Origin: a bacterium
GTDB taxonomy: Bacteria > UBA9089 > JAHJRX01
Direction of reading: 5' to 3'
Assembly: GCA_018830565.1 (NCBI GenBank)
Contig: JAHJRX010000070.1
Span: forward strand, 1 to 49,507
DNA length: 49,507 nt
Part shown: positions 1-49,507 of the stretch, one piece after another
How positions within the stretch are numbered: the first letter of the stretch is position 1
How the letters are laid out: each line of letters starts with the position of its first letter
The notes under the pieces: model-generated
The model's input: the letters and a program-made list of their open reading frames with translations, nothing else
Database searches by the model: none
Told to the model about the DNA's origin: nothing
Program-made: the position numbers and the translations under genes

Positions 1-173
1 CTAATATCCTTCAATTTTATTCTTAATCATCTCATTAATTTTATCTTTAATCATTGCTTAATATTTCCTGAAGTCCAGTCATCGGTAGGATTGAAGTCTA
101 ATATCCTTCAATTTTATTCTTAATCATCTCATTAATTTTATTTTTAATCATTGCTTAATATTTCCTGAAGTCC
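1..173. repeat. Tandem duplication of the PBP1A gene tail (97-bp period)
   Basis: Bases 1-76 and 98-173 are the same sequence with a single visible mismatch (C at 44, T at 141). The right copy contains the last codons and the stop of the PBP1A gene (stop at 144-146). The left copy is an orphan of that tail in the downstream spacer. The array may continue left of the window, because base 1 already lies inside a copy. Confidence 0.9.
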
Positions 174-2231
174 TTCTTCTTTTTCTTTAAGAACTTCTTC
201 TTTTTCTTGATGTTCTTTATCGCAATATTCTGTGGGAACTGTTCCTATGGCAAAAGCTTCTTTAATTTTACGAGGACAAGTTTCCTTGGTCAATTTTCCA
301 GTAGTAGCATCGATGGTAGCAAAACAGATATTATTAGGCACTGAAAAATCTTTCACTGGAGTATCTTTCAAGGCTTTATTTATAAAATCAGCAAATATAG
401 GGCCGGCTATGGCTCCTCCACTCCGCCCACTTCCTAAAGAAATCCTTCCTTTGTCGTAACCTACCCACACTCCAGCTACTAAATCTGGAGTAAATCCAAT
501 AAACCAAGCATCAGCATAATCATTAGTTGTTCCTGTCTTCCCAGCTACTGGCCTATTAACACTGTTTCCTACTGAGTAAGCAGCAGTTCCGCTCCTGACC
601 ACCTCTTTTAGCATATTGGTCATTATATAAGCAGTCTCTTCTGAAATTACTCTAATCTGAGAAGAAATGTTCTCCTCTAATAAATTACCCTCCTGATCCT
701 CAATATAACGGATAGAAAAAGGTTCTACCTTAATTCCTTGATTAGCAAAAACTCCAAAAGCTACCACCATCTCTATAGGAGTAACCTCAGAGGTTCCTAA
801 AGCTAAAGACATATTGGCTGTAAGATGACTTTTTACGCCCACCCTTTTAGCATAAGCAATTACTTTGGAAACACCAACCTTTTCTAATAATTTCACTGAA
901 GCTACATTAATAGAATGAGCTAAGGCAGTTCTAAGGGTAACTTGTCCATAATACACCCCTTTATAATTTTTCGGAGCCCATTCTTTGTCCCCATATTTAT
1001 AAACCACCGGAGCATCGTAGATCGTATCTGAAGCTCTAAAATCTGTATCAATAGCCGCTGTATAGACAATAGGTTTAAAGACAGAACCAGCTTGTCTTTT
1101 CGCTTGAATAGTTCTATTTAGTTGATTATCTTTAGTAAATCCACTTCCACCTACCATAGCTAAAATATACCCATTTTTTGGATTTGTGGCCAAGAAACAT
1201 CCTTCGATCCTTTGTCCTCTTACTTGAGCCTTCCATTCTTCATCACTAATTTCAGTAGTAATTTCTGCTCCACTTTCTTGGTTGATTTCCACTTCAGGTT
1301 TAAGCTTAGTCCGAGAAAGACCATTAATCCAGGCTAATTTACTAATTAAAGCTTCCGCAGCTGCCCTTTGTATATTTAAATCTAAAGTTGTATAAATTTT
1401 AAGACCTTCTTTGTAGATAATATGTCTTTCGTACTTCTTTTCTAACTGTTGGCGGATATATTCGGTAAAATAAGGAGCTTTATTAATAATGGCCTTACTT
1501 CTAATCACATCTTCTTTAGATTCTCTTTCCCGTAGCTCTATATTTAAAGTCTTTATAGCTTCTTTAGCTTCATCTTCAGTAATGAACTCTAACTCCAACA
1601 TTCGGGAAAGAACAAAAGCTTGACGTTTCTTTCCAAGCGAGGGGTTTTTAATAGGAGAATAAGTATTTGGAGCTTTAGGAAGACCAGCTAACAGCGCACT
1701 TTCAGCTAAATTTAAATCTTTAGCCTGCTTTCCAAAATACCATAGAGCAGCTGACTCTATTCCATAAGCTCCATGACCAAAGTAAATCTTATTAAGATAC
1801 CGCTCTAAAATTTCATTCTTGGTATATCTTCTCTCGATATGGAAAGCTAAAAAGATTTCTTGAATCTTCCGAGAAAAAGTACGTTCTGGTGTTAAGAATA
1901 AAGCTTTAGCTAATTGTTGGGTAATAGAACTTCCACCTTCTTTAATATGTCCAGCCATTAAATTTTTGTAAAAAGCTCTCATCAATCCCTTTAAATTTAC
2001 ACCCTTATGTTTATAAAAGTCTGCATCTTCAGTGGCAATAACAGCATTGATTAAATGATTAGGAAGAGCCGATAAACTTATAATCTCTCTTCTTTCCTCG
2101 CAAAATTCAGCAATAATTTCATTATTAAGGTCATAGACTTTAGTTGGCAACTCCCAATGCTTTGATCCTTTATATTTCTCTAATGGCTCAAGAGTGGGTA
2201 AGCTTCGAGAAAGACTAATAATTGTTCCCAC
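144..2231 (-). CDS. Penicillin-binding protein 1A (bifunctional glycosyltransferase/transpeptidase)
   Basis: It polymerises lipid II into glycan strands and cross-links the stem peptides at the outer face of the inner membrane. Numbering is from the GTG at 2231. The GT51 domain shows ATEDADFYKHKG (catalytic Glu about residue 68), GGSSITQQLAK and RKIQEIFLA. The transpeptidase shows SVFK (nucleophile Ser 383), SIN (440-442) and KTGTT (from 565). This start lacks the obligatory membrane anchor. The frame stays open upstream and encodes a basic stretch and a hydrophobic helix, so the real protein is longer (see 2232-2399). The C-terminus is rich in Glu and Lys. The last codons are duplicated downstream. 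It is the last gene of the cell-wall cluster in the window. Confidence 0.95.
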   Translation of the reverse strand: MGTIISLSRSLPTLEPLEKYKGSKHWELPTKVYDLNNEIIAEFCEERREIISLSALPNHLINAVIATEDADFYKHKGVNLKGLMRAFYKNLMAGHIKEGGSSITQQLAKALFLTPERTFSRKIQEIFLAFHIERRYTKNEILERYLNKIYFGHGAYGIESAALWYFGKQAKDLNLAESALLAGLPKAPNTYSPIKNPSLGKKRQAFVLSRMLELEFITEDEAKEAIKTLNIELRERESKEDVIRSKAIINKAPYFTEYIRQQLEKKYERHIIYKEGLKIYTTLDLNIQRAAAEALISKLAWINGLSRTKLKPEVEINQESGAEITTEISDEEWKAQVRGQRIEGCFLATNPKNGYILAMVGGSGFTKDNQLNRTIQAKRQAGSVFKPIVYTAAIDTDFRASDTIYDAPVVYKYGDKEWAPKNYKGVYYGQVTLRTALAHSINVASVKLLEKVGVSKVIAYAKRVGVKSHLTANMSLALGTSEVTPIEMVVAFGVFANQGIKVEPFSIRYIEDQEGNLLEENISSQIRVISEETAYIMTNMLKEVVRSGTAAYSVGNSVNRPVAGKTGTTNDYADAWFIGFTPDLVAGVWVGYDKGRISLGSGRSGGAIAGPIFADFINKALKDTPVKDFSVPNNICFATIDATTGKLTKETCPRKIKEAFAIGTVPTEYCDKEHQEKEEVLKEKEEGLQEILSND

Positions 2232-2399
2232 ACCAATGCTTACCCCTAATAAGAAGAAGAAAGAAGCTGCTATTAAGTTAATCTTCCAGAAATTACTATA
2301 ATTCCAAGTTATATTTCTTTTTGTATTTTTTTTAATCTTTTTAAACCTTTTTTTAAAAGTATCTTCAATGTAATTCTTGATTTTATCGCACCTATTAAT
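2232..2399 (-). other. Probable coding extension of PBP1A: cytoplasmic tail and membrane anchor
   Basis: Reading upstream in frame from the GTG at 2231 there is no stop until 2421-2423. The translation is Lys/Arg-rich (for example KKRFKKIKK), then a hydrophobic stretch containing INLIAASFFFLLGVSIGV, which fits the N-terminal anchor of class A PBPs. No ATG, GTG or TTG occurs in frame in this stretch. The candidates are therefore ATT at 2397-2399, ATC at 2379-2381 (preceded by AGGTG at about 7 nt), another ATT, or a sequence error. The coding reading is strong; the start codon is unknown. Confidence 0.75.
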
Positions 2400-2422
2400 G
2401 AAAATTTGACCTAGAGTAAATT
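2381..2422. repeat. Half copy (left arm) of the dispersed inverted repeat
   Basis: Bases 2383-2422 match the left end of the full copies at about 28.3 kb and 43.4 kb, including the shared stretch CCTATTAATGAAAATTT. The right arm is absent. On the minus strand the outer end reads TGCGATAAAA at 2381-2390, a weak extended -10 element pointing toward PBP1A. It overlaps the putative PBP1A extension. Confidence 0.7.
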
Positions 2423-2433
2423 AAGTTCCATCA

Positions 2434-3873
2434 TTAGAATTGCTGATTATTTGAAGGGCTATAATTAGGCAGAATCTCTTTGAAGATCTTGATAATATCT
2501 TCCTTCTGAGAAGTTTTTTCTAAGGCAGCTAAACTTTGCTTTAATTCTTCTATCTTTATCTTATCTGGAGAAGCTATCATGATCTTTTCATACTTTGTCA
2601 CCTTGAGATTTTCCTTCTCAGTTAACAATTCTTCAAAAAGCTTTTCTCCTGGACGAAGGCCAATAAACTTAATTTCGATATCTTCTTGAGGAATTAAACC
2701 AGAAAGAGTAATTAATTCCTTAGCTAGATCCGTAATCTTTATCTGTTCCCCCATATCTAAAGCAAAGACTTCTCCTCCCTTTCCAAGAAAAGTAGCTTGA
2801 ATAATTAAAGAAACAGCTTCTGGGATGGTCATGAAATAACGTTTTACTTCAGGGTGAGTAATGGTTACCGGACCTCCCTGTAAAATTTGCTTTTTAAAAA
2901 GAGGAACCACGCTTCCATCGCTACCAAGAACATTTCCAAATCTTACCACGATAAATTTTGTCTCACTCTTTACAAAGAGCTGCCTTAATAGTTCAGCTAC
3001 TCTTTTAGTGGCTCCCATAATACTGGTAGGATTAACGGCTTTATCTGTCGAGATTAAAATAAATTTCTCGGCTTTATATTTATGAGCAACTTCCATTAAA
3101 TTCTTAGTAACCAAGATGTTATTCTTTACGGCTTCTTCTGGATATCTTTCCATTAGTGGTACATGCTTATAAGCTGCAGCATGGAATATAAGATGAGGAA
3201 GAAATTTTTGAAAGATTTTTTCTATTTTTTGATATTCTCTAATATTAACAATTATGGTTTCTAAATTTAAATGAGGATTATCTTTTAAAAGGTCTATCTC
3301 TTTAAAGTAGAGATTATTTTCATTGTTATCTAAAATAATGAGTCTTTCTATATTAAATCTGGCTATCTGCTTACATAGTTCACCTCCAATAGAACCAGCT
3401 CCTCCGGTAACTAAAATTCTCTTATTTTCTAAAAAAGGCAATATTTCATTAAAATTAATCTTAACTGTTTCACGACCTAACAAATCCGCCGGTAAAACTT
3501 CTCGAATTTGATTAATATAAACATCACCGGTAATAATCTCGTAGATTCCAGGAACAATCTTAAAATCAACTTTAGTCTTTTTACATTTTTCAATAATCTT
3601 TCTAATGGTCTTTCCCTTAGCGGAAGGAATAGCCATTAAGATTTCTTCAACCTTTTCTTCTAAGCAGATCTTATGAATATCATCACTTGTGCCTAAAACT
3701 ACTTTACCATAAACTATCTTACCTAACTTTTTAAGATCATCATCAACCAAGCCTACTATTTCTTGGTTTATTTCAGGATGGTTAAGTATTTCAGCTACGA
3801 CCATCTCTCCCGCTACACCAGCACCTACCACTAAGACTCTCTTTTTCCTTTTTTCTCCCTGCTTATTCGTCAA
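2434..3873 (-). CDS. Soluble FlaA1/CapD-type nucleotide-sugar 4,6-dehydratase
   Basis: This is a short-chain dehydrogenase/reductase of the FlaA1/CapD/PglF group, which typically converts UDP-GlcNAc to a 4-keto-6-deoxy sugar for surface glycans. Residues about 12-130 form a nucleotide-binding domain beginning VLVVGAGVAGE. The catalytic SDR domain begins at TGGAGSIGGEL. The active-site segment is STDKAVNPTSIMGATK, with Met where classical SDRs have the catalytic Tyr; this is normal in this group. At 479 residues it lacks the N-terminal membrane helices of long CapD proteins. The start is TTG, chosen because AGGTG lies just upstream. It follows the acyltransferase by 38 bp, so both probably act on a UDP-GlcNAc-derived surface sugar. 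The exact product is inferred. Confidence 0.85.
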   Translation of the reverse strand: MTNKQGEKRKKRVLVVGAGVAGEMVVAEILNHPEINQEIVGLVDDDLKKLGKIVYGKVVLGTSDDIHKICLEEKVEEILMAIPSAKGKTIRKIIEKCKKTKVDFKIVPGIYEIITGDVYINQIREVLPADLLGRETVKINFNEILPFLENKRILVTGGAGSIGGELCKQIARFNIERLIILDNNENNLYFKEIDLLKDNPHLNLETIIVNIREYQKIEKIFQKFLPHLIFHAAAYKHVPLMERYPEEAVKNNILVTKNLMEVAHKYKAEKFILISTDKAVNPTSIMGATKRVAELLRQLFVKSETKFIVVRFGNVLGSDGSVVPLFKKQILQGGPVTITHPEVKRYFMTIPEAVSLIIQATFLGKGGEVFALDMGEQIKITDLAKELITLSGLIPQEDIEIKFIGLRPGEKLFEELLTEKENLKVTKYEKIMIASPDKIKIEELKQSLAALEKTSQKEDIIKIFKEILPNYSPSNNQQF

Positions 3874-3911
3874 TAAACTAACACCTTTCTTGCTTTATCT
3901 TTTTGTCTTTT

Positions 3912-4565
3912 TTACATCTCATTAAGATATGGTGGCCATGAATAAGGTCTTTCCTGATATCCCGAGATACATTTAAGCTTTCTGACATCATTAATTACTT
4001 TAGCTGGATTGCCTACCACCACCGCATAATCAGGAACATCTTTCGTTACTACCGAGCCTGCACCCACTAATGAATTTCTGCCAATAACTACTCCCGGCAA
4101 AATAGTAGAATTAGCTCCAATCCGAGCCAAGTCTAAGACCTTAGCTCCTCCTTTGCACTTTAAATAAGTAGGACAAAACATTGGATGGAGATCGTCAGTA
4201 AAGACTACATTAGGCCCTACAAAGACATAATCACCAATCTCTACATCTTCCATGAAGCACCCACTATGAATGCGAACATTATTTCCTATCTTATTCTTAA
4301 ACTCTAAAACGGCATTAGTCCCAATACTTACATTATTTCCAATAATATTATCCTCTCTGATCATGGCCCCATGGCCAGTTTGAAGACCCTCGCCCATAGT
4401 ACTACCTGCATAGATAGTAGTAAAAGCCCTAATGATAGAATTTGCCCTAATAATTGTCTCTAACTCCCCATCCTTTCTTCCTCGGGGGGGAACTCCAATC
4501 ATAGAAGGATTTTGAATAATTACCTGATCACCTAAGGTTACATTTTTAAATATCTTGGTCTCCAA
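3912..4565 (-). CDS. Hexapeptide-repeat acyltransferase (left-handed beta helix)
   Basis: The protein has 217 residues, almost all isoleucine-patch hexapeptide repeats that fold as a left-handed beta helix, for example [13 protein letters not shown] and [25 protein letters not shown]. Such proteins form trimers and move acetyl or other acyl groups onto amino-sugars. The C-terminal VVGNPAKVI is typical of WbpD/NeuD-like sugar acetyltransferases. The start is TTG with a strong AAGGAGG ribosome site 7-8 nt upstream. It lies between glmS and the CapD-type dehydratase, so a nucleotide-linked amino-sugar is the likely substrate. The specific substrate cannot be read from sequence. Confidence 0.85.
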
Positions 4566-4586
4566 AATAATTTCCTCCTTTTTATT

Positions 4587-6413
4587 TTATTCTACAGTAA
4601 CACTTTTAGCTAAATTTCGAGGTTGATCTACATCACAACCTCTTTTATCAGCAATATAATAAGCTAATGCCTGTAAAGGAATAATATTTAAGACTGGAAT
4701 AAGTAATTCACTAGTTTTAGGAATATGCGTCACATGATTAGCTAAGTTTGCAATCTTTTGATCATCACTATTAGCTAAGGCAATCACAATGCCATCCCTG
4801 GCCCTTACTTCTTCAATATTACTTATGGTCTTATGATAGACTTTACTTTGAGTAGCTATTACCACAACTGGCATATTTTCGTCAATTAAAGCAATAGGTC
4901 CATGCTTCATCTCTCCCGCTGGATAACCTTCCGCATGAATATAAGATATCTCTTTAAGTTTTAAGGCTCCTTCAAGAGCAATAGGATAATTTATCCCCCG
5001 TCCCAAAAAGAGAAAATCACTACACTTAAAATATAGTTTTGTATAATTCTTGATCTCTTCCATACTCTTTAAAACATCAACTACATGTTGAGGAAGTCTT
5101 CTTAATTCTAAGATTAGCTCCTTAATTTCTTGAGAAGATAACATCTTTCTTCTTCTTCCTAAATAAATAGCTAACATATACAAAACTACTATTTGGGTAG
5201 TAAAAGCCTTGGTTGAAGCTACTCCAATCTCTGGACCAGCGTGAGTATAAATCACTCCGTCTGATTCTCGGGTAATAGTACTCCCTAAGACATTACAGAT
5301 AGAAATAACCTTAGCTTTCTTTTTTTTAGCTTCTCGTAAAGCCGCAATAGAATCTGCTGTCTCCCCTGATTGACTAATGGTAATAAATAAAACTTTATCA
5401 TTAATGATTGGATTCCGATATCTAAATTCTGAACCAATATCCACTTCTGTAGGAATATTAGCTAATTCCTCTATCATGAATTTTCCTATTAAAGCAGCGT
5501 GGTATGAAGTGCCACAAGCTACGATAAAGATCCTGTCTATCTTATTGATATCTTCTTCACTTAAATTTATCTCTTCTAAAAAGACATCATCTTCTTTTAA
5601 CTTCCCTCTCATGGTATCTTCAATAGCCATGGGTTGTTCGTGGATTTCTTTTAACATAAAATGCTTATAACCACCCTTTTCAGCTAAAACAGGATTCCAT
5701 TCCACCCGGTGAGAAGTCTTTAGTTTTACCTTTCCCTCTAAATCCATTACCTTAACTTCTTTAGCTTTGATAATGGCTACTTCTTCTTCGTCCAAGAAAA
5801 TAACCTCTCGGGTATGATTTAAGATAGCTGGAATGTCTGAGGCAATAAAATGTTCCTCTTGGCCTAAGCCAATAATAAGCGGACTTCCTAAACGAGCGGC
5901 AATAATGGTATCAGGGCATTGATTATAAATTACTCCTACCGCATAAGCACCTTTTAAAGCTTTTAGGCTTAATAAGACAGCTTTCTCAAAACAACTTATC
6001 TTGAGGTATTCTTCAATTAAATGAGCAATAATCTCTGTATCTGTTTCTGAAGTTAAGATATGACCTTTATTCTTTAATTCTTCTCTTAATTCTATATAAT
6101 TTTCTATAATTCCATTATGAGCAACCACCACTTGATTATAACAGTCAGAATGAGGATGTGCATTTTCATTGCTTGGCCGACCATGGGTAGCCCATCTCGT
6201 ATGGCCAATACCTATATTACCAGATAGAAGTGATTCTTTAAGAGCTTCCTCCAATCGAAATAACTTTCCTACTGTTTTTACAGTCTTTATCTCTCCTTGA
6301 TTGAGAACAGATATACCAGCCGAATCATAACCTCGATATTCTAAACGTCTTAAGCCTTCAATCAAGACTTCTTTTGCTTCTCTTTTACCTACATAACCAA
6401 TAATACCACACAT
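4587..6413 (-). CDS. glmS: Glutamine--fructose-6-phosphate aminotransferase (isomerizing)
   Basis: GlmS makes glucosamine-6-phosphate from fructose-6-phosphate and glutamine, the first step to UDP-GlcNAc. The protein has 608 residues, the usual length. It begins MCGIIGYVG, so Cys1 is exposed after Met removal as the glutaminase nucleophile. The glutaminase domain also shows GHTRWATHG and the later HNGIIEN. Two SIS domains follow, with SQSGETADS and CGTSYHAA. The C-terminus LAKSVTVE is canonical. It starts 2 bp after the pdxJ stop, so the two are probably cotranscribed. No glmS ribozyme is possible in that spacing. glmM lies a few genes upstream, supplying the next step. Confidence 0.98.
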   Translation of the reverse strand: MCGIIGYVGKREAKEVLIEGLRRLEYRGYDSAGISVLNQGEIKTVKTVGKLFRLEEALKESLLSGNIGIGHTRWATHGRPSNENAHPHSDCYNQVVVAHNGIIENYIELREELKNKGHILTSETDTEIIAHLIEEYLKISCFEKAVLLSLKALKGAYAVGVIYNQCPDTIIAARLGSPLIIGLGQEEHFIASDIPAILNHTREVIFLDEEEVAIIKAKEVKVMDLEGKVKLKTSHRVEWNPVLAEKGGYKHFMLKEIHEQPMAIEDTMRGKLKEDDVFLEEINLSEEDINKIDRIFIVACGTSYHAALIGKFMIEELANIPTEVDIGSEFRYRNPIINDKVLFITISQSGETADSIAALREAKKKKAKVISICNVLGSTITRESDGVIYTHAGPEIGVASTKAFTTQIVVLYMLAIYLGRRRKMLSSQEIKELILELRRLPQHVVDVLKSMEEIKNYTKLYFKCSDFLFLGRGINYPIALEGALKLKEISYIHAEGYPAGEMKHGPIALIDENMPVVVIATQSKVYHKTISNIEEVRARDGIVIALANSDDQKIANLANHVTHIPKTSELLIPVLNIIPLQALAYYIADKRGCDVDQPRNLAKSVTVE

Positions 6414-6415
6414 AG

Positions 6416-7135
6416 CTATATCTTCCTTTGAGTTAAAAAAACCATCTCTTTCACAGCTTGAACCATTCCCACTAATGAAGCTCTGCTTATAATACTATGG
6501 CCAATGTTTAACTCTTTAATAAATGGTATTTGGGCAATAGGTCTAACATTTTGATAATTTAAACCATGGCCAGCATTAATCTTTAACTTTAATTTATTAG
6601 CTAATTGAACCACCGTTTCAACTCGCTTTAACTCTCTTTCTAGATCTTCTTCCAAGATAGCCTGACTATAAACACCAGTATGAATCTCTATCCCCGCAGC
6701 CCCAGTCTTCTTGGCCTTTTTAACCTGCTCTTCTTCTGGATCAATAAAGAGATAAACGATAATCTTCTTTTCTTGAAGGGTTGAAACCACATGGCTTATC
6801 TGATCAAAATTCTCTATCACATCTAAACCTCCTTCAGTCGTTAACTCTTCCCTCTTCTCTGGCACTAAAGTAACTTGATCGGGCTTAATAGAAAGAGCCA
6901 CCTTTGTTATTTCATCAGTCGCAGCCATTTCTAAATTTAGTTTAGTCTTGATTATCTCTCTTAAAAGCCTGACATCTCGATCCTTAATATGGCGCCGATC
7001 TTCTCTTAAGTGCACGGTAATCCCAAAACACCCTCCTATTTCAGCTAATACGGCTGCATAAATAGGATCAGGTTCTTTTCCTCCTCTGGCTTCTCTAATA
7101 GTCGCAATATGGTCAATATTTACTCCTAATCTCAT
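6416..7135 (-). CDS. pdxJ: Pyridoxine 5'-phosphate synthase
   Basis: PdxJ condenses 3-amino-2-oxopropyl phosphate with 1-deoxy-D-xylulose-5-phosphate to form pyridoxine 5'-phosphate in the DXP-dependent PLP route. The 239-residue TIM-barrel protein begins MRLGVNIDHIATIREARGG and contains HLREDRRHI and QVTLVPEKREELTTEGGLDV, all family signatures. IEIHTG and LNAGHGL-like segments (here INAGHGLNYQNV) form the phosphate site. The start ATG overlaps the stop of the upstream MetE-like gene by four bases, indicating translational coupling. pdxA, which supplies the amino substrate, is at 19-20 kb in the same window. Confidence 0.98.
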   Translation of the reverse strand: MRLGVNIDHIATIREARGGKEPDPIYAAVLAEIGGCFGITVHLREDRRHIKDRDVRLLREIIKTKLNLEMAATDEITKVALSIKPDQVTLVPEKREELTTEGGLDVIENFDQISHVVSTLQEKKIIVYLFIDPEEEQVKKAKKTGAAGIEIHTGVYSQAILEEDLERELKRVETVVQLANKLKLKINAGHGLNYQNVRPIAQIPFIKELNIGHSIISRASLVGMVQAVKEMVFLTQRKI

Positions 7136-8178
7136 CTAATCTTCCTTTCTTTGATCATCTTAGAAACTTCTTTAGTTAACCAAAGTACTTTCTCAGCTAA
7201 GTCTTCTTCTAAACTCCCTACCCCGCAACTTGGGGTAACTATAAAGTGATCCTTAGTTTCATTATTTAAGATCCCCATTTGAAATAACTTAGCGATACTC
7301 TTCTCTAATTTAGTAGTTAAACTTTCTGGATCTTCTTTAATTGCCTCTGAAGAAGAAGGAATAATTCCATAAGCTAAGTAACCTCCTTGATCTAAAAAAC
7401 TAACTAAATCTTCTTTAAATAAACTAAAGTTCTCTAAGTAGTTATAAGCATCAAAGCTGATGAGATCTACTTTTGACTTACAGAGAATAGACCAATCAGT
7501 GTTACCGCAACAATGTACTCCTACTATCCCATCTACTTCTTTAATTAAGTCAATAATTTCATTTAAATTCTTTATCACCTCTTCTTTATTAATACTGGTA
7601 TAAGCTGAACCTATGGCCGTAAAATAAGGCTCATCAATAAAGATAAGAGGAATGTAACCTTCTTCTTTAATCTTTTTTGCTTGCCAGTATCCTTTCATCC
7701 CCAATCCTTTGACAATAGCTGCAAAGATCTCTTGATGGTAATAAATTGCTTTTTTATTTTGATCAGTAACAGTTAAACCAAAACTTACCGGACCTGTAAT
7801 TTGAGTCTTGACATATCTACTTAAACTTTTACTATTTCTTAACTTATCTAAGACGGTATGAAATCCTATAGAGTATTTTGAAGTAAGAGCAAAATAATCT
7901 GCATCTTTCTCTAAAAAAGCTTGGTAAAATCTTTCTAACTCTTGATAATAATCTTTACTTAGATCAAAATAAATTCTTTCTTTATCCAGATCCAAGACCA
8001 AACAAGGTAATTTTTCGCTGTACTGAACATACATATTTTCATAAAAACTAAACTTAGGTAGTTGATAACACACTGGGATCTCTTTAAAATTTTCTAAAAT
8101 AACTTTGCTGGCTTTTCCTATATCTTGATAAGGTAAACTCCCAATAGCTGTAGGTAACATCCTTAAATCATCTTTCAC
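7132..8178 (-). CDS. Short MetE-like (core-MetE / UROD superfamily) methyltransferase
   Basis: This 348-residue protein resembles only the C-terminal catalytic domain of cobalamin-independent methionine synthase; full-length MetE has about 750 residues. The segment FIDEPYF matches the DEP motif. VHCCGN and TPSCGVGS look like the His-X-Cys...Cys zinc ligands that bind the thiol substrate. From the family, short MetE homologues (core-MetE) are reported to take the methyl group from methylcobamide rather than methyl-folate. That activity is an inference here. It overlaps pdxJ by four bases and follows the glycosyltransferase. The alternative is another zinc thiol methyltransferase of the UROD/MetE fold. 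Confidence 0.7.
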   Translation of the reverse strand: MKDDLRMLPTAIGSLPYQDIGKASKVILENFKEIPVCYQLPKFSFYENMYVQYSEKLPCLVLDLDKERIYFDLSKDYYQELERFYQAFLEKDADYFALTSKYSIGFHTVLDKLRNSKSLSRYVKTQITGPVSFGLTVTDQNKKAIYYHQEIFAAIVKGLGMKGYWQAKKIKEEGYIPLIFIDEPYFTAIGSAYTSINKEEVIKNLNEIIDLIKEVDGIVGVHCCGNTDWSILCKSKVDLISFDAYNYLENFSLFKEDLVSFLDQGGYLAYGIIPSSSEAIKEDPESLTTKLEKSIAKLFQMGILNNETKDHFIVTPSCGVGSLEEDLAEKVLWLTKEVSKMIKERKIR

Positions 8179-8232
8179 TCTTTTTTTCCTTCTTTAATTA
8201 CTTTCTTTAATAACTTCTTTAATTAATAAATC

Positions 8233-9228
8233 TTAATGTCCCGTATACTTATTTATCTTTTTAGATTTATTAAAACCTCTCACCCTTTCAGATTGACCTT
8301 CGATATAACCTAACATCTTACCTAAATCACCAGTAACTAAGATTAAAGGTATAGCTAAATATGCTTTTAGTTTAGATAAGAGACATCTTTCTTTTAGATA
8401 ACCTAAGAAATGTATTCTTCGATAAGGTCGAGCTAAATATAAAAAAGCAAAAAAGCTTAACAATCCCCAAAGATAAGGATGCTTAAATCCTAAGAAGAGA
8501 AGTAAAATTCCACTTAGATAAGTAGAATATCTAATCAGATAACGTAGAGGCCATAAATTAGCTTGACCATCACCATAACCATAAAGTCGATACTTCCTAA
8601 AAAATTTATATAAAGTTGGTTCCATTTGGTAAGAAACCAGAGCTTCTTTAGCAAAATAAAATTTATATCCTCGGTACTTTAGCTTTAAATCAAAGATTAA
8701 GTCTTCTCCTGCGTAATATAGTTCCGGGTATCCTCCTACTAATTCCCAAACCTTTTTTTTAAAAGCTATTGACCGACTAGAAGGATTAAATTTCGCCGGA
8801 TCTATTTCATAAATAGGATGGTAGATAACCGCCGCCAAGCATTCTTCAAAAAAGCTTTTGATCTCTGGAATATAATATCCACCAGATACATCCCACCTTT
8901 CATAATCTTTGATAAAAGGCTCGACTAACTTTCGAAGCCAATCTTTATTTATAAAGTTACAGACATCAACCACAGCAATAATATCTCCCCTGGCCTCCTT
9001 AATGGCTATATTTCTTCCCTTAGAAATACCAGTATTTTCTTCTGCGATTAATTTTATCTTTGGATCTTTTTCCATAAATTCTTTAATAATTGAAATAGTG
9101 CCATCAGAAGAACCTCCATCTACTAGGACAATCTCTTGGGGTTGAAGACTCTGATTAAGTAAATTTTCTAAGAAAGACCTGATGGAATCTTTTTCATTCT
9201 TTAAAGTAGAAATTACCGAAATATTCAT
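8233..9228 (-). CDS. Family 2 glycosyltransferase with C-terminal membrane segments
   Basis: The GT-A fold starts at residue 1 with ISVISTLKNEKDSIRSFLEN, followed by EIVLVDGGSSDGT, the nucleotide-sugar binding core of family 2 glycosyltransferases. The metal-binding region is around VVDVCN rather than a textbook DXD. GEDLIFDLKLKYRG resembles the acceptor-side ED motif. About residues 235-270 and 290-310 are hydrophobic and probably membrane-associated. It begins 6 bp after glmM, so it belongs to the same transcript. A role in cell-surface polysaccharide assembly is likely; sugar and acceptor are unknown. Confidence 0.85.
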   Translation of the reverse strand: MNISVISTLKNEKDSIRSFLENLLNQSLQPQEIVLVDGGSSDGTISIIKEFMEKDPKIKLIAEENTGISKGRNIAIKEARGDIIAVVDVCNFINKDWLRKLVEPFIKDYERWDVSGGYYIPEIKSFFEECLAAVIYHPIYEIDPAKFNPSSRSIAFKKKVWELVGGYPELYYAGEDLIFDLKLKYRGYKFYFAKEALVSYQMEPTLYKFFRKYRLYGYGDGQANLWPLRYLIRYSTYLSGILLLFLGFKHPYLWGLLSFFAFLYLARPYRRIHFLGYLKERCLLSKLKAYLAIPLILVTGDLGKMLGYIEGQSERVRGFNKSKKINKYTGH

Positions 9229-9234
9229 AACTTC

Positions 9235-10590
9235 TTACACTCCAATATATTTCTCAATAACTGCTGAGATGTTTTTAGCTATTTCGGTAATCTCTTCTTG
9301 GCTGTCTCCTTCTACCATTACCCTAGCTAAAGGTTCTGTTCCAGAATATCTTACTAAGATCCTCCCTTTATCAGCTATCCTTTTCTCACTCTCCTTGATT
9401 ATTCTTTCCACCTCGGCTATTTTACTAAATTCAATCCTTTCTCTTACTTTAACATTCACTAATATTTGAGGAAATCGAGTCATAAGAGTAGTAAGTTGTG
9501 AAAGTGGTTTACTCTTTTCTAACATTATCTCTATTAATTTTAAAGCTGAAATAATTCCATCTCCCGCAGAGCTAATATCTCGAAAGATAATGTGCCCTGA
9601 CTGTTCCCCACCAATAAGAGCTTCTTTCTCTATCATCTCTTTTAAGACATAACGATCTCCTACTTTTGTTCTAATAAAATCAATATTTAATTCTTTTAAA
9701 GCTTTTTCTAAGCCAAAATTACTCATCTGGGTAATAATTAATAGATTATTTCTAAGCTTATCCTTTTCTTTTAAATAAGCAGCTACCATTAACATCATAA
9801 AGTCACCATCCACCACCTTTCCTTTTTCATCAACCGCAATTAAGCGATCACCATCACCATCAAAAGAAAGACCAATATCAGCTTTATGTTTTAAAACTTC
9901 TTTACTTACTATTTCAGGATATTGTGAACCACAATTTAAATTAATGTTAGTCCCATTTGGTGAATTATTAATAGGAAAGACTTCACCGCCTAATTCTTTA
10001 AAGAGTAAAGGAGCAACTTCACTTGTCGCTCCATGAGCACAATCAATTACTATCTTTAGCTTATTTAAATCTTTTAATTTAGTAATAGATTTTAAGAACT
10101 TAAGATAAAGACCAGCAGCATCTTTCATCTCTCCAGCATAACCAATTTCTTTTCCGGTAACTTCTTTTTTCACCTTATCGCTTCTTATTTTATTTTCTAT
10201 CTCTTCTTCTATCTCTTCTTCTAATTCATCTAAAAGTTTAAGACCATCCTGGCCAATAATTTTAATACCATTATCAGCCATAGGATTATGAGAAGCAGAA
10301 ATTACCATTCCAGCTCGATAACCTAAACTCTTGGTAAGATAAGCAATCGCTGGAGTAGGCAAAACTCCAACTTTTATACAATTAATACCCCTTGAAGTAA
10401 GTCCAGCTACTAAAGCACTTTCTATCATCTGTCCTGAAATTCTAGTATCTCTACCAATAAGTACTCTTGATCTTTCCTTATCTTTAAAGACAATAGCACA
10501 AGCTTGGGCTATCTTCAAGACTGTCTCTGGATCCATAGGATAAACATTAGCTACTCCTCTTATGCCATCTGTTCCAAATAACTTATTCAT
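9235..10590 (-). CDS. glmM: Phosphoglucosamine mutase
   Basis: GlmM converts glucosamine-6-phosphate to glucosamine-1-phosphate for UDP-GlcNAc synthesis. The protein has 451 residues with the expected four-domain motifs: FGTDGIRG at the N-terminus, the phosphoserine loop SASHNP (Ser 100), the metal loop DGDGDR (244-249), EQSGH for sugar recognition, and RYSGTEP in the phosphate-binding domain. Its ATG overlaps the end of the cdaR-like gene. The cdaA-cdaR-glmM order is a well known conserved block, and in Firmicutes CdaR and GlmM modulate CdaA. Here glmS follows a few genes later. Confidence 0.98.
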   Translation of the reverse strand: MNKLFGTDGIRGVANVYPMDPETVLKIAQACAIVFKDKERSRVLIGRDTRISGQMIESALVAGLTSRGINCIKVGVLPTPAIAYLTKSLGYRAGMVISASHNPMADNGIKIIGQDGLKLLDELEEEIEEEIENKIRSDKVKKEVTGKEIGYAGEMKDAAGLYLKFLKSITKLKDLNKLKIVIDCAHGATSEVAPLLFKELGGEVFPINNSPNGTNINLNCGSQYPEIVSKEVLKHKADIGLSFDGDGDRLIAVDEKGKVVDGDFMMLMVAAYLKEKDKLRNNLLIITQMSNFGLEKALKELNIDFIRTKVGDRYVLKEMIEKEALIGGEQSGHIIFRDISSAGDGIISALKLIEIMLEKSKPLSQLTTLMTRFPQILVNVKVRERIEFSKIAEVERIIKESEKRIADKGRILVRYSGTEPLARVMVEGDSQEEITEIAKNISAVIEKYIGV

Positions 10591-11012
10591 CAGCTTTTAT
10601 TTCCTTCTTCTCTTTCTTTAATAACTTTTTCTTTTAAAGTAACCTTAATATATTCTGGATAAATCTTCTTGATAAAAATATCTGGGGGTCTTACTATCTC
10701 ATAAGGAAATAACCGGTAAGTATAGCTACCCGAAGTCTTCTTAGAAAGACTTAAGGATATCCTAAAGTCTGAAGCCTGACAAGACAGGATATTTTCTCTC
10801 TCCCCTTGGACAGTAATCAATATTTTATCTTCAGAAGTATGACTAATGGACAAATTATTAGAGATGCCCACATAATTTATAGGAATTTTAAAATTTCTAA
10901 CTACTCCTTCCTCAGTGCTTACATATATCCAGAGCAATATACCCACGATTATAGAAAAACATTTTAAACCAATATTCTTAAAAAATAACTCTTTTATTTT
11001 AAAAACCTTCAT
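10590..11012 (-). CDS. YbbR-domain protein, short CdaR-like partner of CdaA
   Basis: The 140-residue protein has one N-terminal membrane helix (about residues 14-31, containing FSIIVGILLWIYVSTEEG) and then a single YbbR-like beta domain (about 40-128). Known CdaR proteins carry up to four YbbR domains outside the membrane and modulate the diadenylate cyclase, so this is a minimal version. Its position between cdaA and glmM is the main support for the CdaR role. The C-terminus is charged. The spacer upstream holds a duplicated cdaA tail, which separates genes that would otherwise be close. Confidence 0.8.
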   Translation of the reverse strand: MKVFKIKELFFKNIGLKCFSIIVGILLWIYVSTEEGVVRNFKIPINYVGISNNLSISHTSEDKILITVQGERENILSCQASDFRISLSLSKKTSGSYTYRLFPYEIVRPPDIFIKKIYPEYIKVTLKEKVIKEREEGNKS

Positions 11013-11022
11013 TGATCTTACT

Positions 11023-11202
11023 CATTTAAAATCCCTGATTTGAACTCTTCTTCTTGAAAAGGAGAAGTATATATAAAAACATCTCTAATAAAGTTTCTTC
11101 TTTAATATTTTTCATTTAAGACCCTGATTTGAACTCTTCTTCTTGAAAAGGAGAAGTATACAAAGAAAGCATCTCTAATAAAGTTTCTTCTTTAATATTT
11201 TT
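11023..11202. repeat. Tandem duplication of the cdaA gene tail (89-90 bp period)
   Basis: The segment from 11113 that holds the cdaA stop and last codons is repeated at 11023-11112. Both copies contain GAACTCTTCTTCTTGAAAAG and CATCTCTAATAAAGTTTCTT. The orphan copy has drifted: it has one extra base near the stop and several substitutions (for example TATATAAAAAC against TACAAAGAAAGC). The stop codon is lost from the original frame in the orphan. Confidence 0.9.
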
Positions 11203-11898
11203 CATTAATTTACCCCCCATCGTTAAAGAGATATAGCCTGTTTCTTCAGAAACAATAATAATTAAAGCATCACTCTCTTCGCTTAATCCTATAGCGGCTC
11301 GATGTCTAGTCCCTAAAGTACTAGGTAGATCTGGATTCTGACTTAAGGGAAGTAAGCAACAAGCCGAAGCAATCTGTCCCCCTCTGATAATAATAGCTCC
11401 ATCATGAAGGGCAGTTCCTGGATGAAAGATAGTCAAGATAAGCTCTACCGAAACTCGACTATCTAATCTTACGCCAGATTCAATATAATTTTTTAAACCC
11501 ATATTTTTCTCAAAGACAATTAAAGCTCCTATTTTCTCCTTAGCTAAAATTGTAACTGCTCTTACTACTTCTTGAATAAACTCTTCTTCACTCTTAAAGA
11601 AGCTTTTTATCCACAATTTCCTTTGTCCCATCTGGGCCAAAGCTTTCCTAACCTCTGGTTGAAAAATAATTACAAAACTTACTAAGCTTATGGTCCAAAA
11701 ATTTCTCATGATCCAGTAAATAGTATTAATATGGTATTGAGAAGAAATATAAAACAAGACAATTAGGACTAAGAATCCTTTCAAGGTTTGCATGGCCCTT
11801 GTTCCTTTAACTAAAACAAATAGCCGATAAACCACAAAGCTAACTATAGAAATATCAACAATATCTATAATACTAATAGAACTTATTAGTTTATACAT
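11116..11898 (-). CDS. cdaA: Diadenylate cyclase CdaA
   Basis: CdaA joins two ATP into the second messenger c-di-AMP at the inner membrane. The 260-residue protein has three N-terminal hydrophobic segments (about residues 10-30, 38-53 and 62-80). The DAC domain carries the catalytic DGA (166-168, in LHDGAIII) and RHR (198-200, in LGTRHRAAIG). It starts 2 bp after folP and is followed by a CdaR-like gene and glmM, the classical CdaA neighbourhood linking c-di-AMP to cell-wall precursor supply. Its 3' tail is duplicated in the downstream spacer. Confidence 0.97.
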   Translation of the reverse strand: MYKLISSISIIDIVDISIVSFVVYRLFVLVKGTRAMQTLKGFLVLIVLFYISSQYHINTIYWIMRNFWTISLVSFVIIFQPEVRKALAQMGQRKLWIKSFFKSEEEFIQEVVRAVTILAKEKIGALIVFEKNMGLKNYIESGVRLDSRVSVELILTIFHPGTALHDGAIIIRGGQIASACCLLPLSQNPDLPSTLGTRHRAAIGLSEESDALIIIVSEETGYISLTMGGKLMKNIKEETLLEMLSLYTSPFQEEEFKSGS

Positions 11899-11900
11899 AA

Positions 11901-13124
11901 TTAAGGTCTAAACTCTAATCCTAATTTTATGGCCTCTACTACTTTTATTACTCTTTTTGTTTCTTTGACATCATGCACCCGAAATAGAGAAGCTCCCTGA
12001 TAAGTAGAAACAGCTACGGAAGCCATCGTCCCTTCTCTTCTTTCTTCTATCTTTTCTCCTGTTGGAAGACCTAAGACATTAGCCAGAAATGATTTACGAG
12101 AAGTTCCTATTGAAATTGGTCTTCCTAAAATCTTAAATTCTTTTAATCTTTTAATAATCTCTAAATTATGAGCTACTGTCTTACCAAATCCAATACCAGG
12201 ATCTATAATAATCTTGTCTTCTGGAACTCCAAACTTGACCGCTTTATTGATACTTTCTCTTAAATAAGTAATGATCTCTAAGATTAGGTCTTCATATTGA
12301 GGATTATATTGCATATTTTCTGGAGTCCCTTTAATATGCATTACAATCACCGGTACCTGGTTTTTAGCCACCACTTCTCCCATCTGGGGATCAAAGTTAA
12401 GACCACTAATATCATTGACCATACTTGCTCCTGCAGCAATAGCCTCTTCAGCTACCTTGGCTCTATAAGTATCTATAGAGATAGGAACTTTTATTCGAGA
12501 AGAAAGCTCCTCAATGACAGGAATCACCCGACTTAATTCCTCTTGGAAATTTATTTCCTTAGAGCCAGGGCGAGTCGATCTTCCTCCAATATCAATAATA
12601 TCAACTCCTTCTTCTACCATTTTTAAAGCATGATCGACTGCTTTTTCTTTTTTTAAGAATTTACCTCCATCTGAAAAAGAATCTGGAGTAACATTTAAGA
12701 TACCCATCAGATAAGTTCTTTTATTTAAAAAGAGGGTATAATCTCTCCAACTTAAGGTAAAATTTTCTTTTTGATAATTATTAATTGTTTTCTTTAATGT
12801 TTGAGCTATTTGAGGAAGTTTAAAATATTGGCCTTCTAATTTAGAAACAAGCTTTTGGTATATCTTTAAGTTTCCTAAAAGCAAAATTTGGTAGTCCTGA
12901 GGAAAAAAGTTAAAAATCTTTCTCGGTAAGGCAACGTCTCCTCCCAAGGAAAGCATCTCTTGCTTTAAAATTAAAGCCTCTCTAAGTCCTACTTGAGGTA
13001 ATTTAAGAACCAGGGATAAAGACTTAGGAGCCATAAGAGAAATTCCTTGATTATCTACCCCTATCTTCTCCATCTCTCTTTGAATATCAAGAATATTATC
13101 TAATTCTAAAACTTGAACTTCCAT
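11901..13124 (-). CDS. folP: Dihydropteroate synthase with N-terminal extension
   Basis: FolP condenses p-aminobenzoate with 6-hydroxymethyl-dihydropterin pyrophosphate to dihydropteroate. The catalytic TIM barrel begins at about residue 138 with MGILNVTPDSFSDGG. It continues with DIGGRSTRPGS, PISIDTYRAKVAEEA, MVNDISGL, IIDPGIGFGK and SIGTSRKSFL, all pterin or phosphate binding motifs. At 407 residues it is about 130 longer than the usual enzyme. The extra N-terminal part has no motif I recognise. Comparable long forms occur in some anaerobic bacteria. It follows folE by 6 bp and precedes cdaA by 2 bp, so folate and c-di-AMP genes share a transcript. Confidence 0.96.
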   Translation of the reverse strand: MEVQVLELDNILDIQREMEKIGVDNQGISLMAPKSLSLVLKLPQVGLREALILKQEMLSLGGDVALPRKIFNFFPQDYQILLLGNLKIYQKLVSKLEGQYFKLPQIAQTLKKTINNYQKENFTLSWRDYTLFLNKRTYLMGILNVTPDSFSDGGKFLKKEKAVDHALKMVEEGVDIIDIGGRSTRPGSKEINFQEELSRVIPVIEELSSRIKVPISIDTYRAKVAEEAIAAGASMVNDISGLNFDPQMGEVVAKNQVPVIVMHIKGTPENMQYNPQYEDLILEIITYLRESINKAVKFGVPEDKIIIDPGIGFGKTVAHNLEIIKRLKEFKILGRPISIGTSRKSFLANVLGLPTGEKIEERREGTMASVAVSTYQGASLFRVHDVKETKRVIKVVEAIKLGLEFRP

Positions 13125-13130
13125 TAGTTC

Positions 13131-13712
13131 TTACTTGTTTTTAATAATAGCCAAGGCCTCAGCTCTAGTAGCTTCATTTTTAAAAGCTCCTCTCACTGCA
13201 GATGTTACCGTAATAGAACCTGGCTTTCTTACTCCTCTCATGGTCATGCAAAGATGTTCTGCTTCTACCATAACTAATACCCCATGTGGTCTTAATACTT
13301 TCATCAATAAATCGGCTATCTCGGTAGTAAATCGTTCTTGAAGCTGTAGTCTCTTAGCCGATATTTCTACTACTCTAACTAATTTACTTAGCCCGGTAAT
13401 TCTCCCTTCTTTAGGTAAATAAGCGACATGTGTTTTTCCATGAAAAGGTAAGAAATGATGTTCACAGATAGAATAAAATGATATATCTTTTACTAAGATC
13501 ATCTCTTCGTGAGTATCAGGTAAATAAATCTCTAATTCCTTGGCCAAATTTTTATTAATGCCACTAAAAATCTCCTCGTAAGCATCAGCTACTCTCTCGG
13601 GAGTCTTGACTAATCCTTTACGATTAGGGTCATCTCCTATCGCTTCAATAATCATGGTTATTGCTTTCTTAATCTTTTCTTTATCCACTTCTTTATCCAC
13701 TTCTTTATCCAC
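13131..13712 (-). CDS. folE: GTP cyclohydrolase I
   Basis: FolE opens GTP to 7,8-dihydroneopterin triphosphate, the first step of folate synthesis. The protein has 193 residues. The zinc site is Cys83 and His86 ([12 protein letters not shown]) and Cys155 (EHLCMTMRG); RLQLQERFT is the other signature. The first codons are a 12-bp tandem repeat encoding [12 protein letters not shown], which yields three in-frame GTG codons at 13712, 13700 and 13688. The first is preferred because AAAGGGA lies about 7 nt upstream, overlapping the stop of the previous gene. It lies directly upstream of folP. Confidence 0.97.
13681..13712. repeat. 12-bp tandem repeat at the folE start
   Basis: The unit CTTTATCCACTT recurs about two and a half times and encodes repeated V-D-K-E. 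Each unit carries a GTG that could act as start codon, so repeat copy number would change the N-terminus without shifting frame. Confidence 0.85.
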
Positions 13713-13716
13713 AAAT

Positions 13717-15135
13717 TTATCCCTTTATAAAATCATCACTTACTTTTATTAACCGTTGTAACTTTTCCAAATTATCTGTCTCTAGATAACATCTTACTAC
13801 TGGCTCGGTTCCTGAAGGCCGAATCATTATCCAGCTACCTTCTTCTAAGATAAACTTAAAACCATCACCCCCAACTTCTTTTACTTTAAGACCAGCAAAA
13901 TTTAAAGGTGGATTATTCTTTAATCTTCTTAAAACTTTTTCTTTCTCTTCTTCGCTGAGATGATAATTTAACCTTTTATTGATAAAAGTTCCTACTTCTT
14001 GGTATAGTTCATTTAATATTTCAGTCAGAGATTTTTTGTTTAAAGCTACCATTTCTGCTACTAATAAACAAGCTAAGATGCCATCTTTCTCTGGAACATG
14101 ATCTTTTATAGTCAAACCCCCACTCTCTTCTGCTCCAATGACGATCTCTTCTCTCTCCATTACTTCTGCTACATATTTAAAGCCAACTGGCGTCTCAATT
14201 ATCTTTCTTCCCTGCTTTTTAGCAATCGCATCTACCATATGAGTAGTAGCTACACTTCTTACGGCTACTCCTTGCCATCCTCGAGTCTTTAAAAGATAGT
14301 TATAAAGCAAGGAGATTATATAATTAGCACCTATATATCTTCCTCCTTGATCAACGATACCAAAACGATCTGCATCTCCATCTGTAGCTAAACCTAAATG
14401 AGCACCACTATCTTTTACTTTCTGGATTAAGGTAGTCACATTTTCTTCTGCTGGTTCTGGGGACAAGCCTCCAAAATAAGGATCTCGAAAATTATGGAGC
14501 ACTTCTACTTGGCAACCGGCTTTTTTTAATAGATAATCTAAATAACCTTGGCCTGTTCCCCACATATTATCTACAATCAGCTTTAAGTTAGCTTTAGTTA
14601 TCATCTCTAAATCTACAATTTCTTTTATCCTCTCTAAGTAAGAATTTCGAGGATCTATCATCTCAATAAGTTTTCTTTCTTTTCCTTCTTTTAAAGAAGA
14701 TAATTGCTTGACTTGGGTTAAATTTAAGATCTTCGCCTTTTCAGTAATCCAATTAGTAGTAGAAGGTAATGCTGGGCCACCATTAGAAGATGAAAATTTA
14801 ATCCCTTGATATTCAGGAGGATTATGACTAGCGGTAAAGTTAATTCCTCCACTTAACTTTTTTCTTATTACTTCAAAAGAAATAACGGGAGTAGGCACAT
14901 CCCTACTTGAAAGAAAAACAGGAATATCATTACCAGCTAAGACTAAAGCCGCTACCTCAGCAAATTTCTCCGCCATGAATCGAGTATCATAACCTACTAT
15001 TATTCCTTTTTGATCTTCTTTCTTTTCTTTCAAGTAATTACTAATAGCTTGAGTAACAATCTTTACCTTGTCAAAAGTAAAATCCTCAGCCATTACTGCT
15101 CGCCAACCAGAAGTTCCAAAAGTTATCTCTCCCAT
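13717..15135 (-). CDS. Phosphohexomutase (phosphoglucomutase/phosphomannomutase family)
   Basis: This enzyme interconverts hexose-6-phosphate and hexose-1-phosphate. The 472-residue protein shows all four family motifs: [10 protein letters not shown], the catalytic serine loop TASHNP (Ser 103), the metal loop DGDADR and the phosphate-binding RPSGTEP. The family covers phosphoglucomutase, phosphomannomutase and dual enzymes, so the preferred sugar cannot be read from these motifs. The neighbouring sugar nucleotidyltransferase and the PMI-type cupin make mannose-1-phosphate a plausible product. The ribosome site of folE overlaps its stop, so the two are cotranscribed. Confidence 0.93.
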
Positions 15136-15550
15136 AAGTTATTCTCCTATCTATTCTCTTATACTCTCTTATACCAAGCTTTTATACCAAATTACAATTA
15201 AAGGGTCATTGCGAGCAAATCAAATCAATCACCTTCTCCGTTGAAATTACTTCGTTGCTTCGCTCCTTGCCATGACAAATAAGTTTATTTTTGAAGGCAA
15301 CTTAGGATTAAATCATTGCCTTGATCTTTTTACATGTTTATTCGGCTATGACATAAATTAAATATTATTCTTTGAAGGCAACTTAGGATTAAATTATTGC
15401 CTTGATCTTTTTACATGTTTATTCGGCTATGACATAAATTAAATATTATTCTTTGAAGGCAACTTAGGATTAAATCATTGCCTTGATCTTTTTACATGTT
15501 TATTCGGCTATGACATAAATTAAATATTATTCTTTGAAGGCAACTTAGGA
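15136..15550. other. Gene-free interval with two kinds of repeat
   Basis: This 415-bp spacer between the nucleotidyltransferase and phosphohexomutase genes holds a degenerate GTCATTGCGAG-type palindrome (15205-15276) and three orphan 81-bp tail units (15291-15533). No open reading frame in it looks genuine and I see no clear promoter or intrinsic terminator. Confidence 0.8.
15205..15276. repeat. Degenerate GTCATTGCGAG-type palindromic repeat
   Basis: The element begins GTCATTGCGAGC and ends GCTCCTTGCCATGAC, which are imperfect inverted copies. The right half ACTTCGTTGCTTCGCTCCTT matches the common interspersed palindrome that ends in CGCTTCGCTCCTCGCAATGAC in many unrelated bacterial genomes. 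This copy is decayed. It could form a long hairpin in RNA, but no T-run follows. Confidence 0.75.
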
Positions 15551-15571
15551 TTAAATCATGGCCTTGATCTT
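15291..15571. repeat. 81-bp tandem repeat of the nucleotidyltransferase gene tail (three units plus the gene end)
   Basis: Units start at 15291, 15372, 15453 and 15534, an exact 81-bp period. The fourth, partial unit is the real gene end with the stop at 15551-15553. The three orphan units each contain the codons for KIKAMI and the stop, and are nearly identical (for example AAATTATTGCC against AAATCATTGCC). Each unit has AAGGCAA and TTGCCTT as inverted arms around the stop codon, so the array could form a row of hairpins. Confidence 0.95.
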
Positions 15572-18022
15572 ATCGATATATTTATAAACTAAGTTCTTAG
15601 CGTTCTCCACGGAATTTGATTCTGCATAAATATGAAAAATTTGGCTATCTGAGTCAGGAATTAAGAGAACCCAATCTTCCTGATGGTAGACCTTAATTCC
15701 ATCAATAAGCTCTACTTTTTCATTCTTAGTAAGTTCAATTAATTCTCGCATTATCCTTCCTTTTGCCTCCCAAGGACAAGGTATCTTCTCGTGAGCAATA
15801 AAGAAAGGCGGGATAGAGTCTACTAATTCACTCAACTTGATATTTCTTTTAGCCATAAGCTCTAAAATCTTTATGGCGGTGAACATAGCATCAAAAGCTG
15901 GTTGAAATTGAGGAAAGATAAAGCCGCCGGCGCCATTTCCCACCATCATAATATCTTTTTCTTCCATCATTGCCCTTGGGGCAGTTTTGGTCCTTTTTAC
16001 TTTTTGGACTAACTTTTCTACTACCCGGGTTATATTTACTGGTACAGCGATATTAACTTCGGGACAAGTTTGAGCTAAAAGATAAGAAACCAAGACTAAA
16101 GCAAAACTATCAGGTAAAATTCTCCCTTTATTATCCACAATAAAAATACGTTCTGCTTCAAAATCAAACATAAAGCCCAAGTCAGCCTTAAGAGTAATAA
16201 CAATATTTGATAATTGCTGTAAAAAGACATTAACATCAACTTTGCCTGTTTTTTCTATATCCACATAGGAGTTTATAGTTAAAACTTCACAATTAAGATT
16301 ACTAACTACAGAAGGAAAGACCACTGAAGCTCCTCCATATCCATAATCTATAACGATCTTAAATCCTCTCTGAGAAATTAAATCATCATTAATCTTGCTC
16401 AAGAGCCCTTCCTTGTAATATTCTACCATGCGATATGGAAAAGTAAGTTCTCCTGTTTCTTTAATTTCCGCTCTCCTGAAGTCTTCCCTGAAAAAGAGCT
16501 GTTCGATGGCCTTTTCTTTCTTTGAAGATAAATCTAATCCATTAGCATCAAAGAAACTAATTTCTAAATATTCTAGATGATGAGGAGCTCTCTTGACGTG
16601 AACACCTCCTTGTTCTTCAGAAGCTCCAATTTGATAACGAGCTACCGGTAAGGGAATAGCTCCTACATCATGAACATTTACGCCGGTAGAAAGAACACCG
16701 GACATGAAAGCTCGATTAATCATTCGAGAAGCTTTGTGTTGATCTCTACTCGTAATTATGGTACTGCCTTTAGCAAAAGTAGCCCCATAAGCCGCTCCTA
16801 ATTTAGAAGCAAATTCCGGGGTAAGTTCTACATTGGCTAATCCTACTACTCCATACTTTCCAAATAAAGATTTGGACCAACGTTCTCCCCAAACCAAGCT
16901 ACTCATTAAAGTAGCTCCATCTTCAACTATTTTATGGGGCCAGATCTTTACTCCCTCTTTCAAGGAAGCCCCTTTTCCAACTTTACATCCATCACTGACT
17001 AAAGCTTTTTCCTCTAAATAAGCATTATCTAATATTTGGGAATTTTTACTGACTATATTTCCCCGAAGTTCTCCATGACGACCAATCTTGACATTATCCC
17101 AGATAATACTATTAGTAATACTGGTATTATCTTCTACCACGCAGTTATTTCCTAAGATTACATTCCTTAGCTTTACTTTTTCCCCAATCTTGCATCTTTT
17201 GCCAATAATTACTCCTTCTGTATATTCAACGGTCTTAGAAATTTCACATTCTTCATCTATCCAAACTTCTTTTCCAATATAATTTTGTCTTTTCCCTGAA
17301 ATATTAATATTAATCTTACCTTTAAATATATCAAAACGAGCTTGTTGATATTCTTCTAAATTCCCAATATCTTTCCAATACCCCTGAACTACACACCCAT
17401 ACAACTCTTCCTTTTTACTTAAAAGGAGGGGAAATAAATCTTTACTAAAATCAAACTCTTTATCCTTAGGAATATACTTTAAGACCTCTGGATGTAAAAT
17501 ATATATTCCTGTATTGATGGTATCACTAAAGACTTCACCCCAACTTGGCTTTTCTAAAAATCTTAAAATTTTTCCTCTCTCATCTGTAATTACAATTCCA
17601 TAAGCAAGAGGATCAGTTACTCGCGTCAAAACAATAGTCGCTAAAGATTTTCTCTCTTGATGAAAAGAAATAATCGTTTCTAAATTAAAATCTGTTAAAA
17701 CATCTCCACTAATAATGATAAAAGGTTCTTCCTTTAAATATTCTTCAGAGTTTTTAACACTTCCTGCTGTTCCAAAATCTTGGATAGCTGAAACATAGGA
17801 CATATTTACCCCAAAATTACGGCCATCTTTAAAATAGTCTTGAATAATTTCAGGTTGGTAATAAAGAATAGAAACAATATCAGTAATTCCATAATTCTTA
17901 AGAAGTCTAATAATATGTTCCATTACCGGAACATTAACGATAGGCACCATAGGTTTAGGAATATTACAAGTCAGAGGACGTAATCGCGTTCCAAAGCCTC
18001 CAGCCATAATTACTCCTTTCAT
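15551..18022 (-). CDS. Fused sugar-1-phosphate nucleotidyltransferase / beta-helix / degenerate phosphohexomutase
   Basis: Residues 1 to about 235 are a nucleotidyltransferase with GGFGTRLRPLT, most like GDP-mannose or glucose-1-phosphate pyrophosphorylases. About residues 250-370 are left-handed beta-helix repeats. About 375-823 have the phosphohexomutase fold. The mutase part has lost its catalytic motifs: the phosphoserine loop TASHNP is replaced by KRAPHHLEYLE, the metal loop DGDGDR by DFEAER, and the RPSGTEP loop by PDSDSQIFHIYAESNS. Similar fusions with a degenerate mutase domain are known in cyanobacteria and other phyla. The mutase part is probably structural or regulatory. The adjacent intact phosphohexomutase would supply the sugar-1-phosphate. 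The 3' end is tandemly duplicated downstream. Confidence 0.88.
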   Translation of the reverse strand: MKGVIMAGGFGTRLRPLTCNIPKPMVPIVNVPVMEHIIRLLKNYGITDIVSILYYQPEIIQDYFKDGRNFGVNMSYVSAIQDFGTAGSVKNSEEYLKEEPFIIISGDVLTDFNLETIISFHQERKSLATIVLTRVTDPLAYGIVITDERGKILRFLEKPSWGEVFSDTINTGIYILHPEVLKYIPKDKEFDFSKDLFPLLLSKKEELYGCVVQGYWKDIGNLEEYQQARFDIFKGKININISGKRQNYIGKEVWIDEECEISKTVEYTEGVIIGKRCKIGEKVKLRNVILGNNCVVEDNTSITNSIIWDNVKIGRHGELRGNIVSKNSQILDNAYLEEKALVSDGCKVGKGASLKEGVKIWPHKIVEDGATLMSSLVWGERWSKSLFGKYGVVGLANVELTPEFASKLGAAYGATFAKGSTIITSRDQHKASRMINRAFMSGVLSTGVNVHDVGAIPLPVARYQIGASEEQGGVHVKRAPHHLEYLEISFFDANGLDLSSKKEKAIEQLFFREDFRRAEIKETGELTFPYRMVEYYKEGLLSKINDDLISQRGFKIVIDYGYGGASVVFPSVVSNLNCEVLTINSYVDIEKTGKVDVNVFLQQLSNIVITLKADLGFMFDFEAERIFIVDNKGRILPDSFALVLVSYLLAQTCPEVNIAVPVNITRVVEKLVQKVKRTKTAPRAMMEEKDIMMVGNGAGGFIFPQFQPAFDAMFTAIKILELMAKRNIKLSELVDSIPPFFIAHEKIPCPWEAKGRIMRELIELTKNEKVELIDGIKVYHQEDWVLLIPDSDSQIFHIYAESNSVENAKNLVYKYIDKIKAMI

Positions 18023-18087
18023 AAATCTTCCCTCCCTTTTAAAATTATTACCATAATTTTATAATTTAAATCTTATTTTCCTTCTCA

Positions 18088-18107
18088 TTGCCTAAGAGAT
18101 TAGGCAA
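18088..18107. other. Small perfect hairpin between rsmA and the nucleotidyltransferase gene
   Basis: TTGCCTAA, loop GAGA, TTAGGCAA forms an 8-bp perfect stem in the 120-bp spacer after rsmA. No T-run follows on the minus strand, so it is not a typical intrinsic terminator. It could be an RNA processing or pausing site. Confidence 0.5.
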
Positions 18108-18142
18108 AATACCAATTCAAAAAACATCTCTTCCTTAGATAA

Positions 18143-19006
18143 CTAACTTGAAGAAGTAGATAAACTAGACAAAGCATTACTTAAATTAGCTATCTCTTCA
18201 AGGCTTAACTTTTCTGGCCTTAATTTAGGATTAATATTTAATCCACTTAATAATCTGACTATAAAGTCATGATCGTAATTATTTAAAACCTTAAATTGCT
18301 TTAAATTATTTATCACCATTTTCCGCCGTTGGCCAAATAATCCCTTGACTGAATTATAAAAGAATGTTTCATTATTAACAAATACCCTGGGTTTATCTAA
18401 CATTTCTAAATTAATTATCACCGAATCCACTTTAGGACTTGGAAAAAAACAACTATTTTTAACCAACATCCCTTTTTTGACTAAGGCATGGTATTGAATC
18501 ATAATAGACAAAATTCCATAATCCTTGCTACCTGGCTTAGCGACTATTCTTTCGCCCACCTCTTTCTGAACCATAATCGTTAAACAAGAAATAAATTCTT
18601 TATCTTGAAGTAACTTAAAGATGATCGGAGTAGTAATATAATAAGGTAAATTAGCTACTACTTTTATTCTTTGACCCTTAGGAATAATTAATCTTAAGTC
18701 TAATTTGAGAATATCTCCTTCGATAATCTCAATATTTTTAAAACCTTCTAACTGTTTTTTTATTATCTTTACTATCTCTTTATCTATTTCTATCGTTACT
18801 ACCTTAAAGACTCTTTGGGCTAATAACTTAGTTAAAAAGCCAAACCCCGCCCCTATCTCTAACACCCAATCATCTTCATTTAACTTAGCTGCTTGGATAA
18901 TATTATTATAAACTAAGGAATTAACTAAGAAATTTTGACCTAATCTCTTCTTTGGATTAATCTGTTTCTCTCTTAGTAATCTTTTAACCTCCACTAAGAT
19001 CGACAT
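18143..19006 (-). CDS. rsmA: 16S rRNA (adenine1518-N6/adenine1519-N6)-dimethyltransferase
   Basis: RsmA (KsgA) dimethylates two adjacent adenines near the 3' end of 16S rRNA in late 30S assembly. The 287-residue protein begins its conserved region with KKRLGQNFLVNS. It has the SAM-binding motif EIGAGFGFLT and the catalytic NLPYYIT. The C-terminal domain contains FGQRRKMVINNLK, also typical. It follows pdxA, a common bacterial neighbourhood, but is separated from it by an orphan copy of the pdxA tail. Confidence 0.97.
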   Translation of the reverse strand: MSILVEVKRLLREKQINPKKRLGQNFLVNSLVYNNIIQAAKLNEDDWVLEIGAGFGFLTKLLAQRVFKVVTIEIDKEIVKIIKKQLEGFKNIEIIEGDILKLDLRLIIPKGQRIKVVANLPYYITTPIIFKLLQDKEFISCLTIMVQKEVGERIVAKPGSKDYGILSIMIQYHALVKKGMLVKNSCFFPSPKVDSVIINLEMLDKPRVFVNNETFFYNSVKGLFGQRRKMVINNLKQFKVLNNYDHDFIVRLLSGLNINPKLRPEKLSLEEIANLSNALSSLSTSSS

Positions 19007-19007
19007 C

Positions 19008-19171
19008 TATCTTTTAACCATAAAAAAAACAAGTTTAATTGCCTCAATCATGCTTTTAGGGTTAGCGATGCCTTTACCAACAAGATCATATTTTATTAAC
19101 CATAAAGGAAGCAAGTTTAATTGCCTCAATCATGCTTTTAGGGTTAGCGATGCCTTTACCAACAATATCAA
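19008..19171. repeat. Tandem duplication of the pdxA gene tail (82-bp period)
   Basis: AACCATAAA begins at 19016 and again at 19098, and the next roughly 60 bases are nearly identical, including TTTAATTGCCTCAATCATGC and GGGTTAGCGATGCCTTTACC. The right copy is the coding end of pdxA (stop at 19086-19088 inside the junction). The left copy is an orphan between pdxA and rsmA. Differences cluster near the stop. Confidence 0.92.
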
Positions 19172-20060
19172 AAGCAGTCCCATGATCGGGAGAAGTTCTA
19201 ATAATAGGAAGACCTACGGTCACATTTACGGCTTCTTCAAAGGCTAAAAGTTTTAAAGGAATAAGACCTTGATCATGATACATCGCCACTACCACATCAA
19301 ATTCTCCTTTAGTAGTCTTGTAAAATATTGTATCAGGAGAAAAAGGTCCCCAAACTTCTATTCCTTCTTGCCAAGCTTTGTTGATCGCTGGAATAATAAA
19401 ACTTTTTTCTTCATCTCCTAAAAACCCCCCTTCTCCAGCATGAGGATTTAAAGAAGCTACAGCAATTCTTGGTCTCTTTATCTTAAAGCACCTGGAAAGA
19501 CTTTCATTGACTAACTTAATGGTCACCAATATCTTTTCTATGCTTATATCTTCAATAGCTTTCCTTAAAGAAGAATGAATAGTGACTAAAGCTACTTTTA
19601 ACCTTTTGCTTACCAACATCATGGTGTAGGAAGAAGTTTCAGTAAGAGCTGCTAAGAAACCAGTCTGACCTGAAAAATTAAACCCAGCTAAATTCACGGC
19701 TTCTTTATTAAGAGGTGCAGTCACAATGGCGACTACTTTCTTACTTAAAGTTAATTCTACCGCTTTTTTAATAAACTCAAGAGCTACCCTGCCACAATTT
19801 TTATTTATTTCTCCTAATTTAAAATCTTCTCTCTTGATATTATCTAAATCTAAGAAATTTATAGGATATTTTTTAAAATCTAAATCTTCTTGATCTTGGA
19901 TAAACAAGCAATCTTGGTAATCTTGGGGTAGCGCGACCTTACTACCAATAATTAAGAAATTATTCCTCTTAATTAAGGAGTTATTCTTTAGAGCTTTTAA
20001 AACCACTTCTGGCCCAATACCAGATATATCACCTAAAGTAATCGCTATGACTTGCTTCAT
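19086..20060 (-). CDS. pdxA: 4-hydroxythreonine-4-phosphate dehydrogenase
   Basis: PdxA oxidises 4-phosphohydroxy-L-threonine, yielding 3-amino-2-oxopropyl phosphate, the partner substrate of PdxJ. The 324-residue protein begins ITLGDISGIGPEVVLKAL. The metal-binding histidines lie in VTIHSSLRKAI, NPHAGEGG and MYHDQGLIPLK. The C-terminal RTSPDHGTAFDI is diagnostic. The start lies 1 bp from the surA-like stop, so outer-membrane and PLP genes share a transcript, as in the surA-pdxA-rsmA block of Proteobacteria. Confidence 0.98.
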   Translation of the reverse strand: MKQVIAITLGDISGIGPEVVLKALKNNSLIKRNNFLIIGSKVALPQDYQDCLFIQDQEDLDFKKYPINFLDLDNIKREDFKLGEINKNCGRVALEFIKKAVELTLSKKVVAIVTAPLNKEAVNLAGFNFSGQTGFLAALTETSSYTMMLVSKRLKVALVTIHSSLRKAIEDISIEKILVTIKLVNESLSRCFKIKRPRIAVASLNPHAGEGGFLGDEEKSFIIPAINKAWQEGIEVWGPFSPDTIFYKTTKGEFDVVVAMYHDQGLIPLKLLAFEEAVNVTVGLPIIRTSPDHGTAFDIVGKGIANPKSMIEAIKLASFMVNKI

Positions 20061-20061
20061 C

Positions 20062-20946
20062 TTAAAGAATTACCTCTATAGCAGCTTTTTCTCTAAGTTT
20101 TTCCATGTAATCTCTAAGTTCTTTTTGATATTCTTCATTATAAAATTCTCTCTCTATCTGAAGTTTAATCTCTTCTAATTCTTTAGGGGCTATCTCTTTC
20201 TTCTCTATATTCTTAATCAGGTGAAATCCAAATTTAGTTTCCACCACTCCACTAATCTCTCCTTCCTTTAGAGAAAAAGCCACCTCTTCAAATTCTTTTA
20301 CCATTTGACCTTGAATAAAAAAGCCTAAATCTCCTCCTTCCTTTCCACTAGGACACAGAGAATACTCTTGGGCTAATCTTTCAAATTCTCCTCCTTTTTT
20401 AATCTTATCTAAAATTTCCAAAGCTAATCCTTTTTCTTTAACTAAGATGTGTTTTGCTTTAATCTTAAACTTATAATTTACCAACTCAGCTAAAACTTTA
20501 TTATTATCTACCTTTGCTTTTGACCTTACTTCTTCATCTAATATCTTTATCTTTAAAAGTTGATCTTTGTATCTTTCGTAAAGTTGAAATTCTGTTAAGT
20601 TTTCATTGGCTAAGGCTTGCTGAAAAGCACTTTGATCTTTAAAGTTAGCTTTAAGCTCATTAATCATCTGATTTATCTCAGCATCCTCTACCAAGATCTT
20701 CTGCCTTTTTGCTTCCTGTAAGATCAGTTTTTCATTAATCATCTCATTTAAGAGATCTCTCTTAATTTGATCAGAGACAACTACGTTATTTGTCTTGGTA
20801 TAATTATTAATAACTTCTTCTAATTCTAAAAGAGTAATTACTTCATTGTTTACTCTGGCCACTACTCTTTCTATTACCTCGGCTTTAACTGGATAAGAAG
20901 TTATTAAGATTATTAAAGCCAAATAAATCTTTCCATAGACATTCAT
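20062..20946 (-). CDS. Periplasmic parvulin-type peptidyl-prolyl isomerase, SurA-like
   Basis: This is an exported chaperone and prolyl isomerase, probably helping outer-membrane proteins reach BamA. Residues 1-22 form a signal peptide ending at VKA. A SurA-type N-terminal helical domain follows, beginning RVVARVNNEVITLLELEE. One rotamase domain occupies about residues 168-260, with KAKHILVKEK, GGDLGFF and KFGFHLIK. At 294 residues with one rotamase domain it is shorter than E. coli SurA, which has two. The order bamA, surA-like, pdxA, rsmA supports the SurA role rather than a generic PpiD/PrsA role. Confidence 0.9.
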   Translation of the reverse strand: MNVYGKIYLALIILITSYPVKAEVIERVVARVNNEVITLLELEEVINNYTKTNNVVVSDQIKRDLLNEMINEKLILQEAKRQKILVEDAEINQMINELKANFKDQSAFQQALANENLTEFQLYERYKDQLLKIKILDEEVRSKAKVDNNKVLAELVNYKFKIKAKHILVKEKGLALEILDKIKKGGEFERLAQEYSLCPSGKEGGDLGFFIQGQMVKEFEEVAFSLKEGEISGVVETKFGFHLIKNIEKKEIAPKELEEIKLQIEREFYNEEYQKELRDYMEKLREKAAIEVIL

Positions 20947-20995
20947 AAGTTGCTCCTTTTGGTAAATTTGTTATTTGTTAGCTAACAATTATTAA

Positions 20996-23266
20996 TTAAA
21001 AAGGAGTACCAATACTAAAATAAAATTCTGGTTCCTTTTTTTCTTTATCATTCATCGGATAGCCATAATCTAATCTTATTGGCCCCATAGGCGTGTCAAT
21101 TCTAAAAGAAAAACCTCTTCCCAACTTTAAATTGTTTAAATTAAAGTTTCCATACTTATCCCAAATATTTCCCATGTCTAAAAAAAGAGCAAAATAAAGT
21201 GGTTCGACGATAGGAAATCTATACTCAAAATTAGCATAAAAGACAGAACTTCCTCCATGTTCTTTCTTATTTTCATCTATTAAGGAGATATCATTTTCTT
21301 TATACCCTCTAATGGTCTCAGCACCTCCTAAATAAAATCTAAAATCATCCCTAACCTTGTCATCTCCGGTAATGCTCTTTATTACACCAAATCGAGTCCG
21401 CATGGCTAATACAAATTTCCAGAAAGCTGGAAGATATAATCTTCCTTCAATAACAGACTTATAATAATCAACATCTCCACCCAAAGAAGCCCCAGCCATT
21501 TCATTTAAATAAGAAATTCTATATCCTTTGGTAGTATGATAGATCTTATCACGAGTATCTCGAATAAGATCCACAGAAATACTACTGGTCGCTTCTTCTT
21601 TTCCCTCTTTTTCTATAATATCAAGAGGAGCTAAATTTTTATTCACCTCTTTAAAGAGGACTTTCTCATACTTATAGTCTAAATATATCTTGTTAAAACT
21701 TTTCCATTCTCTGCCCACGCTAATACTTTCACCCTTTTGTAGGGTAGTATACTCATTTATCTTTTGTTCCGTCTTAAAGAGATTAAACCCCAAAGAAGTA
21801 GGGGTATCTTTAAACCAAGGATTGACAAAGCCAACCCTATAGTCCATTCTCTTCTTGCCAAATTCTGATTTAACATTAAGTTTCCAAGCATTTCCAAATA
21901 AATTAGTCTGAGCTACTTCTAAACTTCCTCCTAATCCATATTGACTACTCCAGGTAGTCCCTAAGCTGATGGTTCCTGTTTTTCTTTCTTTTACTTTTAT
22001 ATTTAAGATCTTTTTATTTTTTTGGTCACCAGGTATTACTTCCATATTCACTTGTTCAAAAAAACCTAATTGATATAGTTTCTTCTGCGTTAAGTTTATT
22101 TTTTGGCCATCAAATATCTCGCCAGGCTTTAATAAGACTTCTCTTAAGATTACTTTATCCTTAGTAATCTCATTCCCAGAAACAGAGACCTTTTCTAGGA
22201 AACATTTTTCTCCTTCTCTGATTTCTATCTCAAAGCTTATCTTTTTTTGTTCTTTATCAATAAAGGGCTTAGGAATAATTTGCACCGAGATATATCCTTT
22301 CTGAGAGTACATCTCCATGATTTTACCTTGATCACCTCTAAAGTCTTTTAAGCTATACTTTTTACCTTGGCCAGTCTTTACTTCTTTTAAAAATTCCTTT
22401 TCCGTAAAAAGAGTGCTACCCACAAACTTTAGGCCATCGATTAGATAAATATCACCTTCATTAATATGAATATTGACTACTAATCCTTTCTTTTTATCAT
22501 CAAAATAAACCTTATCTAATTCCACTTGGCATAAAAAATAACCTTTGTTATTATAAAAATACAGGATTTGATTTAAGTCTTCTTCTATTTTTTCCTTGGT
22601 AAAATAATCCCTTTTTCCAGTAGAGATAATCCATTTAAGTCGCCAGGAAGAAAAAGACTCATTGCCAACAAAGTTAATCTCTTTAATCTTAACCTTTTTC
22701 CCTTCTTCTATCTTTAAGTCAATATCAACTAACTGCGAATCTACTTCCTTATTTTTTAAGTCAATATTAACTAATTGTGAATCTACTTCTTTACTTTGAG
22801 AGCTTATCTTTACATAGTAAAATCCTTCACTTCGATAAAGATTCTCTAATCTTCCTATTAATTCCTTAAGTTTATTTTCATCATATAAATCACCTTCTAT
22901 TAAAGTAAAATTCTCTTTTAACTTCTCCTGGGTAATCTCTTTATTGCCTAAAAATTTAATCTCTTTGATGGTAGGTTTTTCCACTACTATAAAGTTAATC
23001 TTTATTCCTTCTTTTTCTTCAAGAAGATCAACTTTAACTTCATCAAAGATGTTTAAGTTAAAGATCTCTTTTATGTCTTTAGTCAATAATTTTTTAGAAA
23101 GGGGGTCTCCTACTGTAGTCTTTACTACAGCTAAGATGGCTTCTTGGCTCAAGATCTTATTTCCCTTAACACCTATCTCGGTAACTTTTAACTCTTCAGC
23201 TTTTAAAAGAGCAGCTAAGCTTAAAAGTAACATTATCAAGATAGTTAAAATAGACTTCTTCATCAT
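20996..23266 (-). CDS. bamA: Outer membrane protein assembly factor BamA
   Basis: BamA is the Omp85 core that folds and inserts outer-membrane beta-barrel proteins. The 756-residue protein has an N-terminal signal peptide (about residues 1-23) and five POTRA domains to about residue 420. A C-terminal Omp85 barrel follows, with the conserved TRDKIYHTTKGYR and LGGAETIRGYKENDI, where IRGY is the VRGF-type lid motif. It ends in Phe (SIGTPF), the beta-signal. POTRA2 contains a 14-residue tandem duplication (about residues 157-184). It lies between the TamB-like gene and the SurA-like gene. Confidence 0.97.
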   Translation of the reverse strand: MMKKSILTILIMLLLSLAALLKAEELKVTEIGVKGNKILSQEAILAVVKTTVGDPLSKKLLTKDIKEIFNLNIFDEVKVDLLEEKEGIKINFIVVEKPTIKEIKFLGNKEITQEKLKENFTLIEGDLYDENKLKELIGRLENLYRSEGFYYVKISSQSKEVDSQLVNIDLKNKEVDSQLVDIDLKIEEGKKVKIKEINFVGNESFSSWRLKWIISTGKRDYFTKEKIEEDLNQILYFYNNKGYFLCQVELDKVYFDDKKKGLVVNIHINEGDIYLIDGLKFVGSTLFTEKEFLKEVKTGQGKKYSLKDFRGDQGKIMEMYSQKGYISVQIIPKPFIDKEQKKISFEIEIREGEKCFLEKVSVSGNEITKDKVILREVLLKPGEIFDGQKINLTQKKLYQLGFFEQVNMEVIPGDQKNKKILNIKVKERKTGTISLGTTWSSQYGLGGSLEVAQTNLFGNAWKLNVKSEFGKKRMDYRVGFVNPWFKDTPTSLGFNLFKTEQKINEYTTLQKGESISVGREWKSFNKIYLDYKYEKVLFKEVNKNLAPLDIIEKEGKEEATSSISVDLIRDTRDKIYHTTKGYRISYLNEMAGASLGGDVDYYKSVIEGRLYLPAFWKFVLAMRTRFGVIKSITGDDKVRDDFRFYLGGAETIRGYKENDISLIDENKKEHGGSSVFYANFEYRFPIVEPLYFALFLDMGNIWDKYGNFNLNNLKLGRGFSFRIDTPMGPIRLDYGYPMNDKEKKEPEFYFSIGTPF
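22713..22796. repeat. 42-bp in-frame tandem duplication in the bamA POTRA2 region
   Basis: TTTAAGTCAATATCAACTAA and TTTAAGTCAATATTAACTAA start exactly 42 bp apart. The protein reads KEVDSQLVNIDLKN then KEVDSQLVDIDLKI. Most differences are synonymous. Confidence 0.92.
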
Positions 23267-23300
23267 TATCTCCTGAATATAATCTTAATCTCTTTAACGG

Positions 23301-26300
23301 TTAAAAGCTAATCTCTTTTTTTATACTTATTTCGTGTTCTTCCTTTTCTCCATTTGATTTAGGTAAATATTCATATTTTATACTCTCTTCTGGCCTTAGA
23401 TGATATTCTAACCCAAATTCTTGAAGAAATTTACTCTCTTCTTTTTTCCTGCCCATCGCTCCCCGATAATTAAGATAGAGGTCATCGGTAATATACTTAC
23501 CAAGGTTAAACATGGTCTCAGGAGACTTATCGGCTGACTTTTTAAGATCTTTTTCCTCTTCTTTTAATAAATATCTCTCCACATAAGGCAAACTAATATC
23601 TACATCTACTTTCAATAACTTAGATAAATTACTCTCTAATGGTTTAATAAGGCTATCATTCAGCCCTATTCCTGTTAACCTAATTAGTCCTAAAAAGAGC
23701 AGAGCATCAATCTTCTCTTTTCCTACCTTTTTGTAATCTCTACCTAATCGCAACATTCCCACTATTTCATCTTTTGTCTTAGGAGGATAAATTCCAGGGG
23801 CACAAAGAAGAGGTTCACTCTCAAAAAGCTTTCCTTGATAACTTAATAAGATTAAGATATCGTCGATCTTGGTTTGAGCTTCTCCTGAAAGATAAGGACT
23901 GTTTTCGCCTTCTCTAAACTCTAATTCTGCCTTATTAATAGAAAACCGCGTCCCTAAGTATTCAATGTAACCACTTGAAGATTTAAGATCTCCTGTTACT
24001 TCAAACCTTCCTGGAAAACCTAAAAATCTTATCCAGGAGCTATCTATAACTTTACATTTTACATAGTTATTATAATATCTTACGTTATTTTTTGCAAGCA
24101 ATTTAAGGTCAAACTTAACCTGATTAAAGAAATATTCTTTCTTTCTACTTAGTTTTTTACGATAAGTAAAATTTGTATCTAAGAACTCTACTATGCCCTT
24201 ACAAACAAGCGTCTCGTAATCTCCTTCTAAATGTAGATTAGCCAAAAGCTTGGCCTCTATCTCTAAAGGAATAGAAAGCTCTAAGGGCTTGGTAGTAGTT
24301 AAACAAAGATTAATCTTTTTCTCTGGGATAACTATCTCTCCATAAGAATTAACGATACCCTTGTTTAAAGAAAAACTTAAATCTCTAATCTTTAGATAAT
24401 AGTCATCTAAATCTACTTTTGCCTCTACCTTAGTTAATTTCTCAAAGTATTTTAGTGAAGTCGTTACCTCTCCTTGGGTTAAAACTAATCTTCCCAAAAG
24501 ACGATAATTATTAAATAAGCCTTCTATTGTTATCTTAGCTTCTAATTTTCCACTGACTGAATTAATATTTTTTAGATACTCAGGTACCATTTTTAATAAA
24601 GGTTCAAATGCTTCTAAATCAATGTTCAATCTTTCTTCTTTAGGAAAAACTACTCCTTGGGCTCTTAAGAATAATTGATTACCTTTAACATAGTCTAACT
24701 TATTAATAGTGATCCTATCTGGAAAAGAAAAGATCATCTCACCTAAAATGCTTCTTTCTTCTTGGTAAGGTGAAAGATAAAGAGTATCATCTTGGTATAA
24801 AAATTGGCTATAAATTTCTTTTACTTTTACTCTCTTGTTAAAGACCAGATTAGTGGCTTTAACTAAACCTTCGTACTTATCATCTCCTTGATCGGGCTTA
24901 CTCTTAGTGAAAAGTTCTACTTTTCCAGCTAAAGATAAACCTAAAAACTTAAAGTTAGTTAAATTAACTTTTATCTGAAATCTACCTTCTGGATATAAGG
25001 AAATAACACTCTCATTAAGATTTAAAAATCCAGATTTTTGATCTAAAAAAAGTTGCTCTATCTTAATCTCTCTATTGAAATAACAAAACTTAACTTCAGC
25101 TTCTTTGGCTTTAACCTTCAAAAATGCTAATTCATTGACCTTTAAACAAGCTATTAATTTAGGATTAATTAATTTCTCTTTGATAAGTATCTGGCCACTT
25201 ACGGTTCCTTCTACATTCTTTAAAGGAGTAAAAATATCCAAGATGTCTTTAGCTACCTCTTGGTTAAAAAATAAAGAAGCATCTACTTCTAAATCTTTCT
25301 TAAAATCGATAGTTCCTTCTAAAAAAATACTTTTTGAAGAACTTGAAGATTTAAACCTTAGCATTTTATCTTCAGCCAAGGTAACCTCTCCTTCAAAATC
25401 TCTCGGTATCCTCTTATTAATCTTCAATGAATTAGTTTGAAAATTAAGACTTACTTCAGGCTGTCTGATCTTACCCTTAATATAACCGCTAAGATTTAAA
25501 CTTCCACTATTCCTGGCTAAGATATAAGAAGGAAGGGTAGAGATAGGGAGTTCTTTTATTTGAAAATAAAGATCTAGGTCTTGTTTTTGACTCTTTATTT
25601 TTCCAATTAAACTTAAGTGGCCCACCTTGTTTAAATTTGAAACAAATTTAGTAATCTCTATCTGGCCATATTTGTCTTTTTCTATCTCGGCAACTATGTT
25701 TTGAAAACCCAACCTACCTTCTTTAAGTCCAAGGTCAGCATCTCCTGAGATGATCATCAGACTATCTCTTTGGTTGATATGTAAAGTAGAAGTTAAATGT
25801 CCGTAATAAGTAGAAACTAAATTAGTCTTAAGAATTAACTGAGCTTCTGTTGCTTTAAAATCTTTTAATTTAATCTTACCAGTTAAATCAATCTTTTCTC
25901 TTTCTTCTGTTAATCTGCTTATCTGTAAGCTTTGATTAAAATAAGAAAAGTCTAAGTTAAAATCTCCAAGTTTATCTTTATTTACCGAGGTATTTTTAAG
26001 CTTTAGGTTTTTGGCAGTGATTAAAAGAGGCTCTTTCGGCTTTTTACAAAGTTTCATTTCGCCAAAAAGAAAAGCCTGGAGAGGTTGATATCTTTTTAAT
26101 TCTTTAAAAGAATTGGTGATTAAAGAAAAGTCTAAATTATTTAAACTTATTTGAGAATTTAAAAAATTCTCATCTTGATTAAATTGAATCTTATTCTTTA
26201 TCAACAACCCAATCCTACTGGAGGTGGGAATGGTTTCTAAAGTACTTCCTTGATAATAAAGACAATAATTAAAATCTCCTAAGTCATTATTGTTACAAAC

Positions 26301-28286
26301 TAATCTCTTTACTTTAAGCTCTCCCAAAAAAATATCTTCTTTCTCCCTTTGACTGTAAAGAGTTATCTCAGAGTTTATCAGCTGATTAAGAATATTAAAA
26401 TTATTTAAAGAAAGATCTCCGTCTATCTTAAAAAGGTCTCCTTTTTCATTTTTCTTAAGAGCACTCTTTAATCTTAGATAACCCTCTTCTTGCTGAATAA
26501 GTAGTTCTCCCGATAACTCTTTTCCTTTGCCATTTAAGGCTATATTTACATAATTAAAAAGATCTTTGTTCTTACTTTTATTCGCTACCTTAAGAAGACT
26601 TCGGTAATTAATCTCTTTTGGGTTTCCAGAAAGAGCCACGTTTCCAGTGAGATCTGAAGAAGTAAAGAGATCTAAATGAGGTATCTCGAAAATTTCTAAT
26701 AAATTTAGGAGAGGCATCTTTTCGAATTGAAGATTTGCTTTAAAGTTAAGTTCTTTTTGTAAATTTATCTCCCCCTCCCCAGTAAAAGAAACATCTTTTC
26801 CCCAGGATAAATCAAAGAGGTTAACTTTATTCCCTTGATACTTAAATTTAGCCATAAGAGAAGGAAGAGCTCTACTTTTCTCTTTCTTGGCTATTAATTT
26901 TTTACAAACCACCTCTCCTTGCCGAAAATCTTCCTTTTTATCATAATTGGCTATTAAATTTTTACAAACCACTTCTCCTTGCCAGAAATCTTCCTTTTTA
27001 TCATAATTGGCTATTAATTTTTTACAAACCACCTCTCCTTGCCGAAAATCTTCCTTTTTATCATAATTGGCTATTAATTTTTTACAAACCACCTCTCCTT
27101 GCCGAAAATCTTCCTTTTTATCATAATTGGCTATTAAATTTTTACAAACCACTTCTCCTTGCCAGAAATCTTCCTTTTTATCATAAGTAGTTTCTATATT
27201 TAAATCTCCCTCTAGATCGCTTATTTTTCTAAAGAAAAAAGAGTTCTCTTTTAAATTTATCCACTTATTTAAATTCATCTTAGGAGAAACTAAACTTACC
27301 TTAATAAAAGCAAGACTGCTTTCTATAAAACCATAAAAAGAAATATTTTGATATAAAGCCTTTTTTAAGTTAAGAGATATTTGAGCAGGAAAAAATTGGT
27401 GATTTCCTTGATCTAAGTCCTTTTTAAAATTACCTTCTAAGGAGATATCTTTAATAAGATTTTTTAAAAGATAAAATTTTACCTTGCCTTTCTCTAATCT
27501 CCATCTTCCTTGATAAGTTAACTGGTACCTTTTTTTCTTAATTTCATTTAAAGAACCTATAATTTCACCTTTAACCTGCCCCTCTTTTATTTCTTCTACA
27601 TATCTTTTTAATAAATATCTAAATTTTTCAAGTTCTAGATCTTCAAAAGATAATTTAAAATTTGCTAAAAGAGGAGAATATTTATCAATAGTTCCAAAAA
27701 GATGAAAGGTTCCTTTTTTTCTCTCTTTTAAGATACCCTTTATGGAAAAAGGAGAAGGAAATATCTTAGGATTAATCAAAAAATTAACTTGTTTAAAAAA
27801 AAGATTTAAATCACAGGAAAAATCTACGAGGTGAATAACTCCATCTTTTATCTCTATTTTAGGACATTCCACCAAATTAGCTCTTTTCAATTTAAATAAT
27901 TTTTCCCAGTTCCATTTATTGTTTTTACCTTTTATTAGAGAAAGAGAAGGAGAATATAATTTTATCTTAGAAACTAATAAATTCTTGTTCTTTTTTATCA
28001 AAAAATCCCAGAGGCTATACTTTAAGACAACCTTTTTTATTTTAATAAGATCATTGGAACCATTATTAATGATTATTTTGTTCAAGATCATGGTATTATT
28101 AAAAAAGATATCTATCTTTCCTACTTCTACCTTAGAACTTAATTTATCTTCCACCTTCTTAATAAAAGCCTCTTTAACTACAAGCTCTATTTTTTCTTTT
28201 TGGGTAATAAATCCTAAATAACTAAGAATGACAAGTAAAGTAGCTATACTCAAGATTAAGGGCCAAGCAATCCTTTTCTTCTTCAT
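23301..28286 (-). CDS. TamB-like AsmA-family envelope protein
   Basis: The 1661-residue protein has a single N-terminal membrane helix (residues 7-27) and a very long beta-rich periplasmic body. The C-terminal TamB domain (DUF490) contains SGYIEYLGTRFSINKAELEF and GEAQTKIDDILILLSYQGKL. AsmA/TamB proteins form grooved bridges across the periplasm; roles in lipid transport and outer-membrane protein assembly are known for relatives. It sits just upstream of bamA, the usual place. Residues about 368-467 are five 20-residue tandem repeats. Translation starts at ATG with AGGA about 12 nt upstream, and the dispersed repeat just upstream supplies a probable promoter. Confidence 0.92.
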   Translation of the reverse strand: MKKKRIAWPLILSIATLLVILSYLGFITQKEKIELVVKEAFIKKVEDKLSSKVEVGKIDIFFNNTMILNKIIINNGSNDLIKIKKVVLKYSLWDFLIKKNKNLLVSKIKLYSPSLSLIKGKNNKWNWEKLFKLKRANLVECPKIEIKDGVIHLVDFSCDLNLFFKQVNFLINPKIFPSPFSIKGILKERKKGTFHLFGTIDKYSPLLANFKLSFEDLELEKFRYLLKRYVEEIKEGQVKGEIIGSLNEIKKKRYQLTYQGRWRLEKGKVKFYLLKNLIKDISLEGNFKKDLDQGNHQFFPAQISLNLKKALYQNISFYGFIESSLAFIKVSLVSPKMNLNKWINLKENSFFFRKISDLEGDLNIETTYDKKEDFWQGEVVCKNLIANYDKKEDFRQGEVVCKKLIANYDKKEDFRQGEVVCKKLIANYDKKEDFWQGEVVCKNLIANYDKKEDFRQGEVVCKKLIAKKEKSRALPSLMAKFKYQGNKVNLFDLSWGKDVSFTGEGEINLQKELNFKANLQFEKMPLLNLLEIFEIPHLDLFTSSDLTGNVALSGNPKEINYRSLLKVANKSKNKDLFNYVNIALNGKGKELSGELLIQQEEGYLRLKSALKKNEKGDLFKIDGDLSLNNFNILNQLINSEITLYSQREKEDIFLGELKVKRLVCNNNDLGDFNYCLYYQGSTLETIPTSSRIGLLIKNKIQFNQDENFLNSQISLNNLDFSLITNSFKELKRYQPLQAFLFGEMKLCKKPKEPLLITAKNLKLKNTSVNKDKLGDFNLDFSYFNQSLQISRLTEEREKIDLTGKIKLKDFKATEAQLILKTNLVSTYYGHLTSTLHINQRDSLMIISGDADLGLKEGRLGFQNIVAEIEKDKYGQIEITKFVSNLNKVGHLSLIGKIKSQKQDLDLYFQIKELPISTLPSYILARNSGSLNLSGYIKGKIRQPEVSLNFQTNSLKINKRIPRDFEGEVTLAEDKMLRFKSSSSSKSIFLEGTIDFKKDLEVDASLFFNQEVAKDILDIFTPLKNVEGTVSGQILIKEKLINPKLIACLKVNELAFLKVKAKEAEVKFCYFNREIKIEQLFLDQKSGFLNLNESVISLYPEGRFQIKVNLTNFKFLGLSLAGKVELFTKSKPDQGDDKYEGLVKATNLVFNKRVKVKEIYSQFLYQDDTLYLSPYQEERSILGEMIFSFPDRITINKLDYVKGNQLFLRAQGVVFPKEERLNIDLEAFEPLLKMVPEYLKNINSVSGKLEAKITIEGLFNNYRLLGRLVLTQGEVTTSLKYFEKLTKVEAKVDLDDYYLKIRDLSFSLNKGIVNSYGEIVIPEKKINLCLTTTKPLELSIPLEIEAKLLANLHLEGDYETLVCKGIVEFLDTNFTYRKKLSRKKEYFFNQVKFDLKLLAKNNVRYYNNYVKCKVIDSSWIRFLGFPGRFEVTGDLKSSSGYIEYLGTRFSINKAELEFREGENSPYLSGEAQTKIDDILILLSYQGKLFESEPLLCAPGIYPPKTKDEIVGMLRLGRDYKKVGKEKIDALLFLGLIRLTGIGLNDSLIKPLESNLSKLLKVDVDISLPYVERYLLKEEEKDLKKSADKSPETMFNLGKYITDDLYLNYRGAMGRKKEESKFLQEFGLEYHLRPEESIKYEYLPKSNGEKEEHEISIKKEISF
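26888..27185. repeat. Five 60-bp tandem repeats inside the tamB-like gene
   Basis: The 60-bp unit encodes YDKKEDF(W/R)QGEVVCK(N/K)LIAN and is repeated five times with exact period. Two unit types alternate in gene order as W, R, R, W, R. Units of the same type are identical in the stretches compared, for example 27001-27060 and 27061-27120. The length is a multiple of three, so copy-number change keeps the frame. Confidence 0.97.
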
Positions 28287-28313
28287 GATCTTATTTAATT
28301 CCTCATAAGTTTA

Positions 28314-28322
28314 ATTATAGCA
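28314..28322 (-). promoter_or_regulatory. Extended -10 promoter upstream of the tamB-like gene
   Basis: On the minus strand the sequence reads TGCTATAAT, a perfect TGnTATAAT extended -10, at the outer end of the dispersed inverted repeat. Transcription would start about 7 nt downstream, near 28307, leaving a leader of about 20 nt before the ribosome site and ATG at 28286. The -35 region is weak, which extended -10 promoters tolerate. Confidence 0.65.
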
Positions 28323-28323
28323 T

Positions 28324-28407
28324 TTATTAATGAAAATTTGACATAGGGCGAGCAAGTTTATCTTTTATTACTCGGTATTATTTCCTAAGTCTAATTTTTG
28401 TTAATAA
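28324..28407. repeat. Dispersed inverted repeat, full copy A
   Basis: The left arm 28324-28347 and the right arm 28384-28407 pair at 20 of 24 positions. The 36-base loop contains GCGAGCAAG and CTCGGTATTA, with CGAG/CTCG as a possible inner stem. A homologous full copy lies at 43374-43467, and half copies lie at 2383-2422 and 47268-47304. There is no transposase, so it resembles a non-autonomous MITE-like or REP-like element. Confidence 0.85.
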
Positions 28408-28542
28408 CTACTAGACTCACCAATTTTTAGATTAAGGTAACCTTCAAGCTACATTAAGACCAAGCTCCATTCAAAACAATGCCTCAGGCTACCTGGGGGG
28501 AGAAAATAAGGACCTTTTTAAGTAGAAATTATTACCAGAAAA

Positions 28543-28558
28543 GGAGGCCAAAGGCTCC
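28543..28558 (-). terminator. Possible intrinsic terminator after the PGPGW gene
   Basis: On the minus strand GGAGCC, loop TTT, GGCCTCC forms a short G+C-rich stem with one bulge, followed by TTTTCTGG. The T-run is short. It lies about 135 bp downstream of the PGPGW stop and upstream of the tamB promoter, a sensible place for a terminator. Confidence 0.45.
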
Positions 28559-28638
28559 AAAAGCAGAGAATTATTAAGCTAAGTTGTGGAAATATAATAT
28601 TTTAAATATCTGCCGGGAATTACTATGATTTCGTTCCC

Positions 28639-28667
28639 AATAAGATGCTTCCATTCAACATCTTATT
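28639..28667. other. Perfect 9-bp inverted repeat
   Basis: AATAAGATG and CATCTTATT flank an 11-base loop immediately downstream of the PGPGW gene stop. No T-run follows on the minus strand. It may be an mRNA 3'-end hairpin or a protein-binding palindrome; function unknown. Confidence 0.55.
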
Positions 28668-28692
28668 TGGTAAGCACTTATTAACGCTGACC

Positions 28693-29001
28693 TTATTTGT
28701 TTGGGGAAGATGGTCCAGAGTCATGGGTGTTTGACCCTTTCTGATCCTTAGGCAAAACAAGCTGACAATGCTTTTGCAACCAAGCCACAAATCCCCGGGT
28801 ATAGGTTTTGGATTCATTCTTCAACCATTTCAGCAAAAGACGAGCCCAAACAACTTCTAAAGCTAAAATACTTAACCCGATGATGATAACCGCCAGCCCC
28901 GGACCTGGGAGAAAAAGCATGACTAGACCCAACAAAAATATCGTGAAACCAATAATAATTATGAAGAGTCGTCGCAGAAACTTATACGTTACTTGAATCA
29001 T
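28693..29001 (-). CDS. Small PGPGW-family membrane protein
   Basis: The 102-residue protein has a basic N-terminus, two hydrophobic segments (about residues 11-31 and 36-52) and the motif PGPG at 32-35. ALEVVWARLLLKWLK follows, matching the PGPGW family of putative transmembrane proteins, whose function is unknown. The C-terminal tail is hydrophilic. The gene and its 3' flank are richer in G+C and use codons such as CTG, GTC and CGT more than neighbouring genes, suggesting recent transfer. It stands alone between two repeat-bearing spacers and does not look like part of the envelope operon. Confidence 0.8.
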   Translation of the reverse strand: MIQVTYKFLRRLFIIIIGFTIFLLGLVMLFLPGPGLAVIIIGLSILALEVVWARLLLKWLKNESKTYTRGFVAWLQKHCQLVLPKDQKGSNTHDSGPSSPNK

Positions 29002-29065
29002 GTTTGCTCCCTTAGGTCTTAATTCGTATATTCTCTATCTTATTTTATTAATCTTTTCTGAAGGA

Positions 29066-29155
29066 GTTACCAAAAAGAGTAACTTGTTATTTTAATACCC
29101 TTAGAAAGGGGTTACCAAAAAGAGTAACTTGTTATTTTAATACCCTTAGAAAGGA
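29066..29155. repeat. 45-bp direct tandem repeat, two copies
   Basis: GTTACCAAAAAGAGTAACTT starts at 29066 and again at 29111, and the whole 45-bp unit is repeated. Each unit begins with a small hairpin, GTTAC and GTAAC around CAAAAAGA. It lies upstream of the PGPGW gene. Confidence 0.92.
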
Positions 29156-29257
29156 TATCTCATTTTTTTACAAGTTCCCTCTTCTTAAAAGAAAAATTAC
29201 CAGAAAAAATAACCAAATGTCAAGAAAAATTACGGAGGTGGAAAATAAAAAGGCGGT

Positions 29258-29287
29258 AGATGACTAGTTAAAAAGGTTAGGTCATCT
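29258..29287 (-). terminator. Possible intrinsic terminator after the NHL-repeat gene
   Basis: On the minus strand AGATGAC...GTCATCT (7 bp, extendable with a bulge) lies directly after the stop at 29294. It is followed by ACCGCC and then TTTTTATTTT. The gap between stem and T-run makes it imperfect. Confidence 0.45.
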
Positions 29288-29293
29288 TCTTTC

Positions 29294-31816
29294 TTAATTA
29301 ATAATAGCTATTTTACCTTTAAAAACCACCCTCCCTTTATCAAAAACAAGGTAGAGATATACTCCGCTTCCTACTACTTGACTGTATTTATTGGTAATAT
29401 CCCAAGAGGGGGTATCTTCTTTATCTTCAATAGTTTTAATTAATTCTCCAGCGATATTGTAAATTTCAATCTTAGTAAAATTTACTATCCGGCCAAAGGT
29501 AATTTTATGTTCCGCAGTCTTGGTCAAATTCAAAGGATTGGGATAAAGAGAAATGCTCTTTATAGAGATATTATCTGAAACTTCTTCTATGATCCCGTAA
29601 ATTCCAAGTTTGTTAATTTGTGTCTTAATCTTTCTTGCTAATTTATCTATAGTTTGAGAGTAAGATAACTTTTCCCATCTTTGTTCTTCTTTATTTAAGT
29701 AATAAATCTTTAAGTTATCTTCATTGGTTTTTAGTTGGCCTATTACTTCTTCATCATAAGGAAGAGTAATATAAGTAACTCCCTCAGTTTGATTAACTTG
29801 AATCTTACTACTCAGAGTTAAAAGATTCCCATGCATTCCTACCGCTTTAAATTCATGGATACTTTTCTCCAAAATTTCAGAAAGGTGTAAATTTGAATTA
29901 AGAGTTAACTTATAATTGGCTACCTTGATAGAATGATCTTCAGGGTTATTGACCACGAAGACATAGGCATCTTCTTCTAAAGCATTGGCATTAATTTCAA
30001 TGGTTGCTCCACTGGTGCTTTTTGTCATTCCTCCTATCTTAGCCTGGGTGTAAATAATTATTCTTCCTTGACTACAATCATAAAAAGGCATATTTATCCC
30101 ATCGTCAATCTTCCCCCAGATGTAACAGTATCTCTGCCAGGGATACCAACTAGGAATAAGGGATAAATCTAGTAAATAAGCATCCTTTTCTAAGTTATCT
30201 TGATCTTGATCATCTTCTTTTATTCCAGAAATAATTTTTCCCCAGGTAATATCTTTTAAACTTGCTAAATTATTGAACCAGTCTCTATCTTTATCCCAAT
30301 AAAGGGTAATAGTGGCATTATCGTCCATATCTAAATCTTCCCAAGTAATGAGATAGTCATAGCCAGCTTTGGTCTCTCCTAAAGGAGGTTTTATCATCTC
30401 TATACATGGAGGAAGATTGTTATTAAGAATAAAGATATCATAAGATTCATCTTCTCCTTTTAAAGGTGGTAATCCGTTATCTCTAGCAATAACTTTTATC
30501 TTAGCTTTATCACTACTATAACCAGAAGTATCCCAGAGATATGTTGTTTCTTGTAAATTAGAAGCCACGGTAATAGGGTAAGAAACTCCTCCGTCCAGAG
30601 ACAGTAAGATATTAAAATGATGGAGGTCGGAGAGATTTTCATCAGTAACTTTCCAGTTAATGGTAAAATTACCTTTAATTGTCTCTTTACCATTAGGACT
30701 AATTACAGTCACCAGAGGAGCTTTGTTTAATGGAGCTCCTACTATCTTTCTTATTCTATTATTAGCTTGATCTGAAAAGTAAAAATTTCCTTGACTATCC
30801 ATCGTTAAACTATAAGGATAATTTAACGATGCTTCTAAAGCAGGGTTATTTTCTCCAGAAAAACCAGCTTTCCCATTTCCAGCAAAAGTAGTAATTATCC
30901 CATCTTGATTAATTTTTCTAAGGCGATGATTAAAAGAGTCACAGATGTATAAATTGCCTATGGTATCCATAAAGATTTCAGTAGGTTTCCTTAAAGAAGT
31001 AGAGATGGCCAGGAGATTATCTCCAGAGTAACCTTCTTGATTATTTCCAGCAATAGTAGTAATAATTCCTTTAGTATCAACCTTTCTAATTCTGCTATTG
31101 CAAGTATGGGTAATATAAATATCCCCAAAACTATTAACTAATACTCCATGAGGATAACGAAGCTTAGAAGATAAAGCATCTTTATTATCTCCATCGTAGC
31201 CTTCTTCTCCGTTACCTGCTACGGTGACAATAATTCCATCTTGGTTAACCTTTCTAAGACGATGATTAAAAGAATCACAGATGTATAAATTATCTTCTTT
31301 GTCTATAAAAATACCATAAGGAAGATATAGAGAAGCCTTTGTGGCTAAGTCTCCATCTCCAGAAAAACCAACTATCCCATTTCCAGCAATGGTTGTAATG
31401 ATTCCATTTTTATCAATCTTTCTGATCCTATGGTTCTTAGAATCTGAAAAATAGATGTTTTCTTTTTGATCTAAACAAATACTTACCGGTTCACTTAGAG
31501 AAGCCTTTGTGGCTAAGTCTCCATCTCCAGAAAAACCAACTATCCCATTTCCAGCAATGGTTGTAATGATTCCATTTTTATCAATCTTTCTGATCCTATG
31601 GTTTAAAGTATCAGCTAAATATAAATTATCTTCTTTATCTATGGTAATACCCGAAGGGCTCCTCAAAGAAGCAGAAATGGCTGGTCCTCCATCACCATAA
31701 AAATTAGACATCCCATCCCCGGCAATAGTATAAATATCTCCAACTTCAGCCTGAGAAAGAAAAGGAAAAAGTATTGAGCAAATTAATAAAGGTAATAATA
31801 ATCTTTTTATGCTCAT
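29294..31816 (-). CDS. Secreted NHL-repeat protein with FlgD-like C-terminal domain
   Basis: The 840-residue protein has a signal peptide (residues 1-23, ending SQAE). About six NHL beta-propeller repeats of some 56 residues follow, with the pattern TIAGNG..GFSGD and ....NHRIRKI. Then come Ig-like segments (for example VTVISPNGKETIKGNFTINW) and a C-terminal FlgD Ig-like domain with LYPNPLNL, IEIYNIAGELIKTI and GSGVYLYLV. It is probably secreted and surface-associated, with a binding propeller; the ligand is unknown. Two neighbouring NHL units share about 100 identical bases. The ATG at 31816 has AGGCAG a few bases upstream, and a hairpin with eight T sits right before that. Confidence 0.88.
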   Translation of the reverse strand: MSIKRLLLPLLICSILFPFLSQAEVGDIYTIAGDGMSNFYGDGGPAISASLRSPSGITIDKEDNLYLADTLNHRIRKIDKNGIITTIAGNGIVGFSGDGDLATKASLSEPVSICLDQKENIYFSDSKNHRIRKIDKNGIITTIAGNGIVGFSGDGDLATKASLYLPYGIFIDKEDNLYICDSFNHRLRKVNQDGIIVTVAGNGEEGYDGDNKDALSSKLRYPHGVLVNSFGDIYITHTCNSRIRKVDTKGIITTIAGNNQEGYSGDNLLAISTSLRKPTEIFMDTIGNLYICDSFNHRLRKINQDGIITTFAGNGKAGFSGENNPALEASLNYPYSLTMDSQGNFYFSDQANNRIRKIVGAPLNKAPLVTVISPNGKETIKGNFTINWKVTDENLSDLHHFNILLSLDGGVSYPITVASNLQETTYLWDTSGYSSDKAKIKVIARDNGLPPLKGEDESYDIFILNNNLPPCIEMIKPPLGETKAGYDYLITWEDLDMDDNATITLYWDKDRDWFNNLASLKDITWGKIISGIKEDDQDQDNLEKDAYLLDLSLIPSWYPWQRYCYIWGKIDDGINMPFYDCSQGRIIIYTQAKIGGMTKSTSGATIEINANALEEDAYVFVVNNPEDHSIKVANYKLTLNSNLHLSEILEKSIHEFKAVGMHGNLLTLSSKIQVNQTEGVTYITLPYDEEVIGQLKTNEDNLKIYYLNKEEQRWEKLSYSQTIDKLARKIKTQINKLGIYGIIEEVSDNISIKSISLYPNPLNLTKTAEHKITFGRIVNFTKIEIYNIAGELIKTIEDKEDTPSWDITNKYSQVVGSGVYLYLVFDKGRVVFKGKIAIIN
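31333..31603. repeat. Recently homogenised NHL repeat pair (168-bp period)
   Basis: The stretches starting AAGCCTTTGTGGCTAAGTCT at 31333 and 31501 are identical for about 100 bases, far more than the other NHL units. 168 bp is exactly one 56-residue NHL repeat, so this is a recent duplication or gene conversion. Confidence 0.9.
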
Positions 31817-32106
31817 ATCTGCCTAAAAACAAAAAAAACCAAACTATATCAAGCTACTTTCATCAGCTCTCTTATCGTTTGGCTTAAATAAGATATGAGG
31901 TATTATTAAGATACCTTTATGTCTTGCCTAACTACACCCCTCCCTTGGAGCTACTATTAAAAATAATAAAACAGTAATTAAGTATCAAAACTTAGTAAAA
32001 TATAGCTAATTAGTTAATTTTTGTCAACAAAATTTTCGGTTTAATACTATAATAACTAATAATAATTTTGTCTCAATTAAGAAAGATATTTTTGACAGCT
32101 GAACGT
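31817..32106. other. Spacer upstream of the NHL gene
   Basis: This 290-bp interval contains the leader hairpin at 31829-31882 and A/T-rich sequence. A small inverted repeat AGGTAT/ATACCT lies on the minus strand around 31895-31915. I see no gene in it. Confidence 0.6.
31829..31882 (-). promoter_or_regulatory. Terminator-like hairpin in the NHL gene leader (possible attenuator)
   Basis: On the minus strand CCAAAC (31882-31877) pairs with GTTTGG (31844-31839), and an inner AGCT/AGCT stem encloses GATGAAAGT. TTTTTTTTGTTTTT follows at once. The ribosome site and ATG begin about 10 bases later, leaving no room for a promoter between them. It therefore looks like an attenuator or riboswitch expression platform rather than the end of the upstream cupin gene. 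It matches no riboswitch class I can recall. Confidence 0.5.
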
Positions 32107-32481
32107 TTACGATATGGCTTTACCACCTAATTCGCGGCCATAATCATCTTCTAGTCGCTCTATATCATCTTCTCCAAAATATTCGCCTCTTTGAATTTCA
32201 ATAAAAGCCATATTTGAAATACCTATATTTTCAATTCTATGAACAGCTTCTTGAGGAATATCTATAGATTCTCCTGCTTTAAGATAAATCTTTTTATCAT
32301 TTAAAATAACGACTGCTTCTCCATAGATTATATACCAGTGCTCACTACGATACCGATGCCGTTGCATACTTAACCGCTTTTTTGGATAAACTACAATTCT
32401 CTTAACTTTATGCTCAAGCTCATTGCTTAAGACTACAAAATATCCCCAAGGACGATGATCTTTTGTTTTAGTTCTACTCAA
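32107..32481 (-). CDS. Cupin of the type II mannose-6-phosphate isomerase family
   Basis: The 124-residue single cupin domain matches the C-terminal isomerase domain of bifunctional ManC proteins: RPWGYF near the start, QRHRYRSEHWYIIYGEA with metal-binding His and Glu, and FGEDDIERLEDDYGR at the end. It would convert fructose-6-phosphate to mannose-6-phosphate, feeding the phosphohexomutase and nucleotidyltransferase at 13.7-18 kb. Some relatives act only as sugar-binding cupins. The start is TTG with GAGG about 9 nt upstream. It stands between truA and the NHL gene with sizeable spacers. Confidence 0.85.
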   Translation of the reverse strand: MSRTKTKDHRPWGYFVVLSNELEHKVKRIVVYPKKRLSMQRHRYRSEHWYIIYGEAVVILNDKKIYLKAGESIDIPQEAVHRIENIGISNMAFIEIQRGEYFGEDDIERLEDDYGRELGGKAIS

Positions 32482-32610
32482 GATTAAAAACCTCTTTTTT
32501 TACTATCATTTGTAATCAATGCCTGGTTTCTTTTGAATAATGCCTCAGTTACGGGTGAAAATTGGTAGTCACCTTTAGAAACTGATGACTGAAAACTAAC
32601 ACCTGAACGA

Positions 32611-33360
32611 TTACTTATTAGCTAAGTATCCAACTTTTAAAAGATATAACCCACAAGGAGAAGCAAATATCACCTTATTAACCTTTTTTTCTCTGCCTTC
32701 TAATATGTCTCTTATCTCCTTTATCGACAAACGTCCTTTTCCTGCTTCTATTAAAACTCCCACTATTCCTCTTGCCATATGGGGTAAAAAAGCATTAGCT
32801 GTAATTATAAACTTAATAATATTTTTCTCTTTAATAATCCTTACCTCTTTAACTTCTCTTTGAGGATTCTTAATTTCCTTCAAATTTGTAGAAAAAGGAG
32901 AAAAATCATGCTGACCTAAAAAATACTTAGAAGTTAATCTCATTCTTCTTAAATTTAACTTATCCTTTACCCACCACATATAATTTCGACAAAATGGAGA
33001 ATAAGTTTCTTGATTTAAGACTAAATATTGATAAGTTCGAAATACAGCCGAAAAACGAGCATGGTATTTTTCATTTACTTCTTCTCCTTTTAAAATAACG
33101 ATATCCTTAGGTAAAAGACTATTTAAAGCTTTCTCTATTATTTCTACCTTTAAATTAGTCTTTGTTTTAAAATTTACCACCTGCCCTAAGCTATGAACTC
33201 CCTTATCTGTTCTCCCCGCAGAAAGAAGTTTTACTTTCTCATTACAAATTTGGGAAAGTTTTTCTTCAATCATGCCTCCTATGGTCCTAAGATGAGATTG
33301 CTTCTGCCACCCAAAATAATTAGTTCCATCATAGGCTACTACTAATTTAATATTCTTCAT
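32611..33360 (-). CDS. truA: tRNA pseudouridine(38-40) synthase
   Basis: TruA isomerises uridines 38-40 in the tRNA anticodon stem. The 249-residue protein begins with VAYDGTNYFGWQ and has the catalytic aspartate in AGRTDKGVHSLGQV. FLPHMARGIVGVLIEAG near the C-terminus is also conserved. truA commonly follows rplQ in bacteria. Here an intrinsic terminator at 33458-33483 separates it from rplQ, so it probably has its own promoter in the 150-bp spacer or relies on read-through. Confidence 0.98.
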   Translation of the reverse strand: MKNIKLVVAYDGTNYFGWQKQSHLRTIGGMIEEKLSQICNEKVKLLSAGRTDKGVHSLGQVVNFKTKTNLKVEIIEKALNSLLPKDIVILKGEEVNEKYHARFSAVFRTYQYLVLNQETYSPFCRNYMWWVKDKLNLRRMRLTSKYFLGQHDFSPFSTNLKEIKNPQREVKEVRIIKEKNIIKFIITANAFLPHMARGIVGVLIEAGKGRLSIKEIRDILEGREKKVNKVIFASPCGLYLLKVGYLANK

Positions 33361-33390
33361 TATGGTTAGTCAACAGTTAGTTATCTAAAT

Positions 33391-33432
33391 CTTCACACTA
33401 TCTTCAATTTTCTTCACACTATCTTCAATTAA
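33391..33432. repeat. 21-bp tandem repeat upstream of truA
   Basis: CTTCACACTATCTTCAATT occurs at 33391 and again at 33412, a 21-bp period, two copies, in the rplQ-truA spacer. Confidence 0.85.
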
Positions 33433-33450
33433 GCTCAAAATTCCAACATA

Positions 33451-33483
33451 AATACAAAAAGCGCCTTTTGCTTGGGCGCTTTA
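33451..33483 (-). terminator. Intrinsic terminator of the S10-spc-alpha cluster
   Basis: On the minus strand AAAGCGCC (33482-33475), loop of nine bases, GGCGCTTT (33465-33458) is a perfect 8-bp stem ending in a T-run TTTTTG. It lies about 30 bp after the rplQ stop and is the clearest intrinsic terminator in the window. Confidence 0.92.
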
Positions 33484-33512
33484 AATAAATATCTTAAAAC
33501 TAAGGTAGACCT

Positions 33513-33869
33513 TTAAGCTAAAAGCTTTACTATTACCATTGAAGCCCTATCTCCCATCCGATAGTGAGATTTAATTATCTGAAGATAACCTCCTGGGCGA
33601 TCTTTTAAGTAAGGCGCAATGTTACTAAATAAGTTTCTTACCACTTCATCTTCCTTGATAAATTTATAAACTTGTCGGCGGTGATGAAGGTTCTCTTCTT
33701 TAGCTAAAGTAATGAGACGATCTACTAAAGTAATCAAAAACTTAGACTTAGCTAAAGTAGTAGTAATAGTCTTATACTTTAATAAACTACTAGCCATATT
33801 ACTCAACATAGCTCTCCTATGACTAACAGATTTCCCTAACTTTTTTTTATTTTTTCTTAAGTGTTTCAT
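33513..33869 (-). CDS. rplQ: 50S ribosomal protein L17
   Basis: L17 is a late-cluster 50S protein near the peptide exit tunnel. The 118-residue protein begins MKHLRKNKKKLGKSVSHRRA and has the family signature LLKYKTITTTLAKSKFL. It ends RMGDRASMVIVKLLA. It follows rpoA by 38 bp, as in the alpha operon, and is the last gene before the strong terminator. The length is typical of the short bacterial form. Confidence 0.98.
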   Translation of the reverse strand: MKHLRKNKKKLGKSVSHRRAMLSNMASSLLKYKTITTTLAKSKFLITLVDRLITLAKEENLHHRRQVYKFIKEDEVVRNLFSNIAPYLKDRPGGYLQIIKSHYRMGDRASMVIVKLLA

Positions 33870-33907
33870 AATTCTTGCTATCTCCTATTCAGGGGAAAGT
33901 CTCTTAT

Positions 33908-34882
33908 TTAAGGAACCTCTTTCATTCCTAAGGTTAAGCCATGCAGAGCTAACTTTTCCTTAATCTCATTAAGAGATTTCTTCCCAAAATTACGCGTTTT
34001 TAACATATCTTGTTCTGTCTTTTTAGCTAACTCACCTAAGGTAGTAATACTATCCCCTCGTAAACAATTAGCAGCCCGAACAGAAAGTTCTAATTCTTCT
34101 ATACTAATAGCGGTGGTTATTGCTTTTAATTTGTCTTCTTCTTCAGTCTCTTCTTCTATTCTTTCCTCCATTACTTCTTCTTCATCTATAAATAAAGCCA
34201 GGAGATCTCTTAAATTTTTTGCCGTTTGCGTCAAAGCATTTTTAGGGGATAAGCAACCATTGGTATGAATTTCTAACATCAATTTCTCGAAATCTGTCCA
34301 ATGTTCTACTCTCACTTCTTCCACAGAAAAACTTATCTTGTTTACCGGGGTAAAGATAGAGTCAATTGGAATAACTCCCAACGGTTGACCTGGAGTCTTA
34401 TTTCTTTCTGCAGATACATAACCATACCCCTCATCTACTTCTAACTCCATACTTAAATCTGCATCTTCGTTTAAATCGGCAATATGCAAATCTTTACTAA
34501 TGACTTCTACTTTATCGTTACAAATAATATCGCAACCTTTTATTTCTCCAGCCCCTTTCTTTTTTATATAAATCTTTTGAGGGCCAGAATCATTTAACTT
34601 AACAACAAGTTTCTTAAGATTTAAGATAATCTCACTCATATCTTCTACTACTCCAGGAATAGTAGTAAATTCATGCAAAACTCCCTCTATTCTTATGGAA
34701 GTTACGGCTGCTCCTTTTATAGAAGAAAGAAACATTCTTCTTAAGCTATTACCTATGGTAATAGCCATTCCTTTGGCAAAAGGACTAATGGTAAATTTAC
34801 CATAATAATTAGTTAAGGTTTTTTCATCCCATTCTATTTTTCTTGATTTATTAATTAATTTTTTAAGCTCATCGCCCCTCAT
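33908..34882 (-). CDS. rpoA: DNA-directed RNA polymerase subunit alpha
   Basis: RpoA dimerises to nucleate RNA polymerase and its C-terminal domain touches UP elements and activators. The 324-residue protein has the N-terminal assembly domain (about residues 15-240; GMAITIGNSLRRMFLSSIKG and VLHEFTTIPGVVEDM). A Glu-rich linker (MEERIEEETEEEDK) follows. The alphaCTD (about 255-320) contains LSVRAANCLRGD and NFGKKSLNEIKEKL, carrying the DNA-binding Arg and Lys. It lies between rpsD and rplQ, the standard alpha operon order. Confidence 0.99.
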   Translation of the reverse strand: MRGDELKKLINKSRKIEWDEKTLTNYYGKFTISPFAKGMAITIGNSLRRMFLSSIKGAAVTSIRIEGVLHEFTTIPGVVEDMSEIILNLKKLVVKLNDSGPQKIYIKKKGAGEIKGCDIICNDKVEVISKDLHIADLNEDADLSMELEVDEGYGYVSAERNKTPGQPLGVIPIDSIFTPVNKISFSVEEVRVEHWTDFEKLMLEIHTNGCLSPKNALTQTAKNLRDLLALFIDEEEVMEERIEEETEEEDKLKAITTAISIEELELSVRAANCLRGDSITTLGELAKKTEQDMLKTRNFGKKSLNEIKEKLALHGLTLGMKEVP

Positions 34883-34904
34883 TTTTTTACCTCTAATTTA
34901 ATAA

Positions 34905-35534
34905 TTATCTGGAGCATAATTCTACTACTAATTGCTCTTTTATAGGTATAATTACATCTTCTCTAGTGGGAATTTTTAAAATTTTGGCTAAGATTTTTTG
35001 GGTATCTAAAAGTAACCAGGAAGGAATATCCTTCTGACCTTTAGATTTTAGAGAAGTTTCTACTAACTCTTTTATATTTTTATCCTCCTTTAATCTTATT
35101 TCATCGCCACTTTTTACTAAAAAGGAAGGAACATCTACCCTTCTCCCATTCACTAACAAGAATCCATGTTTTACTAATTGACGAGCTTGTCTATGGGAAA
35201 CCACCCAATTTAACCGACAGATGACATTATCTAATCTTCTCTCTAAAAGGGTCAACAAGTTATCGCCTACAATCCCTCTCTGTTTTTTAGCTTTTACAAA
35301 ATAATTTTTAAACTGTTTTTCTAAAATACCATAAATCCTCTTTAATTTTTGTTTTTCTCTCAGCTGCACAGCATAATTTGACAGTTTCTTTTTTGCCCCT
35401 TTAGGCTTAGCTCCCATCTCGCTCTTTTTTCGAACTAGGGCACATTTGCTCGTATCACACCGCTCCCCTTTTAAAAATAACTTTACTCCTTCCCTTCTGC
35501 ATAATTTACAAACCGGTCCTATGTACCTTGCCAT
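34905..35534 (-). CDS. rpsD: 30S ribosomal protein S4
   Basis: S4 binds 16S rRNA early in 30S assembly and often represses its own operon. The 209-residue protein is the zinc (C+) form: CKLC near residues 9-12 and two later Cys around 26-31. The S4 RNA-binding domain contains RLDNVICRLN and ARQLVKHGFLLVNG. Near the C-terminus is IPSWL-like DIPSWLLLD, followed by VELCSR. It lies 22 bp from rpoA. Whether it regulates this cluster cannot be seen. Confidence 0.99.
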   Translation of the reverse strand: MARYIGPVCKLCRREGVKLFLKGERCDTSKCALVRKKSEMGAKPKGAKKKLSNYAVQLREKQKLKRIYGILEKQFKNYFVKAKKQRGIVGDNLLTLLERRLDNVICRLNWVVSHRQARQLVKHGFLLVNGRRVDVPSFLVKSGDEIRLKEDKNIKELVETSLKSKGQKDIPSWLLLDTQKILAKILKIPTREDVIIPIKEQLVVELCSR

Positions 35535-35545
35535 TTTACACTCCT

Positions 35546-35938
35546 TTAAACTCTTCTCTTTTTAGGAGATCGACACCCATTGTGAGGTATAGGGGTTACA
35601 TCCTTAATAGACTTTATTTCTAATCCTGCCGCTTGAAGCGACCTAATTGCTGGCTCTCTTCCTGCACCAGGACCAGTAACCAAGACAGAAACCTTTTGCA
35701 TGCCATATTCCATAACTTTCTTAGCTGCATTTTCTGCTACTATCTGAGCAGCAAATGGTGTACTTTTCCGAGAACCTTTAAATTTTGCACATCCGGCGCT
35801 AGACCAAGCTAAGACATTTCCATCAATATCAGTAATAGTTACGATAGTATTATTAAAAGTAGACTGAATATGGGCAACTCCTATGGTTACTCTCTTCTTT
35901 TCTTTTTTCTTTACCGATTTCCCCTTTTTGACCACCAT
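35546..35938 (-). CDS. rpsK: 30S ribosomal protein S11
   Basis: S11 forms part of the 30S platform near the E-site mRNA. The 130-residue protein starts with a Lys-rich tail. It has [37 protein letters not shown] and the diagnostic [15 protein letters not shown] end. It is spaced 8-11 bp from rpsM and rpsD, consistent with one transcript. Confidence 0.99.
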
Positions 35939-35946
35939 TTTTCTCC

Positions 35947-36324
35947 TTAAACTTTACTCTTCTTTTTAATTCCTACTGCCCGTTTAGAACCTTTATGTGT
36001 CCGAGCATTTGTTTTTGTTCGTTGTCCTCTTACGGGAAGATTTCGTCGATGCCTTGTTCCTCGATACGACCCTATCTCTACTAACCTCTTTATATTCATA
36101 AAGACTTCTTTTTTAAGATCCCCTTCTACTTTATATTCTTTTTCAATTACTTGACGAAGTCTATTAACTTCATCTTCCGTAAGATCAATTACTCGAGTAT
36201 TAGGGTTAATATTAGTCGTAATTAATATCCTTTTTGACAAGCTATTGCCAATGCCATAAATATAAGTTAAGGCAATTTCAATCCTTTTGTTTCGTGGCAA
36301 ATCTATACCTACTATTCTAGCCAA
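35947..36324 (-). CDS. rpsM: 30S ribosomal protein S13
   Basis: S13 sits in the 30S head and contacts the 50S subunit and P-site tRNA. The 125-residue protein begins [20 protein letters not shown], includes [14 protein letters not shown], and has [23 protein letters not shown]-type C-terminal signature residues. The start codon is TTG, supported by AGGAGG about 6-7 nt upstream and by perfect alignment of MARI with the family. It follows rpmJ by 9 bp. Confidence 0.98.
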
Positions 36325-36333
36325 AACTTCCTC

Positions 36334-36447
36334 CTAACCTTGTCTTTGTTTGTGTTTAGGAATAACACAGATTATTCTTATTTTCCCTTTTCTTTTAATA
36401 ACCTTACACTTATTACAAATCTTTTTAACTGAGGCTCTTACTTTCAT
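36334..36447 (-). CDS. rpmJ: 50S ribosomal protein L36
   Basis: This 37-residue gene was found by translating the gap between infA and rpsM. The product begins [17 protein letters not shown] and ends [10 protein letters not shown]. It is the zinc form of L36, with ligands C-X2-C, a later Cys (IICVI) and His (KHK). L36 is a small 50S protein bound in 23S rRNA. AAGGAAAAG precedes the ATG at 36447. Its position between infA and rpsM is canonical. Confidence 0.97.
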
Positions 36448-36514
36448 TTATTCTTTTCCTTGAATTTAATCATTTTTTTATCTTACTCTCTTTTACTCTC
36501 TTTTTCAAGCTATT

Positions 36515-36730
36515 TTATTTCCGGTATGTAATTCTACCCCTGCTTAAATCATACGGTGAAAGTTCCACTGTTACTTTATCTCCAACTAAAATTCTTATGT
36601 AATTCATCCGCATTTTACCAGAAATATGGGCTAAGACTTTATGACCATTTTCCAACTCTACCTTAAACATAACATTCGGCAATGCTTCTATAACCACCCC
36701 TTCAACTTGAATACCTTCTTCTTTGGCCAT
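36515..36730 (-). CDS. infA: Translation initiation factor IF-1
   Basis: IF-1 binds the 30S A site and helps select the start codon with IF-2 and IF-3. The 71-residue OB-fold protein contains [40 protein letters not shown] and [21 protein letters not shown], all canonical. It lies between map and rpmJ. GGAAAAGAT precedes the ATG. Confidence 0.99.
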
Positions 36731-36795
36731 ATCTTTTCCTTTTTTTTATGATTTATTAAAATCATTTTCTTTTTAAAAAACTTCTCTTTAATTAG

Positions 36796-37536
36796 TTAAG
36801 TGAGTACTTCCGGATCTCCATTTCGAACATAGATGGTATGTTCAAAATGAGCGGAAAAACTTCGATCTTTAGTTACTACTGTCCATTTATCATCCAAAAC
36901 TTCTACTTCATAACCACCCAAATTAATCATTGGTTCTAAGCATAACACCATTCCGTTTTTCAAACGAGGACCTTTTCCTTTTTCTCCAAAATTTGGAACT
37001 TGAGGTTCCTCATGCATATTTCTTCCAATTCCATGTCCTACAAAATCCCTTACTACTGAATATCCTACCCTTTCAGCCATACTTTGAATCTTATAGGAAA
37101 TATCTGCTAATCTATTACCGGCCACTGCTAATTTTACTCCTTCGTTCAAAGCTTCTTTAGCTACTTTTATTAAATTAGCTGCCTCTTTTGACACCTTTCC
37201 CACAGGTAAAGTTATAGCCGCGTCAGCATAGTAGCTATTTAATAAAACACCAACATCAATACTTATAATATCTCCTTCTCTTAAGGCTACGTTATTTGGC
37301 ACCCCATGAACTACTTCATAATTTCTTGAAGTACATATGCTTGCTGGAAAACCCCGATAATTTAAAAAAGCAGGAATAGCTTTTTTAGAAACTATATGAT
37401 GATAAGCTATTTTATCTAATTCTTTAGTAGTTACTCCCGGAATTACCGTTTTTTCCAATCTCCTTAAAACTTCTTTTAAAATTTTTCCTGCTTCTCTTAT
37501 ATAACCTACTTCTTGTTCTGACTTTAAATTAATCAC
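36796..37536 (-). CDS. map: Type I methionine aminopeptidase
   Basis: Map removes the initiator Met from nascent proteins in the cytoplasm. The 246-residue protein has the pita-bread fold with all metal ligands visible: Asp94 (SIDVGV), Asp105 (YYADAA), His168 (GHGIGR), Glu201 (LCLEPM) and Glu232 (FEHT), plus substrate His77 (VVHGVP). It starts 15 bp after adk, the usual secY-adk-map order. Confidence 0.98.
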   Translation of the reverse strand: MINLKSEQEVGYIREAGKILKEVLRRLEKTVIPGVTTKELDKIAYHHIVSKKAIPAFLNYRGFPASICTSRNYEVVHGVPNNVALREGDIISIDVGVLLNSYYADAAITLPVGKVSKEAANLIKVAKEALNEGVKLAVAGNRLADISYKIQSMAERVGYSVVRDFVGHGIGRNMHEEPQVPNFGEKGKGPRLKNGMVLCLEPMINLGGYEVEVLDDKWTVVTKDRSFSAHFEHTIYVRNGDPEVLT

Positions 37537-37551
37537 CTAATTAATCTTTCT

Positions 37552-38202
37552 TCATAATCTTTCTTCAAGAAAAGCTATAATCTCATTAAAGATTACTTCT
37601 ATATCCTTTTCTCCATCTATCTCCTTTAATAAGTTTAGTCTTTGATAAAAAACAATGAGAGGAGAAGTTAACCTTTCGTAAACTAAAAGCCTATTTTTTA
37701 TTACTTCTTCTGTATCGTCATTCCTTTGATATAATTCTCCTTGACAGACATTACATACATTTTCTTTGGTAGGTTTTAAGTATTCTAAGTGATACAGAGC
37801 ACCACAACTTTTACACCCTCTTCTTCCGCCTAACCTTTTTATTACTACCCCATTTTCTACCTTAAAATTAATGACCGCGGTTAACTTTACTTCTAACTCT
37901 TCTAAAAAATGATTTAATTCAATAGCTTGGTTAATAGTTCTTGGAAATCCGTCTAAAATATACCCGTTCTTACCTTCTTGACTAATTAAATAATCTTTAA
38001 TAATTCCTAAGATAATCTCATCTGGCACTAATTGGCCTTTTTCCATAAAGGATCTGGCCTCTATCCCTTTTTTAGTTTCATTAGCTATTGCCTTTCTTAG
38101 GATATCTCCTGTAGAAATTTGAGGAATCTTATATTTCAAAGCTACTCTTTTTGCTTGAGTGCCTTTACCTGCACCTGGAGGACCTAAAAAGATTAATCTC
38201 AT
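37552..38202 (-). CDS. adk: Adenylate kinase (zinc LID form)
   Basis: Adk equilibrates ATP, ADP and AMP. The 216-residue protein has the P-loop GPPGAGKGTQ (7-16), AMP-site segments STGDILR and LDGFPRTINQA, and a LID domain with four zinc cysteines (about Cys130, 133, 150 and 153; CKSC and CNVC). The Cys4 LID is typical of Gram-positive and many deep-branching bacteria and absent in enteric enzymes. Its ATG overlaps the secY stop by one base (TAATG), so translation is coupled. Confidence 0.98.
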   Translation of the reverse strand: MRLIFLGPPGAGKGTQAKRVALKYKIPQISTGDILRKAIANETKKGIEARSFMEKGQLVPDEIILGIIKDYLISQEGKNGYILDGFPRTINQAIELNHFLEELEVKLTAVINFKVENGVVIKRLGGRRGCKSCGALYHLEYLKPTKENVCNVCQGELYQRNDDTEEVIKNRLLVYERLTSPLIVFYQRLNLLKEIDGEKDIEVIFNEIIAFLEERL

Positions 38203-39515
38203 TATCTTCTACCTCTTAGTTTACCTTTCTTCATAAACCCTTCATAATTTCTCATCAATAAATGAGACTCAATCTGCTTGATGGTATCTAAATTTACTCC
38301 TACGACAATCAATAAAGCAGTTCCTCCAAAATAAAAAGGTACCTTTACCCAATTAATCAATAAATCTGGAAGTAAAGCAATTAAGGCTAAAAATATAGCT
38401 CCTACTAAAGTAATCCTTGATAAGATATTATCAATATAATTAGCGGTAGGTTTACCAGGACGAATACCAGGGACAAAGCCTCCATGTTTACGCATATTCT
38501 CTGCTACATCATTAGGATTAAAGATCACAGCTGTATAAAAATAAGTAAAGAAAATTATCGAGGCTACATAGATCAGGCTATATAAAAACCCACCTTGTCC
38601 TAAGTAACTTAATATATTATTAATGATAGCATTATCTCTACCCAGAAAAGTAGCCAAAGTAGAAGGAAAAGCTAAAATAGAAGAAGCAAATATTACTGGA
38701 ATAACACCAGCTTGATTAACCAACAAAGGAATATGGGTACTTTGTCCTCCATAAACCTTTCTTCCTACAATTCTTTTGGCATATTGAACCGTAACCCTTC
38801 TTTGCCCTAAAAGCATAATAATTACCGCCGCTGTAACTAAGGCTATTAAGATTAAAACAAATAAGATGGCCAATATCTTTATTTCTCCTGTATATAACAA
38901 CTTTATGGTATTAGCAATATCTCCAGGTACATTGGCCACAATGCCGGCAAAGATCAACAAGGAAATTCCGTTACCAATTCCCCTTTCTGTAATTTGCTCT
39001 CCCAGCCACATTAGAAATACTGTCCCGGTAGTTAAAGTGATCATGGTTGTTAAATGGAAAAAAATTCCCGGTTGATAGACAATAGAAGACCCATCAGAAG
39101 CTTGAATGCTTTGCATCCAAAAACTTAAACCTGCAGATTGAATTAAACTAAGAAGAACAGTACTACATCTGGTATACTGAGTAATCTTTTTTCTACCCAC
39201 CTCTCCTTCTTTAGATAACTTCTCTAAATAAGGAATTACGACGGTCAATAATTGAATAATAATAGAAGCGCTAATATAAGGCATAATGCCTAAAGCCAGG
39301 ATAGAAAAATTCTCAAAAGCACCTCCTGAAAATAAGTTCAAGAAACCTAAAATAGTTCCTTGCATTCTTTTAAAATATTCTGAAAGAGCAACCGCATCTA
39401 TGCCTGGAGTAGGAATAAAAGCCCCTACTCTAAACACAATAATTAAGACTAAAGTAAAAACAATCCTCTTCTTTAAATCAGAAATTTTGAAGGAGTTAGC
39501 TAAAGCCTTAAGCAT
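38202..39515 (-). CDS. secY: Protein translocase subunit SecY
   Basis: SecY is the central channel of the Sec translocon in the inner membrane. The 437-residue protein shows about ten hydrophobic segments. Conserved stretches include PTPGIDA near the N-terminus, FSGGAFENFSILALGIMPYISASI (TM2 region, the plug and gate), QRRVTVQYAKRIVGRK and GGFVPGIRPGKPTANYI (cytoplasmic C5 loop that contacts SecA and the ribosome). Its start overlaps the end of rplO by 8 bases and its stop overlaps the adk start. Confidence 0.99.
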   Translation of the reverse strand: MLKALANSFKISDLKKRIVFTLVLIIVFRVGAFIPTPGIDAVALSEYFKRMQGTILGFLNLFSGGAFENFSILALGIMPYISASIIIQLLTVVIPYLEKLSKEGEVGRKKITQYTRCSTVLLSLIQSAGLSFWMQSIQASDGSSIVYQPGIFFHLTTMITLTTGTVFLMWLGEQITERGIGNGISLLIFAGIVANVPGDIANTIKLLYTGEIKILAILFVLILIALVTAAVIIMLLGQRRVTVQYAKRIVGRKVYGGQSTHIPLLVNQAGVIPVIFASSILAFPSTLATFLGRDNAIINNILSYLGQGGFLYSLIYVASIIFFTYFYTAVIFNPNDVAENMRKHGGFVPGIRPGKPTANYIDNILSRITLVGAIFLALIALLPDLLINWVKVPFYFGGTALLIVVGVNLDTIKQIESHLLMRNYEGFMKKGKLRGRR

Positions 39516-39957
39516 TTATCTCTACCTTGCCCCCTGCCTTTTCTATCTTTTCTCTGGCTTTTTTACTTATTTTGTCAACCACGATAGTTACAGGAAAATT
39601 AATCTCTCCTTCAGATAACAGTTTCACCGGAAACTTCTTTCCTTTAATTACTTTATTGGCTAAGAGCAATTCCTTGTCTATTTTAGTATTAGCTTTAAAC
39701 TTATTTAAGTGAATAATATTAACCAAACTATATTTTTCCTTAAAAATATTAGTAAACCCCTTTTTAGGAGTTCTCCTCATTAGAGGCATTTGCCCCCCTT
39801 CAAATCCCTGGTAAGGCTGAGACTTACCCCCACTGCGAGCTCTTTGTCCTTTATTTCCCCGAGTAGAAGTTCCTCCGTGTCCTGAACCAGTACCTCTTCC
39901 TACTCTTTTCCTTTTTTTTGTAGAACCTATAGCCGGATACAATTGAGCTAAATTCAT
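39508..39957 (-). CDS. rplO: 50S ribosomal protein L15
   Basis: L15 is a late 50S assembly protein. The 149-residue protein begins with a segment including KRKRVGRGTGSGHGGTSTRG and has the Gly-rich GFEGGQMPLMRRTPKKGF signature. It ends with the KAREKIEKAGGKVE module. It overlaps rpmD by 4 bases upstream and secY by 8 bases downstream, consistent with tight translational coupling. Confidence 0.98.
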   Translation of the reverse strand: MNLAQLYPAIGSTKKRKRVGRGTGSGHGGTSTRGNKGQRARSGGKSQPYQGFEGGQMPLMRRTPKKGFTNIFKEKYSLVNIIHLNKFKANTKIDKELLLANKVIKGKKFPVKLLSEGEINFPVTIVVDKISKKAREKIEKAGGKVEINA

Positions 39958-40142
39958 TCTTTTACTTCCTCTACCTTTACTAAATAACTTACTTTCCTAA
40001 TCATTCCTCTAATGACTGGATTATCTTCCTTTATTACTTGACAATGAGGATACTTAAGACCTAAAGCCAAGATAGTTCTCTTATGTTTATTAATCTTTCC
40101 AGCTAAACCTCTTTCTAATGTAACCTTTATCTTCTTCATCAA
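39954..40142 (-). CDS. rpmD: 50S ribosomal protein L30
   Basis: The 62-residue protein KIKVTLERGLAGKINKHKRT continues with ILALGLKYPHCQVIKEDNPVIRGMIRKV, the normal L30 pattern where LGL and NP.I.GM are conserved. It overlaps rpsE and rplO by 4 bases each. It is a small 50S surface protein; the length is standard. Confidence 0.97.
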   Translation of the reverse strand: MMKKIKVTLERGLAGKINKHKRTILALGLKYPHCQVIKEDNPVIRGMIRKVSYLVKVEEVKE

Positions 40143-40624
40143 ACCCCTTTTTGAAGCCTTACTCTTTCTAAAATCTTTTTTATCTCTTTTATCCCTTCCA
40201 TAGCCGCATAAACATTATTAATAGCGTTAGAACTACATAGAGATTTAGCTAAAACATCCTTTACGCCGGCTGCTTCAAAAATAGCTCTTATTGGTCCTCC
40301 GGCTACAATTCCCGTACCAGATCTTGCTGGTTTAAGCAAAACTTTTGAAGCTCCAAACTTCCCTATTATTTGGCAAGGAATAGTATTACCACTGGTAGGA
40401 ATTTCCACCATCTGTTTTTTAGCCAATCCTACAGCTTTAGCAATAGCTAAGGAAACTTCTTTAGCTTTACCAAAACCTATCCCTACTTCTTTCATTCCAT
40501 TACCTACGGCTACCAAAGCACTAAAGCTAAACCTTCGTCCTCCTTTTACTACCTTGGCATTTCTTCTGATACTGACAACTTTTTCAATTAAATTTGCTTC
40601 TCTAGTCTCTACATTTTTATCCAT
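40139..40624 (-). CDS. rpsE: 30S ribosomal protein S5
   Basis: S5 helps maintain decoding accuracy and the mRNA entry helicase. The 161-residue protein has the double-stranded RNA-binding domain with VVSIRRNAKVVKGGRRFSFS and GNGMKEVGIGFGKAKEV. The C-terminal domain contains GPIRAIFEAAGVKDVLAKSLCSSN. It follows rplR after 25 bp. That spacer has a 14-bp direct repeat, ATACCTACATTA twice. Confidence 0.99.
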   Translation of the reverse strand: MDKNVETREANLIEKVVSIRRNAKVVKGGRRFSFSALVAVGNGMKEVGIGFGKAKEVSLAIAKAVGLAKKQMVEIPTSGNTIPCQIIGKFGASKVLLKPARSGTGIVAGGPIRAIFEAAGVKDVLAKSLCSSNAINNVYAAMEGIKEIKKILERVRLQKGV

Positions 40625-40649
40625 TTTTATACCTACATTAATACCTACA

Positions 40650-41003
40650 TTAAAATTTTAATCCAATTTCTCTAGCGCTTTCGGCTAAAGACTTTATTCT
40701 CCCATGATATAGATAGCCACCTCGGTCAAAGACTACCTCTTTAATATTTTTCTCCAAAGCTCTTTTAGCAATTAAACTACCCACCAATTTAGCAGTTTCC
40801 ATCTTACCTTGACCTCTTATATCTTTCTCTAAACTATTAGCATAAGTTAAGGTCTTTCCTTCTCTATCGTTAACTAATTGAGCATATATATTCTTAGAAC
40901 TTCTAAAGACAGATAGCCTTGGTCTTTCTTCAGTCCCTACTATTTTTTGTCGAATCCTTTTATGTCTTTTGTCTCTATCTATCTTCTTTTTATTAGTCAG
41001 CAT
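40650..41003 (-). CDS. rplR: 50S ribosomal protein L18
   Basis: L18 binds 5S rRNA in the central protuberance. The 117-residue protein shows [34 protein letters not shown] and [20 protein letters not shown] near the end, the conserved 5S-binding pattern. It lies 2 bp after rplF. Confidence 0.98.
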
Positions 41004-41005
41004 AA

Positions 41006-41548
41006 CTATTTTTTTACTCCTGTTTTAGTAGGTTTTTTCCTAACTGTCTCATCTTCGTACATAATTCCTTTTCCTTTGTAAACATTGGGCTTTTTAAATG
41101 CCCTAATCCTAGCTGCTATTTCACCTACTAATTCCTTGTCTATTCCAGAAACTTTAATTTGAGTAGGAGTAAGAACTTCAATCGTAACCCCAGGAGGAGA
41201 AGGATAGCTAATAGAATGAGAATAACCTAACTGTAGATTTAATACCTGTCCTTGTAAGGCGGCTTTATACCCAACTCCATGAATAAGGAGAAGCTTAGAA
41301 AACCCATCACTTACCCCAATAACCATATTATTAATTAAAGCCCTATAAAGACCATGAAGAGATTTACCAAATTTATCTTTATTATTGGTCGAAACTATAA
41401 CCTTATTATCTTTCACGACCATTGAAATTAGTGGATGGATCTCTCGTGACAAAGTCCCCTTAGGACCAGTAATTTCAATCATCTGGTTATTTACACTAGC
41501 TAAAACTTTTTCTGTTAATAAAATAGGTTTTTTTCCAATTCGAGACAT
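41006..41548 (-). CDS. rplF: 50S ribosomal protein L6
   Basis: L6 lies near the sarcin-ricin loop and factor-binding site. The 180-residue protein begins [11 protein letters not shown] and contains [20 protein letters not shown] and the C-terminal signature [19 protein letters not shown]. The upstream 193-bp spacer to rpsH is unusually long for this cluster and A/T-rich. Confidence 0.99.
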
Positions 41549-41742
41549 CTTAAATACCTTAATTTAAATTTAATATAGACTCAAGCAAAATTGGTTTGTA
41601 AAAATTAAGTCCTTAGTATTTAGAATTCAGTAGTCAGAATATTCTGTCCTTCTGTATTCTAAAATTGCCAACCTGATTTATTTGGATATAATTTTAATAA
41701 TCTTAGTTGATTATAAAATTTTGTTCTTTATTGGACCATAAC
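41549..41742. other. Enlarged spacer between rpsH and rplF
   Basis: The 194-bp interval is A/T-rich. It contains a perfect 12-bp palindrome CAGAATATTCTG (41635-41646) inside sequence with several degenerate ATTCTG/AGTATT words. I see no gene, terminator or clear promoter. Confidence 0.5.
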
Positions 41743-42141
41743 TTAATAAACATAACATAACATTTCGCCGCCAATACCTAATTGTTGGCATTCCTTATTG
41801 GTCAATATTCCTTTAGAAGTAGAAAGAACAGCTATTCCTAAGCCATTTAAAACATTTGGAATTTTATCTTTGCCTAAATACACTCTTCGACCTGGCTTAC
41901 TTACTCTAACTAACTTAGCAAAATATTTTTCTTTGGAAGGTCCATATCTTAGGTAAATCCTAATCATCCCTTGTTTATTATCCTCAATAAGCTTAAAGCT
42001 TTTAATAAATCCTTCTCTCTTTAAGGCCTCGACAATACTTAATTTAATCTTAGAAGCAGGTGCATCGACTTTATCATGATAAACATTTTGAGCATTACGA
42101 ATTCTTGTTAGTAAATCAGCAATTGAATCATTTATAACCAT
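41743..42141 (-). CDS. rpsH: 30S ribosomal protein S8
   Basis: S8 binds helix 21 of 16S rRNA and in many bacteria represses the spc operon. The 132-residue protein begins with [15 protein letters not shown]. It has [21 protein letters not shown]-type residues and the signature [21 protein letters not shown]. It follows rpsN by about 46 bp. Confidence 0.99.
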
Positions 42142-42187
42142 TTTTTAATCCTTACCAATCCTTACTAATTTTTTTTTACCAGCTACT

Positions 42188-42373
42188 TTACCAACTAGCT
42201 TTTATAATTCCCGGTATCTTTCCTTCTAAGGCTAACTTTCTAAAACAAATCCTACACATATCAAATTTTTGATAATATCCTCTTGGTCGTCCACAAATTG
42301 AACACCGATTATACTTTTGAACCTTAAACTTAGGTACTTTTTTTGCTTTTATGAGCATAGATTTTTTTGCCAT
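42188..42373 (-). CDS. rpsN: 30S ribosomal protein S14, zinc (type Z) form
   Basis: The 61-residue short form has the zinc ligands CSIC and CRIC with [12 protein letters not shown] between them, and ends IKASW. The short zinc form is typical of Gram-positive and many deep-branching bacteria; most Proteobacteria carry the long form without zinc. It sits between rplE and rpsH. Confidence 0.98.
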
Positions 42374-42410
42374 TTTTCACCAAACTATTTTTAAGATAAA
42401 ATTTATTTAC

Positions 42411-42959
42411 TTAGCTCCTGGTAAAAGGTAATCCAAAAAGACTCAAAAGATCAAGTGTTTTCTTATCATCATTAGTAGTGGTAACGATAGAAATATTCAT
42501 TCCTCTTACTTTCTCTATCTGATCATAATTTATTTCTGGAAAAATAATTTGTTCCTTAATTCCCATAGTATAATTTCCCTGTCCATCAAAAGAAGAATTA
42601 ACTCCTTTAAAATCCCTTATTCTTGGTAAAGCTACATTAATCAGACGATCTAACACTTCGTACATCTTATCTCCCCTTAAGGTAACTCTACACCCCACAG
42701 GCATACCTTCTTTAACTTTAAAAGCAGCTATTGATTTTTTAGCATAAGTTTTAGTAGGACACTGTCCGGTAATGAGAGCTAATTCTTTCATCGCTGAATC
42801 TAAAGCTTTTATATTAGTATTAGCTTCGCCAACACCCATATTAATGACTATCTTTTCTAATTTAGGTACCGTATTTCTATTTTTACAATTAAATTTTCTC
42901 ATCATTTCTGGAATTATCTCTTTAAAATACTTTTCCTTTAAACGAACCATAATAAACAC
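42411..42959 (-). CDS. rplE: 50S ribosomal protein L5
   Basis: L5 binds 5S rRNA and contacts S13 and P-site tRNA. The 182-residue protein contains [66 protein letters not shown] and a C-terminal [19 protein letters not shown], all standard. An alternative start is the Met at residue 4 (MVRLKEKY), which matches the usual family N-terminus better. Confidence 0.98.
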
Positions 42960-43289
42960 CTACTTTTCAATTACTTCCTGACACTTTTTACATATTCTTA
43001 CTTTTTTCCCGTTTCCCAAAAACTTTTTTCCTATCCTGGTAAGTTTACTACAATTAGGACAAATTACCATCACATTAGAAATATGGATGGGGGCATCAAT
43101 TTCAATAATACCACCTTGTGGATTCTTACCAGTAGGGCGAGAATGTTTCTTTTTTTGATTAACTCCTTCTATAATTACCTTACCCTTAGCTCTTAAAATC
43201 CTTAAAACCTTACCTTGTTTCCCTTTGTCTTTTCCGGTAATTACAGCTACCTGATCATTTTTTTTGACATTTAAACTAAATCCAAGCAT
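42960..43289 (-). CDS. rplX: 50S ribosomal protein L24 with zinc-ribbon C-terminus
   Basis: L24 is an early 50S assembly initiator near the exit tunnel. The 109-residue protein has the KOW motif [21 protein letters not shown] and [10 protein letters not shown]. The C-terminal part has two Cys pairs, CPNC and CKKC, seen in many bacterial L24 proteins and probably zinc-binding. It abuts rplE. Its upstream spacer holds dispersed-repeat copy B, whose edge offers a possible internal promoter. Confidence 0.98.
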
Positions 43290-43362
43290 AACCTTTTAAA
43301 TCTCTTTCTTTATCGGAATAAAAATTAAAAATACTTTTAATAACCTCTTAGTATAAATAATT

Positions 43363-43372
43363 CTTTATAGCA
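43363..43372 (-). promoter_or_regulatory. Possible internal promoter upstream of rplX
   Basis: On the minus strand TGCTATAAAG is an extended -10-like element at the outer end of dispersed-repeat copy B. It corresponds exactly to the TGCTATAAT of copy A. It would start transcription near 43356, about 65 bp before rplX, inside the ribosomal protein cluster. Confidence 0.5.
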
Positions 43373-43373
43373 C

Positions 43374-43467
43374 CTATTAATGAAAATTTAACTTAGAGCA
43401 AATCAACTCTAATGAGTTTATCTTTCATTGCTCGGTATTACTTCCTATGTCTAATTTTCGTTAACAA
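43374..43467. repeat. Dispersed inverted repeat, full copy B
   Basis: The left arm 43374-43397 and the right arm 43444-43467 pair at about 17 of 24 positions. The loop shares GAGTTTATCTTT and GCTCGGTATTA with copy A and has about 10 extra bases. Outside the arms the similarity to copy A continues (TTATAGCA on the left, TTTTTAGATTA on the right). It lies between rplN and rplX. Confidence 0.85.
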
Positions 43468-43484
43468 CTACTCCCATTTTTAGA

Positions 43485-43853
43485 TTATACTACCTCAGGA
43501 GCCAAAGTAACAATTTTTAAAAATTGCTTTTCTCGTAATTCTCTGGCTACCGGCCCAAAAACTCTTGTTCCTCTGGGTTCTTTCTGGTCATCAATAATCA
43601 CTCCGGCGTTATCATCAAATCTTATATAAGAACCATCTTTTCGTTTAGTTTCTTTGGTTGTTCTAACCACTACTGCCTTAACGACATCTCCTTTTTTTAT
43701 AGGGGCATTAGGAGTAGCCTCTTTTACTGAAGCTACAATAATATCTCCCACTCTAGCATAACGAGCTTTACTTCCTTTTAAAACCTTAATACACATAATC
43801 TTTTTAGCGCCTGAGTTATCTGCTACTTCTAAATATGTCTGCTGTTGAATCAT
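43485..43853 (-). CDS. rplN: 50S ribosomal protein L14
   Basis: L14 lies at the subunit interface and forms bridge B8. The 122-residue protein begins [20 protein letters not shown]. It has [27 protein letters not shown]-type residues and ends with the [22 protein letters not shown] signature. It follows rpsQ by 36 bp and is followed by a 195-bp spacer with the dispersed repeat. Confidence 0.99.
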
Positions 43854-43889
43854 TTAATCCTCAATTATATAAGAATACTATCTTACTCT

Positions 43890-44138
43890 TTAACTTACAA
43901 TCTCCACTACTCTCCACCGTTTAGTTTTAGAAAGAGGACGAGTCTCCATAATCTTTACTCGATCACCAATCTTGCATTTATTTTCTTCATCATGAGCATA
44001 AAACTTAGAACTCTTACGAACATATTTCTTATAGAGAGGATCCTTTACCAATCTCTTTATTTTAACTACTACAGTCTTATCCATCTTATCGCTAATTACC
44101 TCTCCAGTTTTAACTTTTTTCTGACCTCTTTCTTTCAT
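43890..44138 (-). CDS. rpsQ: 30S ribosomal protein S17
   Basis: The 82-residue OB-fold protein shows [20 protein letters not shown], a Lys-rich [15 protein letters not shown] and the signature [20 protein letters not shown]. It binds 16S rRNA during early 30S assembly. It follows rpmC by 11 bp. The length is typical. Confidence 0.98.
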
Positions 44139-44149
44139 CTTTCTTTCCT

Positions 44150-44341
44150 TTACTTAATACTATTTTCTCTCAATTTTGTATTTACAGCAGCAATCATTCT
44201 TTTCACCAAGCGCATCCTTAATGGATTATCTAATTTTTTTGAACTAGACTGCACTCTTAGATTTAAAAATTCTTCTTTTAAGTCGACCTTTTTTTGCTTT
44301 AATTCTTCTAAAGAAAGCTCTCTTAATTCTTTAAACTTCAC
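44150..44341 (-). CDS. rpmC: 50S ribosomal protein L29
   Basis: The 63-residue two-helix protein begins [20 protein letters not shown] and has ELFNLR-like [20 protein letters not shown]. It lies by the exit tunnel and forms part of the docking area for SRP and trigger factor. Its start overlaps the rplP end by 4 bases. Confidence 0.98.
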
Positions 44342-44757
44342 ACTAGCCCTCTTTCTCGAGAAACAAATTTTGTCTTAATAGGTAACTTATAAGAAGTTAA
44401 CCTCATTGCTTCTTTAGCCACTTCTTTAGAAACTCCCGACAATTCAAAAAGCATGCGACCAGGCCTTACTACCGCTACCCAAAACTCAGGAGACCCCTTT
44501 CCTTTTCCCATACGAGTTTCAGCTGGTTTTTTAGTTACTGGCTTATCTGGAAATACTCTAATCCAAATCTTCCCTCCTCTTTTAATATGACGAGTCATAG
44601 CAATTCGCGCTGCTTCTATCTGACGAGCAGTAATCCAAGCTGGTTCCAAAGCTTGTAAGCCATATTCTCCAAAATTAATGGCACAACCAGAAAGACTTTT
44701 TCCTTTCATTCTACCTCTGTGAAGTTTTCGATACTTCACTCTTTTAGGCATTAACAT
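44338..44757 (-). CDS. rplP: 50S ribosomal protein L16
   Basis: L16 shapes the A-site tRNA pocket. The 139-residue protein begins [20 protein letters not shown]. It has [25 protein letters not shown]-type residues and [20 protein letters not shown], the universal signature. It overlaps rpsC by one base and rpmC by four. Confidence 0.99.
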
Positions 44758-45575
44758 TATACTTTCACTTCCTCTTCTTGACTTTCTTCTTCCTCAATCT
44801 CTTCAATAGTCTCTTTAATTATTTCTTCCTGCTTATCTTCCTTATCTTCTAAGTCTTCCACCTTTTCTTTGTTTGTTTCTTTTTCCACTAACTTTTGTAA
44901 CTTACTTTCTTCTTGGCTTTCTAATTCCTCTAACTTTACCTTCTTTTCTTTTAAAATAATTTCACCTTTAAATATCCAAACCTTAACACCTACTTGTCCA
45001 TAAGTGGTAGTAGCCTCACTAAACCCATAATCAATATCAGCTCTTATGGTATGGAGAGGCAACCTCCCTTCTCGATACCATTCAGTCCGGGCAATGGCTG
45101 CACCCCCTAATCTACCTGAACACATCACCTTTATTCCTAAAGCACCTGCTTTTAAGGCAGCCGTTATTGCTCTCTTCATAGCTCTCTTATAAGATACTCT
45201 TTTCACAAGTTGTTGAGCAATAACTTGTGAAACTACCATCGCCTCTAACTCCGCCTTCTTAATCTCAACTACATCTAAAGTTATTTCTTTACTACTTAGG
45301 CTTTCTAACTCCTTTTTTAATTTCTCTATCTCACTCCCACTTCGCCCAATAACAACTCCCGGACGAGCAGTATGAATAACTACCCTTAACTTTTGCCCAC
45401 TTCTTTCTAAAATAACCTTAGAAATATTAGCAGTTTTAAGTCTTTCTTCTACCTTCCTTCTAATCCTTAAATCTTCCTGCAAAGCTTCCGTATAACCTTT
45501 TTTAAGGCACCATTTTGATTGCCAGTCATAAATATAACCTACTCGAAATCCATAAGGATGAACCTTTTGCCCCAT
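44757..45575 (-). CDS. rpsC: 30S ribosomal protein S3 with long acidic C-terminal tail
   Basis: S3 lines the mRNA entry channel. The protein has the KH domain with [16 protein letters not shown] (about residues 72-87) and the C-terminal S3 domain with [20 protein letters not shown] and [21 protein letters not shown]. At 272 residues it is longer than the common 210-240. About 60 extra C-terminal residues are almost entirely Glu, Lys, Asp and Gln and probably helical or disordered. It follows rplV, but an enlarged spacer of 181 bp made of duplicated rplV tails separates them. Confidence 0.98.
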
Positions 45576-45598
45576 AATTAATCTTCCTTTTCTTAATC

Positions 45599-45780
45599 TT
45601 CTAAAACTACCGTAACTACCATAACATGATCAATTATTTTAAGAAGACCTTCTTCCCACTTTAACTTCCTTTTTTTAATCTTCTAAAACTACCGTAACTA
45701 CCATAACATGATCAATTATTTTAAGAAGACCTTCTTCCCACTTTAACTTCCTTTTTTTAATCTTCTAAAACTACCGTAAT
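45599..45780. repeat. 82-bp tandem repeat of the rplV gene tail (two orphan units plus gene end)
   Basis: TTCTAAAACTACCGTAA starts at 45599, 45681 and 45763, an exact 82-bp period. The third occurrence is the true end of rplV (stop at 45757-45759). The two orphans carry the codons for TVVLED and a stop and are essentially identical to each other. Each unit includes a small palindrome AAGAAGACCTTCTT. The array fills the rplV-rpsC spacer. Confidence 0.95.
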
Positions 45781-46089
45781 ATGGCTTGTTCTTTTTAAGA
45801 TTCTATTAGCTCTACCCATAGCTCGAGGTTGAATCCTCTTAATCATTGGTCCCCCATCAGCATAGCACAATTTTATCCGCATATTATTTACATCTACTTC
45901 CTTTCTTTTATTAGCAGCATTAAAAGAAGCAGACTTTAATACTTTAGCCAATAAGTAAGCGGCCTTCTTAGGAGTATATTTTAAGATATTAGTTGCCTCT
46001 CTTACTTTTTTGCCTTTGATTAAATCAATAACCTGCCTTACCTTTCTAGGAGATATTCTTATATATTTACCTATGGCTTTGGCTTCCAC
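45757..46089 (-). CDS. rplV: 50S ribosomal protein L22
   Basis: L22 lines the peptide exit tunnel with its long beta hairpin. The 110-residue protein shows YIRISPRKVRQVIDLIKGK and the tunnel loop RIQPRAMGRANRILKRTSHIT. It ends TVVLED. The start is GTG with GAGGAAGG about 8 nt upstream. Its last codons are duplicated twice downstream, pushing rpsC away. Confidence 0.98.
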   Translation of the reverse strand: MEAKAIGKYIRISPRKVRQVIDLIKGKKVREATNILKYTPKKAAYLLAKVLKSASFNAANKRKEVDVNNMRIKLCYADGGPMIKRIQPRAMGRANRILKRTSHITVVLED

Positions 46090-46104
46090 GTTTTTATACC
46101 TTCC

Positions 46105-46386
46105 TCACTTTAGAGTAGTCTTTTTTTCAGATTTTTTATGTCCCCGAAAAGTCCGAGTATGAGAAAACTCTCCTAATTTATGACCCACCATATTCTCCGT
46201 AATAAAGACGGGAATAAACTTTTTGCCATTATGAACTGCAAACGTATAACTTATCATCTCTGGAAAGATGGTGGATCTTCGAGACCAAGTCTTTATTACC
46301 TTCTTCTCTCCTGCCTTAGACATATCTTCAACCTTCTTTAATAATTTCACATCTGCATAAGGTCCTTTTTTCAGCGATCTACCCAT
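46105..46386 (-). CDS. rpsS: 30S ribosomal protein S19
   Basis: The 93-residue protein begins [19 protein letters not shown]. It has [20 protein letters not shown] and the C-terminal signature [20 protein letters not shown]. It pairs with S13 in the 30S head. It follows rplB by 10 bp and precedes rplV. Confidence 0.99.
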
Positions 46387-46396
46387 AATCTCCTCT

Positions 46397-47221
46397 TTAC
46401 TTCTTTCGTCGTTTAATAATCATCTTCTCGGTAGTCTTATTATTCCTAGTCTTATATCCTTTGGTAGGCTTTCCCCATGGCGTACAAGGATGCCTTCCTC
46501 CTGAACTCTTCCCTTCACCTCCACCCAAAGGATGATCTACGGGATTCATAGCTACACCTCTTACCGTAGGACGAATTCCTAAATGACGAGACCTACCAGC
46601 TTTTCCTATAGATATATTTTCATGATCTAAATTACCTACCTGCCCTATGGTAGCCATACAATTCAAATGCACCATTCTTACTTCTCCCGAAGGAAGTTTA
46701 ATATACCCGTAATTTCCTTCTTTAGCCATTACTTGGGCTACGCTACCTGCGCTTTTAGCTAATTGCCCCCCTTTTTTTTCTCTTAATTCTATATTATGAA
46801 TATTTGTACCAGTAGGAATACTTTTTAAAGGAAGAGCATTTCCTGCTTTTATTTCTACTTTTTCTCCTGCCACCACCACATCTCCTTTAATTAATCCTTC
46901 TGGGGCTAAGATATACCTCTTCTCTCCATCTAAGTAATTTAAAAGAGCAATATTAGCTGAACGATTAGGATCGTATTCAATTGAAACCACTTTAGCCGGG
47001 ATATCAAATTTATCTCGTTTGAAATCAATAACTCGATAAAGTCTTTTGTGTCTCCCCCCTTTATGCCAAATAGTAATTCGTCCTTTATTGTTTCTTCCGG
47101 CAGAGTATTTTACTACTTTTAACAAAGACCTTTCAGGTTTAGTCTTATCTAATCCTTTATTATCTACAGCCGACATTCCTCTTCGCCCAGGAGTAACTGG
47201 TTTATAATACTTTATACCCAT
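46397..47221 (-). CDS. rplB: 50S ribosomal protein L2
   Basis: L2 is needed for subunit joining and supports the peptidyl transferase centre. The 274-residue protein has [15 protein letters not shown] and [20 protein letters not shown]. The conserved C-terminal loop [12 protein letters not shown] carries the essential His, and [15 protein letters not shown] follows. A 206-bp spacer separates it from rplW, unusual in this cluster. Confidence 0.99.
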
Positions 47222-47427
47222 CTTCTATCTTTACACTCCTAATTATACTTTACACTCTTGAAAATCAGTCGGTATTATTTCCTATGTCCGGTTTTCATTA
47301 ATAATTACTATATCTTCATAGTAACCGTGCTAAAGACTTATTAAATTGCAAATTTAGTATTTTAAATTTAAAACTTACAATTTGTAATGATAAATTTACA
47401 ATGAATAATCCCTTTTTTATATCTTTT
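47222..47427. other. Enlarged spacer between rplW and rplB
   Basis: This 206-bp A/T-rich interval holds a half copy of the dispersed repeat (47268-47304). It also holds several degenerate words such as AAATTTAGTATTTTAAATTT and a TTACACTC direct repeat. No gene or strong terminator was seen. Confidence 0.6.
47268..47304. repeat. Half copy (right arm) of the dispersed inverted repeat
   Basis: TCGGTATTATTTCCTATGTC and the following TTTTCATTAATAA match the loop end and right arm of copies A and B. The left arm is missing, so this is a remnant or an alternative half-unit. Confidence 0.75.
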
Positions 47428-47712
47428 TCATGCCCCTAAATTTATAACTTCACCTTCTTTTAAGGTAACTATTGCTTTTTTCCAATCTGAAGTCTTTCCT
47501 GCTTTATGTCTAATTCTTTTAAATTTTCCATATTGAATTAAGGTATTTACTTTTAATACTTTTACCTTAAAATAGTCCTCTATTGCTTTTTTAATCTCTA
47601 TCTTATTAGCTTTGATACTTACTTCAAAAACATACTTGTTTTCTTTTAATAAATCAGTAGCTTTCTCTGTAATAATAGGTTTGATAATTATTTTTTCTGT
47701 TTCAGATTTCAC
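47428..47712 (-). CDS. rplW: 50S ribosomal protein L23
   Basis: L23 sits at the exit tunnel and docks trigger factor and SRP. The 94-residue protein shows IIKPIITEKATDLLKENKYVF and the C-terminal GKTSDWKKAIVTLKEG. It overlaps the end of rplD by 4 bases. Confidence 0.98.
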   Translation of the reverse strand: MKSETEKIIIKPIITEKATDLLKENKYVFEVSIKANKIEIKKAIEDYFKVKVLKVNTLIQYGKFKRIRHKAGKTSDWKKAIVTLKEGEVINLGA

Positions 47713-48386
47713 TCTGGATACCCCTGAATTTTATCTAACGCCTTCTTAGTAAATAACATTTCTGGAAATAATAAAATTTCGTAGGCATTAAGATCGTTAA
47801 CTTTGATTACTTTTATTCCTTTAATATTTCGAAAAGGAACCACTACCCTTTCTTCTCCTTCTCCCACTACAATTAAAACTTTTTTTAGTCTTAAATTTAA
47901 ATTAGAAAGAATATTTGCGGCTTCTTTAGTTTTAAAACTTTCAAAGCTAAATTCATTAATAACTTTTATTTTCTGGTTTAAAATCTTATCTGATAAGGAC
48001 ATATATAAAGCTTTTTTCTTAACCTTGGCAGGTAACTTTCCGTAATAATCCTTAGGGAGGGGTCCAAAAACAGTCCCTCCTCCTCTCCAAAGAGGACTAC
48101 GAATACTACCCACTCGAGCTCTACCAGTTCCTTTTTGTTTCCACAACTTCCTTCCGCTTCCAGAAACTAACCCTCTTGTCTTACTTGAAGCCGTACCAAG
48201 GCGTCTGTTATTTAAATAGCCTTTTATTACCTCATGTAAAACAGGTATAACCACTTTATGATTAAAGACTTCCTCGATTAAACTCACCTTTTCTGTTACT
48301 TCACCTTTATTATTCAAAACTTCAACAGAAAACCCTACTCTCTTCTCTTGAATTTCACTTTTATTATTTAAGACTTCAACTTCCAA
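47709..48386 (-). CDS. rplD: 50S ribosomal protein L4 with duplicated N-terminus
   Basis: L4 lines the exit tunnel and in some bacteria represses the S10 operon. The 225-residue protein has the conserved GRRLGTASSKTRGLV-type segment RRLGTASSKTRGLVSGSGRK followed by LWKQKGTGRARVGSIRSPLWRGGG. The N-terminus contains VEVLNNKSEIQEK and again VEVLNNKGEVTEK, an 18-residue (54-bp) tandem duplication that lengthens it. The start is TTG with GGAGAAG upstream. Confidence 0.97.
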   Translation of the reverse strand: MEVEVLNNKSEIQEKRVGFSVEVLNNKGEVTEKVSLIEEVFNHKVVIPVLHEVIKGYLNNRRLGTASSKTRGLVSGSGRKLWKQKGTGRARVGSIRSPLWRGGGTVFGPLPKDYYGKLPAKVKKKALYMSLSDKILNQKIKVINEFSFESFKTKEAANILSNLNLRLKKVLIVVGEGEERVVVPFRNIKGIKVIKVNDLNAYEILLFPEMLFTKKALDKIQGYPE

Positions 48387-48424
48387 AATCTTCTCCTTAG
48401 AAAACTTAACCTTATCTTAAAATC

Positions 48425-49054
48425 TCAAATTTCTTTATATCTCTTTATCTCCACTAATCCATTGGCATTTCCTGGAACTGCTCCTCTTACCAAGACTAAA
48501 TTTTTCTCCAAGTTAACCTTTATTACTTTAAGTTTAGTTACGGTAAACCTTTTTCCTCCTTTTCTTCCAGGAAGCTTAGTACCTTTAAAGACTCTAGAAG
48601 GATCAGAACTACCTTGTCCAATAGAACCTGGAGCTCGATGAAACATAGAACCATGAGAAGCCTTTCCTCCTTTGAATCCCCAACGTTTAACTACTCCCGT
48701 AAAACCTTTTCCTTTGGTCGTTCCAGTTATATTAACTATTTCTCCTTCTTTAAAAAGATCTACCTTTACTTCTTGACCTACTTCATAATTACTTAAATCT
48801 GCCATCCTAAATTCACGTAAGTGTCTAAGTAAACCTACCTTAGCTTTCTTCAGATGACCTATTTTAGGCTTATTAAGTAATTTTTCTTTGGTCTCTTCAT
48901 ATCCTAATTGGACAGCATTATATCCATCATCATCCATAGTCTTCTTTTGAACCACATAGCAAGGTCCTACTTTTATTACCGTGACAGGAACCATCTCACC
49001 TTGCTCGATAAATATATGTGTCATCCCTATCTTTCTTCCTAACAAACCAATCAT
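48425..49054 (-). CDS. rplC: 50S ribosomal protein L3
   Basis: L3 is an assembly initiator whose long finger reaches the peptidyl transferase centre. The 209-residue protein begins MIGLLGRKIGMTHIF. It has GKGFTGVVKRWGFKGG and the central finger FHRAPGSIGQGSSDPSRVFK, which carries the Gln that is methylated in E. coli. The C-terminus is VRGAVPGNANGLVEI. It lies 20 bp after rpsJ. Confidence 0.99.
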   Translation of the reverse strand: MIGLLGRKIGMTHIFIEQGEMVPVTVIKVGPCYVVQKKTMDDDGYNAVQLGYEETKEKLLNKPKIGHLKKAKVGLLRHLREFRMADLSNYEVGQEVKVDLFKEGEIVNITGTTKGKGFTGVVKRWGFKGGKASHGSMFHRAPGSIGQGSSDPSRVFKGTKLPGRKGGKRFTVTKLKVIKVNLEKNLVLVRGAVPGNANGLVEIKRYKEI

Positions 49055-49074
49055 CTTCTCATCCTTAACCTTTT

Positions 49075-49380
49075 TTAAATCTTTATCTCTGCTTCAATCC
49101 CTGAAGATAATTCTAATTTCATAAGAGCATTTATAGTATCCATAGTAGGTTCAAGAATATCTATCAATCTTTTATGCACCCTCATCTCAAACTGCTCTCT
49201 AGATTTCTTATCTACATGCGGAGATCTAAGTACCGTATATCGGCTTATTTCAGTTGGCAAAGGGATAGCCCCTACTACTTTACTGCCACTTCGCTTTACT
49301 GTCTTAATAATATCCTTTATTGATTGATCTAATAACCGAGAATCATACGAACTTAACTTTATTCTAATTTTTTGAGACAT
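49075..49380 (-). CDS. rpsJ: 30S ribosomal protein S10
   Basis: S10 (NusE) is a 30S head protein that also joins antitermination complexes with NusB and links RNA polymerase to the ribosome through NusG. The 101-residue protein contains [27 protein letters not shown] and [20 protein letters not shown]. It heads the S10-spc-alpha cluster, directly after tuf, as in many bacteria. Confidence 0.99.
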
Positions 49381-49392
49381 CTTCTCCTCTAA

Positions 49393-49507
49393 CTACTCTA
49401 TTATCTCTGTAATCACTCCTGCCCCTATTGTTCTTCCACCTTCACGAATGGCAAAGCGAAGCTCTTTTTCCATAGCAATAGGAGTAATTAATTCAGCGGT
49501 CATATTA
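49393..49507 (-). CDS. tuf: Elongation factor Tu, C-terminal fragment (cut by window edge)
   Basis: The last 37 complete codons before the stop at 49393-49395 translate to [20 protein letters not shown], then [17 protein letters not shown]. This is the universal C-terminus of EF-Tu domain 3. The rest of the gene lies beyond the right edge. It ends 12 bp before the rpsJ start, consistent with the usual str/S10 junction. Confidence 0.97.

Follow-up and report, generated by a model that had tools for sequence, protein, structure and literature searches.

The question raised by this locus is whether a run of near-identical repeats in a large envelope protein is a dedicated means of changing that protein's length or a product of the ordinary mutational habits of its genome. 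The repeats lie in a bacterial gene for a TamB-like protein, within a stretch of 49,507 bases that was analysed as a whole and is called the window throughout (Table 1). The initial annotation described five near-identical 20-residue units at positions 26888-27185, and both TRF and a unit-by-unit comparison confirm them, with the proposed coordinates falling within 1 base of the TRF array at either end. We consider it quite probable that this array is a recent, lineage-specific and tolerated in-frame minisatellite, supplied by an ordinary background of duplication, and that it is not a dedicated switch.

Table 1. Coordinates of the repeat array, its units, its host gene and neighbouring features in the window.
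Feature	Positions	Strand	Remarks
PpiC/SurA-type peptidyl-prolyl isomerase	20062..20946	-	next downstream after the BamA-like gene
BamA-like Omp85 protein, POTRA matches	20996..23266	-	directly downstream of the tamB-like gene
42 bp x 2 (14 aa) in-frame tandem duplication in bamA	22713..22797	-	
TamB-like protein, 1661 aa; Pfam TamB at residues 1381-1639	23301..28286	-	
Five-unit 60-bp (20-aa) array	26887..27186	-	TRF bounds; residues 368-467, codon phase 26886-27185
Unit 1, type W	27126..27185	-	codon phase
Unit 2, type R	27066..27125	-	codon phase
Unit 3, type R, identical to unit 2	27006..27065	-	codon phase
Unit 4, type W, identical to unit 1	26946..27005	-	codon phase
Unit 5, type R; last base alone differs from units 2 and 3	26886..26945	-	array edge

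The host gene encodes the TamB (DUF490) C-terminal domain (PF04357, 83.4 bits with a cut-off of 22.4). Its score against the NCBIfam TamB equivalog model NF047952 is 27.8 bits, far under the cut-off of 825, and for this reason we call the product TamB-like and not a TamB equivalog. A hydrophobic stretch can be recognized by eye near the N-terminus of the translation, and the protein probably bridges the two cell membranes. An Omp85 partner is at hand, in that the adjacent gene matches both Omp85 and POTRA. Among 15 other genomes that have both genes, tamB and bamA adjoin by coordinates in two (G001 and G004) and are found on separate contigs in 13, all 13 of which are drafts. Beyond the PpiC/SurA-type isomerase, the gene order in the window continues with pdxA and ksgA.

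The array is situated in the N-terminal third of the tamB-like gene. TRF assigns it a period of 60, 5.0 copies, 95% matches, 0 indels and a score of 544, and its units run head to tail and in frame within the long ORF. Each unit is translated as YDKKEDF(W/R)QGEVVCK(N/K)LIAN, with the two types following one another as W, R, R, W, R along the gene. There are 0 differences between the two W units and 0 or 1 among the R units, the odd base being the end of the last unit, which lies 1 base beyond the TRF array. Units of different type are distinguished by 4 of 60 bases (5 if the comparison involves the last R unit, in codon phase), and these W/R differences comprise two silent and two protein-changing substitutions (W to R and N to K).

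Chance is a poor explanation for this arrangement, since no array of such a class appeared in first-order Markov resamples. One resample was made for each of five sequence sets, and all of them gave 0 arrays under the criteria that we used for counting (TRF period of at least 30, score of at least 80 and match of at least 85%). A search of the genome's contigs with the array returned a single match, the array itself, with no second copy. The candidate origin as a mobile repeat resident elsewhere in the genome is consequently not supported, as the array matches one place only. DNA hairpins as a driver of duplication are likewise unsupported, given that no inverted repeats were found at 26800-27280 and that shuffled versions of the array strand fold better than the strand itself (z 2.11). 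A plus-strand ORF of 110 aa that crosses the array was dropped because the TamB match sits in the minus-strand frame. The window contains no RNA family at gathering score and no tRNA called by ARAGORN.

The figure of five depends on a draft assembly of 86 contigs, because the longest exact repeat within the array is 120 bp and k-mers that are unique across it require k of at least 121. Assemblies from short reads can report too few copies of a tandem repeat (PMC6868369), and the five copies might be a product of assembly, with a true array that is either shorter or longer. We regard this reading as very unlikely. Within one contig, the two unit types follow no periodic order and the array is bounded by unique sequence at either end, which would be unlike a simple collapse, and the lone unit in the nearest relative, described below, is accompanied by no partial second copy of the kind that a collapsed array might leave.

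When the array was compared with relatives, as the initial annotation had proposed, its copy number proved to vary between related genomes, with five units here and one in G001, a member of the same family. The search covered 61 genomes, the window's own among them, and 21 match at E <= 0.001. There is no second genome of the source genus among the 61, and the nearest relative, G001, shares the family and belongs to a different genus. Its tamB gene is split across contigs, and the N-terminal piece spans the array site, which consists of one unit, KKEKDFWQGGINYQDLII. Alignment of the window protein to this piece scores 931 when one W unit is retained, 914-915 with one R unit, 870 with none and 846 with all five. 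A single segment also occupies the array site in seven more TamB rows of a weak multiple alignment (G002, G007, G013, G018, G017, G016 and G005), and the statement carries less force for these distant rows because their overall identity to the window protein is 19-26%. With four units dropped, local alignments to G013, G018, G017 and G016 start at query residue 21 or 26 and continue without a break to the end. The combination of constant copy number and old divergence among units, which the initial annotation had named as the outcome contrary to its proposal, was not found among the relatives compared.

The identity of units within each type, set against 4 differences in 60 bases between types, points to two ages of duplication. 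Because the nearest relative comes from another genus, the age of the array has to be read from this within-type identity, which could also be maintained by gene conversion. We suggest that one ancestral 60-bp segment, which was probably W-like, would have been duplicated once, and that the two resulting copies would then have diverged at four positions. The WR pair may subsequently have been block-duplicated and one R unit recopied (WR to WRWR to WRRWR), without the copies diverging again, and the duplication of a two-unit block that had been put forward earlier does fit the order W, R, R, W, R. The likely route would be unequal recombination or replication slippage between direct repeats. 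That W is the ancestral type is probable, since G001 has Trp at the position of the Arg in R units and, at the site that reads Asn (AAT) in W and Lys (AAA) in R, codes for Asp (GAT). Against this assignment, G001 has TTT at the silent Phe site and there agrees with R and not with W; the fourth W/R site allows no comparison with G001. Alternatively, the one unit of G001 may itself have come about by loss of units.

Small tandem duplications also occur elsewhere in this genome. Under the criteria given above, the window holds 7 arrays in its 49,507 bases, including those in tamB and bamA, and 17 other contigs or contig parts of the same genome hold 8 in 230,198 bases. The corresponding counts are 3 in 149,226 bases for G001 (one of them in the tamB contig, a deliberate inclusion), 5 in 161,042 for G002 and 0 in 106,882 for G004. 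Outside the window, therefore, the source genome is not far above G002, and the duplication background is not special to it, as both G002 and G001 hold similar arrays. Among this genome's own arrays, those in tamB and bamA were the ones compared with relatives. The BamA protein of G001 shows a 14-residue gap opposite the 42-bp duplication, although a weak array of period 21 bp (score 62) lies near this position in the G001 gene.

All five arrays that lie wholly inside an ORF of at least 90 aa have a period divisible by three, as do 5 of the remaining 11. This comparison takes in 16 arrays, namely 15 from the counts and, added by hand, an array in an NHL-repeat gene (168 bp, 81% match), and the ORFs are not all verified genes. 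In the small number of cases sampled, small tandem duplications inside the ORFs of this genome thus preserve the reading frame. The array in tamB could accordingly be seen as one of the genome's ordinary small tandem duplications, filtered by selection against frameshift, and its extra units would have been tolerated because the frame was kept. An origin in small tandem duplication, with an array that is real, recent and fairly ordinary, is the most likely reading.

Five further duplications of 45-90 bp are present in the window, at 11022-11206, 15285-15571, 19014-19170, 29061-29155 and 45578-45779. They occupy intergenic stretches or borders, and three of them include the 3' end of an ORF. 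The NHL-repeat gene carries, at 31342-31703, 2.2 copies of its 168-bp unit with 81% matches by TRF, and its propeller may also have grown fairly recently. On another contig of the same genome (C50; L043, positions 290-499), an 83-bp array of 2.5 copies lies between genes for tRNA-Arg and tRNA-Lys. Its unit resembles pieces of tRNA genes, and ARAGORN calls no tRNA there.

We also compared arrays among the TamB and BamA genes of the relatives, with TRF scores of at least 80 and periods of at least 12. Including the window's own, 6 of 20 TamB ORFs or fragments from 19 genomes contain an array; the TamB genes of 5 of the 18 other genomes (G007, G016, G009, G011 and G001; 19 ORFs or fragments) have arrays of their own with different units. 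In the BamA control, an array is present in 1 of 16 ORFs, own included, and that one is the window's, whereas three further BamA ORFs carry weaker arrays with scores of 55-62. This contrast between TamB and BamA is suggestive only, a hint and not a statistical test, because 13 of the 19 TamB ORFs from relatives are open at a locus end. The array in tamB of G007 (L005, ORF nucleotides 1095-1291) has a period of 42 and IRNPQSA-type repeats, and hence another unit at another place. Short in-frame arrays occur in G016 (L009, 15 bp), G009 (L010, 18 bp), G011 (L013, 18 bp) and G001 (L023, 33 bp); all four are located before about the middle of the gene, with positions estimated for L010 and L013, whose ORFs are cut.

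A rival reading, for which these differing tandem inserts in other TamB genes speak, is that copy number varies between cells and thereby adjusts the reach or capacity of TamB, much as the tolA repeat of Escherichia coli does for stress tolerance. The identical 60-bp units and the 120-bp exact repeat would suit recombination, and in E. coli stress tolerance differs among tolA variants that carry from 2 to 39 repeats (PMC3477136). Nevertheless, we think functional tuning of this kind rather unlikely, as the arrays of the relatives differ in both unit and place and there is no sign of selection for the window's array. Moreover, similar duplications are present in bamA and at five other sites in the window, intergenic or at gene borders, and they speak for mutation more than for gene-specific selection.

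What the added residues might do depends on how they fold. The groove of TamB is described as built from beta strands that are hydrophobic on one face and hydrophilic on the other (PMC5719984) and as lipid-filled in simulations (PMC12800296). The 80 added residues would sit in the part expected to form this groove, either adding segments to it or bulging from it. A single-sequence AlphaFold2 model of residues 30-620 has a mean pLDDT of 32.6 and a pTM of 0.18. The beta moment at 170 degrees is 0.16-0.27 in the W units, the R units and the G001 segment, as compared with 0.88-1.07 in three aligned segments from distant relatives. A groove strand is thus not assured for the unit, since its own family has no clear beta alternation. 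A profile of the relatives gives a weak match to the solved E. coli TamB chain 9xdc_B (profile positions 472-967, E 3.2e-4), and this match begins past the array, so that the search yielded no solved structure covering the array itself. One could picture each unit as a strand plus a turn, with four units, an even number, having been added so that the direction of the chain was kept; the longer TamB would then alter reach or lipid flow, and tamB of this phylum would repeatedly grow in this manner. We hold this picture to be improbable. If the units do fold into the groove, however, the natural pair of one unit and five could be used to ask whether the length of the lipid conduit matters. Under the preferred reading of a tolerated minisatellite, the array mainly shows that 80 new residues can be accommodated in a large envelope protein from a little-known lineage.

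The repeats also attracted attention because each includes a Cys, which had been thought unusual for an exported protein. One Cys does occur at a fixed position in all five units, but the claim that it is unusual did not hold up. The TamB-like protein contains 11 Cys beyond the array in 1561 residues, and the N-terminal 501 residues of the G001 protein contain 8. No match to DsbA, VKOR or DsbB was found in the source genome (99.29% complete), in searches whose controls gave matches in 8, 3 and 6, respectively, of 14 genomes. In view of these other Cys residues and the absence of matches to the three proteins, Cys in an exported protein is not odd here. A ladder of repeated Cys that binds metal or forms disulphides would account for a Cys at the same place in each of five units; so would duplication, which provides a Cys with every unit at no cost. 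As G001 has Tyr at this position, the protein has Cys scattered elsewhere and the genome gave no match to DsbA, VKOR or DsbB, such a ladder seems extremely improbable, and the five Cys of the array are better explained by the copying of one Cys.

The preferred reading, a tolerated minisatellite, can be set beside three known systems. Among envelope proteins in which a repeat varies and its phenotype has been measured, the nearest precedent that we found is TolA of E. coli; contractions of the tolA repeat reach 6.9e-5 (PMC3477136). Both are in-frame repeats in an envelope protein with a copy number that varies among lineages. However, the protein and the unit are different, and for tolA variation within a clone and a phenotype have been measured, whereas the array described here is known from sequence alone. 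TamB of E. coli shares with the window's protein the Pfam C-terminal TamB domain and the weak profile match to 9xdc_B after the array. The window's gene differs in that it adjoins a gene for a BamA-like Omp85 protein and encodes a product far under the NCBIfam equivalog cut-off. The available parts of two accounts of E. coli TamB (PMC5719984 and PMC12800296) describe no array of identical units. Among the matches listed, no publication on tandem repeats in TamB was found.

A more general likeness is to the minisatellites and VNTRs of bacterial genes. These form a class of repeats in bacterial genes whose units are tens of bases long. The array in tamB resembles them in having a unit of tens of bases, a head-to-tail arrangement and an intragenic period divisible by three, and the features of an intragenic minisatellite, namely near-identical in-frame units placed head to tail and a copy number that differs between genomes, are all found here.
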